Assembly: GCF_963675165.1 (NCBI RefSeq)
Contig: NC_087382.1
Span: 6,806,315-6,870,314, forward strand
Direction of reading: 5' to 3'
Length of the DNA stretch: 64,000 bases
Source of the DNA: Halichondria panicea
Lineage: Eukaryota > Porifera > Demospongiae > Suberitida > Halichondriidae
Of this stretch, positions 1 to 64,000 are shown piece by piece; within the stretch, counting starts at the first letter, position 1, and each line of letters opens with the position of its first letter. The position numbers were made by a program, and so were the translations under genes. The notes under the pieces were generated by a model, which searched no databases, was not told the origin of the DNA, and was given only the letters and a program-made list of their open reading frames with translations.

Positions 1-29
1 CGCTTCGGGCTTCTGGCAAGTTCAAGTTC

Positions 30-1660
30 ATCCTGACTCCAAGGAGAAGACTGCTTTCATCACCCACCAAGGCCTCTATCAATTCAATGTTATGTGCTCC
101 TGCAGTGGTTGAATATTTGGGACACGTTCTCACACCAATGGGTATTCGTCCAAACCCGGAAAAGGTTAGAGCTGTACAGCAGCCCACCTCGTACTACCGA
201 CGGTTCGTGAAAGGGTTTGCTACATGCATTGACTGAGGCCAACTGCCGGACCGCGGATTGTCAAGTATCCTTCAATGCCCTTCGATGCCCTCAAGTCGAG
301 AATGCTCATGTCACCGGTGTTGGCTTTCCCTGATTTCTCTCTCCCTTTCACTCTGGAAACTGACGCCAGTATTAAGGGACTTGGAGCTGTACTGTCTCAG
401 AAGGGGCAGGAGGATGGAAGGGTTCACCCTGTGGCCTATGCGAGCATACTCAGTGACAGAGTTAGAGACACTCGTGGCAGTCAAGCACTATCATGCATAC
501 CTCTATGGACATGACGTTGTAGTCTACACAGACCATTCAGCTGTGAAAGCCGTTCTGAGTAATCCTCAGGCTAACGGGAAGCATGCAAGGTGGTGGAGCC
601 AAGTCGTGGTATCAAGAACCTGGAGATAGTGTATCGAGCAGGGCGAGATAATGCTAATGCTAATGCTTTGTCCCGGGCCCCAGTTACCCAGCCGACATCT
701 GACGTCGAGTTGGTCACGGATGTCCAGATAGCGACTATTGACAGCCTGGAGTGTGAGGACCTCTTACAGATCGATCTCGACCCTAATCAAGGTTGTATTT
801 GAGTGGCGAGCAAGCTGAAGACCCTGAGTGCCAGACGTTGCTTGATTTTCTGTGAAGAAACAGCGGTCGCCAAGACCCTATTCGATGTGGTGGATGGGGT
901 ATTGTGCTTCCTAGGCCCACGGCAAGGCAAGGCGAGTGGTCCCCAAGAGCTGTCCAAGGCTATCATAGCAGTGCGTCATTTCTCAGCGCCCAAACTTGTC
1001 AAAGCTATCGCACGACATTGGTGGTGGCTTACTGAACACTGTAGTTCCTGTCTTCAGTGTACTGCCGTTATGCCTCTGGATGCATACATCAGCCCCTACT
1101 CACACCGATCCCGATTATGGGGTTGGACATCATGGACTAACCAAAGACGAAGAATGGCAACCGTTATGTGGCGGTGTTTCAAGACTTCTTGACGAAGTGG
1201 CCCTTCGTGTTTGCGATGCCTGACCAGAAAGCTATCAGACTTGTGAGATTATTGGTTGAAGAGGTGATTCCTATCACAGGCGTGCCTGAGAGCCTACTTT
1301 CCGACAGAGGTACCAATCTCCTCTCACATCTGATGACTGGTCACATCTGATGACTGGAGTTAAGAAGCTCAATACCACTTCATATCACCCAGCCTGTGAT
1401 GGGCGATTCAATCGAACGCTGAAGACTGCTCTGAGGAAACGAGCTGTGGTGACCAGTGGGACAGATACCTCTCCGGTGTTGTGTGGGCGTACAGGATGGG
1501 CGTACAGGAATGTCCCTCACGAGTCCACGGGATTTTTCCACGGGCGAGAAGCCCTCGTTCCTCCTGTACGTTCCTCCTGTACGGTACGCTCACCAACTGA
1601 GGCTGCACTGCTTCCTCCCTCCCCACTCACGTTGACGTCAACGTCAATGACAAGAAATTG
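30..1660 (+). pseudogene. Ty3/gypsy retrotransposon pol relic (RT - RNase H - integrase)
   Basis: Fragments of a Ty3/gypsy polyprotein lie in canonical order but in changing frames. At about 50-90 is the reverse-transcriptase segment [15 protein letters not shown]. At 107-190 is the end of the RT ([19 protein letters not shown]). At about 275-700 is the RNase H-like domain (FTLETDASIKGLGAVLSQ, then YTDHSAV and the RAGRDNANANALSRAP end). At 960-1080 is the zinc-binding part of integrase, at 1170-1350 the integrase core (GVPESLLSDRGTN), and at 1370-1440 SYHPACDGRFNRTLK. The RT palm between the first two pieces, which would hold the YxDD active site, is missing. Frameshifts, stops and short tandem duplications (for example 1324-1357) show it is dead. 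No LTR was seen. The 5' part lies outside the window. Confidence 0.9.
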
Positions 1661-2464
1661 AATACTTCATGAATAAGGCATAGATGGGATTGGAAACGGG
1701 ATCACGTGGGCATGCGAACAATCCAGGCTGCGTGCTAAATCACGCCCGTCCAGAGATACAAAGACAAGGTTTTCTCCTGTTCTAGGACAAAGGTAAAGCA
1801 CTAAAACTAGTAGCAGTCTTACCATGTAGATACTTATTATTTATTGGGACCTGTCCTATATCAGTCTGTACCTATATCTTTTTTGTTATACAAGCTACAG
1901 AATTATACAAGCTACAGAATTAGGTAAGGAATGAAATGGTGTTGAGTTGGCACTAAGAAAAGTTCACAACATGGTGATAAAATGATTCCGTACCTCTCTT
2001 TGACATATAATTTGAGTATTTAAGTGTTGTATAATTATTGTGCAATAGACAATTATTGTGCACTGAAAAAAGCTGTGATGTTTGGTCCACATGTATATTT
2101 ATTTGTGCCAGAATGACGTTATGAATGTTTTTTTTAGACCAAAAAAAGAAATAATCATCAGATAAGGCTCCACTCTCTCTATGTGTCAAGCCCTGCAAGT
2201 AGCCTTCAAGTTCTTCACAAGAGATTGGCCCTCGCTGATGTAAAACCTGATGGTAAGTGCAAACATTATAACTCATTCTGTAGGATGGAGCTGTATCTTA
2301 GAGTCTGACGAGCTTAACCATTTATTGCAGTCTGCCGGAAAATTGCCCCCTACCTTTTAACTGTGCCTCAATCTCTTTCGTGTGTTTCTCGTGTGAATGG
2401 TTTCTTTAACACCTTGTAGAGACGAGTGATTTGACACTGTTTTGGAGGTATATGTTTTTGGAGA
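1661..2464. other. No gene recognised
   Basis: AT-rich sequence with a perfect doublet (atacaagctacagaatt, about 1888-1921). I see no coding signal, RNA gene or bounded element. Confidence 0.5.
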
Positions 2465-3801
2465 TATGTGACAGGGCCCTAGGGGGTATACCCGAGTTTA
2501 TTTTTATTGTTGAATTGGATAAAGCGTTCTCTAAGCTTCAAAATGATACCAAGATCGACCTCCTAGCTATTTTCTATCGGGAGATATGTTCGAGGGAACG
2601 CTACGAAGGTATTGCAACGCCCTCTTGAGTAAATGACGCTCAAACGTCATGAAAATTGAAATTCAATTATTGCCTTCCGGGCACTTCCGTATACTCATAA
2701 AGCTTCGTAAAAGATGTTCTGGAGAAGACAAGTTAGTTAGATGAAGGCTAGGCGTTCTAGGACTCTCTAGCTAGCTAGTATAGCTATGTAGCTGGATTGC
2801 TTGGCACCTAGGAAGGATCTTCGAAGAAATAAAGAGGCAAAGACTCCCGTCGCTCGAATGGTAAGCTCTCATGTCTTGTTATAAGCTTGTACTTATTATC
2901 TGTGTAATGTATCTATCTGTGTAATGTATCAGTCTTATAAAAGATCCCTCACTTGTATGGAGCCTACAGAAAGTGTCTCTGTCCTTCATACAGCTTAAAG
3001 GAAGCCTAAGTGATCTATTATAGGTAGTCTTTCACTTAGTATTCGTCCGTATCGATCTAAGGCTTGATCCAACTTATTAGTAGCCTTATAAGAAGCTTTC
3101 CTCCTTTAATTTAGTACTGGTATCACTGCCATTGTGCTTAGTAGTAACAGTCCTGATGGGATGGGTGATCACATCATGGAGGGCCCAGGAAACTGCGTGG
3201 AATTGGAATTGTCGTATAACATTTATATTGATGGTGATTGATATTGTGTCTATCTTAACTTACTACTTATCTGTAGGTTGTTATGGAGTGTTTTTATGAG
3301 GATAAATGGCACGGGATACGTACATCTAAAGAAACAAGAGTGGATCTACGCCAAGCTAGCTAGCTAGATAGCTGCTCTTTCTAATCTATTTCTGTTGCTA
3401 AATTATGTTTGTTAAGAAGTGGAGCTATAATATACCTGGCTCCTCTTGATGATTGTAAGTACTGTACTGATGAAAATAATAGTCCTTACAAGTTGTCCTC
3501 TTTTATTTGTTAAAAATAATTAACAATAATAGGGACACGTAGACAGTAAATTTCATTATAATAAATGAACGTTCGGTGAGTTTCTTCAACGTCTGCGCTT
3601 GACCTGTTTGACCTGTTTAAAGCTTCGTAGAGACCCAAATTTTTACAGGTAGGTAGAGGAAGGGTTGAAGTTAGCACCTGTGAAAAAAATTTTTTGCCCA
3701 TGTTTTTCATTTCTACTAAATTGGCCTATAGCTTAATTTAATTAGTGCCGCGTTAAGGGGGGTTTTCCTAGGCCCTAGGCCCTGCTAGGCCCTGTCACAT
3801 A
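2465..3801. mobile_element. Putative non-autonomous TIR element
   Basis: The segment begins TATGTGACAGGG and ends with the exact inverse CCCTGTCACATA, followed inward on both sides by CCTAGG-rich sequence. No convincing target duplication flanks it. Its interior, about 3020-3700, recurs inverted at 60360-60900, and pieces recur in rearranged order at 42640-42860, so this is a dispersed repeat family. A 65-codon frame near the left end shows no recognisable domain. The family is real; the boundaries are tentative. Confidence 0.5.
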
Positions 3802-4029
3802 ATTATGTTATATCATTCAGAGTCCGAGTCCGATATAATTCCCTTTCCAACTATTCAACATGTCAGGTGTGAGCTTCTTTGTATATCACCAGCTGAGAGC
3901 TGAGTGCACACGTTACAGGAAGAGCTAACTGCAGCAAACAGTCTCGACAGACCACCCTTCGTATCGAATCAAGCAGTCATGTAAACCATCGATATCTCAC
4001 AAAAGATGAACTTAGCAAGAAGTGCACAG

Positions 4030-4530
4030 ACGTGAACGAACAATTCCAGTGTAAAAATTGCAAAGGATGTGGATATGTGTTACACAAGGATTCTCTCTAA
4101 ACATCCTCCTGATTCATTTCCACACATTTCCACACATCTTCTGGAAGCAACAGCTTCAGTCTGCCTCTCTACCTAATGATCGTCAACGAAGATGGCATCC
4201 TCTGATGATAAAGTGGCATCTATCTGGAAAGGCCCGGTCTGGTGTTCTTGCCCTACCATCCCAGCGCACACCACCTACTGTACCCTTGGGTGCTGTAGAC
4301 ACGCAACTAATGGAAGTGGTGAGCTGCAAGATTTTGTGGCTGTAGTCATGCACATCAAGGAAGAACTGGTATTCAGCAAGCATTCTGGTGATCTCATTGA
4401 CCTTCTTCTGCGTTCTCTGGAGTCCGATGCTCTCAAATCAATGCTTGTGTTTCCTAGTCTGCGATTTCCATATGTGCAATTTGCCACCCGCTCTCTTAGT
4501 TGTGATGTCATCTTCAAACCTTAAAGGATG
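4030..4530 (+). pseudogene. P-element/THAP-type transposase fragment
   Basis: Two frames carry pieces typical of the P-like transposase also present at 10.5-13 kb. One is DRQRRWHPLMIKWHLSGKA, ending the pre-catalytic domain. The other is KEELVFSKHSGDLIDLL, next to the first catalytic acidic region, followed by SLRFPYVQFATRSL, equivalent to the LEFPYAHFATRG motif of the better copy. The intervening region is frameshifted and the C-terminal half is missing. This is a dead fragment. Confidence 0.75.
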
Positions 4531-4669
4531 GTCATAGCTTTTCAACTTGCATTCAAGCACGGACATACTCTGCTGATAAAAGATACGTTTATTTCTTTTC
4601 AGACCCCCCTCACCTATTGAAGGCTGCCTAGCAAGCGTACGGAATGCCATAGTGGACAATACTAGAGTT

Positions 4670-4900
4670 TGATTCCGATTGTTGATGGCGATTATCGATT
4701 TCCTTTCAAGTGATCGATCATTGGAATCGATTGTCATAGAGGAATCGAATCGTCATAGAGGGGTGGTAGAATTGAGTGGTAGAATTTAATGTTTGGAATC
4801 GATTGCCACCATCGATTGCAGGAATGGATTGCCACCATCGATTGCGGTCAGAGGAATCAATATGCGATCATAGGAATGGATTGTTGGAGTCTATTGCCCC
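4670..4900. repeat. Imperfect ATCGATTG-rich tandem repeat
   Basis: Units such as gattgccaccatcgattg and gaatcgattgtcatagagg recur several times with variation. No coding content is seen. Confidence 0.6.
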
Positions 4901-5041
4901 TCTCCGCTCATTAAAAATTATGATTACAAAGTTGTTCATAGCACATGCCTGATAGCACATGCCTGTACAATTTACATTGATATCTTCGCAATCATTTAAT
5001 CAACAATAATAGTGTCATATTAACCAAGGTATAATATACGT

Positions 5042-5266
5042 ACATAGACTCTAAACTACTACACCACATTATAAGTGGGGTTGTCCATGTGTCTTTGAAA
5101 TGTTCGTAGTCTGTCTTTACTACATAGACTGAAACTACTAGACCACATTATAAGTGGGGTTGTCCATGTGTCTTTGGTTCGTAGTCTGTAGTCTGTCTTT
5201 ACTACATAGACTGACTCTAAAGAAGATGAACTACTAGACCACATTAAAAGTAGGGTTGTCCATGAT
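5042..5266. repeat. Minisatellite, about 80-bp unit, nearly 3 copies
   Basis: Units begin acatagactg and contain ctactagaccacattataag and ggggttgtccatg. The second and third units carry small internal duplications (gtctgtagtctgt) and a short insertion. Confidence 0.85.
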
Positions 5267-5754
5267 TATTTACTAAGCCCGTAGGTATAATAAATGATTG
5301 ATCACAAGTGTGAGAGGCAACAGCATCAGAGTCGCTGAAATCCAGATGTATAGATTTTGGGAGGACTTCGAACACTACTAGTGCAATGTAAAATAAACTG
5401 ATTCAGTCCTGAAAAAAGATGTCATTGCATGTTATAAAGGTTATAAAGGCCACTAACAGTGAAGATGTAGCATACCAACCTTTTTGTCCAATGTACTGAT
5501 GCAAATGAATCCCTGTCGACAAATATGGCTTCAGCAACTTCCACAGCAGACACATTGCCAGTGTAAACAAAGAGAGGTAAAAAAATGTTGGGAAAGGACT
5601 TAAGGAGGCCCATTATTTGCAGCCCATCAGTAAATTGATCGAGCATTCTAGATATGCGAGTAATTGAATCATAGGCAACCACTTCGTGTGTGATTGCGTC
5701 TCTTGTAGAAATCTAATGAAAAAGATTACAATAATTAAATTTTGTGACCATACA

Positions 5755-5795
5755 TAAAGCATACATAAAGCATACATAAAGCATACATAAAGCTT
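5755..5795. repeat. Four copies of acataaagcat
   Basis: Perfect short tandem array, one of many micro-duplications in the window. It lies beyond the acceptor of the HECT relic exon. Confidence 0.8.
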
Positions 5796-5929
5796 TGACA
5801 TTGTTTCACCGTGAGTGCTTGGGCGCGCGCTGCAGTGGCTAGGTCAGAGCTCTTGGTCGTTAGTTGCAGCCTTCACCTGCTTGTAAGGCACTACAACTAC
5901 AACATCAATAGGCAAGTTTACTTACACTG

Positions 5930-6200
5930 TAGATGAGGCACACTTATCTGTACACTTATCTGTACACACGAAACAAAATGCACTCTAGATGAGGCACACT
6001 TATATGTACACACGAAACACGAAACAAAATGCATTTGCTGCATCAGGCACACTTCACACTTATCCGTACACACTTATCCGTACACGCACACTTATATGTA
6101 CACGAAACAAAAAACAAAATGCATTTGCTGCTGAGGCACACTTATCCGTACACTTATCCGTACACACGAAACAAAAACAAAATGCATTTACAACATTTTA
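5930..6200. repeat. Minisatellite (gaggcacacttatccgtacacacgaaac)
   Basis: About five imperfect units of 45-60 bp, each with cacttatccgtacac and acgaaacaaaatgcat. Some units contain internal doublets of cacttatccgta. It sits within the broken HECT gene. Confidence 0.85.
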
Positions 6201-6833
6201 CAACATCAATAGGCAAGTTTACTTGTTGTATGAGCAGAGCTGTATCAGCAGGAAAATATTGTGTGGAAACTGTCCCCTCCAACCATGTCCCCTCCAACCA
6301 TGTACCAATAACACGTTGGTGAGAGAAACGGAAATCCGATGCCTTCCTCTGTGAGCCACCATCTTGCCAAGTATCTTTAGCAACCAAGTATCTTTAGCAA
6401 GCCTGAAGATCCTTCAACAACTTAATGACACGGTTGTCTGCAAAATCTTGAAACACTACACCTGACGCCTCACCCCTCCAGCAGCATCAATAGCCGGCGA
6501 ACCATTAATGGTAATTTTTACCTGAGTATTGTCATTAATTTCGCCCTTTGTACAGTGCCACCATATCGCTCCACAAATCGTCAAAATCTATTAACCTTTG
6601 GGTGTTCAAGATAAGAAGGCAAAGTAGGATATTCACAAGACACACGGAGGCAGCATCGTAATTGTGCCCAGAAGCAACAGAAGCAACAAAATATTTATGC
6701 TTTGCCGATACAGTTTCAGATCGTCAAGTGACTTACACTGATACCTGCTTTGCCGATATTCACTAACAAAATTGGTTAGAAGATCGTCAAGCGACTTACA
6801 CTAGACTCGCCTAGACTTGCACCACCACTGCTA

Positions 6834-6960
6834 GAGGTTGACAACGTTTCAACTAGTGGCTGGGTGACGGAGGGGGTCCCAGAGGTTGACAACGTTTGAG
6901 CTAGTGGCTGGGTGACGAAGGAGGTCCCAGAGGTTGACGACGTTTGCTGGGTGACGGAAG
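6834..6960. repeat. 57-bp tandem repeat, coding in phase
   Basis: About two and a half units of gaggttgacaacgtttgagc plus ggctgggtgacggagg. The unit is a multiple of three and stays open on the minus strand (STSGTPSVTQPL), so it was probably a protein repeat in the HECT relic. Confidence 0.75.
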
Positions 6961-7121
6961 TAGTGGTAGCTAAAAGTGCGCCATGTACATCCTCTTCTGT
7001 CCCTAGTCCCTAGAATGATGGTCATCATCAAGAATTGAATTGTTTAGGCAACCTCGCAGCATATTCGATTCTGACGAGCTAGAGAACTGTACATGAGCTG
7101 TCCAAAAGAACACTCTCCCCA

Positions 7122-7822
7122 CTCTGCGCACTTAAGGCCCGGGTCCAGATTTCAACACCAAAATTTACACTATGTTCATACTGCTGTATTATTTGCAATA
7201 TACAGTGTATGCTGCATCAAAATGATCCAAAATGAAGCTCAATGTTTTATTTTTCCAAAAAACTAATCAGCTTAATTCAATTATGCTAATTAGTCCCATA
7301 AATGGTGATGACGTCATGGCACTTTCAGAAAGAGAAGTGCAAATACGGCGTTGAAGATGCCAAGATCAAGCTTCAAAAACAAGGCTAGATGAACATCTCA
7401 TAGCTAGGTACTAGTATCCTTGATGGGAAGAGTAGGAGTTATTGTATACTTGAGATACACAAAATAGCCTACCTCTAGAGTGGCTGTCAGAGCTAAAGAA
7501 GCTAGCATAGCTAAGAAAGTTTTGGACATTTTTACTTCCCATCAAGGAAACATAATCATAACAACATTCTATCTTTTGAGGGCCTAAACAGCTACTCTTA
7601 CCTTGTTTAAGTCCGCCGTATTTGTTGCCAAAGATAATCTATAATAGTTCTAGCAGCTAGCTAAGCAAATACATTGACCTTATGACGTCACATGCAATGA
7701 ATAACATTAATAAACATTATGAATCTCATTAACACTACATGATCTACATGATCTACATAAAATGTTGGCAATGAATAAAATTAATCTTATCAGTGCCTGA
7801 CCCAGGCCTTAACTGCGCAGAG
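7122..7822. mobile_element. MITE family A, complete copy with 11-bp target duplication
   Basis: TIRs are CTCTGCGCACTTAAGGCCC at the left and the near-inverse GGCCTTAACTGCGCAGAG at the right. Both sides are flanked by the direct repeat cactctcccca (7111-7121 and 7823-7833). The 701-bp interior has no coding capacity. Related copies lie at about 20646-21115 (inverted) and 55735-56250, with a fragment near 22990-23115. An 8-11 bp duplication would fit a Mutator-like or hAT-type mobiliser, but the sequence does not decide which. Confidence 0.85.
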
Positions 7823-7833
7823 CACTCTCCCCA

Positions 7834-8515
7834 CACTTCAAACATACTTCCTTAACCTGAAAAGGAATGTTTCAACATTGTGTGTATTTACATTGCCAAG
7901 TGAAATACCTTGGTTGTTTCTTCATCTGACTTCAAATCAACACTACTGGAGGCTTTAAGTGAAATTGGCTTGGTCGGGCCTGCCATTACCAACTTGCCTC
8001 TCTAGGTTCCTTGAATTCGAAATACATCGGACCCCCCACAATCTTTAAGCTTGGGGAAGTGCTTAGTCAATTCTTCTTTAAACTGTGCAATCAATGTCCT
8101 TAATAGCAATCGCATTTTTGAGGTACTAGTTGCAGGAACTTTGTTGCCCGACAAACATACAAACTTATTAGTCCATGTGATTGTTTTCCTGAGTTTCCTT
8201 GTAGGAGTTTGGGTTATTGAAGATGAACGTTAACCACTAAATAACGATCTTTGTTCATCACGAATAGATACTGCTCCTCTCATATTTGGCTTGACAGATA
8301 GGCATGACCGAATCTTGACCAAGCTACACGAAAAGGACAAGACTAAAATCGTACATAGACTGACTTCCTACCTGTGAATAACAAACGGTATGTCAACCTT
8401 CGCTACCAGCTTGTGACCCAGGCATGGGTACATCTGACTGGCCTGGCTCAGATTGGGTCACTGACTGTCCTCCAGGTGAAGATCCTATAGCTGGAGGTAC
8501 GGCATCAGCTACATC
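7834..8515. other. No gene recognised
   Basis: Intergenic sequence between MITE A and the CACTA relic. Short open frames at 8051-8233 and 8393-8614 show no family motif. Confidence 0.4.
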
Positions 8516-8519
8516 TTTA

Positions 8520-9200
8520 AGAACTTTAATAGCATGGTGCTTAGAGTGTAACACCAAATATTCATATGCATGCACATTTGGTAAAATGCGTTCGAGAGTT
8601 TGGACCAATATCAAGTTTTTGGTGCTTTTCCATTGAGCTCCAGTTTATGCAGCGTTTTGTAAGTGACAATTCTCATTTTCAGTTAGTAACAAGTCAACCA
8701 GACACTTCAGAAATTAATGAAATATTCTCCAGTGCAGTTGTTCATCATGCATGACTTGAATGTTATTTATCGAAGAAATACACTATTTCGAGATTTAATC
8801 CTGCTGAAATGGAAGTTGTTTTACTTTTGTATCAAAACTATGTTCCCAGATAAACTTGATGCCCACCTAGATATTTGTCAATCTTTCAAGAAAATGGACT
8901 CAATCACAATCAATGGGCAGGAGTATAGATCCAAACAAATTGTGATGGCCAAAAGTGTTTTTCCTACAACAGGCACATTCACAATTCGAGGGGCATTCAC
9001 TCGTACTGCCTGCTAAGATTAACTACTTTGCTCTGCATACACAATCTATGGAAGATGTTCCATCCCTTACAAACTGTTTCGCTGTTGTAGATTGGTTAGA
9101 TGAGCATCCTTTACAGTCAGTTGCACCACAGTCAGTTGCACCACTCGGTAATCCATTCATAATGATGTGCAAGGATACTTTTACAGAAACTTTCTGACAG
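8520..9200 (+). pseudogene. CACTA/EnSpm TNP2-type transposase, C-terminal relic
   Basis: At about 8560-8670 one frame reads HLVKCVREFGPISSFWCFS followed by LQFMQRFVSDN. This is the HLxxCVxxYGPxxSFWCFxFE...LQxMRRF signature of TNP2 transposases. Downstream pieces fit the C-terminal region (INYFALHTQ and NCFAVVDWLDEHP at about 9015-9110). Frames change between segments, and a 15-bp perfect duplication (cagtcagttgcacca, 9115-9144) lies inside the last one. The N-terminal and catalytic parts are absent. A second relic of this family lies at 51.7-52.4 kb. Confidence 0.8.
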
Positions 9201-9281
9201 TGGTTGAGAACATACACTCGCTTACGTTACCTGCAAGCTATACTTTTAGTGGTAACAATGTCCTAACTATTACACCTTTAA

Positions 9282-10171
9282 CCCTTTCCCGGCTTTAGCC
9301 GTCATATGACGGCAACGGTAGTGATAATTTTCAAAAAATCGTTGTGGGCGCTGTGTTGGAGCTATGCACACACTGTAGGTACCAGCACATGCACATTGGG
9401 CTGCTCTTTCACATGGTATCTTTAATATCTTGCCTTGAGGTACGCTTGGTGCAGTACTGTCGAAAGAAAAGTGACCGTTTGATAATGGCTACAAGATCTT
9501 TGTAGTACAACCTCAGCGAGGTTCTAGGGCAGCTAGACAGTGAGAATAACGATGCTTATGGCCTTGTTGAGTAAGAGGACAGTGACTGGGATCATACCAA
9601 GAGAGGAAACTACTTTTCAGAGGTCAAGCTATAAATATAGAGCCTGAAGAACCGGAGGAAGAAGCTCCTGAGCATGAACCAAAGTCCTGGACCTTGTAAG
9701 TAACTATGGAGTATCATAATGTAGTCTGGATAGCTTCAGTATGGTATGCTTAGTCTAGTTAGTACACAAGTGGACATCATGAGCCACCATTGAACTTGTA
9801 AACCTGTGTGTAGGTGAAGAAAACATTTCCCGGGAAAAGAGCGTCTGCCGATACGACCTCGCAGAGAAGTTTCTGCTGATCCTGATTGAACCATGTCACC
9901 GTGAGAACATTGAGAACACTTATTTAGTGTCTTTAGTTACTTCATGCCTTCATACAATATTGTTTATGTTCATAATTGTGAAATGTGTAAAAAAATCGTT
10001 AATTAGTGGGGGGTGGTCAGTTGCTAGGTAACGATGATGATGTCATGGTACCCCCAGGATATGGGCTACCTGTAGGAAATAGTTGCAAGTGATTACAATG
10101 AGATATGTATTTTTAAAGAAAAATGTGTATTAATTCTGTATTTTGTTTTTTTAATTAAAGCCGGGAAAGGG
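9282..10171. mobile_element. piggyBac-like MITE flanked by TTAA
   Basis: The ends are CCCTTTCCCGGCTTTA and its inverse TAAAGCCGGGAAAGGG, each abutting TTAA (9278-9281 and 10172-10175). A TTAA target plus CCC-initial TIRs is the hallmark of the piggyBac superfamily. A decayed N-terminal-like acidic stretch (EVLGQLDSENNDAYGLVE, then EDSDW) at about 9510-9600 suggests it is a deletion derivative of a coding element. Diverged relatives lie at 17770-18400, 61940-62490 (inverted) and about 29030-29110. Confidence 0.85.
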
Positions 10172-10506
10172 TTAATTCTTTAGTTTATCATAATTGTGAA
10201 CAATAAATTTATGTTTATTGTCTGTAGGAAACGTTGTAAAGCTGTTTAAAATAAACGTCAAGATAAACATTAAATTTCACATTATTAGGAAACACTGTAT
10301 AATATATCTTGGGAAACCTAGTGTGGAAACTAGGAGTATCTCCCTAGGAAACATTACATGAAATACACAAATGGATTTCCTATAATATTACGTTTTCCAG
10401 GAAACCTATTATTTTACGTAGTGTAAGACAAGCACCACTGTTAATGATACAATGAAAATACCAATTAATCTGCATTATTTACCTGTTATTTTAAACCCTT
10501 CTATTG

Positions 10507-12961
10507 TCTGGATAGAGAGAAGCATTTTCGCTCAGTAAAACCACTTCTGCATTTGACAGAGTACTGCCAATCTTGCAGATACTTGAGAAAAGTATCTTTC
10601 AACCACTGTAAAGTAAGAATTTAAATAGAGCACACTATGCATCCTCCTATAAACTCACGGACAGTCTATTGTCGGAGGGGTCTCGGTATGGTCTTAAATC
10701 TGGTTTTCTTTTCTTTTTACAACACTCTCCTTGAAACTTCGCACATTGAAACAGTCAAAAAGACGATCAAATAAACGGACGAAGTTTGTTGTTTCTCCCA
10801 TCTCGCTATCACCATAATAGTTGAAGGCATTGGCAACTGATGCGCTTAGAACCTACAAGGAATACAACTTGTGAAATTTCAATAGTTGTATGTATTGAAA
10901 TGGTACTAATGAGTGACAGCTTGAATTCTTCTTACCTGAGCTGCCAGGTTCACTTTCATCCTTGAATATGAAGTAAAGGTGGAGTCCCGACTGAGTCTTA
11001 GTACGCTCATACAAGTGTTTGAGGTGGCCCCAGCTGATGTGCTTGCCATTAATCTGAAATAATTAAGGACATGCATGTGTTTTCGCCTAAAATAACGTTT
11101 TAATAACTTACCCAAAGGGCTCTAGAATTCTTGTTCGCAAAAGAATTGGACCAAAAGAATTGGACCAACAATTCCTTGTGGTTTTTATCAGATGGGGTAC
11201 ATCACTTATAAAATATATCTCTCGCTCAGGTTGAAAAGGATTCGTAGTCTTGTTCACAACACCATTCCCTCTATCGTGCATCTTATAAAATTTTCTGTTA
11301 GGAGAGGCACCATCAGAGCAGAAAGCTATAACATTTAATCCACAGCACTCCAAATGTCTATAAACCAATGGAAACAGTGCATCTGCGGTGATTCCTCTTG
11401 TAGCAAAGTGGGCATAGGGAAACTCGAGGTTTGAGAACATTCCTCACACGTGTGCTACTATTTGAGTTTAAATCTTCACTAGCTTTGTCCAGTTGAGCAT
11501 TCACATCACCAATATTCAAAAACCCCATCAACTCGCAGCTATGCTTATTAAAAACTAAATCTTGACATATCTTCATTTCATCCCATACAAGAACTACAAA
11601 TTTGTCTTTTTCCTCAGACACACGTGCTTCTTTTATTAACTGAGCATCAACTTCAGGCACAAATCCTATCCCAGGACGTATCCAATTGGTATAATCTCGC
11701 AATGTCCTTTCTGAGGGCAAAGATATCAGACCAGAGCCACGTAGGGCATGGTAACAAGCAGATGAAATGATGTAAACACCATTTTATAATCGCAGGGTGC
11801 CATCGAACTTGCCTTGAATCCGTTACTCTAACTGACTTTAATTGTTGGTCCCAAAAGACTCGTTTAAAAGAGCCTTCTGGGCATTCTTGATGGACACTTT
11901 TTGTCATTCCGTCCATTAACTGAACAATATCCGAGCTCAAACTTGAATCTAGTACAACGTGGTTCTTTTTAGTCATTTGTACAATTTTTTCTCTGAGGCA
12001 CTCAACTCCTTTTGACTGTGCATGGTACCGACCTCTCAAATCTTGCAAACTTTTCAGGTGTACTCAAGTAGCGAATATTTACTCTACTTTTTGACAACTT
12101 GCGGATCGGAGACTTTAATTTTCGTTTGGACCAGCGATGAAATATTCCTCTTAAGGAATCCTTTGACACCTCGAGTTTCGTACAGTTTTTGGGTACGTAG
12201 TACCATCGAGAATAACTGGCTCAAAACTATCCACAACATCAATACCACTTTTTGAAAACAGCTTTCCTTTTTTGGATTCAACCATGTCAACAAATTTGTA
12301 GTCTGGATTACCGGGGCATACGGAGCACTTGTATACAAGTTCTTCAATATGTTTGGAATTGCTTTTAGGACGTCACATTCATCAGTGTAGTGTTCACCTT
12401 GTTAACAACTAAACACAATGTTATAGCCAACGATTCTTTGGAATGCATATTGCTCACATTGCAGAGATTTTGATCCTGCCTAATCCACTTGCTACTTGGT
12501 AGCTTAAGGTTCAATAATGGTGGCGGTGTGTGAATTTCTTGCTGTATGTCTTTCGGAGCAGAACCCACTACGTTGTGTGCTGTGATAACATCACTATCGT
12601 AACTTGAATGGCTGTCAAAACATTCAGTGGTGTCACTAGGCTAGTGTGTGAATTTGTTGTTGTATATTAGAACCATCAACGTTATTGTAATTTGATTGAC
12701 TGTTTTTTGACTGTCAAAACAATCAGTGGTGGTGTCATTAGTACTCAATGCACTACTGAAACTGGTGGAGCCGGAAACAGTATTTTCCACATCTTCTGAA
12801 GACACATAAGTATTCGTAACACATAAGTATTCGTACCAGTAATATCGGGTTTTTTCTTAGATTGTTTCGTAGGCCTACCGACTGACTTTTTTTGACTTTT
12901 TTGGGCATATTCGCTCGAAATTTTTAGCCAACTTATTGAATCTAAGTTTGCGTCGACCCAT
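10507..12961 (-). pseudogene. P-element/THAP-type transposase, near complete
   Basis: The product would be a cut-and-paste transposase with the P-element RNase H-like fold. The minus-strand gene starts at a clear ATG (12959-12961, MGRRKLRFNKLAKNFERI). Later segments are PEGSFKRVFWDQQLKS plus RWHPAIIKW (about 11800-11890), VLVWDEMKICQDLVFNKHS (about 11550-11620, first catalytic Asp), FPYAHFATRGITADALFP, then NVIAFCSDGASPNRKFYKMH (about 11280-11345, second Asp) and ISDVPHLIKTTRNCW. C-terminal exons follow: SRDSTFTSYSRMKVNLAAQ (about 10930-11000), VLSASVANAFNYYGDSEMGE (about 10800-10855) and FLKYLQDWQYSVKCRSGF up to a stop near 10507. Frames break several times; one break is at a 14-bp duplication (11138-11165). 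No bounding TIR was found. Confidence 0.8.
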
Positions 12962-13565
12962 TACTGTTTGGAAAAAAAACACTTCTAATAGCACTTCATA
13001 GCACCAATGACTAAATTTATGACTATGATACAGGGCTAGAGAAAATCCCACACATTAATGTTGTCTAGCACAGTCTAAATAGTCTGTCCTGAAGAAAGTA
13101 TGTTCATAAATGAAGTTAACATCACTAAGCTCTGGTTAGGTCCACACCGCCTAGGAAAATCCCACAAAGTCTGGAAATGAGCTAGTTTACTAGGATAAAC
13201 CAGATGTATTTTTGCTCTCTGCTGCCTGACACGTGGTACAGTTAATGCTCTATATCTAGAAGTACTCTAGAAGTACTTGCAGTGCAACTGCGCAAGTGCA
13301 GAAGGTTTCTCAGAGTAGCAGTGTCCTTGGGAACCACACCAGTTGCTTTTCTGGGCGCCAAACTCCCAATTCTATTGCGTGGGTACACCCGTGACACGCA
13401 TGGGCCGTTCCAATCCCTCTCCTATGGTGTAATAGATCTATAATTCTGTGCTGTTTTATATATACTCACCATCTTATTTTCTTTATTACACGCAGCCATG
13501 TGGCATTAATTTTGACCTTTTAACCTAATTAACTTTTAACCTAATTAATGGCTTTACACATGCAT

Positions 13566-14160
13566 GGTTATAGGTTACATAACAAACTTTCCAGCTGTGT
13601 ACAACCAGCATGTGTGTACAACACAGTGTACAACAGTAATGGGAATAACATGGGTAAATAATAAATTATTATGTATGCACATTACACTATGCACATTACA
13701 CTGGCACAGTTGTGCGTAAGTGACATTTATACACATTGACTTTATACTGTATAATGTGTATAACACTGTGTATAACATGTGTATAACGTGGTATAATTAT
13801 GCATGTTATGCACATTATACTGGTATTTTGGGTCGGTATTTTGGGTCCCAGTTGTGCGTAACTTCGGTAAGTGTTACTGTATAATGTCTAACATGAACAT
13901 GTAAATAATTATGCACATTATACTGGTATTTTGGGTCCCATTTGTGCGTAACTTCGGTAAGTGTGACATTGACTTTATACTGACTTTATACTGTATAATG
14001 TCTAACATGTATATAACACTGTGTATAACATGTGTATAACGTGGTATAATTATGCATTGAGTGTACAGTTGTGAGGAAGTGTGATATTATATACGTTGAT
14101 CGTATACTGTATAATGTCTAACATGTAACACTGTATAACGTGGTATAATTATGCATATGC
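13566..14160. repeat. Satellite of gtataac/ataatgt units
   Basis: Higher-order repeat of segments such as ctgtataatgtctaacatgt, ggtataattatgca and tattttgggtcccattgtgcg, recurring four or five times at irregular spacing. No coding content is apparent. Confidence 0.8.
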
Positions 14161-14646
14161 AAAAAGAAGTCTACTGAATGTTTAGAGTCGCCTGCATCAT
14201 ATTATAGACAGGCCGTAAGATTAAAATATTAAAAATTCAATCGGTTGTAGTTGCTTACAGTACTGTGTTCCATGCCTACATTGTATGTAGAATCGCTAGA
14301 AGCTGTATGGTTAGTACTGACTGTACATGATAGATAGTAGTTGTATCTAGAATTTTTAGTGCTGAAAAGCATTGATTAGCCTTCTTTGTGTAGGTGTGGC
14401 TGGATCCAATAATCAGAGATGGGGCCACGTATGTACAGTGAACGTGAACAGAGGAACAGTGGCAGTAGCAGCGAGGTGAGACAGGGTACTACTATAACCT
14501 AGAGTGTTTTTTGAAATAATTCTTTGAGTAACAATAGTCTGTGTCTGTGGCTACTGCTGTCCGTGAGTACTTGCTGTCACTGCCCAGTGCCCCTTCGCCT
14601 CTGTCAAGGGTGGAATACATGGTTAGACACATCCTCGCGTAAATTC

Positions 14647-14835
14647 ACACACACACACACACACACACGCAAGCATAATCATACACACATACACGCACAG
14701 ACACACACACCACCACACACACCACCACACGCACTCTCACTCACACTCACACACACACTCTCTCACTCACACACATACACGCACAGACACACACACCACC
14801 ACACGCACTCTCACTCACACACACACTCTCTCACT

Positions 14836-14869
<34 letters not shown>

Positions 14870-14913
14870 CACGCACACGCAAGCATACACACACACACAT
14901 ATGCACACGCAAG

Positions 14914-14962
<49 letters not shown>

Positions 14963-15022
14963 GCACACACACACATATACGCATATACGCACGCACACAC
15001 GTACTCTCACAAATACACGCAC
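14647..15022. repeat. (CA)n-rich compound microsatellite
   Basis: About 375 bp of CA repeats interspersed with CTCT, CACCAC and ACGCA variants, including two near-identical blocks (ttcacacacatacacgcacagacac type) at about 14680-14830. A Thr/His-rich open frame across it is a compositional artefact. Confidence 0.95.
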
Positions 15023-15835
15023 ATTACTTTGTACAGGAAGGTTGACGTTCGTGGTAGGACTGTCACAACAGTGGTCAGCAGTATTCCTCAGTGTTCCTCA
15101 GTGTCATGTCCTGTCCAGATCTACATTTTTGCTAATAAAATAATTATTGTTGTACTTGTGGTCTTGTTTTTAGTCCATGCATTGAGTGAAGCTATTTTAT
15201 TTGTTGGTTGGAGTAATGTAACTGTCCAGCTCCTCTCTAAACTGTTATTGATCAGAAAATTCATCATCACTGCCCTCCACCTCCATGACTGGCACACGTC
15301 TCTGTCTATTTCGCTGTACTCATTCGCTGTACTCAGCTGTTAGATCTTCTATGTCAATCTCTGCAGGTCCCCATTGTCCAGAATTTCTTACAGCACCTGT
15401 CTAGTGTGGCCTCTTGGCCATGATTGTAGCTCTATATAATTTTTTGAAAGTGTTGCCAATAATTAATATTTAATTTGTAAAGTAGCTGCATATTCAAGCG
15501 GGTATTAAAAATATTTTCTACATAGTATGAGTTTTTGACTGCATATTATACTTACCTGAACAGTAACTCACTGGACGTATCGTAGCATTAAACTAGCTGC
15601 AGCCTCACCCTGGTTTCTTTACCGCAGAGAGAAGCCGGATCGCTGCATATGACGCCAATTGGCCGTGTCAGCCACTTACCAGAGTGACGCCAATAGGCGT
15701 CCTTGGCGCATAATCGTCTCCAGCGTAACATAATTATGTTAATATTATAGCTTTCTCTTTATTGTTAACACTGCTGTGTGTATAACTTGCACAGCAATAT
15801 TTAAATTTCCTGTAACAGTCCAGATGTTGTCTGTA
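15023..15835. other. No gene recognised
   Basis: Unique-looking AT-rich DNA. Short frames (for example 15029-15343) show no family signature. Confidence 0.4.
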
Positions 15836-15935
15836 GGATTTGTTAACTGTCCTTGTGCCACTACATTTCCTGTGGCACATTCATTTCCTGTGGCACATTT
15901 CCTGCGGCACATTTCCTGCCTTCACATTTACTACT
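15836..15935. repeat. Short repeat of cctgtggcacatt
   Basis: Four or five units of ttcctgtggcacat, with one c variant. Confidence 0.75.
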
Positions 15936-16039
15936 ACAGGATAGTGCAATGTTTCCTGTAGAACTTCCTTCTTTATACCTTTCTTATAAACTGTCATTCA
16001 TAAATCCTTAGCATATAGGCCACTTCATGCTCACTGCAG

Positions 16040-16425
16040 TGTGTACTTCATCACCCACCAGTTGGTATTTACTGTAGCAAGAGTCCACCACATATAAACT
16101 CTACAATAGTCCATACTCACTGTAACAATACTGACCACCCACTAGTCCATGGTCAATGCAACAATACTTGACATCTGATGTACACACCTGACCACCGTCC
16201 ATGCACACTGCAACAATACTTCACATCCACTAGTCCATGCTAACTCCACCCACTATATAGTTCATGATTGCTCACTTGTACTGCCTCACTTGTACTGCAA
16301 TAAACCTCGACCACCCACCAGTCCATGCGTACTGTAACAATACCTAACCACCTAACTACCCACCAGTCCATGTTGCACCCACCAGTCCATGCATACTGTA
16401 ACACCCACCACTGGCTCAGAAGAAG
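16040..16425. repeat. Minisatellite (caccagtccatgcatactgtaacaata)
   Basis: At least eight imperfect units of about 30-45 bp carrying ccaccagtccatg and actg(t/c)aacaatac. Irregular spacing and unit divergence distinguish it from a CRISPR array. Confidence 0.8.
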
Positions 16426-16429
16426 TATA

Positions 16430-17765
16430 CGACGGAACGAACGCAAATAATTATATGATCAGGGTGCTATCAACAATGATATTGACAATGAGCAAAGGCA
16501 TTGACTCTAAAGTACCCTTTTCTTGGAGATTATGTAAGTATACTCTGGTATAGTGTGTGTGTGTAGACTATCCTAGTATTGTTTCCCGGTATCCCGGTCC
16601 CACTCTTTAATCTGGTTCTGGTTTTGTAGCTATGAATCGACATGGGTTTCATTTGGTACTAGATAGATAGTTTCGAACGTAGGCATCAGATGTGAGTTTG
16701 CATGTACTTTCTTGATAACGCTTGGATTGGTCTTGTGACAGATACAGGGGTTACTCCTACATAACTATATCTAATTTTTTTACTGATTCATTAAACGTAA
16801 TTATTCCTTTGTATCTAGAGAGGTTGGCAGGGTTTCTTTATACTCGATGCCACTTTATACTCGATGCCAAAACACCAAACCATCCAGCTTTACCATCCAT
16901 CTGACTTTACCATCCATCTGACTCAACATGAACAGTATGAAGTGGCACAGAATATTTAATTGTGAAAGCACCTTGTATCCCTTGGGAAAAACCATTCTTG
17001 GCCAACCATTCAGAGACTTAATCAACAGACATGCTGTCTAGCTCTATGCTCTATGTTTCAGCTCAAAATCAATCGAACACGTGGCTGCATCTTTTGGCAT
17101 GCGCTCTAAAATGGGCGTGCCATAGACATTAATTGAACCGTAAAGGGGGAGTGGTTTCCAGTCTTGTTCAAATCAAATCATTCAAATCTCGCTATAGCGG
17201 TGTGCTTTCCGTTGCTCAGTTTGGAGAAACCACATACGCCACCACATACGCCACACTTCATACTTTCGAAGCGCACTCCTTTAGATGTGAATTCACCAAG
17301 AGTACCAGCAACTACCAGCAACTACTCCACTTTAATGTCCCATCTTTCACGACAGCATAGATGTTGAAAGTCAGATGTTGAAAGTCCTAGTGTACATACG
17401 TGCAGTATAGCACAACAAACTAAACAGTGGACTACATGTTGTATAATTATAACAACTGTTTGTCAGTCAACTTTATAATACTTCAACTGATCTCCTCTGC
17501 ATGTGATACTTTTTTTATGTGTGTTTTTTGTGTGTTTGGGTGGGGAAGCGTTGAAATAGTTCTTGCACAAGCCAGCTTCTTGTCGAATAAAAAAGTCAAA
17601 GTAGCAGATTTTCCATACCCACAGGAAAAGCATCCGTAGAGTGTCAAGCTGTTTATCCCTCAGAACTAACAAGAACTCAGTGTCAGCTATATGTAACACA
17701 GACCACTAAAATTAGAATACAAAATACAAAATAGTATACTACGTGTTTATTTTACTGACAGTATC
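16430..17765. other. No gene recognised
   Basis: No recognisable gene. Micro-duplications such as ccacatacgccaccacatacgcca (about 17225-17255) and accagcaactaccagcaact (about 17305-17325) are present. Confidence 0.4.
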
Positions 17766-17769
17766 CACC

Positions 17770-18400
17770 TTGGGCTTGAATCGAGGCTAAAGCTTGGTAT
17801 GCACAGGTACCAGCACATGTTGTGCTGCCTCGAGGTACGCTTAATCTTGCGTCAGAGGGGAGTGACTGGAAGAAGCGGACTAAGTTCTCTAGAGTAGTTA
17901 GCATCTGTAGTTAGTTACATCGCAGTGGACATCATGATCACCATTGAACTTTGTAAGACACATCAAGCAGTGGACAAACGTTGTAAGAAAGCAAAACATT
18001 TCCCAGGGATACGACCTCATAGACTGACTCATACAATATTGTGAATGTTAGTTAGGGGTGGTCATCAAGATACCCCCGGGGTCTGGGCTACCTGTAGGAA
18101 TAATTTACGAGTGAATGGATGGCCGTCATAATTTAAGACGGTGGTAATTTTCTATGCCTCCACGCTGTAAGCATGCGCATTGATCTGCTGCCTCGATTGA
18201 TCTGCTGCCTCGAGGCCTCGAGGTACGCTTCGTACAGAAATATCGAAAGAAAAGTGACCGTTTGAAAAATACTGCTAGCTACCTCAAGTTAGAAAATAAA
18301 TAGTACTTGAGGAAGAAGCTCTTGAGATGGTCTCAGTATATCTTTATTTAGGCTACAGCAGTGGTTAGGCTACAGCAGTGGACATCATGAGCCACTGCGT
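17770..18400 (+). mobile_element. Diverged, rearranged piggyBac-like MITE relic
   Basis: Blocks match the 9282-10171 element: gaaagaaaagtgaccgtttga, ctcgaggtacgctt, gcagtggacatcatgagcca and a near match to the cccaggatatgggctacctg block. Their order suggests two overlapping partial copies (about 17770-18110 and 18115-18400). Termini are not preserved. Confidence 0.6.
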
Positions 18401-19756
18401 GACTCAAAGACGACACTCTTATACTGCCTATTATATTGAACCCAACTCTGGCCCCGCTACAATATCCACCTCCCTATCCTCCATTCTTTCCATACGGCAC
18501 TCTCCTACCCCCGGCGCACCATAATTATATCGACCCCCGCACCATCTCTCGTACTGAACTTAAAACACGACTACAGCAGAAGGGAGATCGTTAATGAAAA
18601 CCATTTAATAATCGTACCCACCTCTGTTGCAATCATACAGCAAACTATTGAGCGAAAGCAAAAACGTTTACTATAGTACCGTGTGTTCTATAGGATGGTC
18701 GTCGAGAGGTCCGAGAAACTTGATACTTTTCTGTAATCTATTCTGTAATCTAATCGGCAAATGCAATACTCAGGCAAATGCAATACTCAATATCCAGCAA
18801 CATTTGCTTTAGTTCTTAGCTTCATTGATCAAGGCGCAACCAGGAGATAAATATGACATTGCTTTCGGTAATCAATCTGAGATAAGGGGATGCTGTTGCT
18901 ATAAATTAGAAAAAAGCTTAGAAAACAAGCAGAAGTCAGCAAAGACGTTTAGACCAAGAAGAGAAGTTCTCAGTGGTGGGAGCGGGTCGTAAACATTTAC
19001 CCTGGATTCAAAATTAAAATTTCAGAATTATTACTCAGCTGGATCTGCTCAGCTACGATTTGTGGCACAGTTAGCATAGGATCGCCACAGCATACAGTAA
19101 GATATAGTGACCAAATTAAATAATTATTATGTCGAGTGTACCAATTGCACTAGGCTTCTAAAGGTTTAATGATGCCACCCAGTTTCACAGCTTGCCTGGT
19201 CAAGGATGCGTGCTACCGCAGTGAACCGCCAACGTCAACTGCGGTACAATATTTCAGTTAAACAATCTCTCTGAAAATATTAATGCGTCATGCATGCGTC
19301 AGAACAACCCTGATTAATAAATAGCACGGTTTTCGCGATGTTTGTGTTTAGGACCCTGAGAAAATTGGGCCTATAATTAATTTTGACCGGAATGTAGCTG
19401 CCTAAATGTAGGGTAACATAAAAGACCATGCGAAGTCAGACCAACATGAGAGAACAGCTACGCCACAACTTTGAGTATACAGGGTTTTTTAGGTATCCTT
19501 GCAACATGTCAAGGAAGTTAGTTTGTCTGCATAATTATAATTACATTATACACAGTGCTGTTTTATTATTCAATAATCACAGCTAGTCTAGATAGGGAAT
19601 ACTTATGTCTTGTGAACCTATTCAAATGATCTGAGGTGGAGAATGGTGCACAAGTCTCATCGTCAAGTAGCTGAAAGTTTGTGTGTTTGTCTTTCAGCTG
19701 TTAGTTTCTCTTTTCAATAATACTGGAAATAATACTGGAAGTGTGGAAGTGTGGAC
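18401..19756. other. No gene recognised
   Basis: Nothing codes convincingly here. Doublets such as ttctgtaatcta and gcaaatgcaatactca (about 18725-18790) are present. Confidence 0.4.
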
Positions 19757-19759
19757 AAG

Positions 19760-20642
19760 CAGTCTGCCCTAAGACCCCAAATGTTGTAAGACAGGAAGTG
19801 CTACAAGTTGCCTCATGAATATATTAATGAGAACAGTTTTTCTTTGTTTCTGATAAAAGTAAAGGTTTTTAGAGCTATCTAAGTTGAAATATGTAATAAG
19901 AAGACAGTTTAACATACGATAAACACTTTAAAATATGAATTTGGGTCAAACTGGCATTAAGTTGTGAAAAAGTTCGAGAGTTTGAGCAAGCTGTTCACCA
20001 TCAACGTAGCAAGCTAAAAATTGGTTGATCAAACAAAAGGATCTAAATTACAACATATTCAAGGTAAATGCCATACAAATACAAATGAATGGTGTTTGCA
20101 AAGCAGTTACACAAACTTGAAATAAATGCACAACTTGGCATGGCAATAGCATAGAACACTTCATGAATGACTTCAAGCCTTCTAGCTTGCTGCTAAGCAT
20201 GCACATGCATCAGATGCACTAGTTGATACTTTAGGCAGTCTCTGGTTCCATTCACATTCACATCTGGAGATATGCAGCCATGAGTTCCACCAACCACAGA
20301 GATTATTCAGAATGAGCTAACTTTGAGAGTTTGCGCAAGCTGTTCACACTATCTCAATGCAGTCCAAACTTGCTGAGTCAATACATTCCATATTGAACTA
20401 ATATTTATCTCCTAGTAACAGGTTCTAGTTCAGTAAATGGTCTGTGTTATGAGCTTTGGAAATTCAGAAAAAAATCACCCTTCACTACAATCTGACAGAG
20501 TTGTAGGGTGTCATCATTATGAATCTCATTAAAACAATGTTTTTGTGATGTCATCTTTATGAATACCATTAAAATACTTGTGGTATGTATTTCCTGTCTT
20601 GTCTTGCAAATACTGAAAACTCGGGGGTCTTAGGGCAGACTG
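19760..20642. mobile_element. MITE family B, complete copy
   Basis: The left end CAGTCTGCCCTAAGACCCC is matched by the inverse GGGGTCTTAGGGCAGACTG at the right. The trinucleotide aag abuts both ends (19757-19759 and 20643-20645), a possible 3-bp target duplication. Subterminal aagacaggaa and ttcctgtctt extend the inverted symmetry. No coding capacity. Its right edge abuts a MITE A copy. Confidence 0.75.
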
Positions 20643-20645
20643 AAG

Positions 20646-21115
20646 CTCTGTGCCTGGGTCAGGAAGATTAATTTTATTCATTGCCTACATTTTATGTAGA
20701 TGATGTGTTAATGAGATTCATAATGTTTATTAATGTTATTCATTGCACATGACGTTGTATTTGCTTAGCTAGCTGCTAGAACTATTATAGATTATCTTTG
20801 GCAACAAATACGGCGGACTTAAACAAGGTAAGAGTAGCTGTTTAGGCCCTCAAAAGATAGAGTATGTTGTTATGATTATGTTTCCTTGATGGGAAGTAAA
20901 AATGTCCAAAACTTTCTTAGCTATGCTAGCTTCTTTAGCTCTGACAGCCACTCTAGAGGTAGGCTATTTTGTGTATCTCAAGAATACAATAACTCTTACT
21001 CTTCTTCCCATCAAGGATACTAGTATCTAGCTATGAGATGTTCATCTAGCCTTGTTTTTGAAGCTTGTTTTTGAAGCTTGATCTTGGCATCTTCAATGCC
21101 GTATTTGCCAGTGCT
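20646..21115 (-). mobile_element. MITE family A, truncated inverted copy
   Basis: This is the reverse complement of about 7340-7822, including a partial right terminus (ctctgtgcctgggtcagg) and long near-identical blocks such as ttttgagggcctaaacagct read in reverse. The other terminus is missing. Doublets (gtttttgaagctt twice, 21055-21080) occur near the break. Confidence 0.85.
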
Positions 21116-23205
21116 AGAAGTTTCCAAGTGCATACAAAATAGTTCGCTAGAAGTTTTCAAGTCCATATTTGGCATGCAACAGGACATATGCAACAGGACA
21201 TATGCAAGGATGGAAACTGAACATTTACAAGTATGGATATTGCTTGAGAAATTTTGGTTCATTTATTAGTAGTTTCTAGTCTGGGAGATGTACAGTGTAC
21301 AATCTTGCATTCCACTTGTCCACTTTAGTATACAAGCTAGTTTCCAAGCTGGAAACTGATCAATTTCCTCCTGTGTCAATTGCTTTTCAACTGCATGTTT
21401 TGTGGTCTATGGTTTGACAGCCACAGCCACACCCAGACTCCGCATGTATGGGAGTGGTCCCGCCTTTCAATGAGCAAGTCAGGAAATTAAAACTTGTGGA
21501 CTGGTAATGACGGGTCTGGTGCTCATAATAAAACTCAAATGTGCATTCCGTTTGAGTCAATTTTATGCCGAGGTTCCATCCAACCCAGTTAGCACACACG
21601 TACTTGATACGGGCCTGGCTTGCCAGCCGGGTGAGTTCTTTTCCTCGACAGTACCTTGGATCTAACGATCATCCCAGCGTCTATGTCGCGTATGTATTTG
21701 ACTCAGCTGTAAAACCCCAAGAATCTATTGTTAAAATGCACAAAATAATTGATAGTGAGAATAAATCCTAAATAGTATCTGCATTCTGTCCCAATTCATA
21801 GGACAACAAATTCAAAAAAACTGCTAAGAAAACTGGAAAACACCATACAACAACAGGAATCACAGTTTATTCAAGGAGGCCATATTCAAGGAGGCCTTAA
21901 TTATCATTATTATTCCCACTCATTCCCACTCATGTTTCGTCACTCAGGTATCGTCCCATCGACCATCAGACGACATGGCCTCGGCACGCAACTTCTGAGT
22001 GTGTAGCAGCTGGAGACATATCCACCTCCTTCATGGGTCCATTCCTCTTATACGTTTGTACACGAGTCACTCTAATACCCGCCTGAGTGAAAACAATAAA
22101 ATTATATCAGAGGCACGAGGCACAATATTACACAATATTTATGCTGACACTTTTATACGGAAGTTTGAACACATTTTTAAAAGTAGAGGGGTGTGTTGTC
22201 GGCTAATGAGCGTGCCCCCCCCCCCCCCTTGGCCTAGACCTGGCTGTTCCGGAGTGTCAAAAATAAAAATCGATCTACTTGGCAAAATCGATTGCGATCT
22301 GCAAAATTCAGATCAAAACGTCAAAACTGCATGCTCAGCAAATCAATCTGCAAATCGAAACTGCAAATCGAAACGGCTAATTAATTCTGACAAAAAACCC
22401 TTTAAACATTCAGTTTTAAACATTCAGTGTATTAACTTGACCAAGAAATTGAATAAATATTTTTTCCAAGTGAGTGTCATTGAGTGTCATTGATAAACGA
22501 CTGATCATCACCCCAGGCTATTCCATACTCGTCCTATACACACAACACGATATTTTGTACCGTAATTATAGCATTCCATGCATCCAAAGCACGAGCTGAG
22601 CTTAGTGGGCAGAAAGTGAACGGTAAAATGTAAACACCATAGGTGCATTGATCATCGCAAGATCATCGTAATCAAGATGATAAAACAAATGATACCAGTG
22701 AACACATCCAAAACCTTGGATACTGCCTCTTCCTGTTCCGCATAATTATGATCCACATTTGATCCACATTTTCTCCACCCCTATCACACCGGACCCAAGT
22801 TCTTGCATGCATGGCCTGCATATATATATATATACACGAAGCACGTCATGTATTATATTATATCATATTACATTATGTCATGCATGTCGAATGATAATAC
22901 ACAGCAAAAACTGATATTTAAAAATGACGTCAACTGTTACCAAATATGACAATTTAACCAAAAAATCCAACTGTATGTTAATGACAATGTGTATGTTCAA
23001 TGTACATTTCGCTACCGGGGTCAAAGTCTGTATTACTTGCAACATACTATGATCCAAAATGAAGTTCAATTATGCCCATAAATGGTGATGACCACTTTTA
23101 GTAAGAAAACTGCAAAAAGCGGTCCCGTGGATACATCAGAGAAAAAAAGTCTATATAGCTAGCTAGCTAGAGACAGTACTCTATTTTCTTCTGATAGAAT
23201 CAGTA
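21116..23205. other. Mostly unassigned; poly-C and TA tracts
   Basis: Contains a run of C (about 22216-22228), a short TA tract (about 22820-22835) and a MITE A-like fragment (about 22990-23115). A 164-codon frame at 21999-22493 is low in complexity and unlike any family I know. No gene is called. Confidence 0.5.
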
Positions 23206-23209
23206 TAGT

Positions 23210-23500
23210 AGTGTTAAATGGGCGTGGCCTGTCCATATAGGCTCCTTTCAGACGATCGTCATCCACACTCTGTGAGTCTTTTGTTAACATAGCAGGCTAA
23301 GGGTAGCTATCAGAGAATGCGGGCTAGAAACCTTCAATCGAACTTTCTATCTACGTACTTCCTTCATCCTTTCGTTGTGACGTCATAGTTTTACTGAGCA
23401 TAAACGATGTTATCCAAAGCCCCCAGGGATATTAGTGCATGCGCAAGCAGTCGATACCAGGCCCACTTCCATTGAGGCACAAACGGGTGTGGGCTACACT
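23210..23500 (+). mobile_element. Dispersed repeat C, copy 1
   Basis: About 290 bp (gggcgtggcctgtccatata ... gcatgcgcaagcagtcgata) recurs inverted at 37095-37440 with scattered substitutions. No TIR was established and it is non-coding. Confidence 0.75.
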
Positions 23501-23880
23501 GTTTTCGAAGAGTGAATGTTATTGCAAAAAAATCGACCCCCAACATCACAGATACATACCAAGCATACATACCAAGCACATTTTGAGCTTGACTAAACTT
23601 AACATGTCTAAGCTTACTACATAATTATTATTTGCTAGATCTTTTTGTTTATTACTATTATATACTACTATCAAGAGTTCATAAGAAGAGAAGAGTATCG
23701 AACTGCCTATACTGCTACGTAAAAACTGTGCACAAAGTAACGTGACATCCTGTTAGATGCACGTGAGATAATCGCAATTGATGACGTTGCACACGAGCTT
23801 GCGCCTCATTACGCAATGCAATCATGAGTGCTAGTAGGGCCGCCCATCTAGAGTGCTAGTACGAGTATCGAGTACGAGTA

Positions 23881-25418
23881 ATGGAGGATCAACTGGACTC
23901 TTTTTCTCTCTACTTAGATGATGATTGTGAAGATGTTGAGGTTGAGGTTGAAGCTGAAGAGAGCTGCAGTCAAGTTCCAGGTAAAAAATTAAAAATAAAA
24001 TTCTTATTTACCATGCATATTAGACTGCTACATGTGTACATACATATTGATAGCTAGCTACATCTCTACTGGTTGCTCTCTCCTTATATAGGGTTACCAT
24101 TACACGAAAATAGTACACAGATTACAAATGCTAGCTAGTTGCTTTACGCATCTATGCTTCACGTAATTATATATTTTCCTCTGTCAAGTTCCAGGTGGTA
24201 AAGCTGGGCGTAAGCGAGGTCGAGGCAAGGGTGGTGCTGCTGCCTCTGGATCTGCTGTGAAAAGGAAACGTCGATTGTTGAACAAGGAAGAAAAGGCTCA
24301 AGTCATACTCTCTATATGTAATGTCGACATTCGTGACCTTCTTTCCTACGTGAAAGACACAGTTTCCGGTGAAAAACACTTAGTTGAGAGCGTTGCTAGG
24401 CAGGAGTTTTGGAAATGTCTGCAAATCTCTGAGACTTTGGTCAGTGAATTGTTGCGCACACTTGCAAGTTTGTTTGGTTTACTCTACAAAAACTGTGACA
24501 AGGGTAAAGACAAGTACATGAAATTCCAATTGGAGTGGCATCAATGTTGTAGTGTTTTTCTACTGCCTCCCGGAAAAAACTTGTCTGATGTAGGTATTGA
24601 TTCCAAAAAGAAAGTGGAGCTTGCCCACTTCCAGCAGCGATGGATTGGATATTGTGATGGAAGCTGTGCCGACAAGCATACTAGGGATACATACTAGGGA
24701 TACTAGGGATGCTGTGATGATATCAGTTTGCAGTGCTGTGTACAATTACCTTCTCAAGCGTGTGTCACAAGTTCAGCAGTCATTATTGATGGAAACAAGC
24801 AGTGGCATATTAAAAGGGGATGTAGACTCTGTTTATTACCGTTTCTGTGGAGCAGCTCTCGCAAGCATGCTACATGCTCGATACAATAAACGTCAATCGT
24901 GTAAAAACGATCAGAGAGAAACTATAAACCAGGAAATAGAAGTGCTGAGATGTATTCAGTGTACAGACAAGGATCACATTCCTGGAGAACTAAAGTATCG
25001 TGATCGAGGACACATGTACTTCCCTTCCAAGGATTTTTTGACAGTCCTAAGGGGAATTGATAGTTGTGTCATGGAAAATGCAAACGAATCTACTTTAAGA
25101 AAGTATGGTCCCGACATGATCGATGTTGCCGTGAAGCAAGTAGAGGCTACTCAAAAGTTTCAATGCCAATTTAAATCTTTGGTTACAAACTGTCTGTTGG
25201 AAAAGGATGGTACTGTTGATGTACTAACGTTTGACCTCGCTATTAAAGTGGTGTACAAAGAACTTTGTCGTAAACTATGCCATACTCGTCTTGGCGAATA
25301 TATAAGTGCGACGCAGCAAAACTTGGCTGCTTTAAAAGGGAAGTCGACTCTTGCTGGCCAAAATTTAAGAGATGAACTATTGACATCACATGTGAACACA
25401 AAGTCATTTTTGAATTAA
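23881..25418 (+). CDS. Accessory protein of P-like transposon, 2 exons, frame broken by one micro-duplication
   Basis: Exon 1 is 23881-23980 and starts MEDQLDSFSLYLDDDCEDVE, an acidic leader. Exon 2 is 24195-25418 and opens with a basic, Gly-rich stretch (GKAGRKRGRGKGG ... KRKRRLLNKEE) that looks like a nuclear-localisation or DNA-binding segment. The rest is helical with scattered Cys/His and ends with GQNLRDELLTSHVNTKS. The exon phase joins properly. The frame is lost only at 24689-24710, where 22 extra bases repeat the preceding catactagggat; without them the coding length is an exact multiple of three, about 433 codons. I do not recognise a catalytic fold. Position opposite the transposase suggests a DNA-binding or regulatory partner. 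Confidence 0.75.
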
Positions 25419-25460
25419 AAAAAAAATTTCACGTCACATGCAATAATTACATTACAAAAA

Positions 25461-28294
25461 TTAGTTCTGTTTCTCTCCTGTATATTGTTTCTTAGTTATT
25501 TGCATGCTAGGAAGGAATAGGGGCATATCTCGATAGTATTTTCCACTGTGGTGACTTGCTGAAACTGCTTTGCTACAGAGGTACTTGGCTCTAGAAGTCG
25601 TATAATTGACCGCGTCTAGCTTGTTTCCGCTTAAATACTTATACTGGGAAAACAAAGTTTCCACAGCACTTCCAGAGACTCTTAGCGGAACCAAATAATA
25701 TCCAGGGTAGCGAATGAAAAAATCGTTGCAGAGCAGTTTGAAGCCAAACACATCAATGCGTAGGTTGTCCCAGGCTGTTGTGTATATAGATAGTGCATGT
25801 GTTTATTTATAATAATTATTATAGTGCGCATTATATAGACTTACTTTGCCATGATAGGAATAACTTCTGTCTGGCATTACAGGGATGAAATTGTTTATCG
25901 TCTATATATAATACATTCGGTGAGTCATAATTCCAACTAGCGTTAACAATAATACTTACATTTTTTCACCAAGTATTCATTCCATTTCAAAAAGAATTGA
26001 TAGCCTTTATCAATACTCTTGAGGACCTCGCTGTCGTTATCCCTGATCTTGGTGTAACAAACAAGTCCTCTCTCAAAAAGCTGATTGCATCCTTCCAAGT
26101 ATAGCCTGGTAATCCCAACTGATTGGGCATCTTCAGGAGGTGGAACTTGATGAAACAATTCCGTTAGAACCTGCTCCTGCTGCAATTCCGTGGTATATAG
26201 TGAGTAAATACATGCATGCATGTACGTATATATTACACCTGCATCACTTTAGCAGGAGCTACGTTCAACTTTGTCCATGCGTCACGTAGGACGTAAGATT
26301 CTCGGAGACGAGGTACCATTCGTGCAGCACCCAGGTTACGTCTTTCAACTTCACGTTTGAACATGTCAATTATTGTTCTCCATCCAAAGTTAATGCCATT
26401 CATCTCAAATGACTTCGTCCCTCCTCGTTGCGAGGAATAGAGGGCATTGATCATGTTCTTTAGCTGAAATATTCTTTAGCTGAAATATAAATATTGGAAT
26501 TAGCTATACAGGAAACAAGAAAATTTCCACTATATATACCTGATGGCTTGGACAGATAATCCAATAAATCATTCTTCCTGGGTTGAAAGGGTTCCTAAAT
26601 TCTGGCTTTACCTCATTGGTCCCAAATGCGCCCTTTACTCCACTCGTTGCCTTCACCACAGATATATTGGGAGCAGCTGCATCACATACTAAGGCATATG
26701 TATTAAATCCATACAAATGAAATGTCTTAATAGACTCGAACACACACGACAAAATGAATTTGCTTTCAAGTGGACCAGAGCTTGTGAAGTATGGACCAAC
26801 CACATCAAACCACATCAAACGGTGATGTCAAATCACGCCATAAAACTTGCAGTATGTATGCGGTTTGCTTTGTTCGGTAGTCTGGATCTAGCAGCTGGTA
26901 AACGTCAGTGAGAGAGGCAAGTTCTTCATGAGTCATTGCGAGTCCGACTAGCTGATGACTACGAGAATTCCACATCAACCGGCATACAACCTTTACTTCA
27001 TCAAAAATCAATACACCATCACCGTGCGGTACCTTCAGTTTTTCTGCTACTCTCTGTAACTTGCTCTGTAACTTGAACTCTTCAAAACGCTTGGCTTCTT
27101 GTGCAAGTCTTGTGTGTGAGGCTCCTATATAATAGTATAGTATATATAATTATATGATAGTTGGTACTGTAACACTGACCTGCTTCATCACGAAATGCTC
27201 CTGTATATGACTGCAGTGTTGCCCGAGAGGGTAGCTGAAGAAGACCGAAGCTTTTCAACGCATCATAAGCTGCAGGAGATCTAGTGAAAACAGCTAATGC
27301 GAGCCTTATTGTTACAATGCTCCATCGATTTCTTCGACTGCCGGTCACTGCATTATACAAGGTGCATGTATTATATAATTATAATGAGCATTGATAATTA
27401 TATAAGTGCTTAAAATACCATTTTTTTGTTGGTCTCCTTCCAACTCCTTCTTGACGTTTTGAAGGTCACTTTTCCACAATTCTCGAAGAGCTAGTCCAAC
27501 TCCATGGTTGTCGCCATCAGTGAACATGGATTCAAGCTCCTTAGCGTTGGAGACTTTATCCACAATATCGCACATTTGGTCATGCTGATCTTCACTAAGG
27601 CTTATTTCCGTGTGTGTATAGTTCTTTAGCAGTGCTGTGCGCTCCTGTTGCATGTTCTGCCGCTTCTTCTTCAGGCTTTTCGGGGACAGGTACTTTTCAG
27701 GAAAACGTGAAGACGCATTCACATGGTGTTGTTTCTGTTCGGAGGTAGTATTTTGCACTTTTTTCAATCTCTGATTAAGTTCATTAATTAAGCACTTGCA
27801 ACCTGAACACATTACGTCAGTCATATTATCTTTCTCCAAGAGTTTATGCCATAGCTTACATTTGCCAGAATCGATTCGCTGGACAGGATGCACCGTACGT
27901 CTCAGTTTCTTAGGATCGTATCGAATAACATCATGATACTTGGTTTTATACATGTCGGGATTAATCCCTGGACAGAACTTGTAACCGCCTTTCACGGAAA
28001 CCTGGTCACACAATAACATGTACTCATTAACAGTGCCAATCTTTCCCTTCTCCTTGCTAAAAAGAAGAACTTGGTAGTCATATTTGCCTGCAAGTCTTTT
28101 CTACAGCAAGTTAATGCACCAGCTCCATCTACCTTTGTGCAAATAGAAAACATAAGATCAGGATACTTCTCTTTGCCAGCTTTCTCAAACTCAGCAAGTG
28201 TAAAAGCAACAATCCTGGGCCTCTTTTCACACTCTTGGACTTGAAGGTCAGTTGTCCTTCGCTTTCCTAGCATATGATTTGTAATATCCTCCAT
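25461..28294 (-). CDS. P-like transposase, 7 exons, two frame lesions
   Basis: The probable transposase of the element. Exons (minus) are 28294-27419, 27347-27180, 27124-26540, 26463-26239, 26179-25960, 25901-25845 and 25774-25461; every junction is GT-AG and phases agree. The start is MEDITNHMLGKRRTT. Exon 1 has a Cys-containing segment (DVMCSGCKCLINELNQRL). Exon 3 holds the presumed catalytic core: GVLIFDEVKVVCRLMWNS with the first acidic pair, then TYALVCDAAAPNISVVKATS with the second Asp and YWIICPSHQ. Exon 7 ends with GSAVETLFSQYKYLSGNKLD. The order mirrors P-element DEMKI ... CDGASPNR ... PHLIK. Lesions are a net one-base loss near 28096 and a 10-bp tandem duplication at 26801-26820. 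About 810 residues. The family is distant from THAP9, so the class is inferred. Confidence 0.8.
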
Positions 28295-28624
28295 CGTGCA
28301 GCTCGATCAGCTTTGAACGCGAGCAATTCATGATTTCATCCTACGTTTCTACTAATCCCCCACGCCCCCAAAAACGTCACGGTTAACATTTACTGGAAGA
28401 TTACTAGTAATTTTACAATGTTGAATCGCGTGCTAGTCATGTTACTTTGTGCACAGTTTTTACGTAGCAGTATAGGCAGTTCGATACTCTTCTCTTCTTA
28501 TGAACTCTTGAACTCTTGCTACTATACTAAAGTATGTGTGTATTTATGCTGTACTTGTACTTGTGACACTGATTCGATAGACCAACCCTATACGGTATAG
28601 TTCCTGGACTTGGGACATCTTGCC

Positions 28625-28670
28625 TTGTCAGTGGCGGATTGCAGGGGGGTGCCATGGATCCCCCCTTTCA
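28625..28670. other. Lone hAT-like terminus
   Basis: CAGTGGCGGATTGCAGGGGG resembles the left end of the hAT element at 32028 (CAGAGGCGGATCCAGGGGG). I found no matching opposite end in the window. Confidence 0.35.
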
Positions 28671-29740
28671 GACTAAGCTATTGTGGCTTTACTACAGTTT
28701 GTGTTTACAACTGAACTACTCAATAATAAATCCACTAGCCACCGCATCAATCTGTGAGTTGGCTTATGATGGATTTGGATGCTTATAATTAAATTATCTT
28801 CTGATCACCCCTCCCAACATAACTATTCATGAATTATTGCATATTATTACAATATAATCACGCTAAAAACTTACCTCTAAAAGCTGATAGAGTAGCCTAC
28901 CCATAGAAAACTGCTTATTATCTCACCTGAAATTCTATTCTATAATTATCACTATTCTATAATTATCACACACCTGGGAGAATTACATACCTGATTCTCA
29001 CATTAAAGATACATTAAAGATACCACGTGCTCAATGCTGGTACCTATAGCGTGCACATAGCTCCAACACAGCGGGCACAACAAATGACGTTAATATTCGG
29101 CTATGTTCTGTGAATCTATGTCATACATTGACTATTAGGAAGACCTCAAGCAAAAATTGTGTTACGACAATTGACAAATAGTTTGTACTAATACAATTCA
29201 CTCTAGACTCCTTATTGATTGTAGTAACAAATTTAAGTAACAACGTAATCAAATATCAAATAATTCACAGAAACAAAAATATTATAGCATATTATAGTCA
29301 TTTCATATACATACATTTCAGCGCAAATAATCAAACTAGTGATACCAGTGAAGTGAGCAAACTAGTGATACCAGTGAAGTGAGTGGCACTTGATAGATGG
29401 TAGATGGTTCTTGATAAACACCCAGAAATCTAATGGTAGGACAAGTTGATAGGTGGAGTTCAACAATTATGAAGTGCAGGGAGTAAGGTAAGGAATGTCA
29501 AGGAATGTCAATTGTTGCTTTTTTACTTACCTAAGCTGTGAGCCGGTAAGACGACTGTGTATTACTGTCCTTAGCAACTCTACGTAAAGTTGTATGTACT
29601 GTGTCCTAAGCAGTACTGTGTCCTAAGCTGAAACTGTCAAGACACCAGATGATTTTAGAGAGGTTATTGTTTCACAAATTGGAGATAGTGTATCTAAGAA
29701 AACAACGTTCCCTATTATTTTAAGAAGTCAGAAAAGGTGT
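28671..29740. other. No gene recognised; piggyBac-like scrap and a 26-bp doublet
   Basis: About 29030-29110 matches the inverse of the piggyBac-like MITE (ggtacct, gtgcacatagctccaacaca). At 29332-29383 the 26-bp unit beginning caaactagtgataccagtga is perfectly duplicated. Otherwise featureless. Confidence 0.5.
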
Positions 29741-29753
29741 GGATCAATAATGT

Positions 29754-30218
29754 GTGGATCAGGATGCGTTGGACTTAATTAAAGAGACAGGGAAAGTTGG
29801 TGTATCGGTCCTGGAACTGGAAAGAAGCGCGATAGACCTGCAGATGATTCTGATGATGACTGCTCGGCTTTTAAAAGTTAAGCTTCGTACGAAGCATGGC
29901 TCTTTCTATTCCGGTGTTCAATATGCTATGTGGGCAGATATACTAGTAGGTGGAGGCCACGACAGCATGGATGAACCTCCCCCGGCACCGGAATGTCCAG
30001 AGTTAGAGGGTCAAGTATGTCGGATGCATTTACTGTACTGGCAGGATCTATTGCTTTCACCTCTGCCTAAAGAAATAAACCATAATTCTCCAACTAAATC
30101 CGTTACACTGCGTGGCAAATACATGGAGCAACTCTGCGATCTTGTGCATTTAAAAGAGATAGGTGCCCTTACGGAAGAAGAATATCAGGAGCAGAGAGTG
30201 ACTATCGTGAATCTATGA
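29754..30218 (+). CDS. Hypothetical ORF, 154 codons
   Basis: An open frame with normal-looking composition (MDQDALDLIKETGKVG ... GKYMEQLCDLVHLKEIGALT, then EEEYQEQRVTI). The C-terminal 'LxxLxxLKxxGALTEEEYxxQR' pattern resembles the short SHOCT-like helix that ends many unrelated proteins. No catalytic domain is recognised. It lies just upstream of an IS630-like relic and may be an exon of a host gene or part of an element. A 14-bp doublet overlaps the start (gtgtggatcaataatgtgtggatcagg). Confidence 0.35.
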   Translation: MDQDALDLIKETGKVGVSVLELERSAIDLQMILMMTARLLKVKLRTKHGSFYSGVQYAMWADILVGGGHDSMDEPPPAPECPELEGQVCRMHLLYWQDLLLSPLPKEINHNSPTKSVTLRGKYMEQLCDLVHLKEIGALTEEEYQEQRVTIVNL

Positions 30219-30284
30219 ACCAACTAAGTACAGGCATGGACCCAAGAAGTTATGATTATTGTTATACATATGATATCAAACAAG

Positions 30285-30560
30285 CCAAGTATGTATTTGG
30301 AAGAAATTCAAGAAAAACTGTTCTACTTAACTGGGACTTACGTTCATGTATCTACAATTTGTCGCACTGTGCAATATCTTGGCTTCACTAGGAAGAAATT
30401 ACAACACTGCAATGTGTGATGATAATCTACGAGGAAAATTCATGGCAGAAATTTCAACATAGCTATGATTGTATGGGTGGATGAGTCTGGTCACAACAGA
30501 AAGAACACAATTAGAAATTATGGATACAGTATGCCAGCAATAGATTATAGATTATCGAAT
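30285..30560 (+). pseudogene. IS630/Tc1-like transposase relic
   Basis: One frame gives YLEEIQEKLFYLTGTYVHVS followed by ICRTVQYLGFTRKKLQH, the second helix-turn-helix of IS630-type transposases. After a frame change, about 30440-30540 reads AMIVWVDESGHNRKNTIRNY and YGYSMPA, the first catalytic Asp region (VDE/D...YGYS). The rest of the DDE domain and any TIRs are gone. Confidence 0.75.
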
Positions 30561-31865
30561 TAAATTTGGAGGAGTCAGAGTGAAAGGAGTCAGAGTGAAT
30601 GCAGTGTCTTTGATCTTCTTGGGAATGTCGCCCTCCTCGCCGTAGGTGTCCCGTCAACACTCTTTTTGGCGTTTTGCGTAGCTTTTGCCTGGCGAGTCCC
30701 TTCATTCTGGTACAGTTGTGACCAAGGTACCCATCATATACAGGAAGACCCAATCGGTCCGTCTTCCAATGGCCTTGTTGGTTGCCTTCCTGTGTCATGT
30801 TGGCTTCTTGCAGCAGACCTAGGTTAGTGATGTGGTAGTGTGAACCGCATAATGACATTGTGCGACCAGTTAGAGTGGCCGCGTTTCATAATTGGGCACT
30901 CAATTTTGTACAAGTGGAGAGGGCAAGTCAGTCTCTCTTATTGTGTAGTCTGGCGGCATTTACTACAGCTGCATACCATGGTTAGCAAGCGCTCAGAAAA
31001 TTCTTAGGGCTGCTCGAGATAATGTAGAAGTTGTTTTGCACCCTTTGGCAGAAAGCGTCTGTCATGCATCCGCATCCCACATGGTACAGTATTCCGGGAA
31101 ATCATCTTTTTGTACCAGAGTGTCAACTCTTTGAGCTTTGAGACTCTGCCATCTCTTTTAAAGGTTTACTCTATAAATCCTGCCATCCTTCCTCCTTTGC
31201 CGTCTTTACCGTCTTTATTAGCACTGCCGTCTTTACTAGCACTCGTGCCGCGCAGATTTGATTTAGACGATCCTTGATTGCTCAGGCACAATTCGTTCGA
31301 ACCCAAACACGTACAGTACTTTTGTGCAAGGTGTACTTTTGTGCAAGGTGTGGTCTGTACAACATGCATGTACCCATAGTAAATTCCCTGAAGGTTCAAC
31401 GATTCAAACGCACTTTCTGGGACTGGGACTCTAAGGCTTTTTTGGATGATGTAGCTGCAGCAGTATATTATATAGATATATAGACAGTGCGTGCCAGCTG
31501 GACATCGATCTAAATAATTGTGGCACATTTGGATATCCCCACACCACACACACCTTCACCTTCTGAGGTAGCAGACAGCTTGAAACACGATCGTTGGTTT
31601 CTCAAACACAGACTTCGACTCGACTAGATAGATTCTAGTACTAAGCTAAGGTGTTGGAGAGTAGATGCTGCCGTATTGGGTACACTATAATAGTAGATAG
31701 AATAAATGTGGGCAAAGTTTTAAGAAGTATTTGATAACAATGGACCTCTTTCCTCCTCTCCTTAAGTTGATCCATCTTCCATCTTCCCATCTCCACCTTC
31801 TTCTCCCTCCCCCTCAGATTCCAACCTGTCTTTATCGTATTAGCATCGAACTTTGCCGCAAAATA
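30561..31865. other. No gene recognised
   Basis: Non-repetitive stretch with moderate GC at 30600-30800 and an open minus frame (30511-30858) without family motifs. No support for a gene. Confidence 0.4.
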
Positions 31866-31869
31866 TTAT

Positions 31870-32027
31870 AGTACCGTACTTAACCGTCGAACCGCCCATA
31901 ATTATGTTTTGATAGTTACATTTAGGCTAAACAAGGGGTGGGCGGATATTTGATTATGTGGCTACTGAACCGTGCAAGCGCCCACCTAACTCAATTAACA
32001 CTCGGTATTCGGTATTCAACAACACAG
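31870..32027 (+). repeat. Segmental repeat D, left part, split by the hAT insertion
   Basis: Matches 39060-39220 closely (taccgtacttaacc, aggctaaacaaggggtggg, gtgcaagcgcccacctaact). Its right part resumes at 35349. It ends in cacag, the first copy of the hAT target duplication. Confidence 0.85.
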
Positions 32028-35000
32028 CAGAGGCGGATCCAGGGGGAGATCCAAGGGAGCAAAGAGGAACCCCCCTTTTGCTCAAAATATTAAAATTGAT
32101 TTTTAGCTATCTACAGTCATTTACAGTCATGTTTTACCTATTCTACTTATGTAGTAATGTCAATACCTGCATGTAGTCCACTCTAGAAGGAACAGAACTT
32201 AGCTAAAAGCAGTGGCAGCTTCTTTACTCTTTCTCAACTGATCGCGTTGCAAAAACTGCATAGTAAGCAGTAATTAATTGGATACAAGATGGGGATAAAC
32301 CCACATCCATGTGTCCAGTGGTCATGCAGCTTTGATTTTGTGGTAATTTTGTTCAACCAGATTACTTATTAAACAACAATGAGTAACAGAAAGAGACCAA
32401 GTCAAGTGCCAATTTCAACATTCTTCAAAAAGAGTAAAGCAGGTACGGTTTCACATAAATAAAAATCCAAATCATATAAATTATGATAAATAAACAACAA
32501 AACTTATAAATAAAAACAACTTCAATTGTAGGTTCAGAGTCACAGGATGCTATTGTCAGCCCCGCTGACTCGTCTCCCCCTTCATCTCCCCCTACTGACG
32601 TCCCCAGTGACACTGAAGATTCAGACAGTGAACTTGAGATGGAGGAGGGTGACTGCGTTATCCGGTGTGGCTTAGGTGGTGCTACCTCAAGTGATGATTG
32701 TGACATTGGGAAACTCCTTAACTCAGGGGTAGATATTAAGAGTTTAACAAGAGATCACAAGTATCGAATCTTGACTACCAATCCCAATACTGATCCAGAG
32801 AGCTATCCACGCACCAGACCATGTCCTTCAAGCAATTTCCGTCGGTTCAAACCAGAATGGCTGAGATCATACCCGTGGATGCATTACAGTCAATGTTCTG
32901 ATGGAGTGTATTGTCGTGCCTGTGTACTTTTCTCACCATATCAGGTTGGTGGTCAAACGCTTGGTAGATTTGTTTTGACTCCATTTCGATATTGGACAAA
33001 GACGGCATATACAGCAACGGTTCATTGCAAGACTGGGTACCACCGCAGTGCGATGGCCATAATGACAGAGTTTTTGGTGCGATATGAGTCGCCATCTCAG
33101 GCTGTAGATGCTGTTATGAACAGTGAAATTGCACAGACAATGGAGAAGAATCAAAAGGTAATAGAGTCCTTGTTGCGAATTGTTATCCTGTGCGGCAAGC
33201 AGGGACTACCTTTACGTGGTCACAGAGACGACAGAATTGATTGGCAGTCAATAGAGGGGTCAAACGAGGGCAACTTTATCCAGCTGGTTCGTTTTAGAGC
33301 AGAAACTGATACCATTTTGTCTGGCTATTTGGCAACAGCTCCAAAAAATGCACGTTACACTTCAAAGACCATCCAAAACGAGCTATTGACTGTAGTTGGC
33401 CGTAGTTGGCCGTAGTATTCGAAATGACATCATAGCTGAGGTGAAGTGCGAAGTACTACTCCATTATTGCTGACGAAACCACTGATGCTGCCAACTACGA
33501 GGAGCTCTCCCTTGTTTTCCGATATGTTCTCAACGAGGAGGTACGAGAAGTGTTCGTGGACTTCCTTGAGGTTCAGAGAATAACTGGGAGGGTGTTGGGG
33601 GAAGCCATTATCAGCTGGCTAAAGGCTCATGACATCTCTCCTGCTGACATGCGCGGTCAATGTTACGATGGGGCTTCGAATATGAGTGGTGCTAGATCTG
33701 GTGTGAAGGCCATCGTTCAAGAAGATGCTCCTAAGGCAATGTACTACCATTGCGCAGCTCATTGCCTCAATCTAGCAATTGTTTCCGCATGTCGAATCCA
33801 AGCCTTCAAGAATGCAGAGTCCTATATAGGTGAAATATCCAGGTTTTTCAGCTACTCAGCGAAGAGACAGAGACTACTCGATAGTTCGATTGAAGCTTGT
33901 GACTCCACATCCAAAGCCAAGAAACTGAAGGATTCATGCCGAACACGCTGGGTTGAGAGGATCAATTCCTACACAGTTTTTCTTGAACTCCTTCCTGCTC
34001 TGCATCTCTGTTTGGAAGCTATGGTCCACCCAGAATTGCACCCAGACTTTGGAACAGATTGGAATTGGGACGGAGAAACAATATCCAAGGCAAATGGTTT
34101 TCTCTTCCAGCTACAGTCACCGTTGTTCTTGATATCGCTCCAAATTTTGCTTCAGGTGTTTCAACTGCTTAGAGAACCAACAATCAAGCTACAATCGAGA
34201 GCCATTGATGTCATGTCAGCTTACAAGCTGCTGAACAGAGTGGTTTCAACGCTGGAAGCTATCAGGAGTAGATCTGCAATAGAATTGAAAAAGCAATTCA
34301 CTGAAGCAGCAAAAATTGGGAAACAGCTCCATGGTGAGCAATTTCAGCTGACGACACCAAGGCTATCTGGGAGGCAGATGCATCGCAGCAATCCACCCTC
34401 AAGTGATCCAGAAGAATACTACAGGATCACACTGTATAATGAGTTTCTGTCTCATGTACAAACTGAATTGGAGGAAAGATTTGTTAACAACCCGTCACGA
34501 AGTATCACCATCGGCCTTCTCCATCTTCTACCAACCGAGTGTCTCAAGGTCAGTGATGATGTCATGGTTCCTGACGATCTGGCAAAGGCAGTTGAGATTT
34601 TCAAAGGTGATCTGCCCCATGCTGTGATGTTCAATATTGAATACGACTCATGGGTGCGGCAGTGGAAAGACAGTCCACCGACAAATGTTCCAGACACGTT
34701 AGGAGCTGCCTTGAGAGAGTGCCATGTGATGACATATCCAAATGTGAATCTTCTGTTGACATTGGCTCTGACACTTCCTATTACATCTTGTGAGAGCGAG
34801 AGGAGTTTCAGCCAACTAAAACTTATCAAGACAGCCCGACGTGCTACCATGTCGGAATCGAGATTGGGTTCACTTGCTTTAATGAAAATTAATCGTGACC
34901 GATGCAACCAGCTTTTGTCTGCAGAAAATATGAAAAAACTAGTAGTATCATACAGCCAGCTACACCCAAGGAGAATGAAACTCCCTTTTATGCTACCTGA

Positions 35001-35348
35001 TGATTGAATGTCTTTATATTATGTGTTTTACAATCAATTATTAAATACTCTAAGCTCTTGTATAAAAATTACTCATTTACTCACTCACACACTTACTTAA
35101 CTTCTTGATCTTACTATCACTGCACTGGAGCCATAGCTATTATAATAATAGCTAGACATAATCTTACATCTACTACAGACCTCCCTAGGCCCTAGGCGCC
35201 CCTAGCCCTTGGCCTAGCACTCAGGTGACAGGAAACGACACCGGAAATGGGCGGAGGTCACACCGGAAGTGGGCGTGGTCCAATTCTGCGTGCAGCTTAA
35301 TTCAACTTCACCCTTCGGACCCTTTTCTAATGTCTAGATCCGCCTCTG
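32028..35348 (+). mobile_element. Complete hAT element (TTF/DUF4371 type)
   Basis: The left end CAGAGGCGGATC is exactly inverted at the right end (GATCCGCCTCTG). Direct repeats cacag flank it (32023-32027 and 35349-35353). The surrounding repeat D continues uninterrupted in an unoccupied paralogue at 39.06-39.64 kb, which fixes both boundaries. Most hAT groups make 8-bp duplications, but groups with 5-bp duplications are known. The one gene spans most of the 3.3 kb. Confidence 0.92.
32379..35007 (+). CDS. hAT-family transposase (TTF zinc finger, DUF4371, hAT C-terminal dimerisation), two frameshifts
   Basis: Cut-and-paste transposase of the ZMYM1-like/DUF4371 branch. Exon 1, 32379-32442, encodes MSNRKRPSQVPISTFFKKSK; exon 2 begins at 32532 in matching phase, followed by an acidic Ser/Pro-rich linker. 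A TTF-type finger region (about codons 100-190) reads PEWLRSYPWMHYSQCSDGVY then CRACVLFSPYQ. DUF4371 follows (YYSIIADETTDAANYEELSL, then GQCYDGASNMSGARSGVKA and YYHCAAHCLNLAIVSACR). The dimerisation region ends it (LPITSCESERSFSQLKLIKT). The frame breaks at a 10-bp tandem duplication (33392-33411) and again at 33447-33450 by a one- or two-base indel. Otherwise it is open to the stop at 35007, about 850 codons. Confident family call. Confidence 0.92.
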
Positions 35349-35680
35349 CACAGATAACAGACTTGAAAGGATACATGTATGCAAGATAAAAAGCAATATA
35401 TAGCATAATAATTTGTGAGCTCAGTCTTCCTCATCTTGATCTTCAGAGTCTTCATCAGGAAGGGATCCCCCATGAGGGATCCCCCATGCTGTCGAGTCTG
35501 AGGAGTCCTGGTTTACTTGGTCATCCTCTGTTTCATCCACAGACTAAAAAGAAATGCACAGCCTTCAGGAATGATGATAAAGAAGACACTCTGCCACAAC
35601 TGTCAAGAGGAAAAGGGCTGGAAGTACCATGTGTTCTGGTGTGTCATCTTGAACGCTTGATGTCAGTTCTAGAATAGATC
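35349..35680 (+). repeat. Segmental repeat D, right part
   Basis: Continues the repeat interrupted by the hAT element: gcaagataaaaagcaat, gcataataatttgtgagctc, gagtctgaggagtcctgg and aaaagggctggaagtacca are shared with 39200-39640. Carries its own doublet (gggatcccccatga, about 35461-35488). Confidence 0.85.
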
Positions 35681-35689
35681 CAACAAACT

Positions 35690-37090
35690 TGTACAACTAT
35701 ATAGATCTAGCTAAAGTCATTGTTTCTGAGCTAGCACTCTAGATAAGTGCTAGCTATATCTCTAGCTCTCTAGCTAGCTAGCTAGATCTAGCTTCTCAAT
35801 GTATCCTGTTGACCTTTTGACCTTTACCCGATTATACGCATGCGCTATAGTGGGCGCTTCTACGATAGGACTTTCAGCGGTTAGCGGTTCGACGGTTAAG
35901 TATACATTTAACAGAACCTCAATGTACACCTTATTTTACATGTTACAATGGTACAGTGTGGCAATGTACAAAAGACTATGCGAAGCTAGTCATGCACGTG
36001 GTCCGGGTCTATGTATGTATGTATGTCTACCGTGGACCGGCAGGCCGGCATGGACCGTTAATGACTCGTGATCCTTCTACGTGAGTCAATAACTTTAGCT
36101 AGATAAAGATATGAATATCGTCAAAACTAGCGATAAGAAGGATCCTCAGAAACAGCTAAAAAAGAGGCTTGCAAGACCCAGAGAAAGATACTATCTGCCA
36201 CGGTGTCATTTGCACAATATCTTTCAGCAGATGCTTGCGTCACCCTAGTATTAGATTGATTATCGAATAACTGACCGTGGACAGTGTTTTTATACTACTA
36301 TCAACTGTATGACTCTGAACAGTTTTCGAACTTGTTTATTTTACTCCTCCTGCCATGTACATGTACTCAATAATTATGAATTCTGGCTTTACAATAAATA
36401 GTTAGGCACATTTTCATATAAACTTTGTTTTTTAATTGCAAGTTATTGAACGACTTTGGGCTTGAAACGATCCTCCACCTATCACCTAGCCGAGGCCATT
36501 ATGTTCTCCATTGCTGCCGGAGGATGTTGTTGAATCCACTTTTCAGGTATAAACAGCTATTGTGTGCTACCTGTCCAGGCTCCGGTTTAGCCACTTCTCT
36601 GGTCCAAGACTGTGCACCAACACTCAGCACTTATCGCCTTTTTTCCAGAGTCCAGGTAATACAACCAGTAACTTATTGTTTTGTGGCTATCTACCATGGC
36701 ATCCAGGTGGCAGACAGACAGACAAACAAACAGACGAACTAGAGCACTTTCCTCGGCTGGTGACATGATTATAAAGAACAGAAGAGTGATATGCAGGAAT
36801 GTAGTGATGTATCAATATAACAGACTGGAGGGCATGCTGAGTTTTTAGTGGTACATGAGATATGCTAGGGCTTCTTGGCTTCGTTCTCGAGTTATGCCTA
36901 GCTTTGCTTACCTTTTCAGAAGAGTTCGTAGCAAAACTTGTTCACCGAGTGTTGCTGCTCTACGTGGCAGTGCAAGAGTGAGAAAGCTTAAACTTTTGGC
37001 ATTGGTATTGATCGTTTTTAACAACGACCATTCGTCGATCATTACCCACTCTTTCATTACCCACTCTTTGAGTTTCCCTGTGATTCGATT
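35690..37090. other. No gene recognised; TAGC and GTAT tracts
   Basis: Short tagctagc-rich stretch (about 35740-35795) and gtatgtatgtat (about 36010-36030). Open frames at 36425-36742 and 36855-37217 lack recognisable domains; the latter partly overlaps repeat C. Confidence 0.45.
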
Positions 37091-37094
37091 GCTT

Positions 37095-37440
37095 TGTAGG
37101 TTGTGGGTTAGCCTCGATCCCAGGCCGCTCTTCCTCGAAGAGAGGGCCTGGTATCGACTGTTTGCGCATGCGCCACATAATCCCCAGAAACTGGGGACTC
37201 CGGATATCATCGTATAATGCTCAGTAAAACCATGACGTCACAACGAACGGAAGTGGGTTGAAGAAAGTGGAGAAGAAGGTTTCTAGCCCGTGTGATAGCA
37301 TTCTAATAGCTACCCTTAGCCTGCTGTGTTAACAAAGAACTCACAGCCTGCAACAGTGTGGATGGCAATCGTCTGAACGAAGGGAAGGCTGACAATAGCC
37401 TATATGGACAGGCCACGCCCATCTGACACTAACCTTGGTG
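37095..37440 (-). mobile_element. Dispersed repeat C, copy 2 (inverted)
   Basis: Reverse complement of 23210-23500, with insertions. It includes gtatcgactgtttgcgcatgcg at one side and atatggacaggccacgccca at the other. A further end-like piece (gcgcatgcgcaaacagtcagta) sits at about 37638-37660. Confidence 0.75.
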
Positions 37441-37449
37441 AAAGTCTAC

Positions 37450-38105
37450 ATGTAGACTCTATCAGAAGAAATAGCATGCTGTAACCTGCTGTAACCAAAT
37501 GTACAGCTCTGTCTCTAGCTAGCTAGCTATATAGCTCTGTGTATGTAGTGTTCTTTGTGTGTATATGTTATTCAGGATATTTTTCGGGTAAAATGTCAGT
37601 TTAATGGAAACATTACGGGGAAATTATCCAATAATTTTGCGCATGCGCAAACAGTCAGTAGCAGGCCTCCTTTTGAGGCCTTGTGAAGGAGGCTAGTTGT
37701 GGGTGTGTGTTGTTGCATATCATGAAGCTGTATGTATCATTCATGCACGCAGTCACCTAAAATTATGCCACGTAAGCTTGTCAGAAGAAAAACTGGGAAA
37801 TCCAAAGAAACAGGCGACGAGAGAGGACCAGATAACAAATGTGTGTGTGCGTGTGCATGCACACGTTTAATGTTTATATAGTTGTATACAACAGACTTCA
37901 CTTTTTTGTCTGTCATCAACACTCATTTATGAGATTCACCCATAAATGAACAGTTGTTGTACCATCTGGATTTGACCCCCAGAAATAATTATAGCAGAGT
38001 TAATTAAACTTTGCAAAATTAATTCACAATCTCCCACTCCCATCATCACTCCCATCATTACTCACCACACACTTACAGTCGATACTGACCTCTCATGGAA
38101 GTCCC
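37450..38105. other. No gene recognised
   Basis: Contains the terminal scrap of repeat C noted above and a tgtgtgtgcgtgtgc stretch. No coding signal. Confidence 0.4.
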
Positions 38106-38114
38106 GAGCACGAG

Positions 38115-38960
38115 GTAGTAAGGCTACGTGAGAAGTCAACAAGCAAACGGTCTCCATGAAGATCTACACTCAATTATGGGTGAACATAAAGACTCAATCG
38201 GGCATATTTCGACGACTTTTCGACGACTTTTTTGGGACGAACAAATGAAAGCAATGAATGCAAAGCAAATGAGATGGCATCCCATGATAAATTTGAAAGT
38301 TTTGTCAACTTTTGTCTCTTCGCACTTCTGGTTTTATCAAGTTGCCTTCTGAACGTACTCTAAACGTACTCTACGTGATTACACTAACTACTTTAAGAGT
38401 AAGGAAGGATTCCAGCCCGAGGTCGATTTAATGTTAAAGAAGGTTCCAATGAATCAACTGTATTTTATTTGATGAGATGAAAGTGAGAGAAAGTTTGGTG
38501 TACAATAAGTACACTGCTCAAGTGGTAGGATTCACCAAGATTGGAGATCTGAACGATCAGTTTGAACAGTTTGATGCCAATCACATTCTTGGTGTTATGG
38601 TCGGTGTGTTCAATAGTCTGCGATTCCCTTAGTGACACTAATGGTGCAAAGGGAAGCAATAGAACGTTTAGAGCGGTTAGTGACCAACAGGAAACTATTT
38701 GGCAAATCCACACATCTACTTTTTCTCTGAGGAATTGCTGGTCCCATAATTGCTGGTCCCACTCATTTGCTCGTATCATATAGTGCCGATGCAGATCAAC
38801 GGCAAGCACATCGGTTGGACTCACTGTTGTATGATGCAACGATGTCACTTGCTGAAGGACACCTAACATCGATTCGAGTTAGCCTTGCAGCAGAAGTAAT
38901 CCATCCAATTAGAGTCATACTGGATTTCAGTACAACAGTGGCTGAAAGGTCCGGAGACAA
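38115..38960 (+). pseudogene. P-element/THAP-type transposase relic
   Basis: Ordered pieces of the same family as 10.5-13 kb, on the plus strand: LHEDLHSIMGEHKDSIGHI, FRRLFWDEQMKAMNAKQMRW plus WHPM, then FDEMKVRESLVYNKYTAQVV plus GFTKIGDLNDQ (38463-38565, first catalytic acidic pair), FNSLRFP (about 38608-38630) and HLTSIRVSLAAEV (about 38860-38900). Stops and frame changes separate them. The second catalytic Asp region is missing, so this is an internally deleted remnant. An 11-bp doublet (cgacgactttt, about 38208-38230) lies at FRRLF. Confidence 0.8.
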
Positions 38961-39059
38961 GTGAAACTCAAAGAGTTCCTAGACTGTACATCTCAGCTCT
39001 AAGAAGGCCTTCCTGGCTCAAGTTATACAGCTCACACAGCAAAGCTATTATAAACATAC

Positions 39060-39640
39060 CGTACTTAACCATCGAACCGCCCATATAGCTATATTTAGGC
39101 TAAACAAGGGGTGGGAAGATATTTGATTATGTGGCTACTGACCGTGCAAGCGCCCACCTAACTCAATTAACGCCCACCAAACTCAATTAACACTGTCAGT
39201 AAATCAACAACACGTACAGATACATGTATATATATGCAAGATAAAAAGCAATAGCATAATAATTTGTGAGCTCAGTCTTCCTCTGCATCAGAGAAGGGAT
39301 CTGTCTACATCTGAGTCTGAGGGGTCCTGGCTTACTTGGTCTTCCTCAGATATGATGTCAGATATGATGTCAGGGAGAAACCTCTATGTCATCCAGAGCA
39401 TTAGCCAATCCACAGACTAAAAAGAAACGCACTACTGTGATCGCTGGATGCCCAGGATCTTGACACCCAGTCAAGATTCCCAGCTTTAGTGCTTTAGTGG
39501 TGGGTACGGGTCTGTCCTGCTTGATCCACTCCTCCCATTATTGTACATTTGTCCATGGGCTGGATGATCGATCCAGGAATGATGAGAAAGAATGATGAGA
39601 AAGAAGACACAAAAGGGCTGGAAGTACCAGGGAAACAGGG
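39060..39640 (+). repeat. Segmental repeat D, unoccupied paralogue
   Basis: Aligns first to 31870-32027, then directly to 35349-35680, without the 3.3 kb hAT element (atcaacaacacgtacagata at the junction). About 120 extra bases separate the last shared blocks. Confidence 0.85.
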
Positions 39641-40245
39641 AAACAGGGAAAGCTAGTTTGCACAATAGCCAATTGCTTTTGGCTTACTACTTTACATTGC
39701 GCATGCGTGAATCTTGTCGCCTTGTGGCGGGCCACGCCCATCTAAGACTGCTAGATTGCGTTAGTAAACATCCAGTGTCCTATGTGTCCAATGTGTTCTA
39801 CTTGACTTCCACATAATTATGCTATGTTAATCTTCTGTGTGTCAACTCAAGCATTGTCCATAATTATTGTTGTTGTAACATTGTTGTTGTAACAATTTGT
39901 GTACCACGTATGATTATTTTATCTCAACTCCAGGGCGATGTGTGGATGTTGCTGTATAATTATATAGAGCTAGAACTTAACATTGTTTTCCGGCCCCCCT
40001 CATTTTACTCACATTTTACTCACTCATACTCATACTTTGACTAAAATTAATAATTTAATTTAAATAATCATTATTGTTCACTTCATTTTATTGTTCATTT
40101 CATTATTTAATCATAATGGTTATTCATTATTTAATCATTATTGCTCACCTGGAGATAGTCTTCACCTGGAAATAGTCTTCACACAACAATATCTTGGTGT
40201 TAAAGCTTCTTTGTCGAGCAAAAGCTAAGAAGCTTAAACATGCAA
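39641..40245. other. No gene recognised
   Basis: AT-rich with several doublets (attgttgttgtaaca, ttcattatttaatcat). Nothing codes. Confidence 0.4.
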
Positions 40246-40307
40246 GGTACGGGATCACTTCAGCTAAAAATACGTAGTCAAGGCTTCAGCTGAAGTGATC
40301 CCGTACC
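40246..40307. repeat. Perfect 20-bp inverted repeat with 22-nt loop
   Basis: Left arm ggtacgggatcacttcagct (40246-40265) is exactly complementary to 40288-40307. Could be a small foldback element or, if transcribed, an RNA hairpin. Confidence 0.9.
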
Positions 40308-40495
40308 AGGACCAGGAACAATTGAATACTGTACTGGTTGTTGAATCCTATACGTACTTGACTCCAGGTTTTGTCTCATGCATGTACGTTGTTAGTCTTG
40401 AGTTGCTGTACTGTGCTAGCGCATGCTACATGCACTGCTCTTCTGGTTTCTATATTATCTATATTATCATGTTGCTCTAGTTGGACTTGGAGTGC

Positions 40496-40765
40496 AGTCA
40501 GATGGCGGGTGGCGGGAGCAGAAATTGTTGGGCTCACCATTAAATACTTACCGTCGCAGGGTATGGTTACCCAGAAACAGGAAGGTAAAAATGTAGATAA
40601 AATATAAGTATAATAATCATAGTCATGTTTATTGTATGTTGATGCAGCCTCCAACGTATTTCCGACAGTGTTACAGAGAGTTGTTACAGAGTTGCAGTTG
40701 AAACCGGTAACAGTAGAAATCTACATCAACGGTTCATGTTCAACTACAAAAGCTGTCATAGGTAC
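40496..40765 (+). CDS. Possible two-exon fragment, uncharacterised
   Basis: An open frame (RVAGAEIVGLTIKYLPSQGM then VTQKQE) meets a plausible donor at 40585. After a short intron with an acceptor near 40647 it could continue as SNVFPTVLQRVVTELQLKPV and TVEIYINGSCSTTKAVI before another GT. Composition and phase look gene-like, but I recognise no family. A short doublet (agagttgttacagagttg) lies in the second piece. Weak call. Confidence 0.25.
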
Positions 40766-41110
40766 GGTACGTTTTACCTTTTGAAACTTCAATCCAGACG
40801 AGTCATCCTGATAAAATCTATATGCTGAGATATATTATGTTTGTGGAACGAGTAGTGGGATCGTGCAAGTTAAACGCAGAGCCCATATGTATTATGGTAA
40901 TACAGTTAAACAATGGTCCTATCAAGAACTATCAAGAAGATGGTCCTATCAATCTTGAGGCGATGTGTGTCCAAGCATGTTTTGCATGAAATGTTTTGCA
41001 TGAAATGAGCGTTACAAATCAGCTTCAGAAAACTGCACGTAAGCAGGCCTCTAGAAGTTTAGAGATAGAGCAGAGCATTGCCACACAATGATATGCTTAG
41101 TGTTCACATA

Positions 41111-41953
41111 CAGGGGCGTAGGGAGGGGGAGGGCTGCAAAAACTACACTAAGAGCCCCACCTTCTCTCAGCCTGGGAATTACTGGCAAACAGCATGTCCA
41201 AGAGCTAGCTATACTATACTAGTAACTTTGATTCTTTAGTGCAACTAAGCTAGCTAGCTACCTACGGCTAGCTAGAATTGAAGCAAGGTGTGCGCAATGC
41301 ACTGTGCAACTGATTAATAATCTACCACAGAGGTTGATTGAGACGGTTGATTGAAAGCAGCAACGTGTCACAGAAACTGGACAGCTACTTCTCAAGGGCA
41401 AGCTCTAGTACTGCCAGCCTGAGTACTGATGAAGAGCCAGCAAAGTAACTGATCAGCTATTGTACATGCACATGTATATAGTTAGCACTATAAAATATTA
41501 GCAATGTTTCATGCATATTAATTCATATTAATTGTTATTAAGAACAACAAAATTGTAACATCATAAAAATTAATTATATTACAAATACAACAAAATTATA
41601 ACTATACACGGCCAATAGCAAAACGAGTCCATGCTGTAGATCAGTCAAACCAAGACGTGGTGTTGTACATTGCATTGCCCTCAGCTGAAAAAACCGACAA
41701 CAAAAAGTACCACCTGATTGTTGACCAAATGATTGTTGATGAATTTGCCAGGCGTCATCCACGTAGACTGAAACTATTATAGCTATAATAGCTATAATTA
41801 CTAGCTTGATTGTTGGTAGGATATAGAGTTCACTTCCCGGAACTGAGTCATTAATTAGGGGGTGTGGCTTCCGGTCGACGAAAAATTTCAAACCGGGTGC
41901 AAAGCACCCGAACAGCTCAGCCCCCCTTCCTCAAATTCCTGCCTACGCCCCTG
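41111..41953. mobile_element. Internally deleted hAT derivative with 5-bp target duplication
   Basis: Ends are CAGGGGCGTAGG and its exact inverse CCTACGCCCCTG; acata flanks both sides (41106-41110, 41954-41958). Near the left, 41367-41448 encodes an N-terminal-like stretch (QKLDSYFSRASSSTASLS) comparable to the PISTFFKKSK start of the hAT transposase at 32.4 kb. Near the right, 41740-41779 encodes FARRHPRRLKLL before a stop, comparable to LHPRRMKLPF at that protein's end. The middle of the gene is gone. It is related to, but distinct from, the 32 kb element. Confidence 0.85.
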
Positions 41954-41958
41954 ACATA

Positions 41959-43190
41959 CCTAGTTTTTATGCGAACTTGAAGCCGTAAAATGTAGTATCG
42001 AGAAAAACGGCTCTCAAAGATTTTCGATGGAAAGAATTGGATTTAGATTAAGGAGGAATTTAGATTAAGGACTTTATTTGAGATTTTATACGCTCCTCAA
42101 TACTCGTTTTGATCAATTTAAACACAAAAATTCAATTAGTGGGCGTAATTTTAAGGCAAACATCTGGGTAGGCGTAATTTCAAGACAAAGCTTTCGACCG
42201 TTGCCCATCCCACTTGCCTAAGCTGCTGCGTAGCATGTGCTTGGTAGAATTTGTAATCTTGGTAAAATTTGTAATACATACACGAGATCAAAAATTAATA
42301 ATTTGGATGACGTGCGTCCGGATCCTCGGGGCGTAGCCGCACGAGGAATACGGTAAAGCTGACTGTGTGTGTCTGTGTGTGTATGTGTATTTGTGTATTT
42401 TTGCTCAACCGTTAACGCATGATTTTGACTTGTGGATTTGCAAGCTAAAGCTTAGTTTTACCTGCTGCTGCAGTTTGTTCAGAATCTTTCATAGCATCCT
42501 CTGTTCGATCCTCTGTTCGCATAAACATTCTACTCAACTTATGACTAACCTCCCACTAAAGCGCTAGCGGTCTGCCAGAAGCAAGGAACTCTGACCTCTT
42601 TGCAGATTCACCCATTTTTTATTATTCATTGACATTGACTAAAATATCCCTCATTACCTACAGAAACTCTACAGAAAGAGTATTCGTCCGTATAACTTAT
42701 TAGTAGCTCCTTTACTGCCATTGTAAGTTGTGCTTATGCACTTGTCAAATGATTTTAATTGACTGGGCTGGGTAGAAAACCTGTCATCACTATGCCTAGG
42801 AAAACACCCTCGAATTTATTTTTGTTGTTGAAGCGTTCGCTTTTTTGAGATATCTTGAGGGTAATCGACGACATTGAAGTGCATCTCCTGCATCTCCGTA
42901 ATCTAATGCCAACAAGCCACGCCCATCTGTTCGTGATTGCGCAGCTAAGCGAACCAGCTAGGTCAACTGTAAGGGTAAGCTAGTACGTTTGATCGGTACT
43001 TCGTAGGTAGGTCAGTGCCTGCTTGTTTATGTTAAGTTTGTCATAGATATACTGTTACTTGGGTTGTGTGAGGATGCTGGTTACTTTCGAAAGTTGTGTA
43101 TCAATTTCATTTCCATTCTTTTTGACACCAAACAACTAACCTCCCGGCCCCGTCCGTACAACCTGAACCACACCCAAACATAATAATTAG
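41959..43190. other. No gene recognised; scraps of the 2.5-3.8 kb repeat
   Basis: 42640-42860 holds attcgtccgtat, acttattagtagc and cctcgaatttatttttgttg blocks shared with 2465-3150 in altered order. The remainder is unassigned. Confidence 0.5.
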
Positions 43191-43199
43191 CCTGTAAAA

Positions 43200-43670
43200 T
43201 TAATATCTGGGTATTCTTTTGGTAGAAGCATTTGGATTAGATGAGAGAAGTGGTTCTTAAAAGAACCGGTTGGAATCATGTACTGCTTGAGCAGGTTGTG
43301 TCCAGGCTGTTTGCAGCGGACACAATGGACACAATGCCGTGGTCTCTTGGTCTGAGTGGGGGATGGTAATTCAGGAGTGCCCTGGCGACTGGTACAACGT
43401 CGCTGCAGGGCAGAATTCCCGTCTTTTTCATACAGGTACCACTGCCGCTGTGCTGACAGGCGTAATGACAGCTCACTGTGGTCATCAAATGTGATCTGGG
43501 TATTCTTTTGGTTGTTGGTGGCTCTTAGAAGAACCATTTGGGATTAGATGAGAGAAGTGGTTCTTAAAAAGAACCGGTTGGAATCATAGATTCATGTACT
43601 GCCTGGCGACTGGTTGATTTGGGTACAACGGCTGTATTTTTCCTACAGGTACCACTGCCGCTGTGCTTTC
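43200..43670. repeat. Two diverged direct repeats of about 165-260 bp
   Basis: The block tggattagatgagagaagtgg, ttcttaaaaagaaccggttgg, tcatgtactgcctgg, acaggtaccactgccgctgt occurs at 43225-43455 and again at 43530-43668, with the second copy shorter. Confidence 0.8.
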
Positions 43671-44072
43671 GTCCGAAATCAGTTGTGCCTCGTTGCATTT
43701 TCCTGACTTCTGGACAACATCTACAATTGACCGCTACAATTGACTGCAGACTGCCTATTTGTGTCCGAAGACTATTTGTGTCCGAAGAGACCAAGCACCA
43801 GCACCAATCAGGTGCAAACTTTGTGTGACCCACTACCAGTGTGATGTTGATGATGTTGTGTGCCTTCCCGTGATGACCCTCCATAGCAGGTACTATTAAC
43901 AATGTATTGCCCGTGCTTCTCGAAGAAGTAGTGGATGGAGCCCTTCCCACAGCCTCCAGCCTCATCACATCAGCCTCATCACATCAGCCTCATCACATGG
44001 GAAGGCTTCACAGTGAACTCCGAAGATGGCGACTGTGAGGACGAACACTGGGCCGGGTTGTAGTGGATTACT

Positions 44073-44252
44073 TATGGAGCGCCAAAGTGGACAAAAATAT
44101 CGACGATTGATAGGCCAAGATCGTGAGTACATAATCGATCCAAAAGTGGGCGCGGTCATACATTTTTGATGATCGAAAAATATCAACAATGGATAGGCCA
44201 AGATCGTTAGTACATAATCGATCCAAAAGTGGGCCGCCCATACATTTTTGAT
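44073..44252. repeat. Left TIR with two subterminal repeat units
   Basis: After the terminal 20 bp, the unit ataggccaagatcgt(g/t)agt ... ccaaaagtgggcgcgg ... gatgatcgaaaaatatc occurs twice. Such arrays are usually transposase-binding sites; that role is inferred. Confidence 0.9.
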
Positions 44253-44364
44253 AGTTTGATAATGCCGCGCCAATTGATATTCGATCTACATGCAACCTGT
44301 GTGATGATTTAGTCTATTATCGACCTCTCAATCGTAGACATTGTGTTTGATATTCAAGAAGGTG

Positions 44365-44413
44365 TTAGCCTCGAGACCACGTCTTATTTCAATCGGCGTG
44401 GTCTCGAGGCTAA
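44365..44413. repeat. Perfect 17-bp hairpin, 15-nt loop
   Basis: ttagcctcgagaccacg is inverted at 44397-44413. It lies between the left TIR and the integrase gene. Confidence 0.9.
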
Positions 44414-44469
44414 GAACGTGTCAGCCTAGCCTCGATTCAAGGCCTAGTAAAATCAGCACTTTCTACTGA

Positions 44470-44516
44470 AGACCACGCCCTTTCTATGAGACTATGCTAT
44501 GTAAAGGGCGTGGTCT
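44470..44516. repeat. Perfect 14-bp hairpin around GGGCGTGGTC
   Basis: agaccacgcccttt is inverted at 44503-44516. Shares the CGTGGTCT core with the hairpin 60 bp to the left. Confidence 0.85.
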
Positions 44517-45243
44517 CTACTCTAGTTCTCACCTACAATAATAGCAGCTATTTTCTTTGCCAAGATCAAGAGCATGATAAGTGAGCCAAGCTGATTAATT
44601 CGATTGAGGGAGGGCATAGAGTATTAAGGTACTATAATTATTTGGTACTGTTTTATTAATCTTTAGTTTAGTAGGCTAACACAACCGTTTTCTACTTTGT
44701 TCGTTTGTTCTTGTAAGTATAAAAGAGTCATGGTGTAAGGTTGAGGATCTTCTCAAAGTCATAGGTAGCCTAACAGAATGACGTGTATGCGTATGTATTT
44801 ATATTGTGGGGAAAGGACGTCCCTCCCCAAACTGGACGTGAGCTATTGTATGCATATACCTACCTAGAATATTAAACTTTGTAATGCTTTACAATGTAAT
44901 GAAGGCTAATGAACTTGTCAATCTAATTCCCCCTCGATTAGACCAATCACATGATATAATACCCCTACCTTTGGGCATGTTATTTGGTTTAATCCCCCTA
45001 GTACAACATGGGGGTTATGTGGGGAATAGACCTATCACTACGTATAGCGAGAAGATAACAAATACAGAATCACTATATAAATATTGACAGCTATACTCTT
45101 ATAAAGCAAAAAGGCAGAGATTGCTTAGGATTAATAAACTGCTCTCACTGTACTCAGCATGTGTTGGAAGGATGAGTATGGCATGTGATCTTTTGACCCA
45201 ATGCATGCATCAGGTGATCTGTCTAAGTCCCCTAGGTAGGGAC

Positions 45244-45388
45244 AGAGGAGGTCCGACATGCGTGCACGAATCACTACAAGTTCAGTGCATTACAAGTTCA
45301 GTGCATTTGGCCTGGACATTATCACGTGACCGCAATGATATCAATGTACTGAACTTGTAGTGATTCGTGCATGTCAGACCTCCTCTGA
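45244..45388. repeat. Imperfect long hairpin, arms of about 43 bp
   Basis: The left arm (cagaggaggtccgacatg ... cacgaatcactacaagttcag) is inverted in the right arm (ctgaacttgtagtgattcgtg ... gacctcctctg). The left arm has a 4-nt insertion, and a 16-bp doublet of ttacaagttcagtgca lies next to the loop. It lies about 85 bp upstream of a TATA-like box. Confidence 0.85.
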
Positions 45389-45472
45389 GGTAGGGGAGCA
45401 ACTTCAAGTCTAATCCCCAACTAATCCCCACCTGGGGGAGGTGGGGCATTACTTTTACAAGTGCACAAATAA

Positions 45473-45481
45473 GTCTATAAA
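45473..45481 (+). promoter_or_regulatory. TATA-like box of the integrase gene
   Basis: TCTATAAAG lies 36 bp before the ATG, compatible with a short 5' leader. A candidate only, from sequence and spacing. Confidence 0.45.
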
Positions 45482-45516
45482 GACACACCCTCACTGTTAG
45501 GTACCATTTTCCTCAC

Positions 45517-47042
45517 ATGGCGATTTCTTTCCTTAGAATGTCAGCTTCTGAGATGATTGACTTCTTGCTTGAGGCTGAAGATACTATTACGAGAACAAAC
45601 ATGATGATACTTGAAGGTGATTTAACTGTTGTCGAAGATGCACTTTGTACTGCTGAGATGGTCCTTGGAGATATTCTGAGTGCTGAAGATTTGTTACCTT
45701 TTGGAAGTGGAGAAATATTAGTTGAACATGTGAGAAACATAGTTGTGTGTATTAATGAGGTGATTGATGATGAACACCGTTGTCACATTAGGGGACGACC
45801 ACAAATACCAATTAGTGAAGAAAGCCTTATTTTGCTGCTAAAAGCTCATTTTTCAACTACAGCCATTGGGAAAATGTTAGGCGTTTCATCTCGTACAATA
45901 AGGAGAAGAATAGTTCAATACGGAATGCAAGATGAGATAACATTCTCAGGGTTGAGCGACTCTGAGCTTGATGATATTACAACAAATTTTATCAGGACGC
46001 ATCCTAATTCTGGAGAACGATCACTAAGTGGCTTTTTGTGGAGTATAGGTATTCGGATCCAGCGCGCAAGAGTCAGGGAAAGTCTGAAGAGAATTGATCC
46101 CATTGGTGTGGCTTCACGCTTCCGGCAAGTTCTCCACCGGCGAAAATATAATGTATGCATGCCAAACAGCCTCTGGCACATAGACGGTTATCATAGGCTC
46201 ATTAAATGGCGTATTGTCATACATGGAGGCATTGACGGCTACTCCCGACTCCCTGTATATATGAAAGCTTCCACAAACAACAGGGCAGAGACAGTTTTAG
46301 ACAGTTTTTTGAGTGCAGTTCATGAGTATGGTCTACCCTCTAGAGTCCGAAGTGACAAGGGAGGAGAAAATGTGCTGGTGTCTCAGTTTATGCTTGATCA
46401 TCCAGAACGTGGGCCCGGACGTAAAAGTTTTATTACAGGACGGAGTGTCCACAATCAACGAATTGAGAGGTTGTGGAGGGACCTATTCACAGGATGCATA
46501 TCACTCTACTACGAGGTGTTCTCCTCCTTACAAGAAGATGGATTGTTGGACCCTCTGTGCAATACAGACCTGTTTTCCTTGCATTACATATATATCCCCC
46601 GAATCAACAGCCATTTGGATGAATTTCGCCAATCGTATGCTCATCATCGTTTAAGAACTGAGAAGAATCAGACTCCATACCAGTTGTGGACGAAAGGATT
46701 GTTACAAGGGTCAGGTGATGCTGCTGCTATACAAGGTGTTGCAAGTGATACATTGGTAAGAGTACAATGTAATTGTTTTGGGTGTTAGAGTGTTAGTTAT
46801 TAATGTTTTCTTCAGTGTTATCACAATGTGATTTATTGTAGGAATATTTTGGAATTGACTGGGAAGGTCCCGTCACTGTGTCTGATGATCTTGATCGTGT
46901 CACTATTCCTGAGACTAGGAATTGCATAAGTAGAGAGCAGCACATTGAGCTAGCACATGCTGTTGATCCTCTTGAAACCTGTGATGATCTTGGGATATCT
47001 TTGTATATTATCACTCGGGCTTATGTTGAAGCATGTCAGTGA
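45517..47042 (+). CDS. Integrase-type DDE transposase (IS3EU-like), intact, 2 exons
   Basis: Predicted to cut and join the ends of the surrounding element. Exon 1 is 45517-46755 and exon 2 is 46842-47042, joined at codon boundaries with GT-AG; 479 residues, no lesions. The N-terminus (1-90) is acidic and helical. Residues about 114-132 form a resolvase/IS3-like helix-turn-helix (AIGKMLGVSSRTIRRRI). The integrase core has the acidic triad D223 (LWHIDGYH), D280 (VRSDKGGEN) and E317 (NQRIERLW), a DD36E spacing. The C-terminus has HHRLRTEKNQTPYQLWTKG, a common end of eukaryotic rve-type proteins. It faces the HECT gene head-on inside shared TIRs. Proteins like this are often annotated as 'integrase core domain-containing' in animals. 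Confident as integrase fold, inferred as IS3EU. Confidence 0.92.
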
Positions 47043-47046
47043 CTGT

Positions 47047-47211
47047 AATTAATTTATATATAGCTAGTGTTTTAGTGTTTATATTTGTTTTGTCATGTGA
47101 TGCTGAATAAATTAATTTTGGCTACATATTAATTAATTTATATATAGCTAGTGTTTTAGTGTTTATATTTGTTTTGTCATGTGATATTGAATAAATTAAT
47201 TTTGTTAACTT
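47047..47211. repeat. 84-bp tandem duplication with AATAAA signals
   Basis: The unit beginning aattaatttatatatagcta and ending with gaataaattaattttg occurs twice directly after the integrase stop. Each unit holds an AATAAA, so the 3' end signal of the gene is doubled. Confidence 0.9.
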
Positions 47212-47380
47212 GTTATTAGAATCAATCATATAAGGTATATACCATATATTTGACGAAAGTGATGAGGCACAAAAGTGATTACATATGTGATGCCAAAATT
47301 AAACTGTCATGGTAGTAATGAATGTGAATCGAAAAAACACTGATAGCTGATTATATCTGAAAAATACACGAATGTTAGTG

Positions 47381-50300
47381 TTAGCACATTCCAAAACCTC
47401 CATGGTTTAGTATTCCATACTCCATGTTTTCTTTAAACCGGAGTTCATCATCATGAAACTTGGTTGGCAATGTTAATTGCAATGCACATGTTGAGGCCAA
47501 GGGATAGTTTGAAGTGGAGCTGAAGTGAATACTCACAGGGTTTCGACTATCAAAGCCCAAAACAGGTGGGTAGTCACTGCCAGTGAAGAAGTTTAGAACC
47601 TGACCTAGGCTCAACCCTGACTCGCTGCCTCCATCTGCATAAATCGGGGGGAAGCCGTTTAGTGTAGCATGATTTTTAATCTAATTACCTATTACCTTGT
47701 ATGTTATGCAACATATCCAAAAAAAGCATATACGACGCTTTCTCTTTGACTAATTCAGAAGTTCCAGATTCTGAAAAATGCACGTCACCTATCAGAGACC
47801 TAATCATATCTGAACAAAATAAAATGGAGGTAACAAACAAATTAAGAGGGATGCCAACCTACTTGCTGAAAGAGGTGGTTGCATTCCTTCAACAAAGAAT
47901 GGTTTTAGAATCTCACTGTACTTGGACATGGCCTCCCTCATCCCTAGAATGTTGAGCCCAGCTCGCAACTGGTCCAGAACTGCTTTGTTTCGGTACACAA
48001 CGAAGTGGAGCAATAGTGCTTTTACAAGCCCAGGTTTCTCTGACATGGTGATGGAAGCAATGGGTTTGGTGTACCCAGCTTCAAGTGCAGTGTCGATATC
48101 ACTCTGACAAGTCTGTCTAAGGCTTTCATTACATTCAGCTGCCTCGATCTTAAAAAGAAATCATGCAGTTATACATTATTTTTTAATAATGATAAGGTGT
48201 TCACCTGAGAGATATATTCCTTGACTTCGTAAGCCGGAACATCCTCCACACTGACATTCACCGATTCTGCACTCACGCCACATAAGTACTCGTATATCGG
48301 AGGTGCAATGAATGGAACACCACTGCTGCCTTGGAGTAACCCCATAGCAATCAAATTGCCAACATGTTCAAATTTCTTGTTCTAGAATAGCATAATTATA
48401 ATGGAGGCAAATCTATACATAAGAATAGTGAACCTGCAGTGCAACAACATCATGCCTTGGCACCAGGCGATCTCCAACCCCCTCAAACAAAGATGACTTC
48501 ACTTGCTTAAACAGGAGACACCAAAACTCCCGTTTTAAACCACCCCCATCTTCACCTGCCTCCCCAAGAAACTCCACCTATATTACAGTAACACATGCAA
48601 TCAATTATAGTGGCCAATGTAAAGTACCTTCTTACAATGATAGTGTGGTCGATTGGAAAAGAACCACGCCTAACGGTGCGTAAAGCATCGTCGAGAACAT
48701 TTTCCCGTCTCACAGTTACAGTCACTTCTTCACCTGTCACATACTTGGAGAGAGACTTCAGAAGGTCTGCTATTGTTGCAATTGATTCAGAACTGAATAG
48801 GGCATTCATTTAATCTCAACTACAACCAACTTGCGTAAATTACCTGTTGTTCTTAGAGAGAGAAATTGCACGGTCTATCATCTCTTGCTCGGTTTGTTCA
48901 ACCTGTAGTAAAAGATATCATCAAAAATCTAGTAAATGTATACACTTCCCACTTACATCATTGTCAGACTCAGAAGAAATTGAAATAAGGGGCTCTGATG
49001 TTGGCTTCTTCGGTGGGGGGGAAGTGTCATCACTATCCCAATGAAGTTCTCGTTTCAAGCTGTAAAGCAATTAATGACATTGTTAAATCATCATTAATTT
49101 TTGTAAAGTATCAACCTCAAAGGAGGCCTTCTTGGTGGAACAGGGTCTTCAAAGTCGTCTGAATCACTGTCTGATTCGAGTCCACGGCTCAGACTAATTA
49201 CAGTATAATTATACATAATTATAATTGATTAATGGCAAGTACCTTGACTTCTTCCACTTGCAAATGTTAACGTGAGCACGTAGGTCAACCACTGGCACTT
49301 TAATGTCACAGTGTAAACACTTCTCCTTTAGCTATTAGAGATAGATAATTATACATGTAGCCAACTAGCTGAAGGTGCATGTTCTGTATTTTACCTCATT
49401 AGAGTTTCCTGCTATAGGATTGACATCTAAGCTTTTTTGAATGGGTCGGATGAATACCCGGCCATTGCCAATGACGCTCTTTAGTACCTTGGGAGATGCT
49501 GCAATTACTGGTGAAATTAATTCCAGATCTTTAGTATTTGGAACACATCGAAGCAGCTCGAACCCTCCACACCCATTCAACTTGGAGAATGATGAGATTA
49601 TGATTTCGTTGAAGTCCTTTGCAGAGCATTCTATGTCTGGGATTACTGTCTTTTTTTCTCCTAACCCAGCACTGACAAGCACATTTCGGTCATACACACT
49701 GCAGGGTACTTTTTTTGCTTCTGTACTGCTGAGACAGACTAACTTCACAGTCCAACTCTTGTGTTTCGTTGAACTCTTTCTCTCATATGGGGCAAAGTTT
49801 GCCTTCTGCTCGGATGTTCCCCCTTGGAGTCGTTCCTTCTTGGAGTCGTTCCCTAACGGAACGAAGGGCTTCTACGGCTCTGCTGCATGACCCACTGGCA
49901 CCATGCCTCACACCTAATGGATCATTATTAGTAAGATTGTGTATGCACTAATTATATAGCACCACTCTCAATTTATTCTACTCTTGATTATACCAAAATT
50001 TATTTGTCCAATGGCCATACCGTATAAGCTCTTTTTATGGCGCCACATTAAAATAATTACGCTGGTAAAGGTGGCTCTATTATGAGGTTGGAAAATTAGT
50101 TTCGAGTCTTTAGAAGAGCGCCTTCTAATTGGAGGTAAAAAAACAGCTTTGCAAATGGACTGTGCATGTGCATGGCACCTGCAGCAGTTTTCTTGTTCTT
50201 CCAACAGGCCTGTGCGTACGTTGCACACGTTAAAGAGGCACTGTGTGGCCCAAATGTGGAAGGAAGAATTCTGTGATTGGCTTGCTCATTTTACCTCTAT

Positions 50301-50724
50301 TTACCAATGCACCGTCAAAAAATAATTACTCACACGTGGTGGAGCTCCATTAGGAGTTTCAAAAATTACTTTGGAGGCTTCATGGCGCATCTTTAGAGGG
50401 GCGCTTTAAAAAATGCTTATATGGTATTAATGTGATACTTATTTTCACACAATCACACATCACTCTAGCTCAATAAAGATGTGCCTTATAATTAGCACCA
50501 TGTTAGCACGTACGTACTTATAGCTTAGTATAGTACAGAGTACAAAAGATCTACAGAGAACTCCATAAACTCAAGCTAGCTAGCTGCACTTAACACTTAC
50601 CATGCTGTGAAGGCGTTGACAATGAAGTGGATGTACTGGGTGTAGTGCTCTCAGCCGAGCTCTCAGCCGAGCTCTCAGCAATAGATGCGAGAAGCTTAAT
50701 AGCCTGCTTGACCTTGTCCTCCAT
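47381..50724 (-). CDS. HECT-type E3 ubiquitin ligase (G2E3-like), 12 exons, one 16-bp duplication
   Basis: Predicted to take ubiquitin on its HECT cysteine and transfer it to substrates. Exons (minus) are 50724-50601, 49913-49395, 49331-49243, 49193-49116, 49059-48957, 48902-48844, 48792-48636, 48577-48434, 48381-48205, 48148-47863, 47809-47696 and 47634-47381; all GT-AG with agreeing phases. About 695 residues: Ser-rich start (MEDKVKQAIKLLASIAE), a conserved N-terminal domain (LVSAGLGEKKTVIPDIE ... GRVFIRPIQKSLD), a C2HC finger (CLHCDIKVPVVDLRAHVNIC, about 213-232), an acidic linker, a ubiquitin-interacting motif (EQEMIDRAISLSKNN, about 302-316) and HECT (320 to end; VEFLGEAGEDGGGLKREFW; catalytic Cys about 661 in LASTCALQL). 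The only lesion is a 16-bp duplication at 49823-49852 in exon 2; without it every phase fits. Confidence 0.92.
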
Positions 50725-50802
50725 ATTACTTGCTACACAACACGTGGTCATTTGCTAACACGCATGCGCCAGTAATAATCACCCCAGCGCCACCGCAGCA
50801 AA

Positions 50803-51064
50803 AATGTATGGCCGCGCCCACTTTTGGATCGATTATTATGTACTAACGATCTTGGCCTATCCATCGTCGATATTTTTCGATCATCAAATATGTATGACCG
50901 CGCCCACTTTTGGATCGATTATGTACTAACGATCTTGGCCTATCCATTGTCGATATTTTTCGATCATCAAAAATGTATGACCGCGCCCACTTTTGGATCG
51001 ATTTATGTACTCACGATCTTGGCCTATCAATTGTCGATATTTTTGTCCACTTTGGCGCTCCATA
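50803..51064. repeat. Right TIR with three subterminal repeat units
   Basis: Inverse of the left TIR but with one more 88-bp unit. Its inner edge lies 79 bp from the HECT start codon, so the ligase promoter probably overlaps the array. Confidence 0.9.
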
Positions 51065-51699
51065 ATTACTTGGGTAATGCACCTGAAGTACGTGAAGCGT
51101 GCCATTATAGGTTACCCATTAAATTTTTAAGGAGGGTGGTCAATATTAAGATTTGATGACTGTAGGGTACATGTACATGCGCTTTGCTAAGCTTACAATT
51201 AATAAACTGGAATTTGGTTGCCACATACACTGTACTTTAACAATAATATTTTTTAACAATTGGGATCTGAGTTGGCCTGAATGTGCCATTCACGGTGTAG
51301 TGAGTAATGATGGACTCTTTGCACTCTTTCAAGATGGTCGTATTATACGGTGGTCTGGACAGCTGTGCCATGCGTCCAGCACAAGTCTGTCATCCACTCC
51401 ACTTCACGTGACTGTCATCGCATCTTTATATACCTTCCAGCTTTATATACCTTCCAGAGCGTTGTATGTACTCACTGTGTGTCTCTGGTAGTAGTGTAAG
51501 TATAGTATAGAGTGAAATTTCATAGATCGTTCACCGAGCCCCACCTTCTCCCTGATGTCAATTGAAGTGGGTCACTGTCCAACGATGATGGGTGATGATG
51601 GACTGTCCGGGTACCATACTGCTCTTTGCAGTTCTAAAGAGATACCGAGATACCTGGTGACAATAGGGCTGATGGTTATACAAGGTAATGGATTTCTAT

Positions 51700-52375
51700 T
51701 AATGGATTTCTATGCCAACAGGGACTACCGATCAAACCGTACGAGGTGCGTGTGACATACCCGAGACTTGGGTTTCTTGGACATAATGGAAATTTAGCAT
51801 GTTCAAAATGTCAGAAGGTCTTCCCAGGTGAGATAGTATAAAAAGACAAAGGTAAAGTAGAAAGTGTGTATGGCTGCAGGTACTCTGCTCTACTTGATTT
51901 GCCTTACTTCAATGCCCCTCGAATGTTGTCAATCGACCCCATGCACAATGGATATGTATTTGTATCGATCAGAACTTTATTGCTAAAAACCAGAGCATTA
52001 GTGATAGCATTAGTGATAGCATTAGTGTTCCATCGGACATAACAGCATCTGGTTTCTCAGGCTTTAAAGCTGATCAAATTTAAACCATCTAGAATGCTGG
52101 CGGCACTTCGTCTTGGCGTGTCTGTCGCATCCTTAGCATTATCTATCACAGATGTTAGCATTGCAGATGCCTTACTCATCCGCTTCTGTAAGAAGGTGGA
52201 ACATCTGTATGGCAAAAACTCACCTGCATGGTCATTTTTTGAAGGACAGACCAGTTTTGGCTTTTCTCGTTTGAGTGTTACATACACTGCCTTCAAACAG
52301 CAAATCAATCGAGCCGGAACTCATGAATCCCGCAACTCATGAATCGTTTTCTTGCAGACAATAATATTGTGCTGA
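51700..52375 (+). pseudogene. CACTA/EnSpm TNP2-type transposase relic
   Basis: Frames in order give RVTYPRLGFLGHNGNLACSK then CQKVFPG (51745-51830, zinc-knuckle-like Cys pair), SALLDLPYFNAPRMLSIDPM then HNGY (51883-51957, the PYFDAPRMLxxDPMHN signature with a catalytic-region Asp), ISVPSDITASGFSGFKADQI (52024-52080), ADALLIRFCKKVEHLYGKN (about 52165-52220) and LMNRFLADNN (about 52340-52370). Stops and changes of frame separate them. This portion is upstream of and complementary to the 8.5-9.2 kb relic; they need not be from the same copy. Confidence 0.85.
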
Positions 52376-52391
52376 ATAGTATAAAAAAGAG

Positions 52392-52919
52392 TTGGCTTCT
52401 ATAGTGGTAATCAAAGAGAGTGACACACTAACTCCAGATGTGTTTAAACTACCTTTGAGATATAAGAAGGGTGTGTTAGATTCTGATTGTAGAAACACTA
52501 CAAACATAAACCTTCAACGACTCTGTTTACAAAAAAAGGTTTTCGATTCAATTGGAACTAAAAGTAGTAGCGTACACTATGTGATTTATGGTAAGCCTCC
52601 AACCTCACTTCCTGTTGACCATCATCCTTTGTCCAATCATCGTAGTCCATCACTATCTGAAAATCTATTGATAATACTCCAGATCTTTGTAACAGACTTT
52701 TTGCATATGTTTCGTGGTTGTTTCCACATCCAGAAAGACATGCCTATAGAAAACCTGCTGAATTATGGTGCAATCAACTATACAAATCTTTCGGGTCACA
52801 TTCGTTCATTCCACTTAACTTATCCCTTATTGTTCCTCTTGAATAGAGCACCAACTGCAAAAGAACAATTATCACTAGACTTGCAATTATCACTAGACTT
52901 ATGCGTGCGTGTTGTTTAA
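52392..52919 (+). CDS. Open frame downstream of TNP2 relic, unrecognised
   Basis: About 175 codons remain open (DTLTPDVFKLPLRYKKGVLD ... HVQ-less middle ... ENLLNYGAINYTNLSGHIRS), longer than expected in a decayed region. No known domain is recognised. It may be the distal part of the CACTA transposase gene or an unrelated exon. A 12-bp doublet (gacttgcaattatcacta) lies near its end. Confidence 0.3.
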   Translation: MASIVVIKESDTLTPDVFKLPLRYKKGVLDSDCRNTTNINLQRLCLQKKVFDSIGTKSSSVHYVIYGKPPTSLPVDHHPLSNHRSPSLSENLLIILQIFVTDFLHMFRGCFHIQKDMPIENLLNYGAINYTNLSGHIRSFHLTYPLLFLLNRAPTAKEQLSLDLQLSLDLCVRVV

Positions 52920-53329
52920 CCCTTTCTACATTTGCAGCATGCTTATGAAATTTGGGTCGTAGAAGTGGTGTTCCTTTCACAGGCTAATCACCTGCGTGGC
53001 AGTCTTGGGGGACGCTTCTTTTTAGATGGCTTGTCAAAAGAAACACGTTTTATTAGTTATAGTTACCATAGTTTGTGTTAGGAATGTTTATTAGTAATTA
53101 TCTCTGTTGAGTTTCCTGGAGCAGAGCCTCCCTTAGTAGTCTTTTGCTCTGTGCACTATACCATGCAATGCGTTTTGTCAGTGTGTCTTTCTGTGATCTC
53201 TATTGTTACCTGAAACTCTGTCAAATTCAACGCATCAGATCTCTTGCCAATAGGTTATGGGCCCAGGCAATCAGTAAGAGCAACGAAGACTAACTATTAA
53301 ATGAACATACGATCTACTAGCAAGTCTAC

Positions 53330-54990
53330 TCTACAAAAGTCGTCTTTTAGTGAGGATTGAACGATTGATCCAATGGCGAACTTTAAAACTGCATTAATTC
53401 CATTTACCTGGAGGGTACAATGTCGAATGGCCCTTGTCAAGGACAGCCTTTGGAGCATAGTCAGGGGGACGGAAGCCGCACCAGGTGGAGATGGAGAACC
53501 ACAGAAAGTTCCTGGCACCAAGCACTCGCAGTGATCGTGCTTGCAGTTGAGCCCTGAGGATCCACAAGCTGTGTGGACGAAGCTGGAGACATGGGCAAAT
53601 AAGAAGAAAGCTCTATGCACTTCAACTCAAGGAAGGTGGATCTGTCAATGACCACATCAAAACGATGAGTGAACTGTTTGCAGCACTCGCAGTGCATCTG
53701 CTCGCTAGCTTGGCACAGTCAGAGAGCGTGCCTAAATGGGAACTAGTAACCGAGAGACTACTGCATGAAGAATCAAAGTTCCAAGAAAAGGCTCCAAAAC
53801 GTACGGATAGCGACGGACGGAAGGCACTCACAGCAAGTAGCCAGAGAAATCTCAGGAGGCCCAAAAGCTCTGCAGGAAGTTCCTAGCGACTCAGAGTCAA
53901 AAGAAACAAGCAGCCAGCCTAGCTGAGACGCACTCAGATGAAGAAGCTCCTCCTTGCACTTAATGCTTCATCAACGAAAGGCGCCTGGATTGTTGACTCA
54001 GGGGCAACAAGTCATATGTGCAACGATGAACTCTCGTTTACGGAGCTGAAGCTACTGCAAACTCCACAAGTAGTGACACTAGGCGATGGGCGCTCTCTCG
54101 AAGGAAGGCATAGTGATACGGCATAGTGATACTGGAGACGCTACTGCCGGATGGACGCACAAAAAAATGCAAGTTGAACAATGTTCTTTTGGTACCCAAA
54201 CTCTCATACAGCCTGTTGAGCGTATCCAAAGCCTCTAGTAAAGGAAAGACAACAAGATTCGACAAGAAGGGCTGTGAAATTCTGAACGAGAAGAAGGAAG
54301 TAATTGCTTTTGCCACACGCGTTGGCAATCTCTACCACCTGGAACACTGTGCTGTGGCACAGACGATATGGACATCTCGAACGGATTGCAAAGGAGAAAC
54401 TTGTCAAACAGATGATGCGGCTAACAAGATCGGTTTTTGCGAGACTTGTGTTGGTGGAAAGCATCATTGTAGCCCATGTACCTCTCAGACGACAGAACTT
54501 GTGCACTCGGACGTGTGTGGGAATATACAAGAAAAGTCCCTAGGAGGAGCTGAATATTTTCTCACCTTCACTGATGACAAAACAAGATACACGTGTCGCA
54601 ATTGGCAATTGGAAAGCACTTGTAGAGAAACAAAGCAAACGAAAGCTAAAAACTCTAAGAACTGATAAATACACTTCAAACGAATTCAAAAAATTCTACA
54701 CGAAAGAACAATCCCTAAAACGCCAGAACAAAATGGAGTGGCCTCTCAATAGGACATTGGTTGAGTCAGCAAGATCTATGCTTTTAGATCTCCAAAGCTG
54801 CTACTTACCTGAAGAATCGTTGCCCTACAAAAGCAGTACAAGGGAAAACATCGTACGAGGCATGGAACGGAGAAAAGCCGAAGGTATGCAACCTTCGAGT
54901 GACGCCCATATTCCCAAAGATGAACGGGGCAAGTTTGACACGACTTGTGTGTCTGTGCTCCAGGGGGTCAGTGTGAAGTGCAAGTACAGT
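53330..54990 (+). pseudogene. Ty1/copia retrotransposon gag-protease-integrase relic
   Basis: Gag pieces come first: KDSLWSIVRGTEAAPGGDGE (about 53437-53500) and GGSVNDHIKTMSELFAALAV then SESVPKWELVTERLLHEESK (53632-53780). The protease motif is WIVDSGATSHMCND (53988-54030). The pre-integrase region (PKLSYSLLSVSKAS; H and CxxC finger with CETCVGGKHHCSPC) is at 54190-54490. The integrase core is at 54490-54800 (LVHSDVCGNI, then LKTLRTDKYTSNEFKKFY), and ...NRTLVESARSMLLD follows. Frames shift repeatedly, including at a 13-bp doublet (54107-54132). Reverse transcriptase and LTRs were not found. Non-functional. Confidence 0.88.
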
Positions 54991-55734
54991 CATGTTTTCG
55001 TGATTTCGTGGATTTGCAAACTTTGTTCTAAAGTTATGCAGCCTTTTCAGTGCGTAGCAAAACTAGCTATTGGTACTATTGGTAGCTGTAAGAAAGGCTC
55101 TGCTGATCATAATAATAATTGACTTGAAACGTTTGGCATTGGGCAACAATCATGGTCGATCATTACCCATGGTCGATCATTGGTCCTACTCTTTGTAATT
55201 ATTAGCTCCACCCTATTCTTAATGGAGTGGACCATGGAGTGGACCATGATACCGAGATTGACGAGTGACCGTGTTCGAACACTTCAGAACACTTCAGAGC
55301 ATGATTGATGCCTGCGGCCATACAAATGGTGATAGCGCCAAGAACAGTTCACGAGTGCCAAGGAATTACATTTTGCTGGATAAAATAGATTATATCATAT
55401 CACGGCCGTTAATCGGATCGAGGCTCTACATACAACTGATCTATGGTAAGCGCCAAACTGGAATTATATTGTGTGCCACTGGAAAATCTTAATTAATTTT
55501 TGATTGCATAGTGTAATGCATATACTATTCAGTTTTAACTCTGTATAGGTTGGTCTGGTATACGGTCGAAAAACTATGACTGGCTTCTCAGGGTATTAGA
55601 GTTTGTCAGGTTAGGGTGGGTAAAGCACTGAAAGAGCACTGACACTGAAAGAGCACTGACACTGAAAAGTGCAAAGTTGTTGAATCCTCTTCCATACACT
55701 TCCATACACAGCCGATTATTTTGGACGTAAACTT
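54991..55734. other. No gene recognised
   Basis: Doublets such as ggtcgatcatt and agagcactgacactgaa are present. A 75-codon frame at 55265-55492 is unassigned. Confidence 0.4.
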
Positions 55735-56250
55735 CTCTGCGCACTTAAGGCCCGGGTCAAGAATACCAAAATTTAACCACAATGTTCATACTGTTTTGCA
55801 ACATACTATTTATGCTACATCAAGAGGATTCAACATGAAGTTCAATGTAATTAGCTCCATAAATGGTGATGACGTCATGGCACTTTTAGTACACTTTTAG
55901 TAAGAAAACTGCTCATGAAGACAAGCTTCAAAAAAACAAGGCTAGATGAACAACTCATTGCTAGGTACTAGTATCATAAATGGGAAGAGTAGCAGTTACT
56001 GAGATACACAACCAGCCAGTATAGCTAAGACACATATTGACTTCCCACTTGGGAAACATAATCATGACAACATACTCTATCTTTTGAGGGCTACTCTTAA
56101 GCCAGCCGCTTTTGCATGTTGCTAAAGATATTGTTAATAGTTCCAGCAGCTAGCTAGGCAAACACATTGACTCACATGCACTGATAAAGATTATGACATA
56201 ATCTACACAATCGAACAAGGCCCAGGCCTTCAGTGCATGGAGTTCACATC
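55735..56250 (+). mobile_element. MITE family A, decayed copy
   Basis: Starts with ctgcgcacttaaggcccggg as in the complete copy and follows it colinearly (ggtgatgacgtcatggcact, acaaggctagatgaac, catactctatcttttgaggg) with deletions. The right terminus is reduced to caggccttcagtgca. Confidence 0.8.
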
Positions 56251-57485
56251 GATGGCAATGAAAAATTGGTGATGTGTGCCATTGATGGTTGACAGCAACA
56301 TGCACATGCACACATCCTTCAGGAGCATTCGCTAGCACTCTTTGTTCACAAAGAGTCGGGGATCGGAGAGCTCTGACAGAATCAAGGTCGATGACTATTT
56401 GGACCCACTGCCATCCGTTACAATCTGCCTAGGGGGGAAGGCCGAAAAAACGACCCGATCATCAGCCGCTTCGCTGTCAACAAGAAACTCCGCACACGAT
56501 TTTTGACTGCCCAGTTTGCAAGATCGTCGAAGCGCAGCATGCGCAACTCTCACAGGTAAAAATGTAGCCTCTAACACTGGTAAAGGGGTAAAGGTTAGGG
56601 TGTCTAGTGGAACAGGCAGTCAACGCACTCACCTGCCGCACTCACCTGCAGATGAGCGACGAGGTGACAAAGGAAGAAACTTATTGAGAAACTTATTGAG
56701 AAACTCAAACAGACAGTAGGAGTAAGTATATAATTACCCTAGCAATTTTAAAAATCGCCAATTCTCTTGCAGGGGTCTGGAACCCATGTGCTACACGCCA
56801 AGTCGAGCATGCTCTGTTTCAACGAATACTGAGAGACGGTACATTACAAGACAGTGTATACTTTTAGTGAATTAAATTTTATTTAGAGTGCACCGACTAA
56901 CCTGGCAGATGCCGAGCTATGGATCAGCTATGGATCAGGGACAAGATGACATTTCAGATATGCAACGTTGATCACCCTCAAGATAGACGAATTGTCATAC
57001 TCTGTATTCCTATGCAACATGTTTGGGCTGTCATGTGCTTCAGGTAAAAGCAATTACATGAAATTCGGCATTGCTGCCAATAGACAGCATCCATCGCAGA
57101 TTTATTGCAGCCGGAGGGAATGGCCGAAGGAAGTGCTGAACCGAAGTTAATTGGTATATATGTCTGATATGTTGTCTGAACGAGCAAACAAGTTGGTATT
57201 CCAACGGTTTGTTGTCTAAAATTGTCTAAAATTGTGAATCACATACCTATTGATTAATATGCCCCCCCCCCCTGGGGAGCACATGGGGGAACGCTTCCAC
57301 ATGAATTGGAGGAAGAAGGAAGAAGGAAGATAGATGAGTGTTCAATTAAAATTAAAGGCAGCTCGTCTGGGGGGAAATGAGATTGAAAGGCCAACATCCT
57401 AGACTTGGGAAGATATTCTGTTGTAGGTAGCCCTAAGTAACTGAGAGTACTACAAGAGAGTACTACAAGAGAGACAGTTTTTATT
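56251..57485. other. No gene called; two exon-like pieces
   Basis: Open stretches ending in plausible donors occur at about 56470-56555 and 56930-57045 (TFQICNVDHPQDRRIVILCI then PMQHVWAVMCF). They could be exons of an unrecognised gene. A poly-C run lies at 57262-57272. Support is too weak for a gene model. Confidence 0.3.
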
Positions 57486-57625
57486 GTGATACGTGAGGTA
57501 AACTCCCCCGGTGGACATTCTTGTGGCCTTAATTGTTCTTTTCATTAAAGCTGATACATGAGGTAAAAGTCACTCTCCCCCCGGTGGACATTCTTGTGAT
57601 GTTAATTGTTCTTTTCATTACAGAG
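57486..57625. repeat. Tandem duplication of about 68-75 bp
   Basis: The unit gatac(g/a)tgaggtaaa ... cccccggtggacattcttgtg ... ttaattgttcttttcatta occurs twice, the second with a short insertion. Confidence 0.85.
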
Positions 57626-57673
57626 ATATCTGGTAGCGGTGAGCACTTACTACTAGTTTCTTAGTGTTGTTTA

Positions 57674-57923
57674 CCGTATAGCGCGAAATTTTCGAGGCAC
57701 TTATATTTCGTGGATTGGCCTGTGGATTGGCCTGTGGATTGGCCTCTAAAAGCCATTTCGTTGCACAATGTTCGCGGAATGACTGCTTACCGGAAGCCAC
57801 ACCTTTAAATCTTGCACGTTATAGCAGGTAAAGAACGATTTTCGTGGACTTAATTTTCGTGTAGGATTGCTAACCCACGAAATCCACGAAAATTAAGCCC
57901 CTCGAAAATTTCGCGCTATACGG
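57674..57923. mobile_element. 250-bp MITE with TA target (Tc1/mariner-like)
   Basis: CCGTATAGCGCGAAATTTTC at the left is inverted at the right, each bounded by TA (57672-57673, 57924-57925). The inner sequence is rich in ttcgtgg and ccacgaaa and can fold on itself. The TA duplication suggests a Tc1/mariner mobiliser. Confidence 0.85.
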
Positions 57924-57925
57924 TA

Positions 57926-58940
57926 TATTCATAGTGATTTTCGACCTAATAAGAAGGAGCAACGAGTGGGAGCAAAAGGAAGAGTGGGTTACGAACAGTT
58001 TACTCCGACCATTACCCTGTAGTTCAATCCGCTTTTCTTGATGAAGATATTGTAGTGCAAGGGGAAAAATCGACGTTTGTCTTTGCTAAAAAAAAGTTCT
58101 GGCTCTGTAAAGATTGGAGTTTCCTACGTTATTGACTAAAAGCAACTCAGCACTCTTCCTCATTTTGGGCCACAGTGTCAGGTTATAATCAAGTCTAGAC
58201 TACTATTTCTCTAGAATGAGATGCCAGTGCTAAAGATGATAAGTGACATAGTGACATGCAATTGTTTATAATTTTAAATTTAAATTATAATTATAATTAT
58301 GTCCATTGTAAATCGTACATTATGTGCAGTTATTGGTATCATGTGACTCTGGGCATGGTGTAAGTTAATTTAAAATGTATCTGAGTGACTCTTTTCAGTC
58401 TCGTTCAGCAGAACCGATAAAAGCTTATTGGAGTTGACACTTCAGAAAGCAACTGACGCTCACAGAATAAGTTGGGGGAGGGAGGCTTTGGTGAAGTGTT
58501 TAAAGGATACCTAAAGGATACCGTGTTCAGAGATAGTTTGTTCAGAGATAGTTTAAACAGTTTGGAAGTAGTGTGTTGCTAGTCAGCAACACAGCCTGGA
58601 ACCCGGGCATTTAGAATCCATATGATCTACAAGTTCAACTTGAAGCTGAAATTGTAGAAATTGTAGAAATTGTAAGGTATGGCATTGGTGCATGTGGTAT
58701 AAAATATTGCAATCGACATGTATTATTATGCAGATGCAGATGCAGATGCAGAGATGTAGACACAAGAATTCTGTGAAAGGCCTTTTATATGAATATATGT
58801 GACAGTGCCAATGAAAAGAGTGCCAATGAAAAGGCGGCAATAATGCGATTTCTCTTGACTTCGAATATTCGTGATCGTTTCCGTTCGTTGATTCTTCGTT
58901 GATTCAAAAAAAGTTTGCAATATACCTTCGCGAAGTCTGT
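57926..58940. other. No gene recognised
   Basis: Short tracts (aattataattataatta about 58285; gatgcagatgcagatgcaga about 58731-58753) and doublets. No gene. Confidence 0.4.
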
Positions 58941-59110
58941 GGAAAAATTTTTGAAGTAACGGGAATAAGAGTGTCTACTTCAACGGTGTGCAAGGTAGAA
59001 GCTGACCAAAGCTGCACTTCAAAGATCACTTGAACATAGAGCAGCTAAGCTAATATGTTGCAGTATCCTCGAGATTTTTTTGTATGGGTGGATGAAACTG
59101 GAGCTGCGCA
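58940..59110 (+). pseudogene. Probable IS630-like transposase scrap
   Basis: FEVTGIRVSTSTVCK (about 58950-58995) resembles the second helix-turn-helix of IS630 transposases. About 59075-59100 reads FFVWVDETGA, comparable to the VWVDESG of the 30.4 kb relic. Everything else is lost. Confidence 0.5.
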
Positions 59111-59244
59111 AGTTTGGGTATGCTGTTTGTACACAACTTTTTACACGTGGGAAAAGGATATCTGCAGTGGTCATCTGAATTCTGGTTCAAACAATGGTGA
59201 AAAATTTGTAGACTTTAAGCTTAATACCAGTCACTCAGTCACTC

Positions 59245-59345
59245 GTGTGTGTGTGTGTGTGTGTGTGTGCGCACGTCCCTGTGTGTGCGTGTGTACCCCT
59301 TGTGCGTGCGTGTGTGTACAACCCCAGTGTGTGTACAACCCCATT
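59245..59345. repeat. (GT)n-rich tract
   Basis: About 100 bp of gtgtgtgt with gcacg and acaacccc interruptions. An open frame through it is compositional. Confidence 0.85.
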
Positions 59346-59349
59346 GAGG

Positions 59350-60358
59350 AGCTGTTTATGAGGAGCTGTTTAGTTACTTAAAGTACTATTTGAAAGCCCT
59401 GTGCATATCATACAGGAAGGTCTAAACAGGTGACAAGTTCAAAGTGCAATGGTTGGATAAATCACAGTGGATACACCCACAAAATTATTGCATGGCCACA
59501 TAATACCTGGCCCATCATAATCAAATTCAGTAATCAAATTCAGTAACATTCAGTAACAGTCAATACTCAATACACGCACGCCACTGTTTCTTACTCTTCA
59601 AATTGTACTCAAAATTTTTTTATGTCTGAGAATTGTTTTCTGAAGACGTGTGAGCAGGACTTGGCCGTTTTGACTCAGGGTACTCCTCTCGCTTCCTTGT
59701 TGGCCTGCACTTAAGCCATATTAGTTCTTTTCCTGTTTTCCTTTCATTCCCCTTTCATTCCGTGACCTGGGGGTATGTACCCAAACAAAGTATCGTATCC
59801 TTCAGTGTATTCAGAAAAGTATGACACAGTTTAGCGTCTACTGATGTAAAAACTTCCTTCATGTCGATGTCGTTTTCATGTCGATGTCGTTGACCAGTAC
59901 TTCACCTCCTTTGTTCTTTGGATTAAGCAGAATCACCACCACCACCATCAGCTGATGAAATCTGCACACAAACAAGGCAATCAATCAATTGCTGGGCCAT
60001 GGGAGGGGTACGGGTGGTGTACGTGTACGGGTGGTGTACGTGTGGAGTTATGCAGTGGGGGACTATCTAACAATATAGGCCTAGAGTGAAAAAGCTATCA
60101 TTTGTTACTAGACATCTAGATCTAGCTAGTAATAGCTTAGTCACCTTGATTTCCTCATTTTCAACATATTTCTACTTGCTGAGTTACCAGAACACACTAC
60201 ACGGCCAGACACACATGGTCTTTCCTCAGCGAAGAATTCAGCTTTCGAGTAGTCCATGTAAATGGCGTTGCAGGGCCATGAGCTTCAGACCACGTGGCTC
60301 GGGAAACGGTGAATCACTACGGACACAACACAAAGCACGAGATTCGACGCCAATTTAG
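59350..60358. other. No gene recognised
   Basis: Doublets such as catgtcgatgtcgttt (about 59860-59890) and gggtggtgtacgtgtac (about 60010-60045). No coding family is apparent. Confidence 0.4.
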
Positions 60359-60359
60359 T

Positions 60360-60900
60360 AGAAATGAAAAACATGGCAAAAAAATTTTTTTTTCACAGGT
60401 GCTAACTTAAACTACCTACCTGTAAAAATTTGGGTTTGAAGAAACTCACCGAACGTTCATTTTTTACAATGAAATTTACTGTCTACGTGAGGGAAATTCC
60501 CAGGGAATTTCCCTATTATTGTTAATTATTTTTAACGAATAAAAGATGACAACTTGTACAGGACTATTTCATCAGCCCAGTACTCAAGAGGAGCCAGGTA
60601 TATTATAGCAACAGAGCTGGCGTAGATCCACTCTTGTTTCTTTAGATGTACGTATCCCGTGCCACTTGTCCTCTCCATAACAACCTACAGATAAGTAGTA
60701 AGTTAAGATAGACATTCTAGCCAATAGACTAGCGTTTCTCAGGCACCATCAATATAAATGTTATACGACAATTCCACGCAGTTTCCTGGGCCCTCCATGA
60801 TGTGATCACCCATCCCATCAGGCCTGTTACTACTAGGCAATTAAAGGAGGAAAGCTTGGCTACTAATAAGTTGGATCAAGCTTAGATCAATACGGACAAA
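60360..60900 (-). repeat. Inverted partial copy of the 2.5-3.8 kb repeat
   Basis: Colinear with the reverse complement of about 3020-3700 (ctcaccgaacgttcat, aggagccaggtatattatag, ccatgatgtgatcacccatc). Ends are not conserved. Confidence 0.85.
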
Positions 60901-61935
60901 GCCACGTATGCACAGTGAACAGAGAGGTGAGCCAGGGTACATATTACGTTTGTTCATATTACGTTTGTTGACCAACAACACAAACATTAGTGTAATGTAC
61001 CAAATTTGGTGTGTCCCAATACACACACACACCAGTTTTGGTGTGACGTGCAATGGGTGTGCTAGATGTGAGGGTCACACTGTGCTATTTCAGTACTGGT
61101 GTAGTACTGGTGTGACACCGATCTTACACACTTTACAGCTACGTCCTATATCCTATAATACTAAGTATTAATCATGTAACAAAGCAACTACTACTTACCG
61201 CTTGACAGAAGCAGATCATCTTGTAGATCTACCTAACTTGTAATATAACTTGTACTATAACTTGTACTATCAAAAGTCGAAGCTGTTTTCTACGGACTAA
61301 ATACAACGTTACGTCATGATCAGTTAATAGGCTCAGTATGAAAAGATTTATCTAGAGTTACTGTATACTTCAGATTTGTCTTCATAAACCGAGATAGACA
61401 CAATATCAATGTCACTTACATTCTAGCCAATATCCATTCTAGCGACAATTTCACAGCGTGATACCAATACTCGTGATACCAATACTGCTGTTGGATCTAG
61501 CATATAGACGAATACTAAGTGAAAGGCCACGATCAGACAGGCAGCTGTATGAAGAACAGATCCATACAAGTAAGCAATCTATTATAAATTATAAGACTGT
61601 TCTGATAACAAGACATGACCGCCAAGCAATCCAGCTACGAATTCATCTAACTACGTAAAATTAATGCATGGTATAACAGTATACAGTCACTGTCATCGTC
61701 ACTATTATATGTGAACAGCTCAGGTACGTAGTCACTCTCACTGTTCTCTCACTGTTCTCACTTTCACGTGGCCGCCTTCGAAGAAGCCAGAAAATAAGTC
61801 TCCTGTACCGGAGATCCCGATGCCTTCTTGGCGCAGCTTACTTACCTGGTGTGAAATATGGGTTGGGTTGGGCTTCTTGACCCATTCCCCTTGGTAAGGC
61901 AGTTGCCTTAGGGTGTCTAAATATAACCATACAAC
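60901..61935. other. No gene recognised
   Basis: Doublets such as catattacgtttgtt, acttgtactataac and gataccaatact recur. Nothing codes. Confidence 0.4.
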
Positions 61936-61939
61936 TCTG

Positions 61940-62490
61940 CCATCTTTTACCCGTTTTAATTAAAAAAAGAAAATGCAGAAAGTTTTTTAAATTGAACAAT
62001 ACATTGAAATGACTTGTAGCGCAGACCCCAGAGGTACCAGAGGTATCTTGACACCATCATTATTACCTAGCAACTGACTATCCCAGCGATTGTTTACCAA
62101 TTATACAATATGGCACAAAGTGACTTCTCAATGTTCTCATGGTATCAGCAGAAACTTGTCTGTCGGCAGACGTACACACAGTCCTAAATACAGTTTATAC
62201 TGAAGCTACAGATGCTACTCTAGACTTACCACATCCAGGAACTTAGTCCGATCTTCTTCATCAGGTTGAGGTAGTTTCTTATCTAGCTATGATCCCAGTC
62301 ACTGTCCTCGGCCATAATCATCGTTCTCCTCACTCGTACTAAGAAGATTACGGTCACTTTTCTTTCAGCAGTACTGTTAAATATACCACGTGAAAGAATA
62401 TACCACGTGAAAGAGCTGGTACCTACAGCGTGTGCATAGCTCCAACACAACAATTTTTTGAAAATAGTCAGTAGTGCGGCCGGAAAAAGA
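61940..62490 (-). mobile_element. Decayed piggyBac-like MITE, inverted
   Basis: Matches the reverse complement of 9282-10171: ccgttttaattaaaaaaa at the low end, cagcagaaacttgtctgtcggcaga, the SDWDHS-coding block at 62280-62310, and caattttttgaaaat toward the high end. Termini are mutated. Confidence 0.7.
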
Positions 62491-63766
62491 CACAAAAGAC
62501 TTAATTTGAATTCTTTCACAGCACTTTCACAGCATTATTTCTTTCACAGCATTATAATTACATTAGCCATAGAGAGACGGCTTATTGATACACTATAATT
62601 ATACTGTCAATTATGGAAAGTCGGCAACAAAACAACCATCCAATATTTAACCACATTATACTGCATGGCAGAGTCAGAGTATAGCTATGGTTGATTACAC
62701 ACTAGCCTCGTTCCCAGACCTACAAAGCAGCTGCCACCAGAGCTTCGTATACATCTTTGCTATATGCAACCATTGTCCTCTCACCACAAATGTGTGTTGC
62801 TGATTGACAGATTGACAGAGCCAAGTAGGGGTATTTGCTGCGATCAGTTGAAATAGCTTCGGACATGTACGTAAGGTTACAGCTGTGTATATAAACGTAT
62901 GCTTGCATTATGGCGAAAAAGGCCGGTATTATAATCGCAAACACCGCAAACACGCATATGCTCACCGAGATCATATGCTCACCGAGATACATACTTTCAA
63001 AGTTTTCCGGTTGGCAGTTGCTAGTATGGGCTGCTTCCCATGGTGTAAACATTAATGCCCTAATTCAGCACAGGTTCATGCACCACTTGTAAAATTAACA
63101 TGCTACTGAATCTCTGTAACACGTCCAAATATTAATCGTTACTCGTAGCTGCTAAAAAAATTGCAGTATATAAATGTTCAGTACCTGCACCCAAACACAA
63201 AGGCCGATTATATATGTAACACCACCACCTTCAAAACTGCTGATTTCTGCCTTTTGCTAGCAAGCTCGTGCACTCCCCCAGCCATCTCACTAAAGGTTTT
63301 TGCATGCAGCGAAGCATAGCTGCAATTCATGCCAATAATTATGCTCTGAAAGTGCAGGACATGTTTGTTTTATCAACGTCTTCTTCCGCAATACGATGAT
63401 TCCATTAATTTATTCTGTATTCTGTGTCCTTATCTGTGTCCTCACAATCAGGATGAGTAGCATTTGCCTTCCTTTTTTTCGTAGGGGGCCCTAGAAAAAT
63501 ATGCATGCAAATGACCATTTTTCGATGGCATCCGCTTGTTATAGAACCACTTTCTCAGCTGTGTTTTCCTGCGCTGACTATGTAAAGCTACTAGACATCT
63601 GCGAGGCAAGTAAAAATGAATAGCTAAGCGATGTAGTGTGTAGTGCAGATCTATCTAGTTATGCATGCACGAGTCTAGAGACTGCAAAAGGCCTTACAAA
63701 AACAACAAAAACAAGCCATAACTCGAAAACGAAGTAAATCCACAAGTGAAGAAAAAGTGGAAGCTA
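62491..63766. other. No gene recognised
   Basis: An open minus frame at 62720-63052 (110 codons) has a hydrophobic stretch (SICVFAVFAIIIPAFFAIM) but no family signature and no supporting splice structure. Not called as a gene. Confidence 0.35.
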
Positions 63767-63768
63767 TA

Positions 63769-64000
63769 CCGTATAGCGGGAAATTTTCGTGGGGTGCAAA
63801 TTTTCGCGTTTTTTCGAGGGCAGAGTAGTCAACGCGAAAATTAAAACTGGGATAAACTCCCACGCACCGGTATACGCAGGTGCAAAACCTATTGGTGGGT
63901 GTGGTTTATTGGCATTGACACGAAAATTAAAACCGCGAAAATTTCTGCTAAGGGCTCTGGGAGCCAAATAGCGAAAATTTGCACCCGCGAAAATTTCCCG
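63769..64000. mobile_element. TA-type MITE, cut by the window edge
   Basis: Left end CCGTATAGCGGGAAATTTTC, bounded by TA (63767-63768), is related to the 57674 element. The last bases (gcgaaaatttcccg) are the start of the matching right end, so the element should finish within about 10-15 bp beyond the window. Confidence 0.8.

Follow-up and report, generated by a model that had tools for sequence, protein, structure and literature searches.

A HECT E3 ubiquitin ligase gene beside an integrase-type transposase gene in the sponge Halichondria panicea raises the question of whether the ligase belongs to a mobile element and, if so, what it does there. The window analysed is a stretch of 64,000 nucleotides of contig NC_087382.1. 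The first-pass annotation had described an IS3EU-type transposon with inverted termini and subrepeats, a 6-bp direct repeat (ATTACT) and two enclosed genes. Its coordinates proved exact (Table 1), and the class assignment is supported by the termini, the duplication length and the type of integrase. The integrase and ligase genes are both contained in the mobile unit, travel jointly and recur in several diverged families. We consider it likely that this is an autonomous IS3EU-type DNA transposon and that, in a large share of the families within this sponge, it typically encodes a DDE integrase-type transposase together with a convergent HECT E3 ligase, the latter being a functional component of the element.

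Table 1. Features of the element, in positions of the window
Feature	Position	Strand	Remarks
Whole element	44073-51064		6,992 bp; TA..TA termini, TATGGAGCGCC...GGCGCTCCATA
Left target-site duplication, ATTACT	44067..44072	none	Empty site found elsewhere
Left terminal inverted repeat, TATGGAGCGCC...	44073..44250	+	Two 83-bp subrepeat units
Transposase exon 1, rve/rva_4 core	45517..46755	+	Pfam and alignment
Transposase exon 2, stop included	46842..47042	+	Stop position counted on the sequence
Two tandem 84-bp units between the converging genes	47046..47213	none	Repeat family D3
HECT exon 12, catalytic cysteine motif ASTCALQLTLP	47381..47634	-	
HECT exon 11	47696..47809	-	
HECT exon 10	47863..48148	-	
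HECT exon 9	48205..48381	-	
HECT exon 8	48434..48577	-	
HECT exon 7	48636..48792	-	
HECT exon 6	48844..48902	-	UIM-like stretch (by eye)
HECT exon 5	48957..49059	-	
HECT exon 4	49116..49193	-	
HECT exon 3	49243..49331	-	C2HC-like finger (by eye)
HECT exon 2 as modelled in the window copy	49395..49852	-	Conserved N-terminal domain (GGFELLRC...IRPIQ)
HECT exon 1	50601..50724	-	
Right terminal inverted repeat, ...GGCGCTCCATA	50796..51064	-	Three subrepeat units
Right target-site duplication, ATTACT	51065..51070	none	

The inverted arms are built from a unit of 83-84 bp that is repeated two to three times per end; arms of 126, 102 and 66 nt are 95, 99 and 97% complementary, respectively. When the two flanks are joined, they align across a related genomic repeat that has one 6-bp motif, ATCACT as against ATTACT, and we therefore regard this repeat as the empty site: an unoccupied site with a single copy of the motif, as anticipated for the annotated element, is thus present in the genome. 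The integrase would cut at the TA..TA ends and insert with a 6-bp stagger.

The transposase is encoded by two exons (479 aa) and matches PF24764 (rva_4) at E=1.9e-83, while its match to PF00665 (rve), at 1.1e-7, falls slightly below the Pfam cut-off. The catalytic residues D223, D280 and E317 are invariant in alignments of 24 and of 28 sequences. A further criterion used for IS3EU/GingerRoot is the lack of an HHCC zinc motif ahead of the core; the sole Pfam matches in that region are HTH-like, all below their cut-offs. The predicted integrase structure is poor, and retroviral integrases match it weakly (best E 0.16).

The HECT gene lies on the minus strand, convergent with the integrase gene, and was modelled as 12 exons (50724-47381) with GT..AG boundaries at all introns and a product of 680 aa. 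Residues 404-679 match PF00632 at E=5.1e-10 (39.9 bits, cut-off 23.9), and the C-lobe contains the ASTC motif. G2E3-like ligases carry PHD/RING-like fingers ahead of the HECT domain. In this ligase, Pfam at E<=0.5 gives no PHD- or RING-type finger and neither the C2HC finger nor the ubiquitin-interacting motif, both of which were read by eye; the conserved N-terminal domain also has no Pfam match. For the annotated H. panicea protein P0001, which is the protein of a close copy, a HECT N-lobe fold is predicted; the overall pLDDT of the model is low (60.7), the N-terminal domain is confident, and the VIA-align rows cover chiefly the HECT part. A Foldseek search with this model also returned Ubl chains of USP7 at ranks 45, 46 and 50 (E 0.017-0.023, the matched part of the model not being given), a possible similarity that we note as a faint lead.

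The first-pass annotation had called the ligase full and intact. The 12 exons and the HECT cysteine stand, but the intactness of the window copy is doubtful: near the 5' end of exon 2, 14 bp are missing relative to copies A2, A3, A4 and A7. P0001 fits an acceptor that gives an exon from 49913, whereas the 680-aa frame of the window copy requires an acceptor 61 nt further in, at 49852; with the P0001-type acceptor, the window frame would shift. Because of this deletion, the ligase of the window copy may be frameshifted.

The copies of this family (A) show how the two genes travel. The six copies with both ends readable are found at six distinct places in the genome, each flanked by a perfect duplication of a different sequence, and each holds integrase and HECT exons; thus, the ligase moves with the element, as had been proposed from the window alone. 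Since several copies differ very little from one another and the ligase can be aligned to them over almost every exon, its role is testable. Copies A5 and A6 have in common a MULE/USP element nested in HECT exon 1 but are inserted at separate sites, where each is flanked by a duplication of its own. A transposition event therefore does not always require HECT in cis, since these copies moved with a disrupted exon 1. In A5, the integrase match is broken at residue 379.

The association is not confined to this family. In the H. panicea genome, 35 of 64 HECT clusters have a related integrase no more than 5 kb away, where a uniform distribution would give 0.49, and the genes are convergent in all 35 pairs. 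Other copies of the terminal repeats thus do contain the HECT gene, and the suggested recurrence of integrase and HECT frames between such repeats is general within one species, H. panicea. Among the 30 top-ranking integrase loci, a HECT match in convergent orientation was present inside the fetched 1.5-kb flank at 25, L049 and L051 are paired with HECT by coordinates, and L048, L050 and L054 have no HECT nearby. The HECT of element D1 (L049) lies beyond the fetched flank. With the 5-kb limit, 58 of the 93 integrase clusters remain without a HECT partner, although one of them (L059) does show HECT in its 1.5-kb flank. An alpha-kinase, considered as the second gene of HECT-less integrases, gave 8 genomic matches, none near an integrase when compared by eye. 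The remaining 29 of the 64 HECT clusters are more than 5 kb from such an integrase and are presumably for the most part ordinary host genes; four of them (C1:6305052, C10:4069356, C11:3302059 and C12:4330131) resemble the transposon ligase.

Diverged families are organised in the same way. In families B, C, E and J, with integrase identities of 45-52%, at least one element each encloses both genes between termini of its own and is flanked by a perfect duplication. The termini are TATGG..CCATA in A, B, C and E, and TATGAGG..CCTCATA in J. Perfect duplications with both genes between them occur in 12 of the 15 elements examined (11 of 6 bp, and 7 bp in A4), a set that leaves out a lone end without partner at C6:6776703 (L022). 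The duplication of C2 is imperfect; A7 is not assessable because of a stretch of N, nor is J2, whose left end was not located. In a rough sorting, the ligase is retained in 15 groups.

Relatives were also sought outside this genome. In viral contigs, the integrase alignment gave 31 pattern matches and the ligase alignment 5, with no relative in either case. In genome contigs, 17 pattern matches to the integrase led to 6 loci: three weak ones in bacterial MAGs, and three on short contigs that carry an integrase and belong to the symbiont MAG of a Poecilosclerida sponge. No HECT is visible on the three sponge contigs; since the match is followed by about 60 bp in one, by what looks by eye like a retroelement frame in another and by 1.2 kb in the third, this absence decides nothing. 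Protein searches for the ligase, in which the best 7,995 or 7,994 candidates by shared words were scored, yielded four proteins at first and seven when the alignment was used; Em0018g519a, one of these, is from its tag presumably a protein of Ephydatia muelleri.

Because integrase and HECT recur jointly in several diverged branches, the ligase probably helps the element to spread or survive in the host, and would be a working part of it rather than inert cargo. The first-pass annotation had suggested host repressors, the transposase or DNA-repair factors as possible targets. The role that we tentatively prefer is counter-silencing, in which the ligase would attach ubiquitin to nuclear factors of the host by which the element is silenced or restricted; we place it ahead of a role on the element's own machinery. 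In that second role, somewhat less probable in our estimation, the ligase would ubiquitinate the integrase or the strand-transfer complex, either to keep the amount of it down or to remove it from DNA so that repair can be completed. As would be the case for direct partners, the two genes stay together and their divergence is correlated: across six families, HECT identities follow integrase identities (Mantel r=0.47, 12 of 720 permutations), a modest correlation based on the last HECT exon alone. The UIM-like stretch read by eye could, moreover, bind ubiquitinated complexes. Against this, the MULE-disrupted A5 and A6 still moved, although the ligase may have been supplied in trans.

The same two copies, the possible frameshift in the window copy and the integrase families without visible HECT would also fit a passenger, captured once and carried along with no benefit to the element. 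This we regard as improbable in view of the ligase being kept in so many groups, as sorted above, and of its conservation. Six families have the STC motif in their HECT C-lobe frames. For the last exon, rough dN/dS values (0.08, 0.25, 0.20 and 0.28) are well below 1 in four of the six pairs run, of 15 possible, with dS near saturation and incomputable in the other two; the catalytic end is thus conserved as would be expected under purifying selection. That a host HECT gene came to lie beside or inside the transposon by chance or local duplication agrees with the 29 HECT clusters lacking such a neighbour, but it is rejected as having a negligible probability given the 35 convergent pairs and the perfect duplications around both genes.

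A transposon with its own ubiquitin ligase offers a direct way into the question of how such elements evade or exploit host protein degradation. For genome annotation, multi-copy HECT genes may be transposon genes; LOC135336110, for example, a protein in the H. panicea annotation, very probably derives from a copy of this element. More speculatively, there may be an animal IS3EU lineage in which a HECT E3 ligase has long been a second subunit, disarming host restriction or resolving transposition complexes, in which case many scattered HECT genes of sponges, and perhaps of other animals, would be transposon genes; we hold this broader view to be possible but rather doubtful.

In the literature searched, with Repbase and most subscription papers outside its scope, no paper was found that treats IS3EU and HECT together. 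Searches combining HECT, transposase and integrase, or directed at Repbase, gave nothing fitting by title among the matches listed. Neither HECT nor IS3 occurs in the main text of PMC4255032, and G2E3 matches are reported among unclassified repeats of a fish in one passage of PMC5638112.

The ligase resembles HUWE1 and the NEDD4 family in its HECT N-lobe, by sequence and predicted fold, and in its C-lobe cysteine motif, and differs in having its own conserved N-terminal domain without a Pfam match. In plants, MULE-type elements that encode a ubiquitin or SUMO protease likewise combine a DNA transposon with a gene of the ubiquitin pathway; however, their transposase belongs to another superfamily, and their enzyme removes ubiquitin or SUMO, whereas the sponge element encodes a ligase. 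Closer are the IS3EU/GingerRoot elements, which share TA..TA termini, usually 6-bp duplications and an integrase-like transposase (PMC10045372). The accessible description mentions no second gene and the main text lacks the word ubiquitin, in contrast to the HECT ligase of many sponge families (PMC10045372). Fungal TET+ IS3EU elements have TAYGG..CCRTA ends and 6-bp duplications and, according to the accessible part of the source, an alpha-kinase gene opposed to the transposase plus a TET/JBP dioxygenase, suggested to aid in escaping silencing (PMC12730594); neither HECT nor ubiquitin occurs in its main text. The fungal and the sponge elements, as far as the former are described there, are thus alike in their ends, in their 6-bp duplications and in carrying additional genes, one of them opposite to the transposase. 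They differ in what is carried: a HECT ligase in the sponge, and an alpha-kinase along with a TET/JBP dioxygenase in the fungi.

The first-pass annotation had claimed an element with inverted termini and a 6-bp ATTACT repeat, enclosing an integrase-type gene and a 12-exon HECT gene, and the ends, the flanks and the gene models all agree with this claim. Inside the termini lie inverted 83-84-bp units, a pair at the left end and three at the right, and the enclosed genes are a two-exon integrase (DDE integrase-type transposase) gene and a facing 12-exon gene for a HECT E3 ubiquitin ligase, with stop codons about 340 bp apart. The unoccupied site proposed as a check has a counterpart on contig C1, where the alignment of a repeat relative spans the joined flanks of the element, with the element absent and a single motif, ATCACT, in place of ATTACT; the window element is therefore an insertion with a 6-bp duplication. 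The insertion lies inside a repeat, three relatives of which (C1:12721155, C5:4149689 and C7:5331877) match across the junction; of these, only the contig C1 relative was read at the sequence level.

Searching the genome with the left terminal repeat recovered the ends of seven copies of this family (A1-A7, A1 being the window copy) and one fragment more, without a partner end. In a check that the annotation had proposed, the integrase and HECT exons prove to recur together in all seven, the integrase match of A5 being broken at residue 379. Both ends are readable in six copies (A7 runs into N), each with a different perfect duplication. Compared over as much as 1 kb of the 3' part of the HECT gene, the six other copies together differ from the window copy by 10 single bases, so family A moved recently. 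By eye, a stretch of HECT intron 1 common to A1-A4 and A7 is bounded by imperfect inverted sequences (ACCGTATAAGC.. and ..GCTTATATGGT), and is perhaps an old nested non-autonomous element.

Coordinates and target-site duplications of the elements and related features
Feature	Location	Duplication or remark
Window element (A1)	window 44073-51064	ATTACT at both ends; termini TATGGAGCGCC and GGCGCTCCATA
Repeat around insertion	window 43988-44072, 51071-51160	
HECT intron-1 stretch	window 50018-50440	
A5	C2:2778152-2791644	13.5 kb; loci L017, L023, L061
A6	C1:8641118-8655131	14.0 kb
Family A fragment	C6:6776703	
Six family A copies		ATTACT, GAATAA, GATACA, CATACTA (7 bp), ATCCTT, AGTCAG
Elements B1, B2, C1, E1, E2, J1		TACATC, CTAGTC, CGGGTC, ACAGCC, GATTTG, CTGGTA (perfect, 6 bp)
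Facing integrase pairs	C9:2874299/2880896, C1:8835013/8842788, C13:4273617/4280732, C6:2972063/2978670, C8:780850/796363, C16:4429644/4446133, C1:4126636/4153225	

The greater length of A5 and A6 is due to the same second transposon, nested in HECT exon 1. Two domains are encoded in it, a MULE transposase (PF10551) and a ubiquitin-specific protease (PF00443); its ends are inverted over about 57 bp, and the insertion shows what looks like an 8-bp duplication, GTCAAGCA. Its sequence was read in A5, and A6 agrees at the border and in domain position. Gene conversion could account for the sharing of this transposon by the two copies, but their outer duplications differ, so probably the whole composite was mobilized once the second transposon had inserted, and conversion is less likely. 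Further MULE and protease matches lie about 4 kb apart on contig C11 (3521230 and 3525382).

Eight more elements, from four diverged families (B, C, E and J), were compared, and in every one the integrase and the HECT matches are in facing orientation. The flanks of element C2 differ, with no perfect duplication, and the left end of J2 was not found. The N-terminal domain of the ligase was matched in families B, C and E, and a C2HC-like finger was seen by eye in B and E.

For the genome as a whole, the integrase set comprised 109 matches (99 of 248 candidates scored) grouped into 93 clusters; a PF24764 search, with 156 matches, was not part of the pair count. The HECT set comprised 95 pieces and 31 diverged pieces from a second search, from which family A rows were dropped, as were seven last-exon rows whose places were already among the 95; the resulting 126 pieces form 64 clusters. 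The recurrence of HECT genes with related integrases holds in this genome: for 35 of the 64 HECT clusters there is an integrase cluster within 5 kb, where uniform placement would predict 0.49, and all 35 pairs are convergent. They fall into 15 groups, sorted by integrase identity and frame length rather than by tree, and flank comparison revealed one pair outside this count, at locus L059. The remaining 58 of 93 integrase clusters are unpaired with HECT; among the 30 best integrase loci, no HECT is visible near L048, L050 or L054. Unpaired integrases are often arranged two by two, facing each other at a distance of about 7-27 kb, which may represent a different element design.

The HECT of families A, B, C, E and J and of locus L060, the six covered by the cysteine check, contains the motif STC with L/F-P after it; frames selected by this motif are the same as the HECT C-lobe frames from an independent tblastn. 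Differences in the HECT last exon are most frequent at third codon positions, and NG86 dN/dS is about 0.08 for A-L060, 0.25 for A-B, 0.20 for C-E and 0.28 for A-J (six of 15 pairs run, dS not computable in two), values that are rough because dS is near saturation. Across six families, the identity of the integrase and that of the HECT last exon are correlated (r=0.47, 12/720 permutations), the decayed L060 integrase being part of the set, and this correlation lends modest support to long joint descent of the two genes rather than repeated capture.

Among the database proteins scored, the one most similar to the ligase is LOC135336110, an uncharacterized protein of the demosponge Halichondria panicea. 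The annotation's claim of a full ligase is doubtful for the window copy: on the ligase side, compared over its first 1.7 kb, exon 2 of this copy lacks 14 bp present in A2, A3, A4 and A7, and the acceptor fitting the annotated protein lies 61 nt upstream of that in the window gene model. The window ligase therefore either carries a frameshift or is restored by use of the later acceptor. A2 and A4 match nearly all HECT exons; their middle exons are unread, so we make no claim of intactness. The annotated protein itself (P0001, 467 aa) ends inside the HECT domain, and an extra stop in the A7 row for the same exon suggests that it derives from that copy. Its residues 109-212 (GGFELLRC..IRPIQ) are the N-terminal domain of the ligase, for which no Pfam match was found and a small alpha/beta fold is predicted with confidence; the domain also occurs, with a SAM domain, in a further protein, P0004.

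Both genes lie inside the moving unit. The DDE residues are invariant in 24/24 and 28/28 aligned integrases, and the ligase keeps its catalytic motif. By comparison with known families, the element would be excised at its TA..TA ends and integrated with a 6-bp stagger, and the ligase would transfer ubiquitin via the HECT cysteine; with less ground, the N-terminal domain, the finger and the UIM-like stretch may choose the substrate.

IS3EU elements are already known (PMC10045372). Our literature search, with Repbase, a possible place for a second-frame record, outside it, found no paper containing both IS3EU and HECT. In 2025, fungal IS3EU elements carrying additional genes were reported, and a role of their TET/JBP genes in escaping silencing has been suggested (PMC12730594). 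By analogy, our first guess for the ligase substrate would be a host silencing or restriction factor, and our second the transposase complex.
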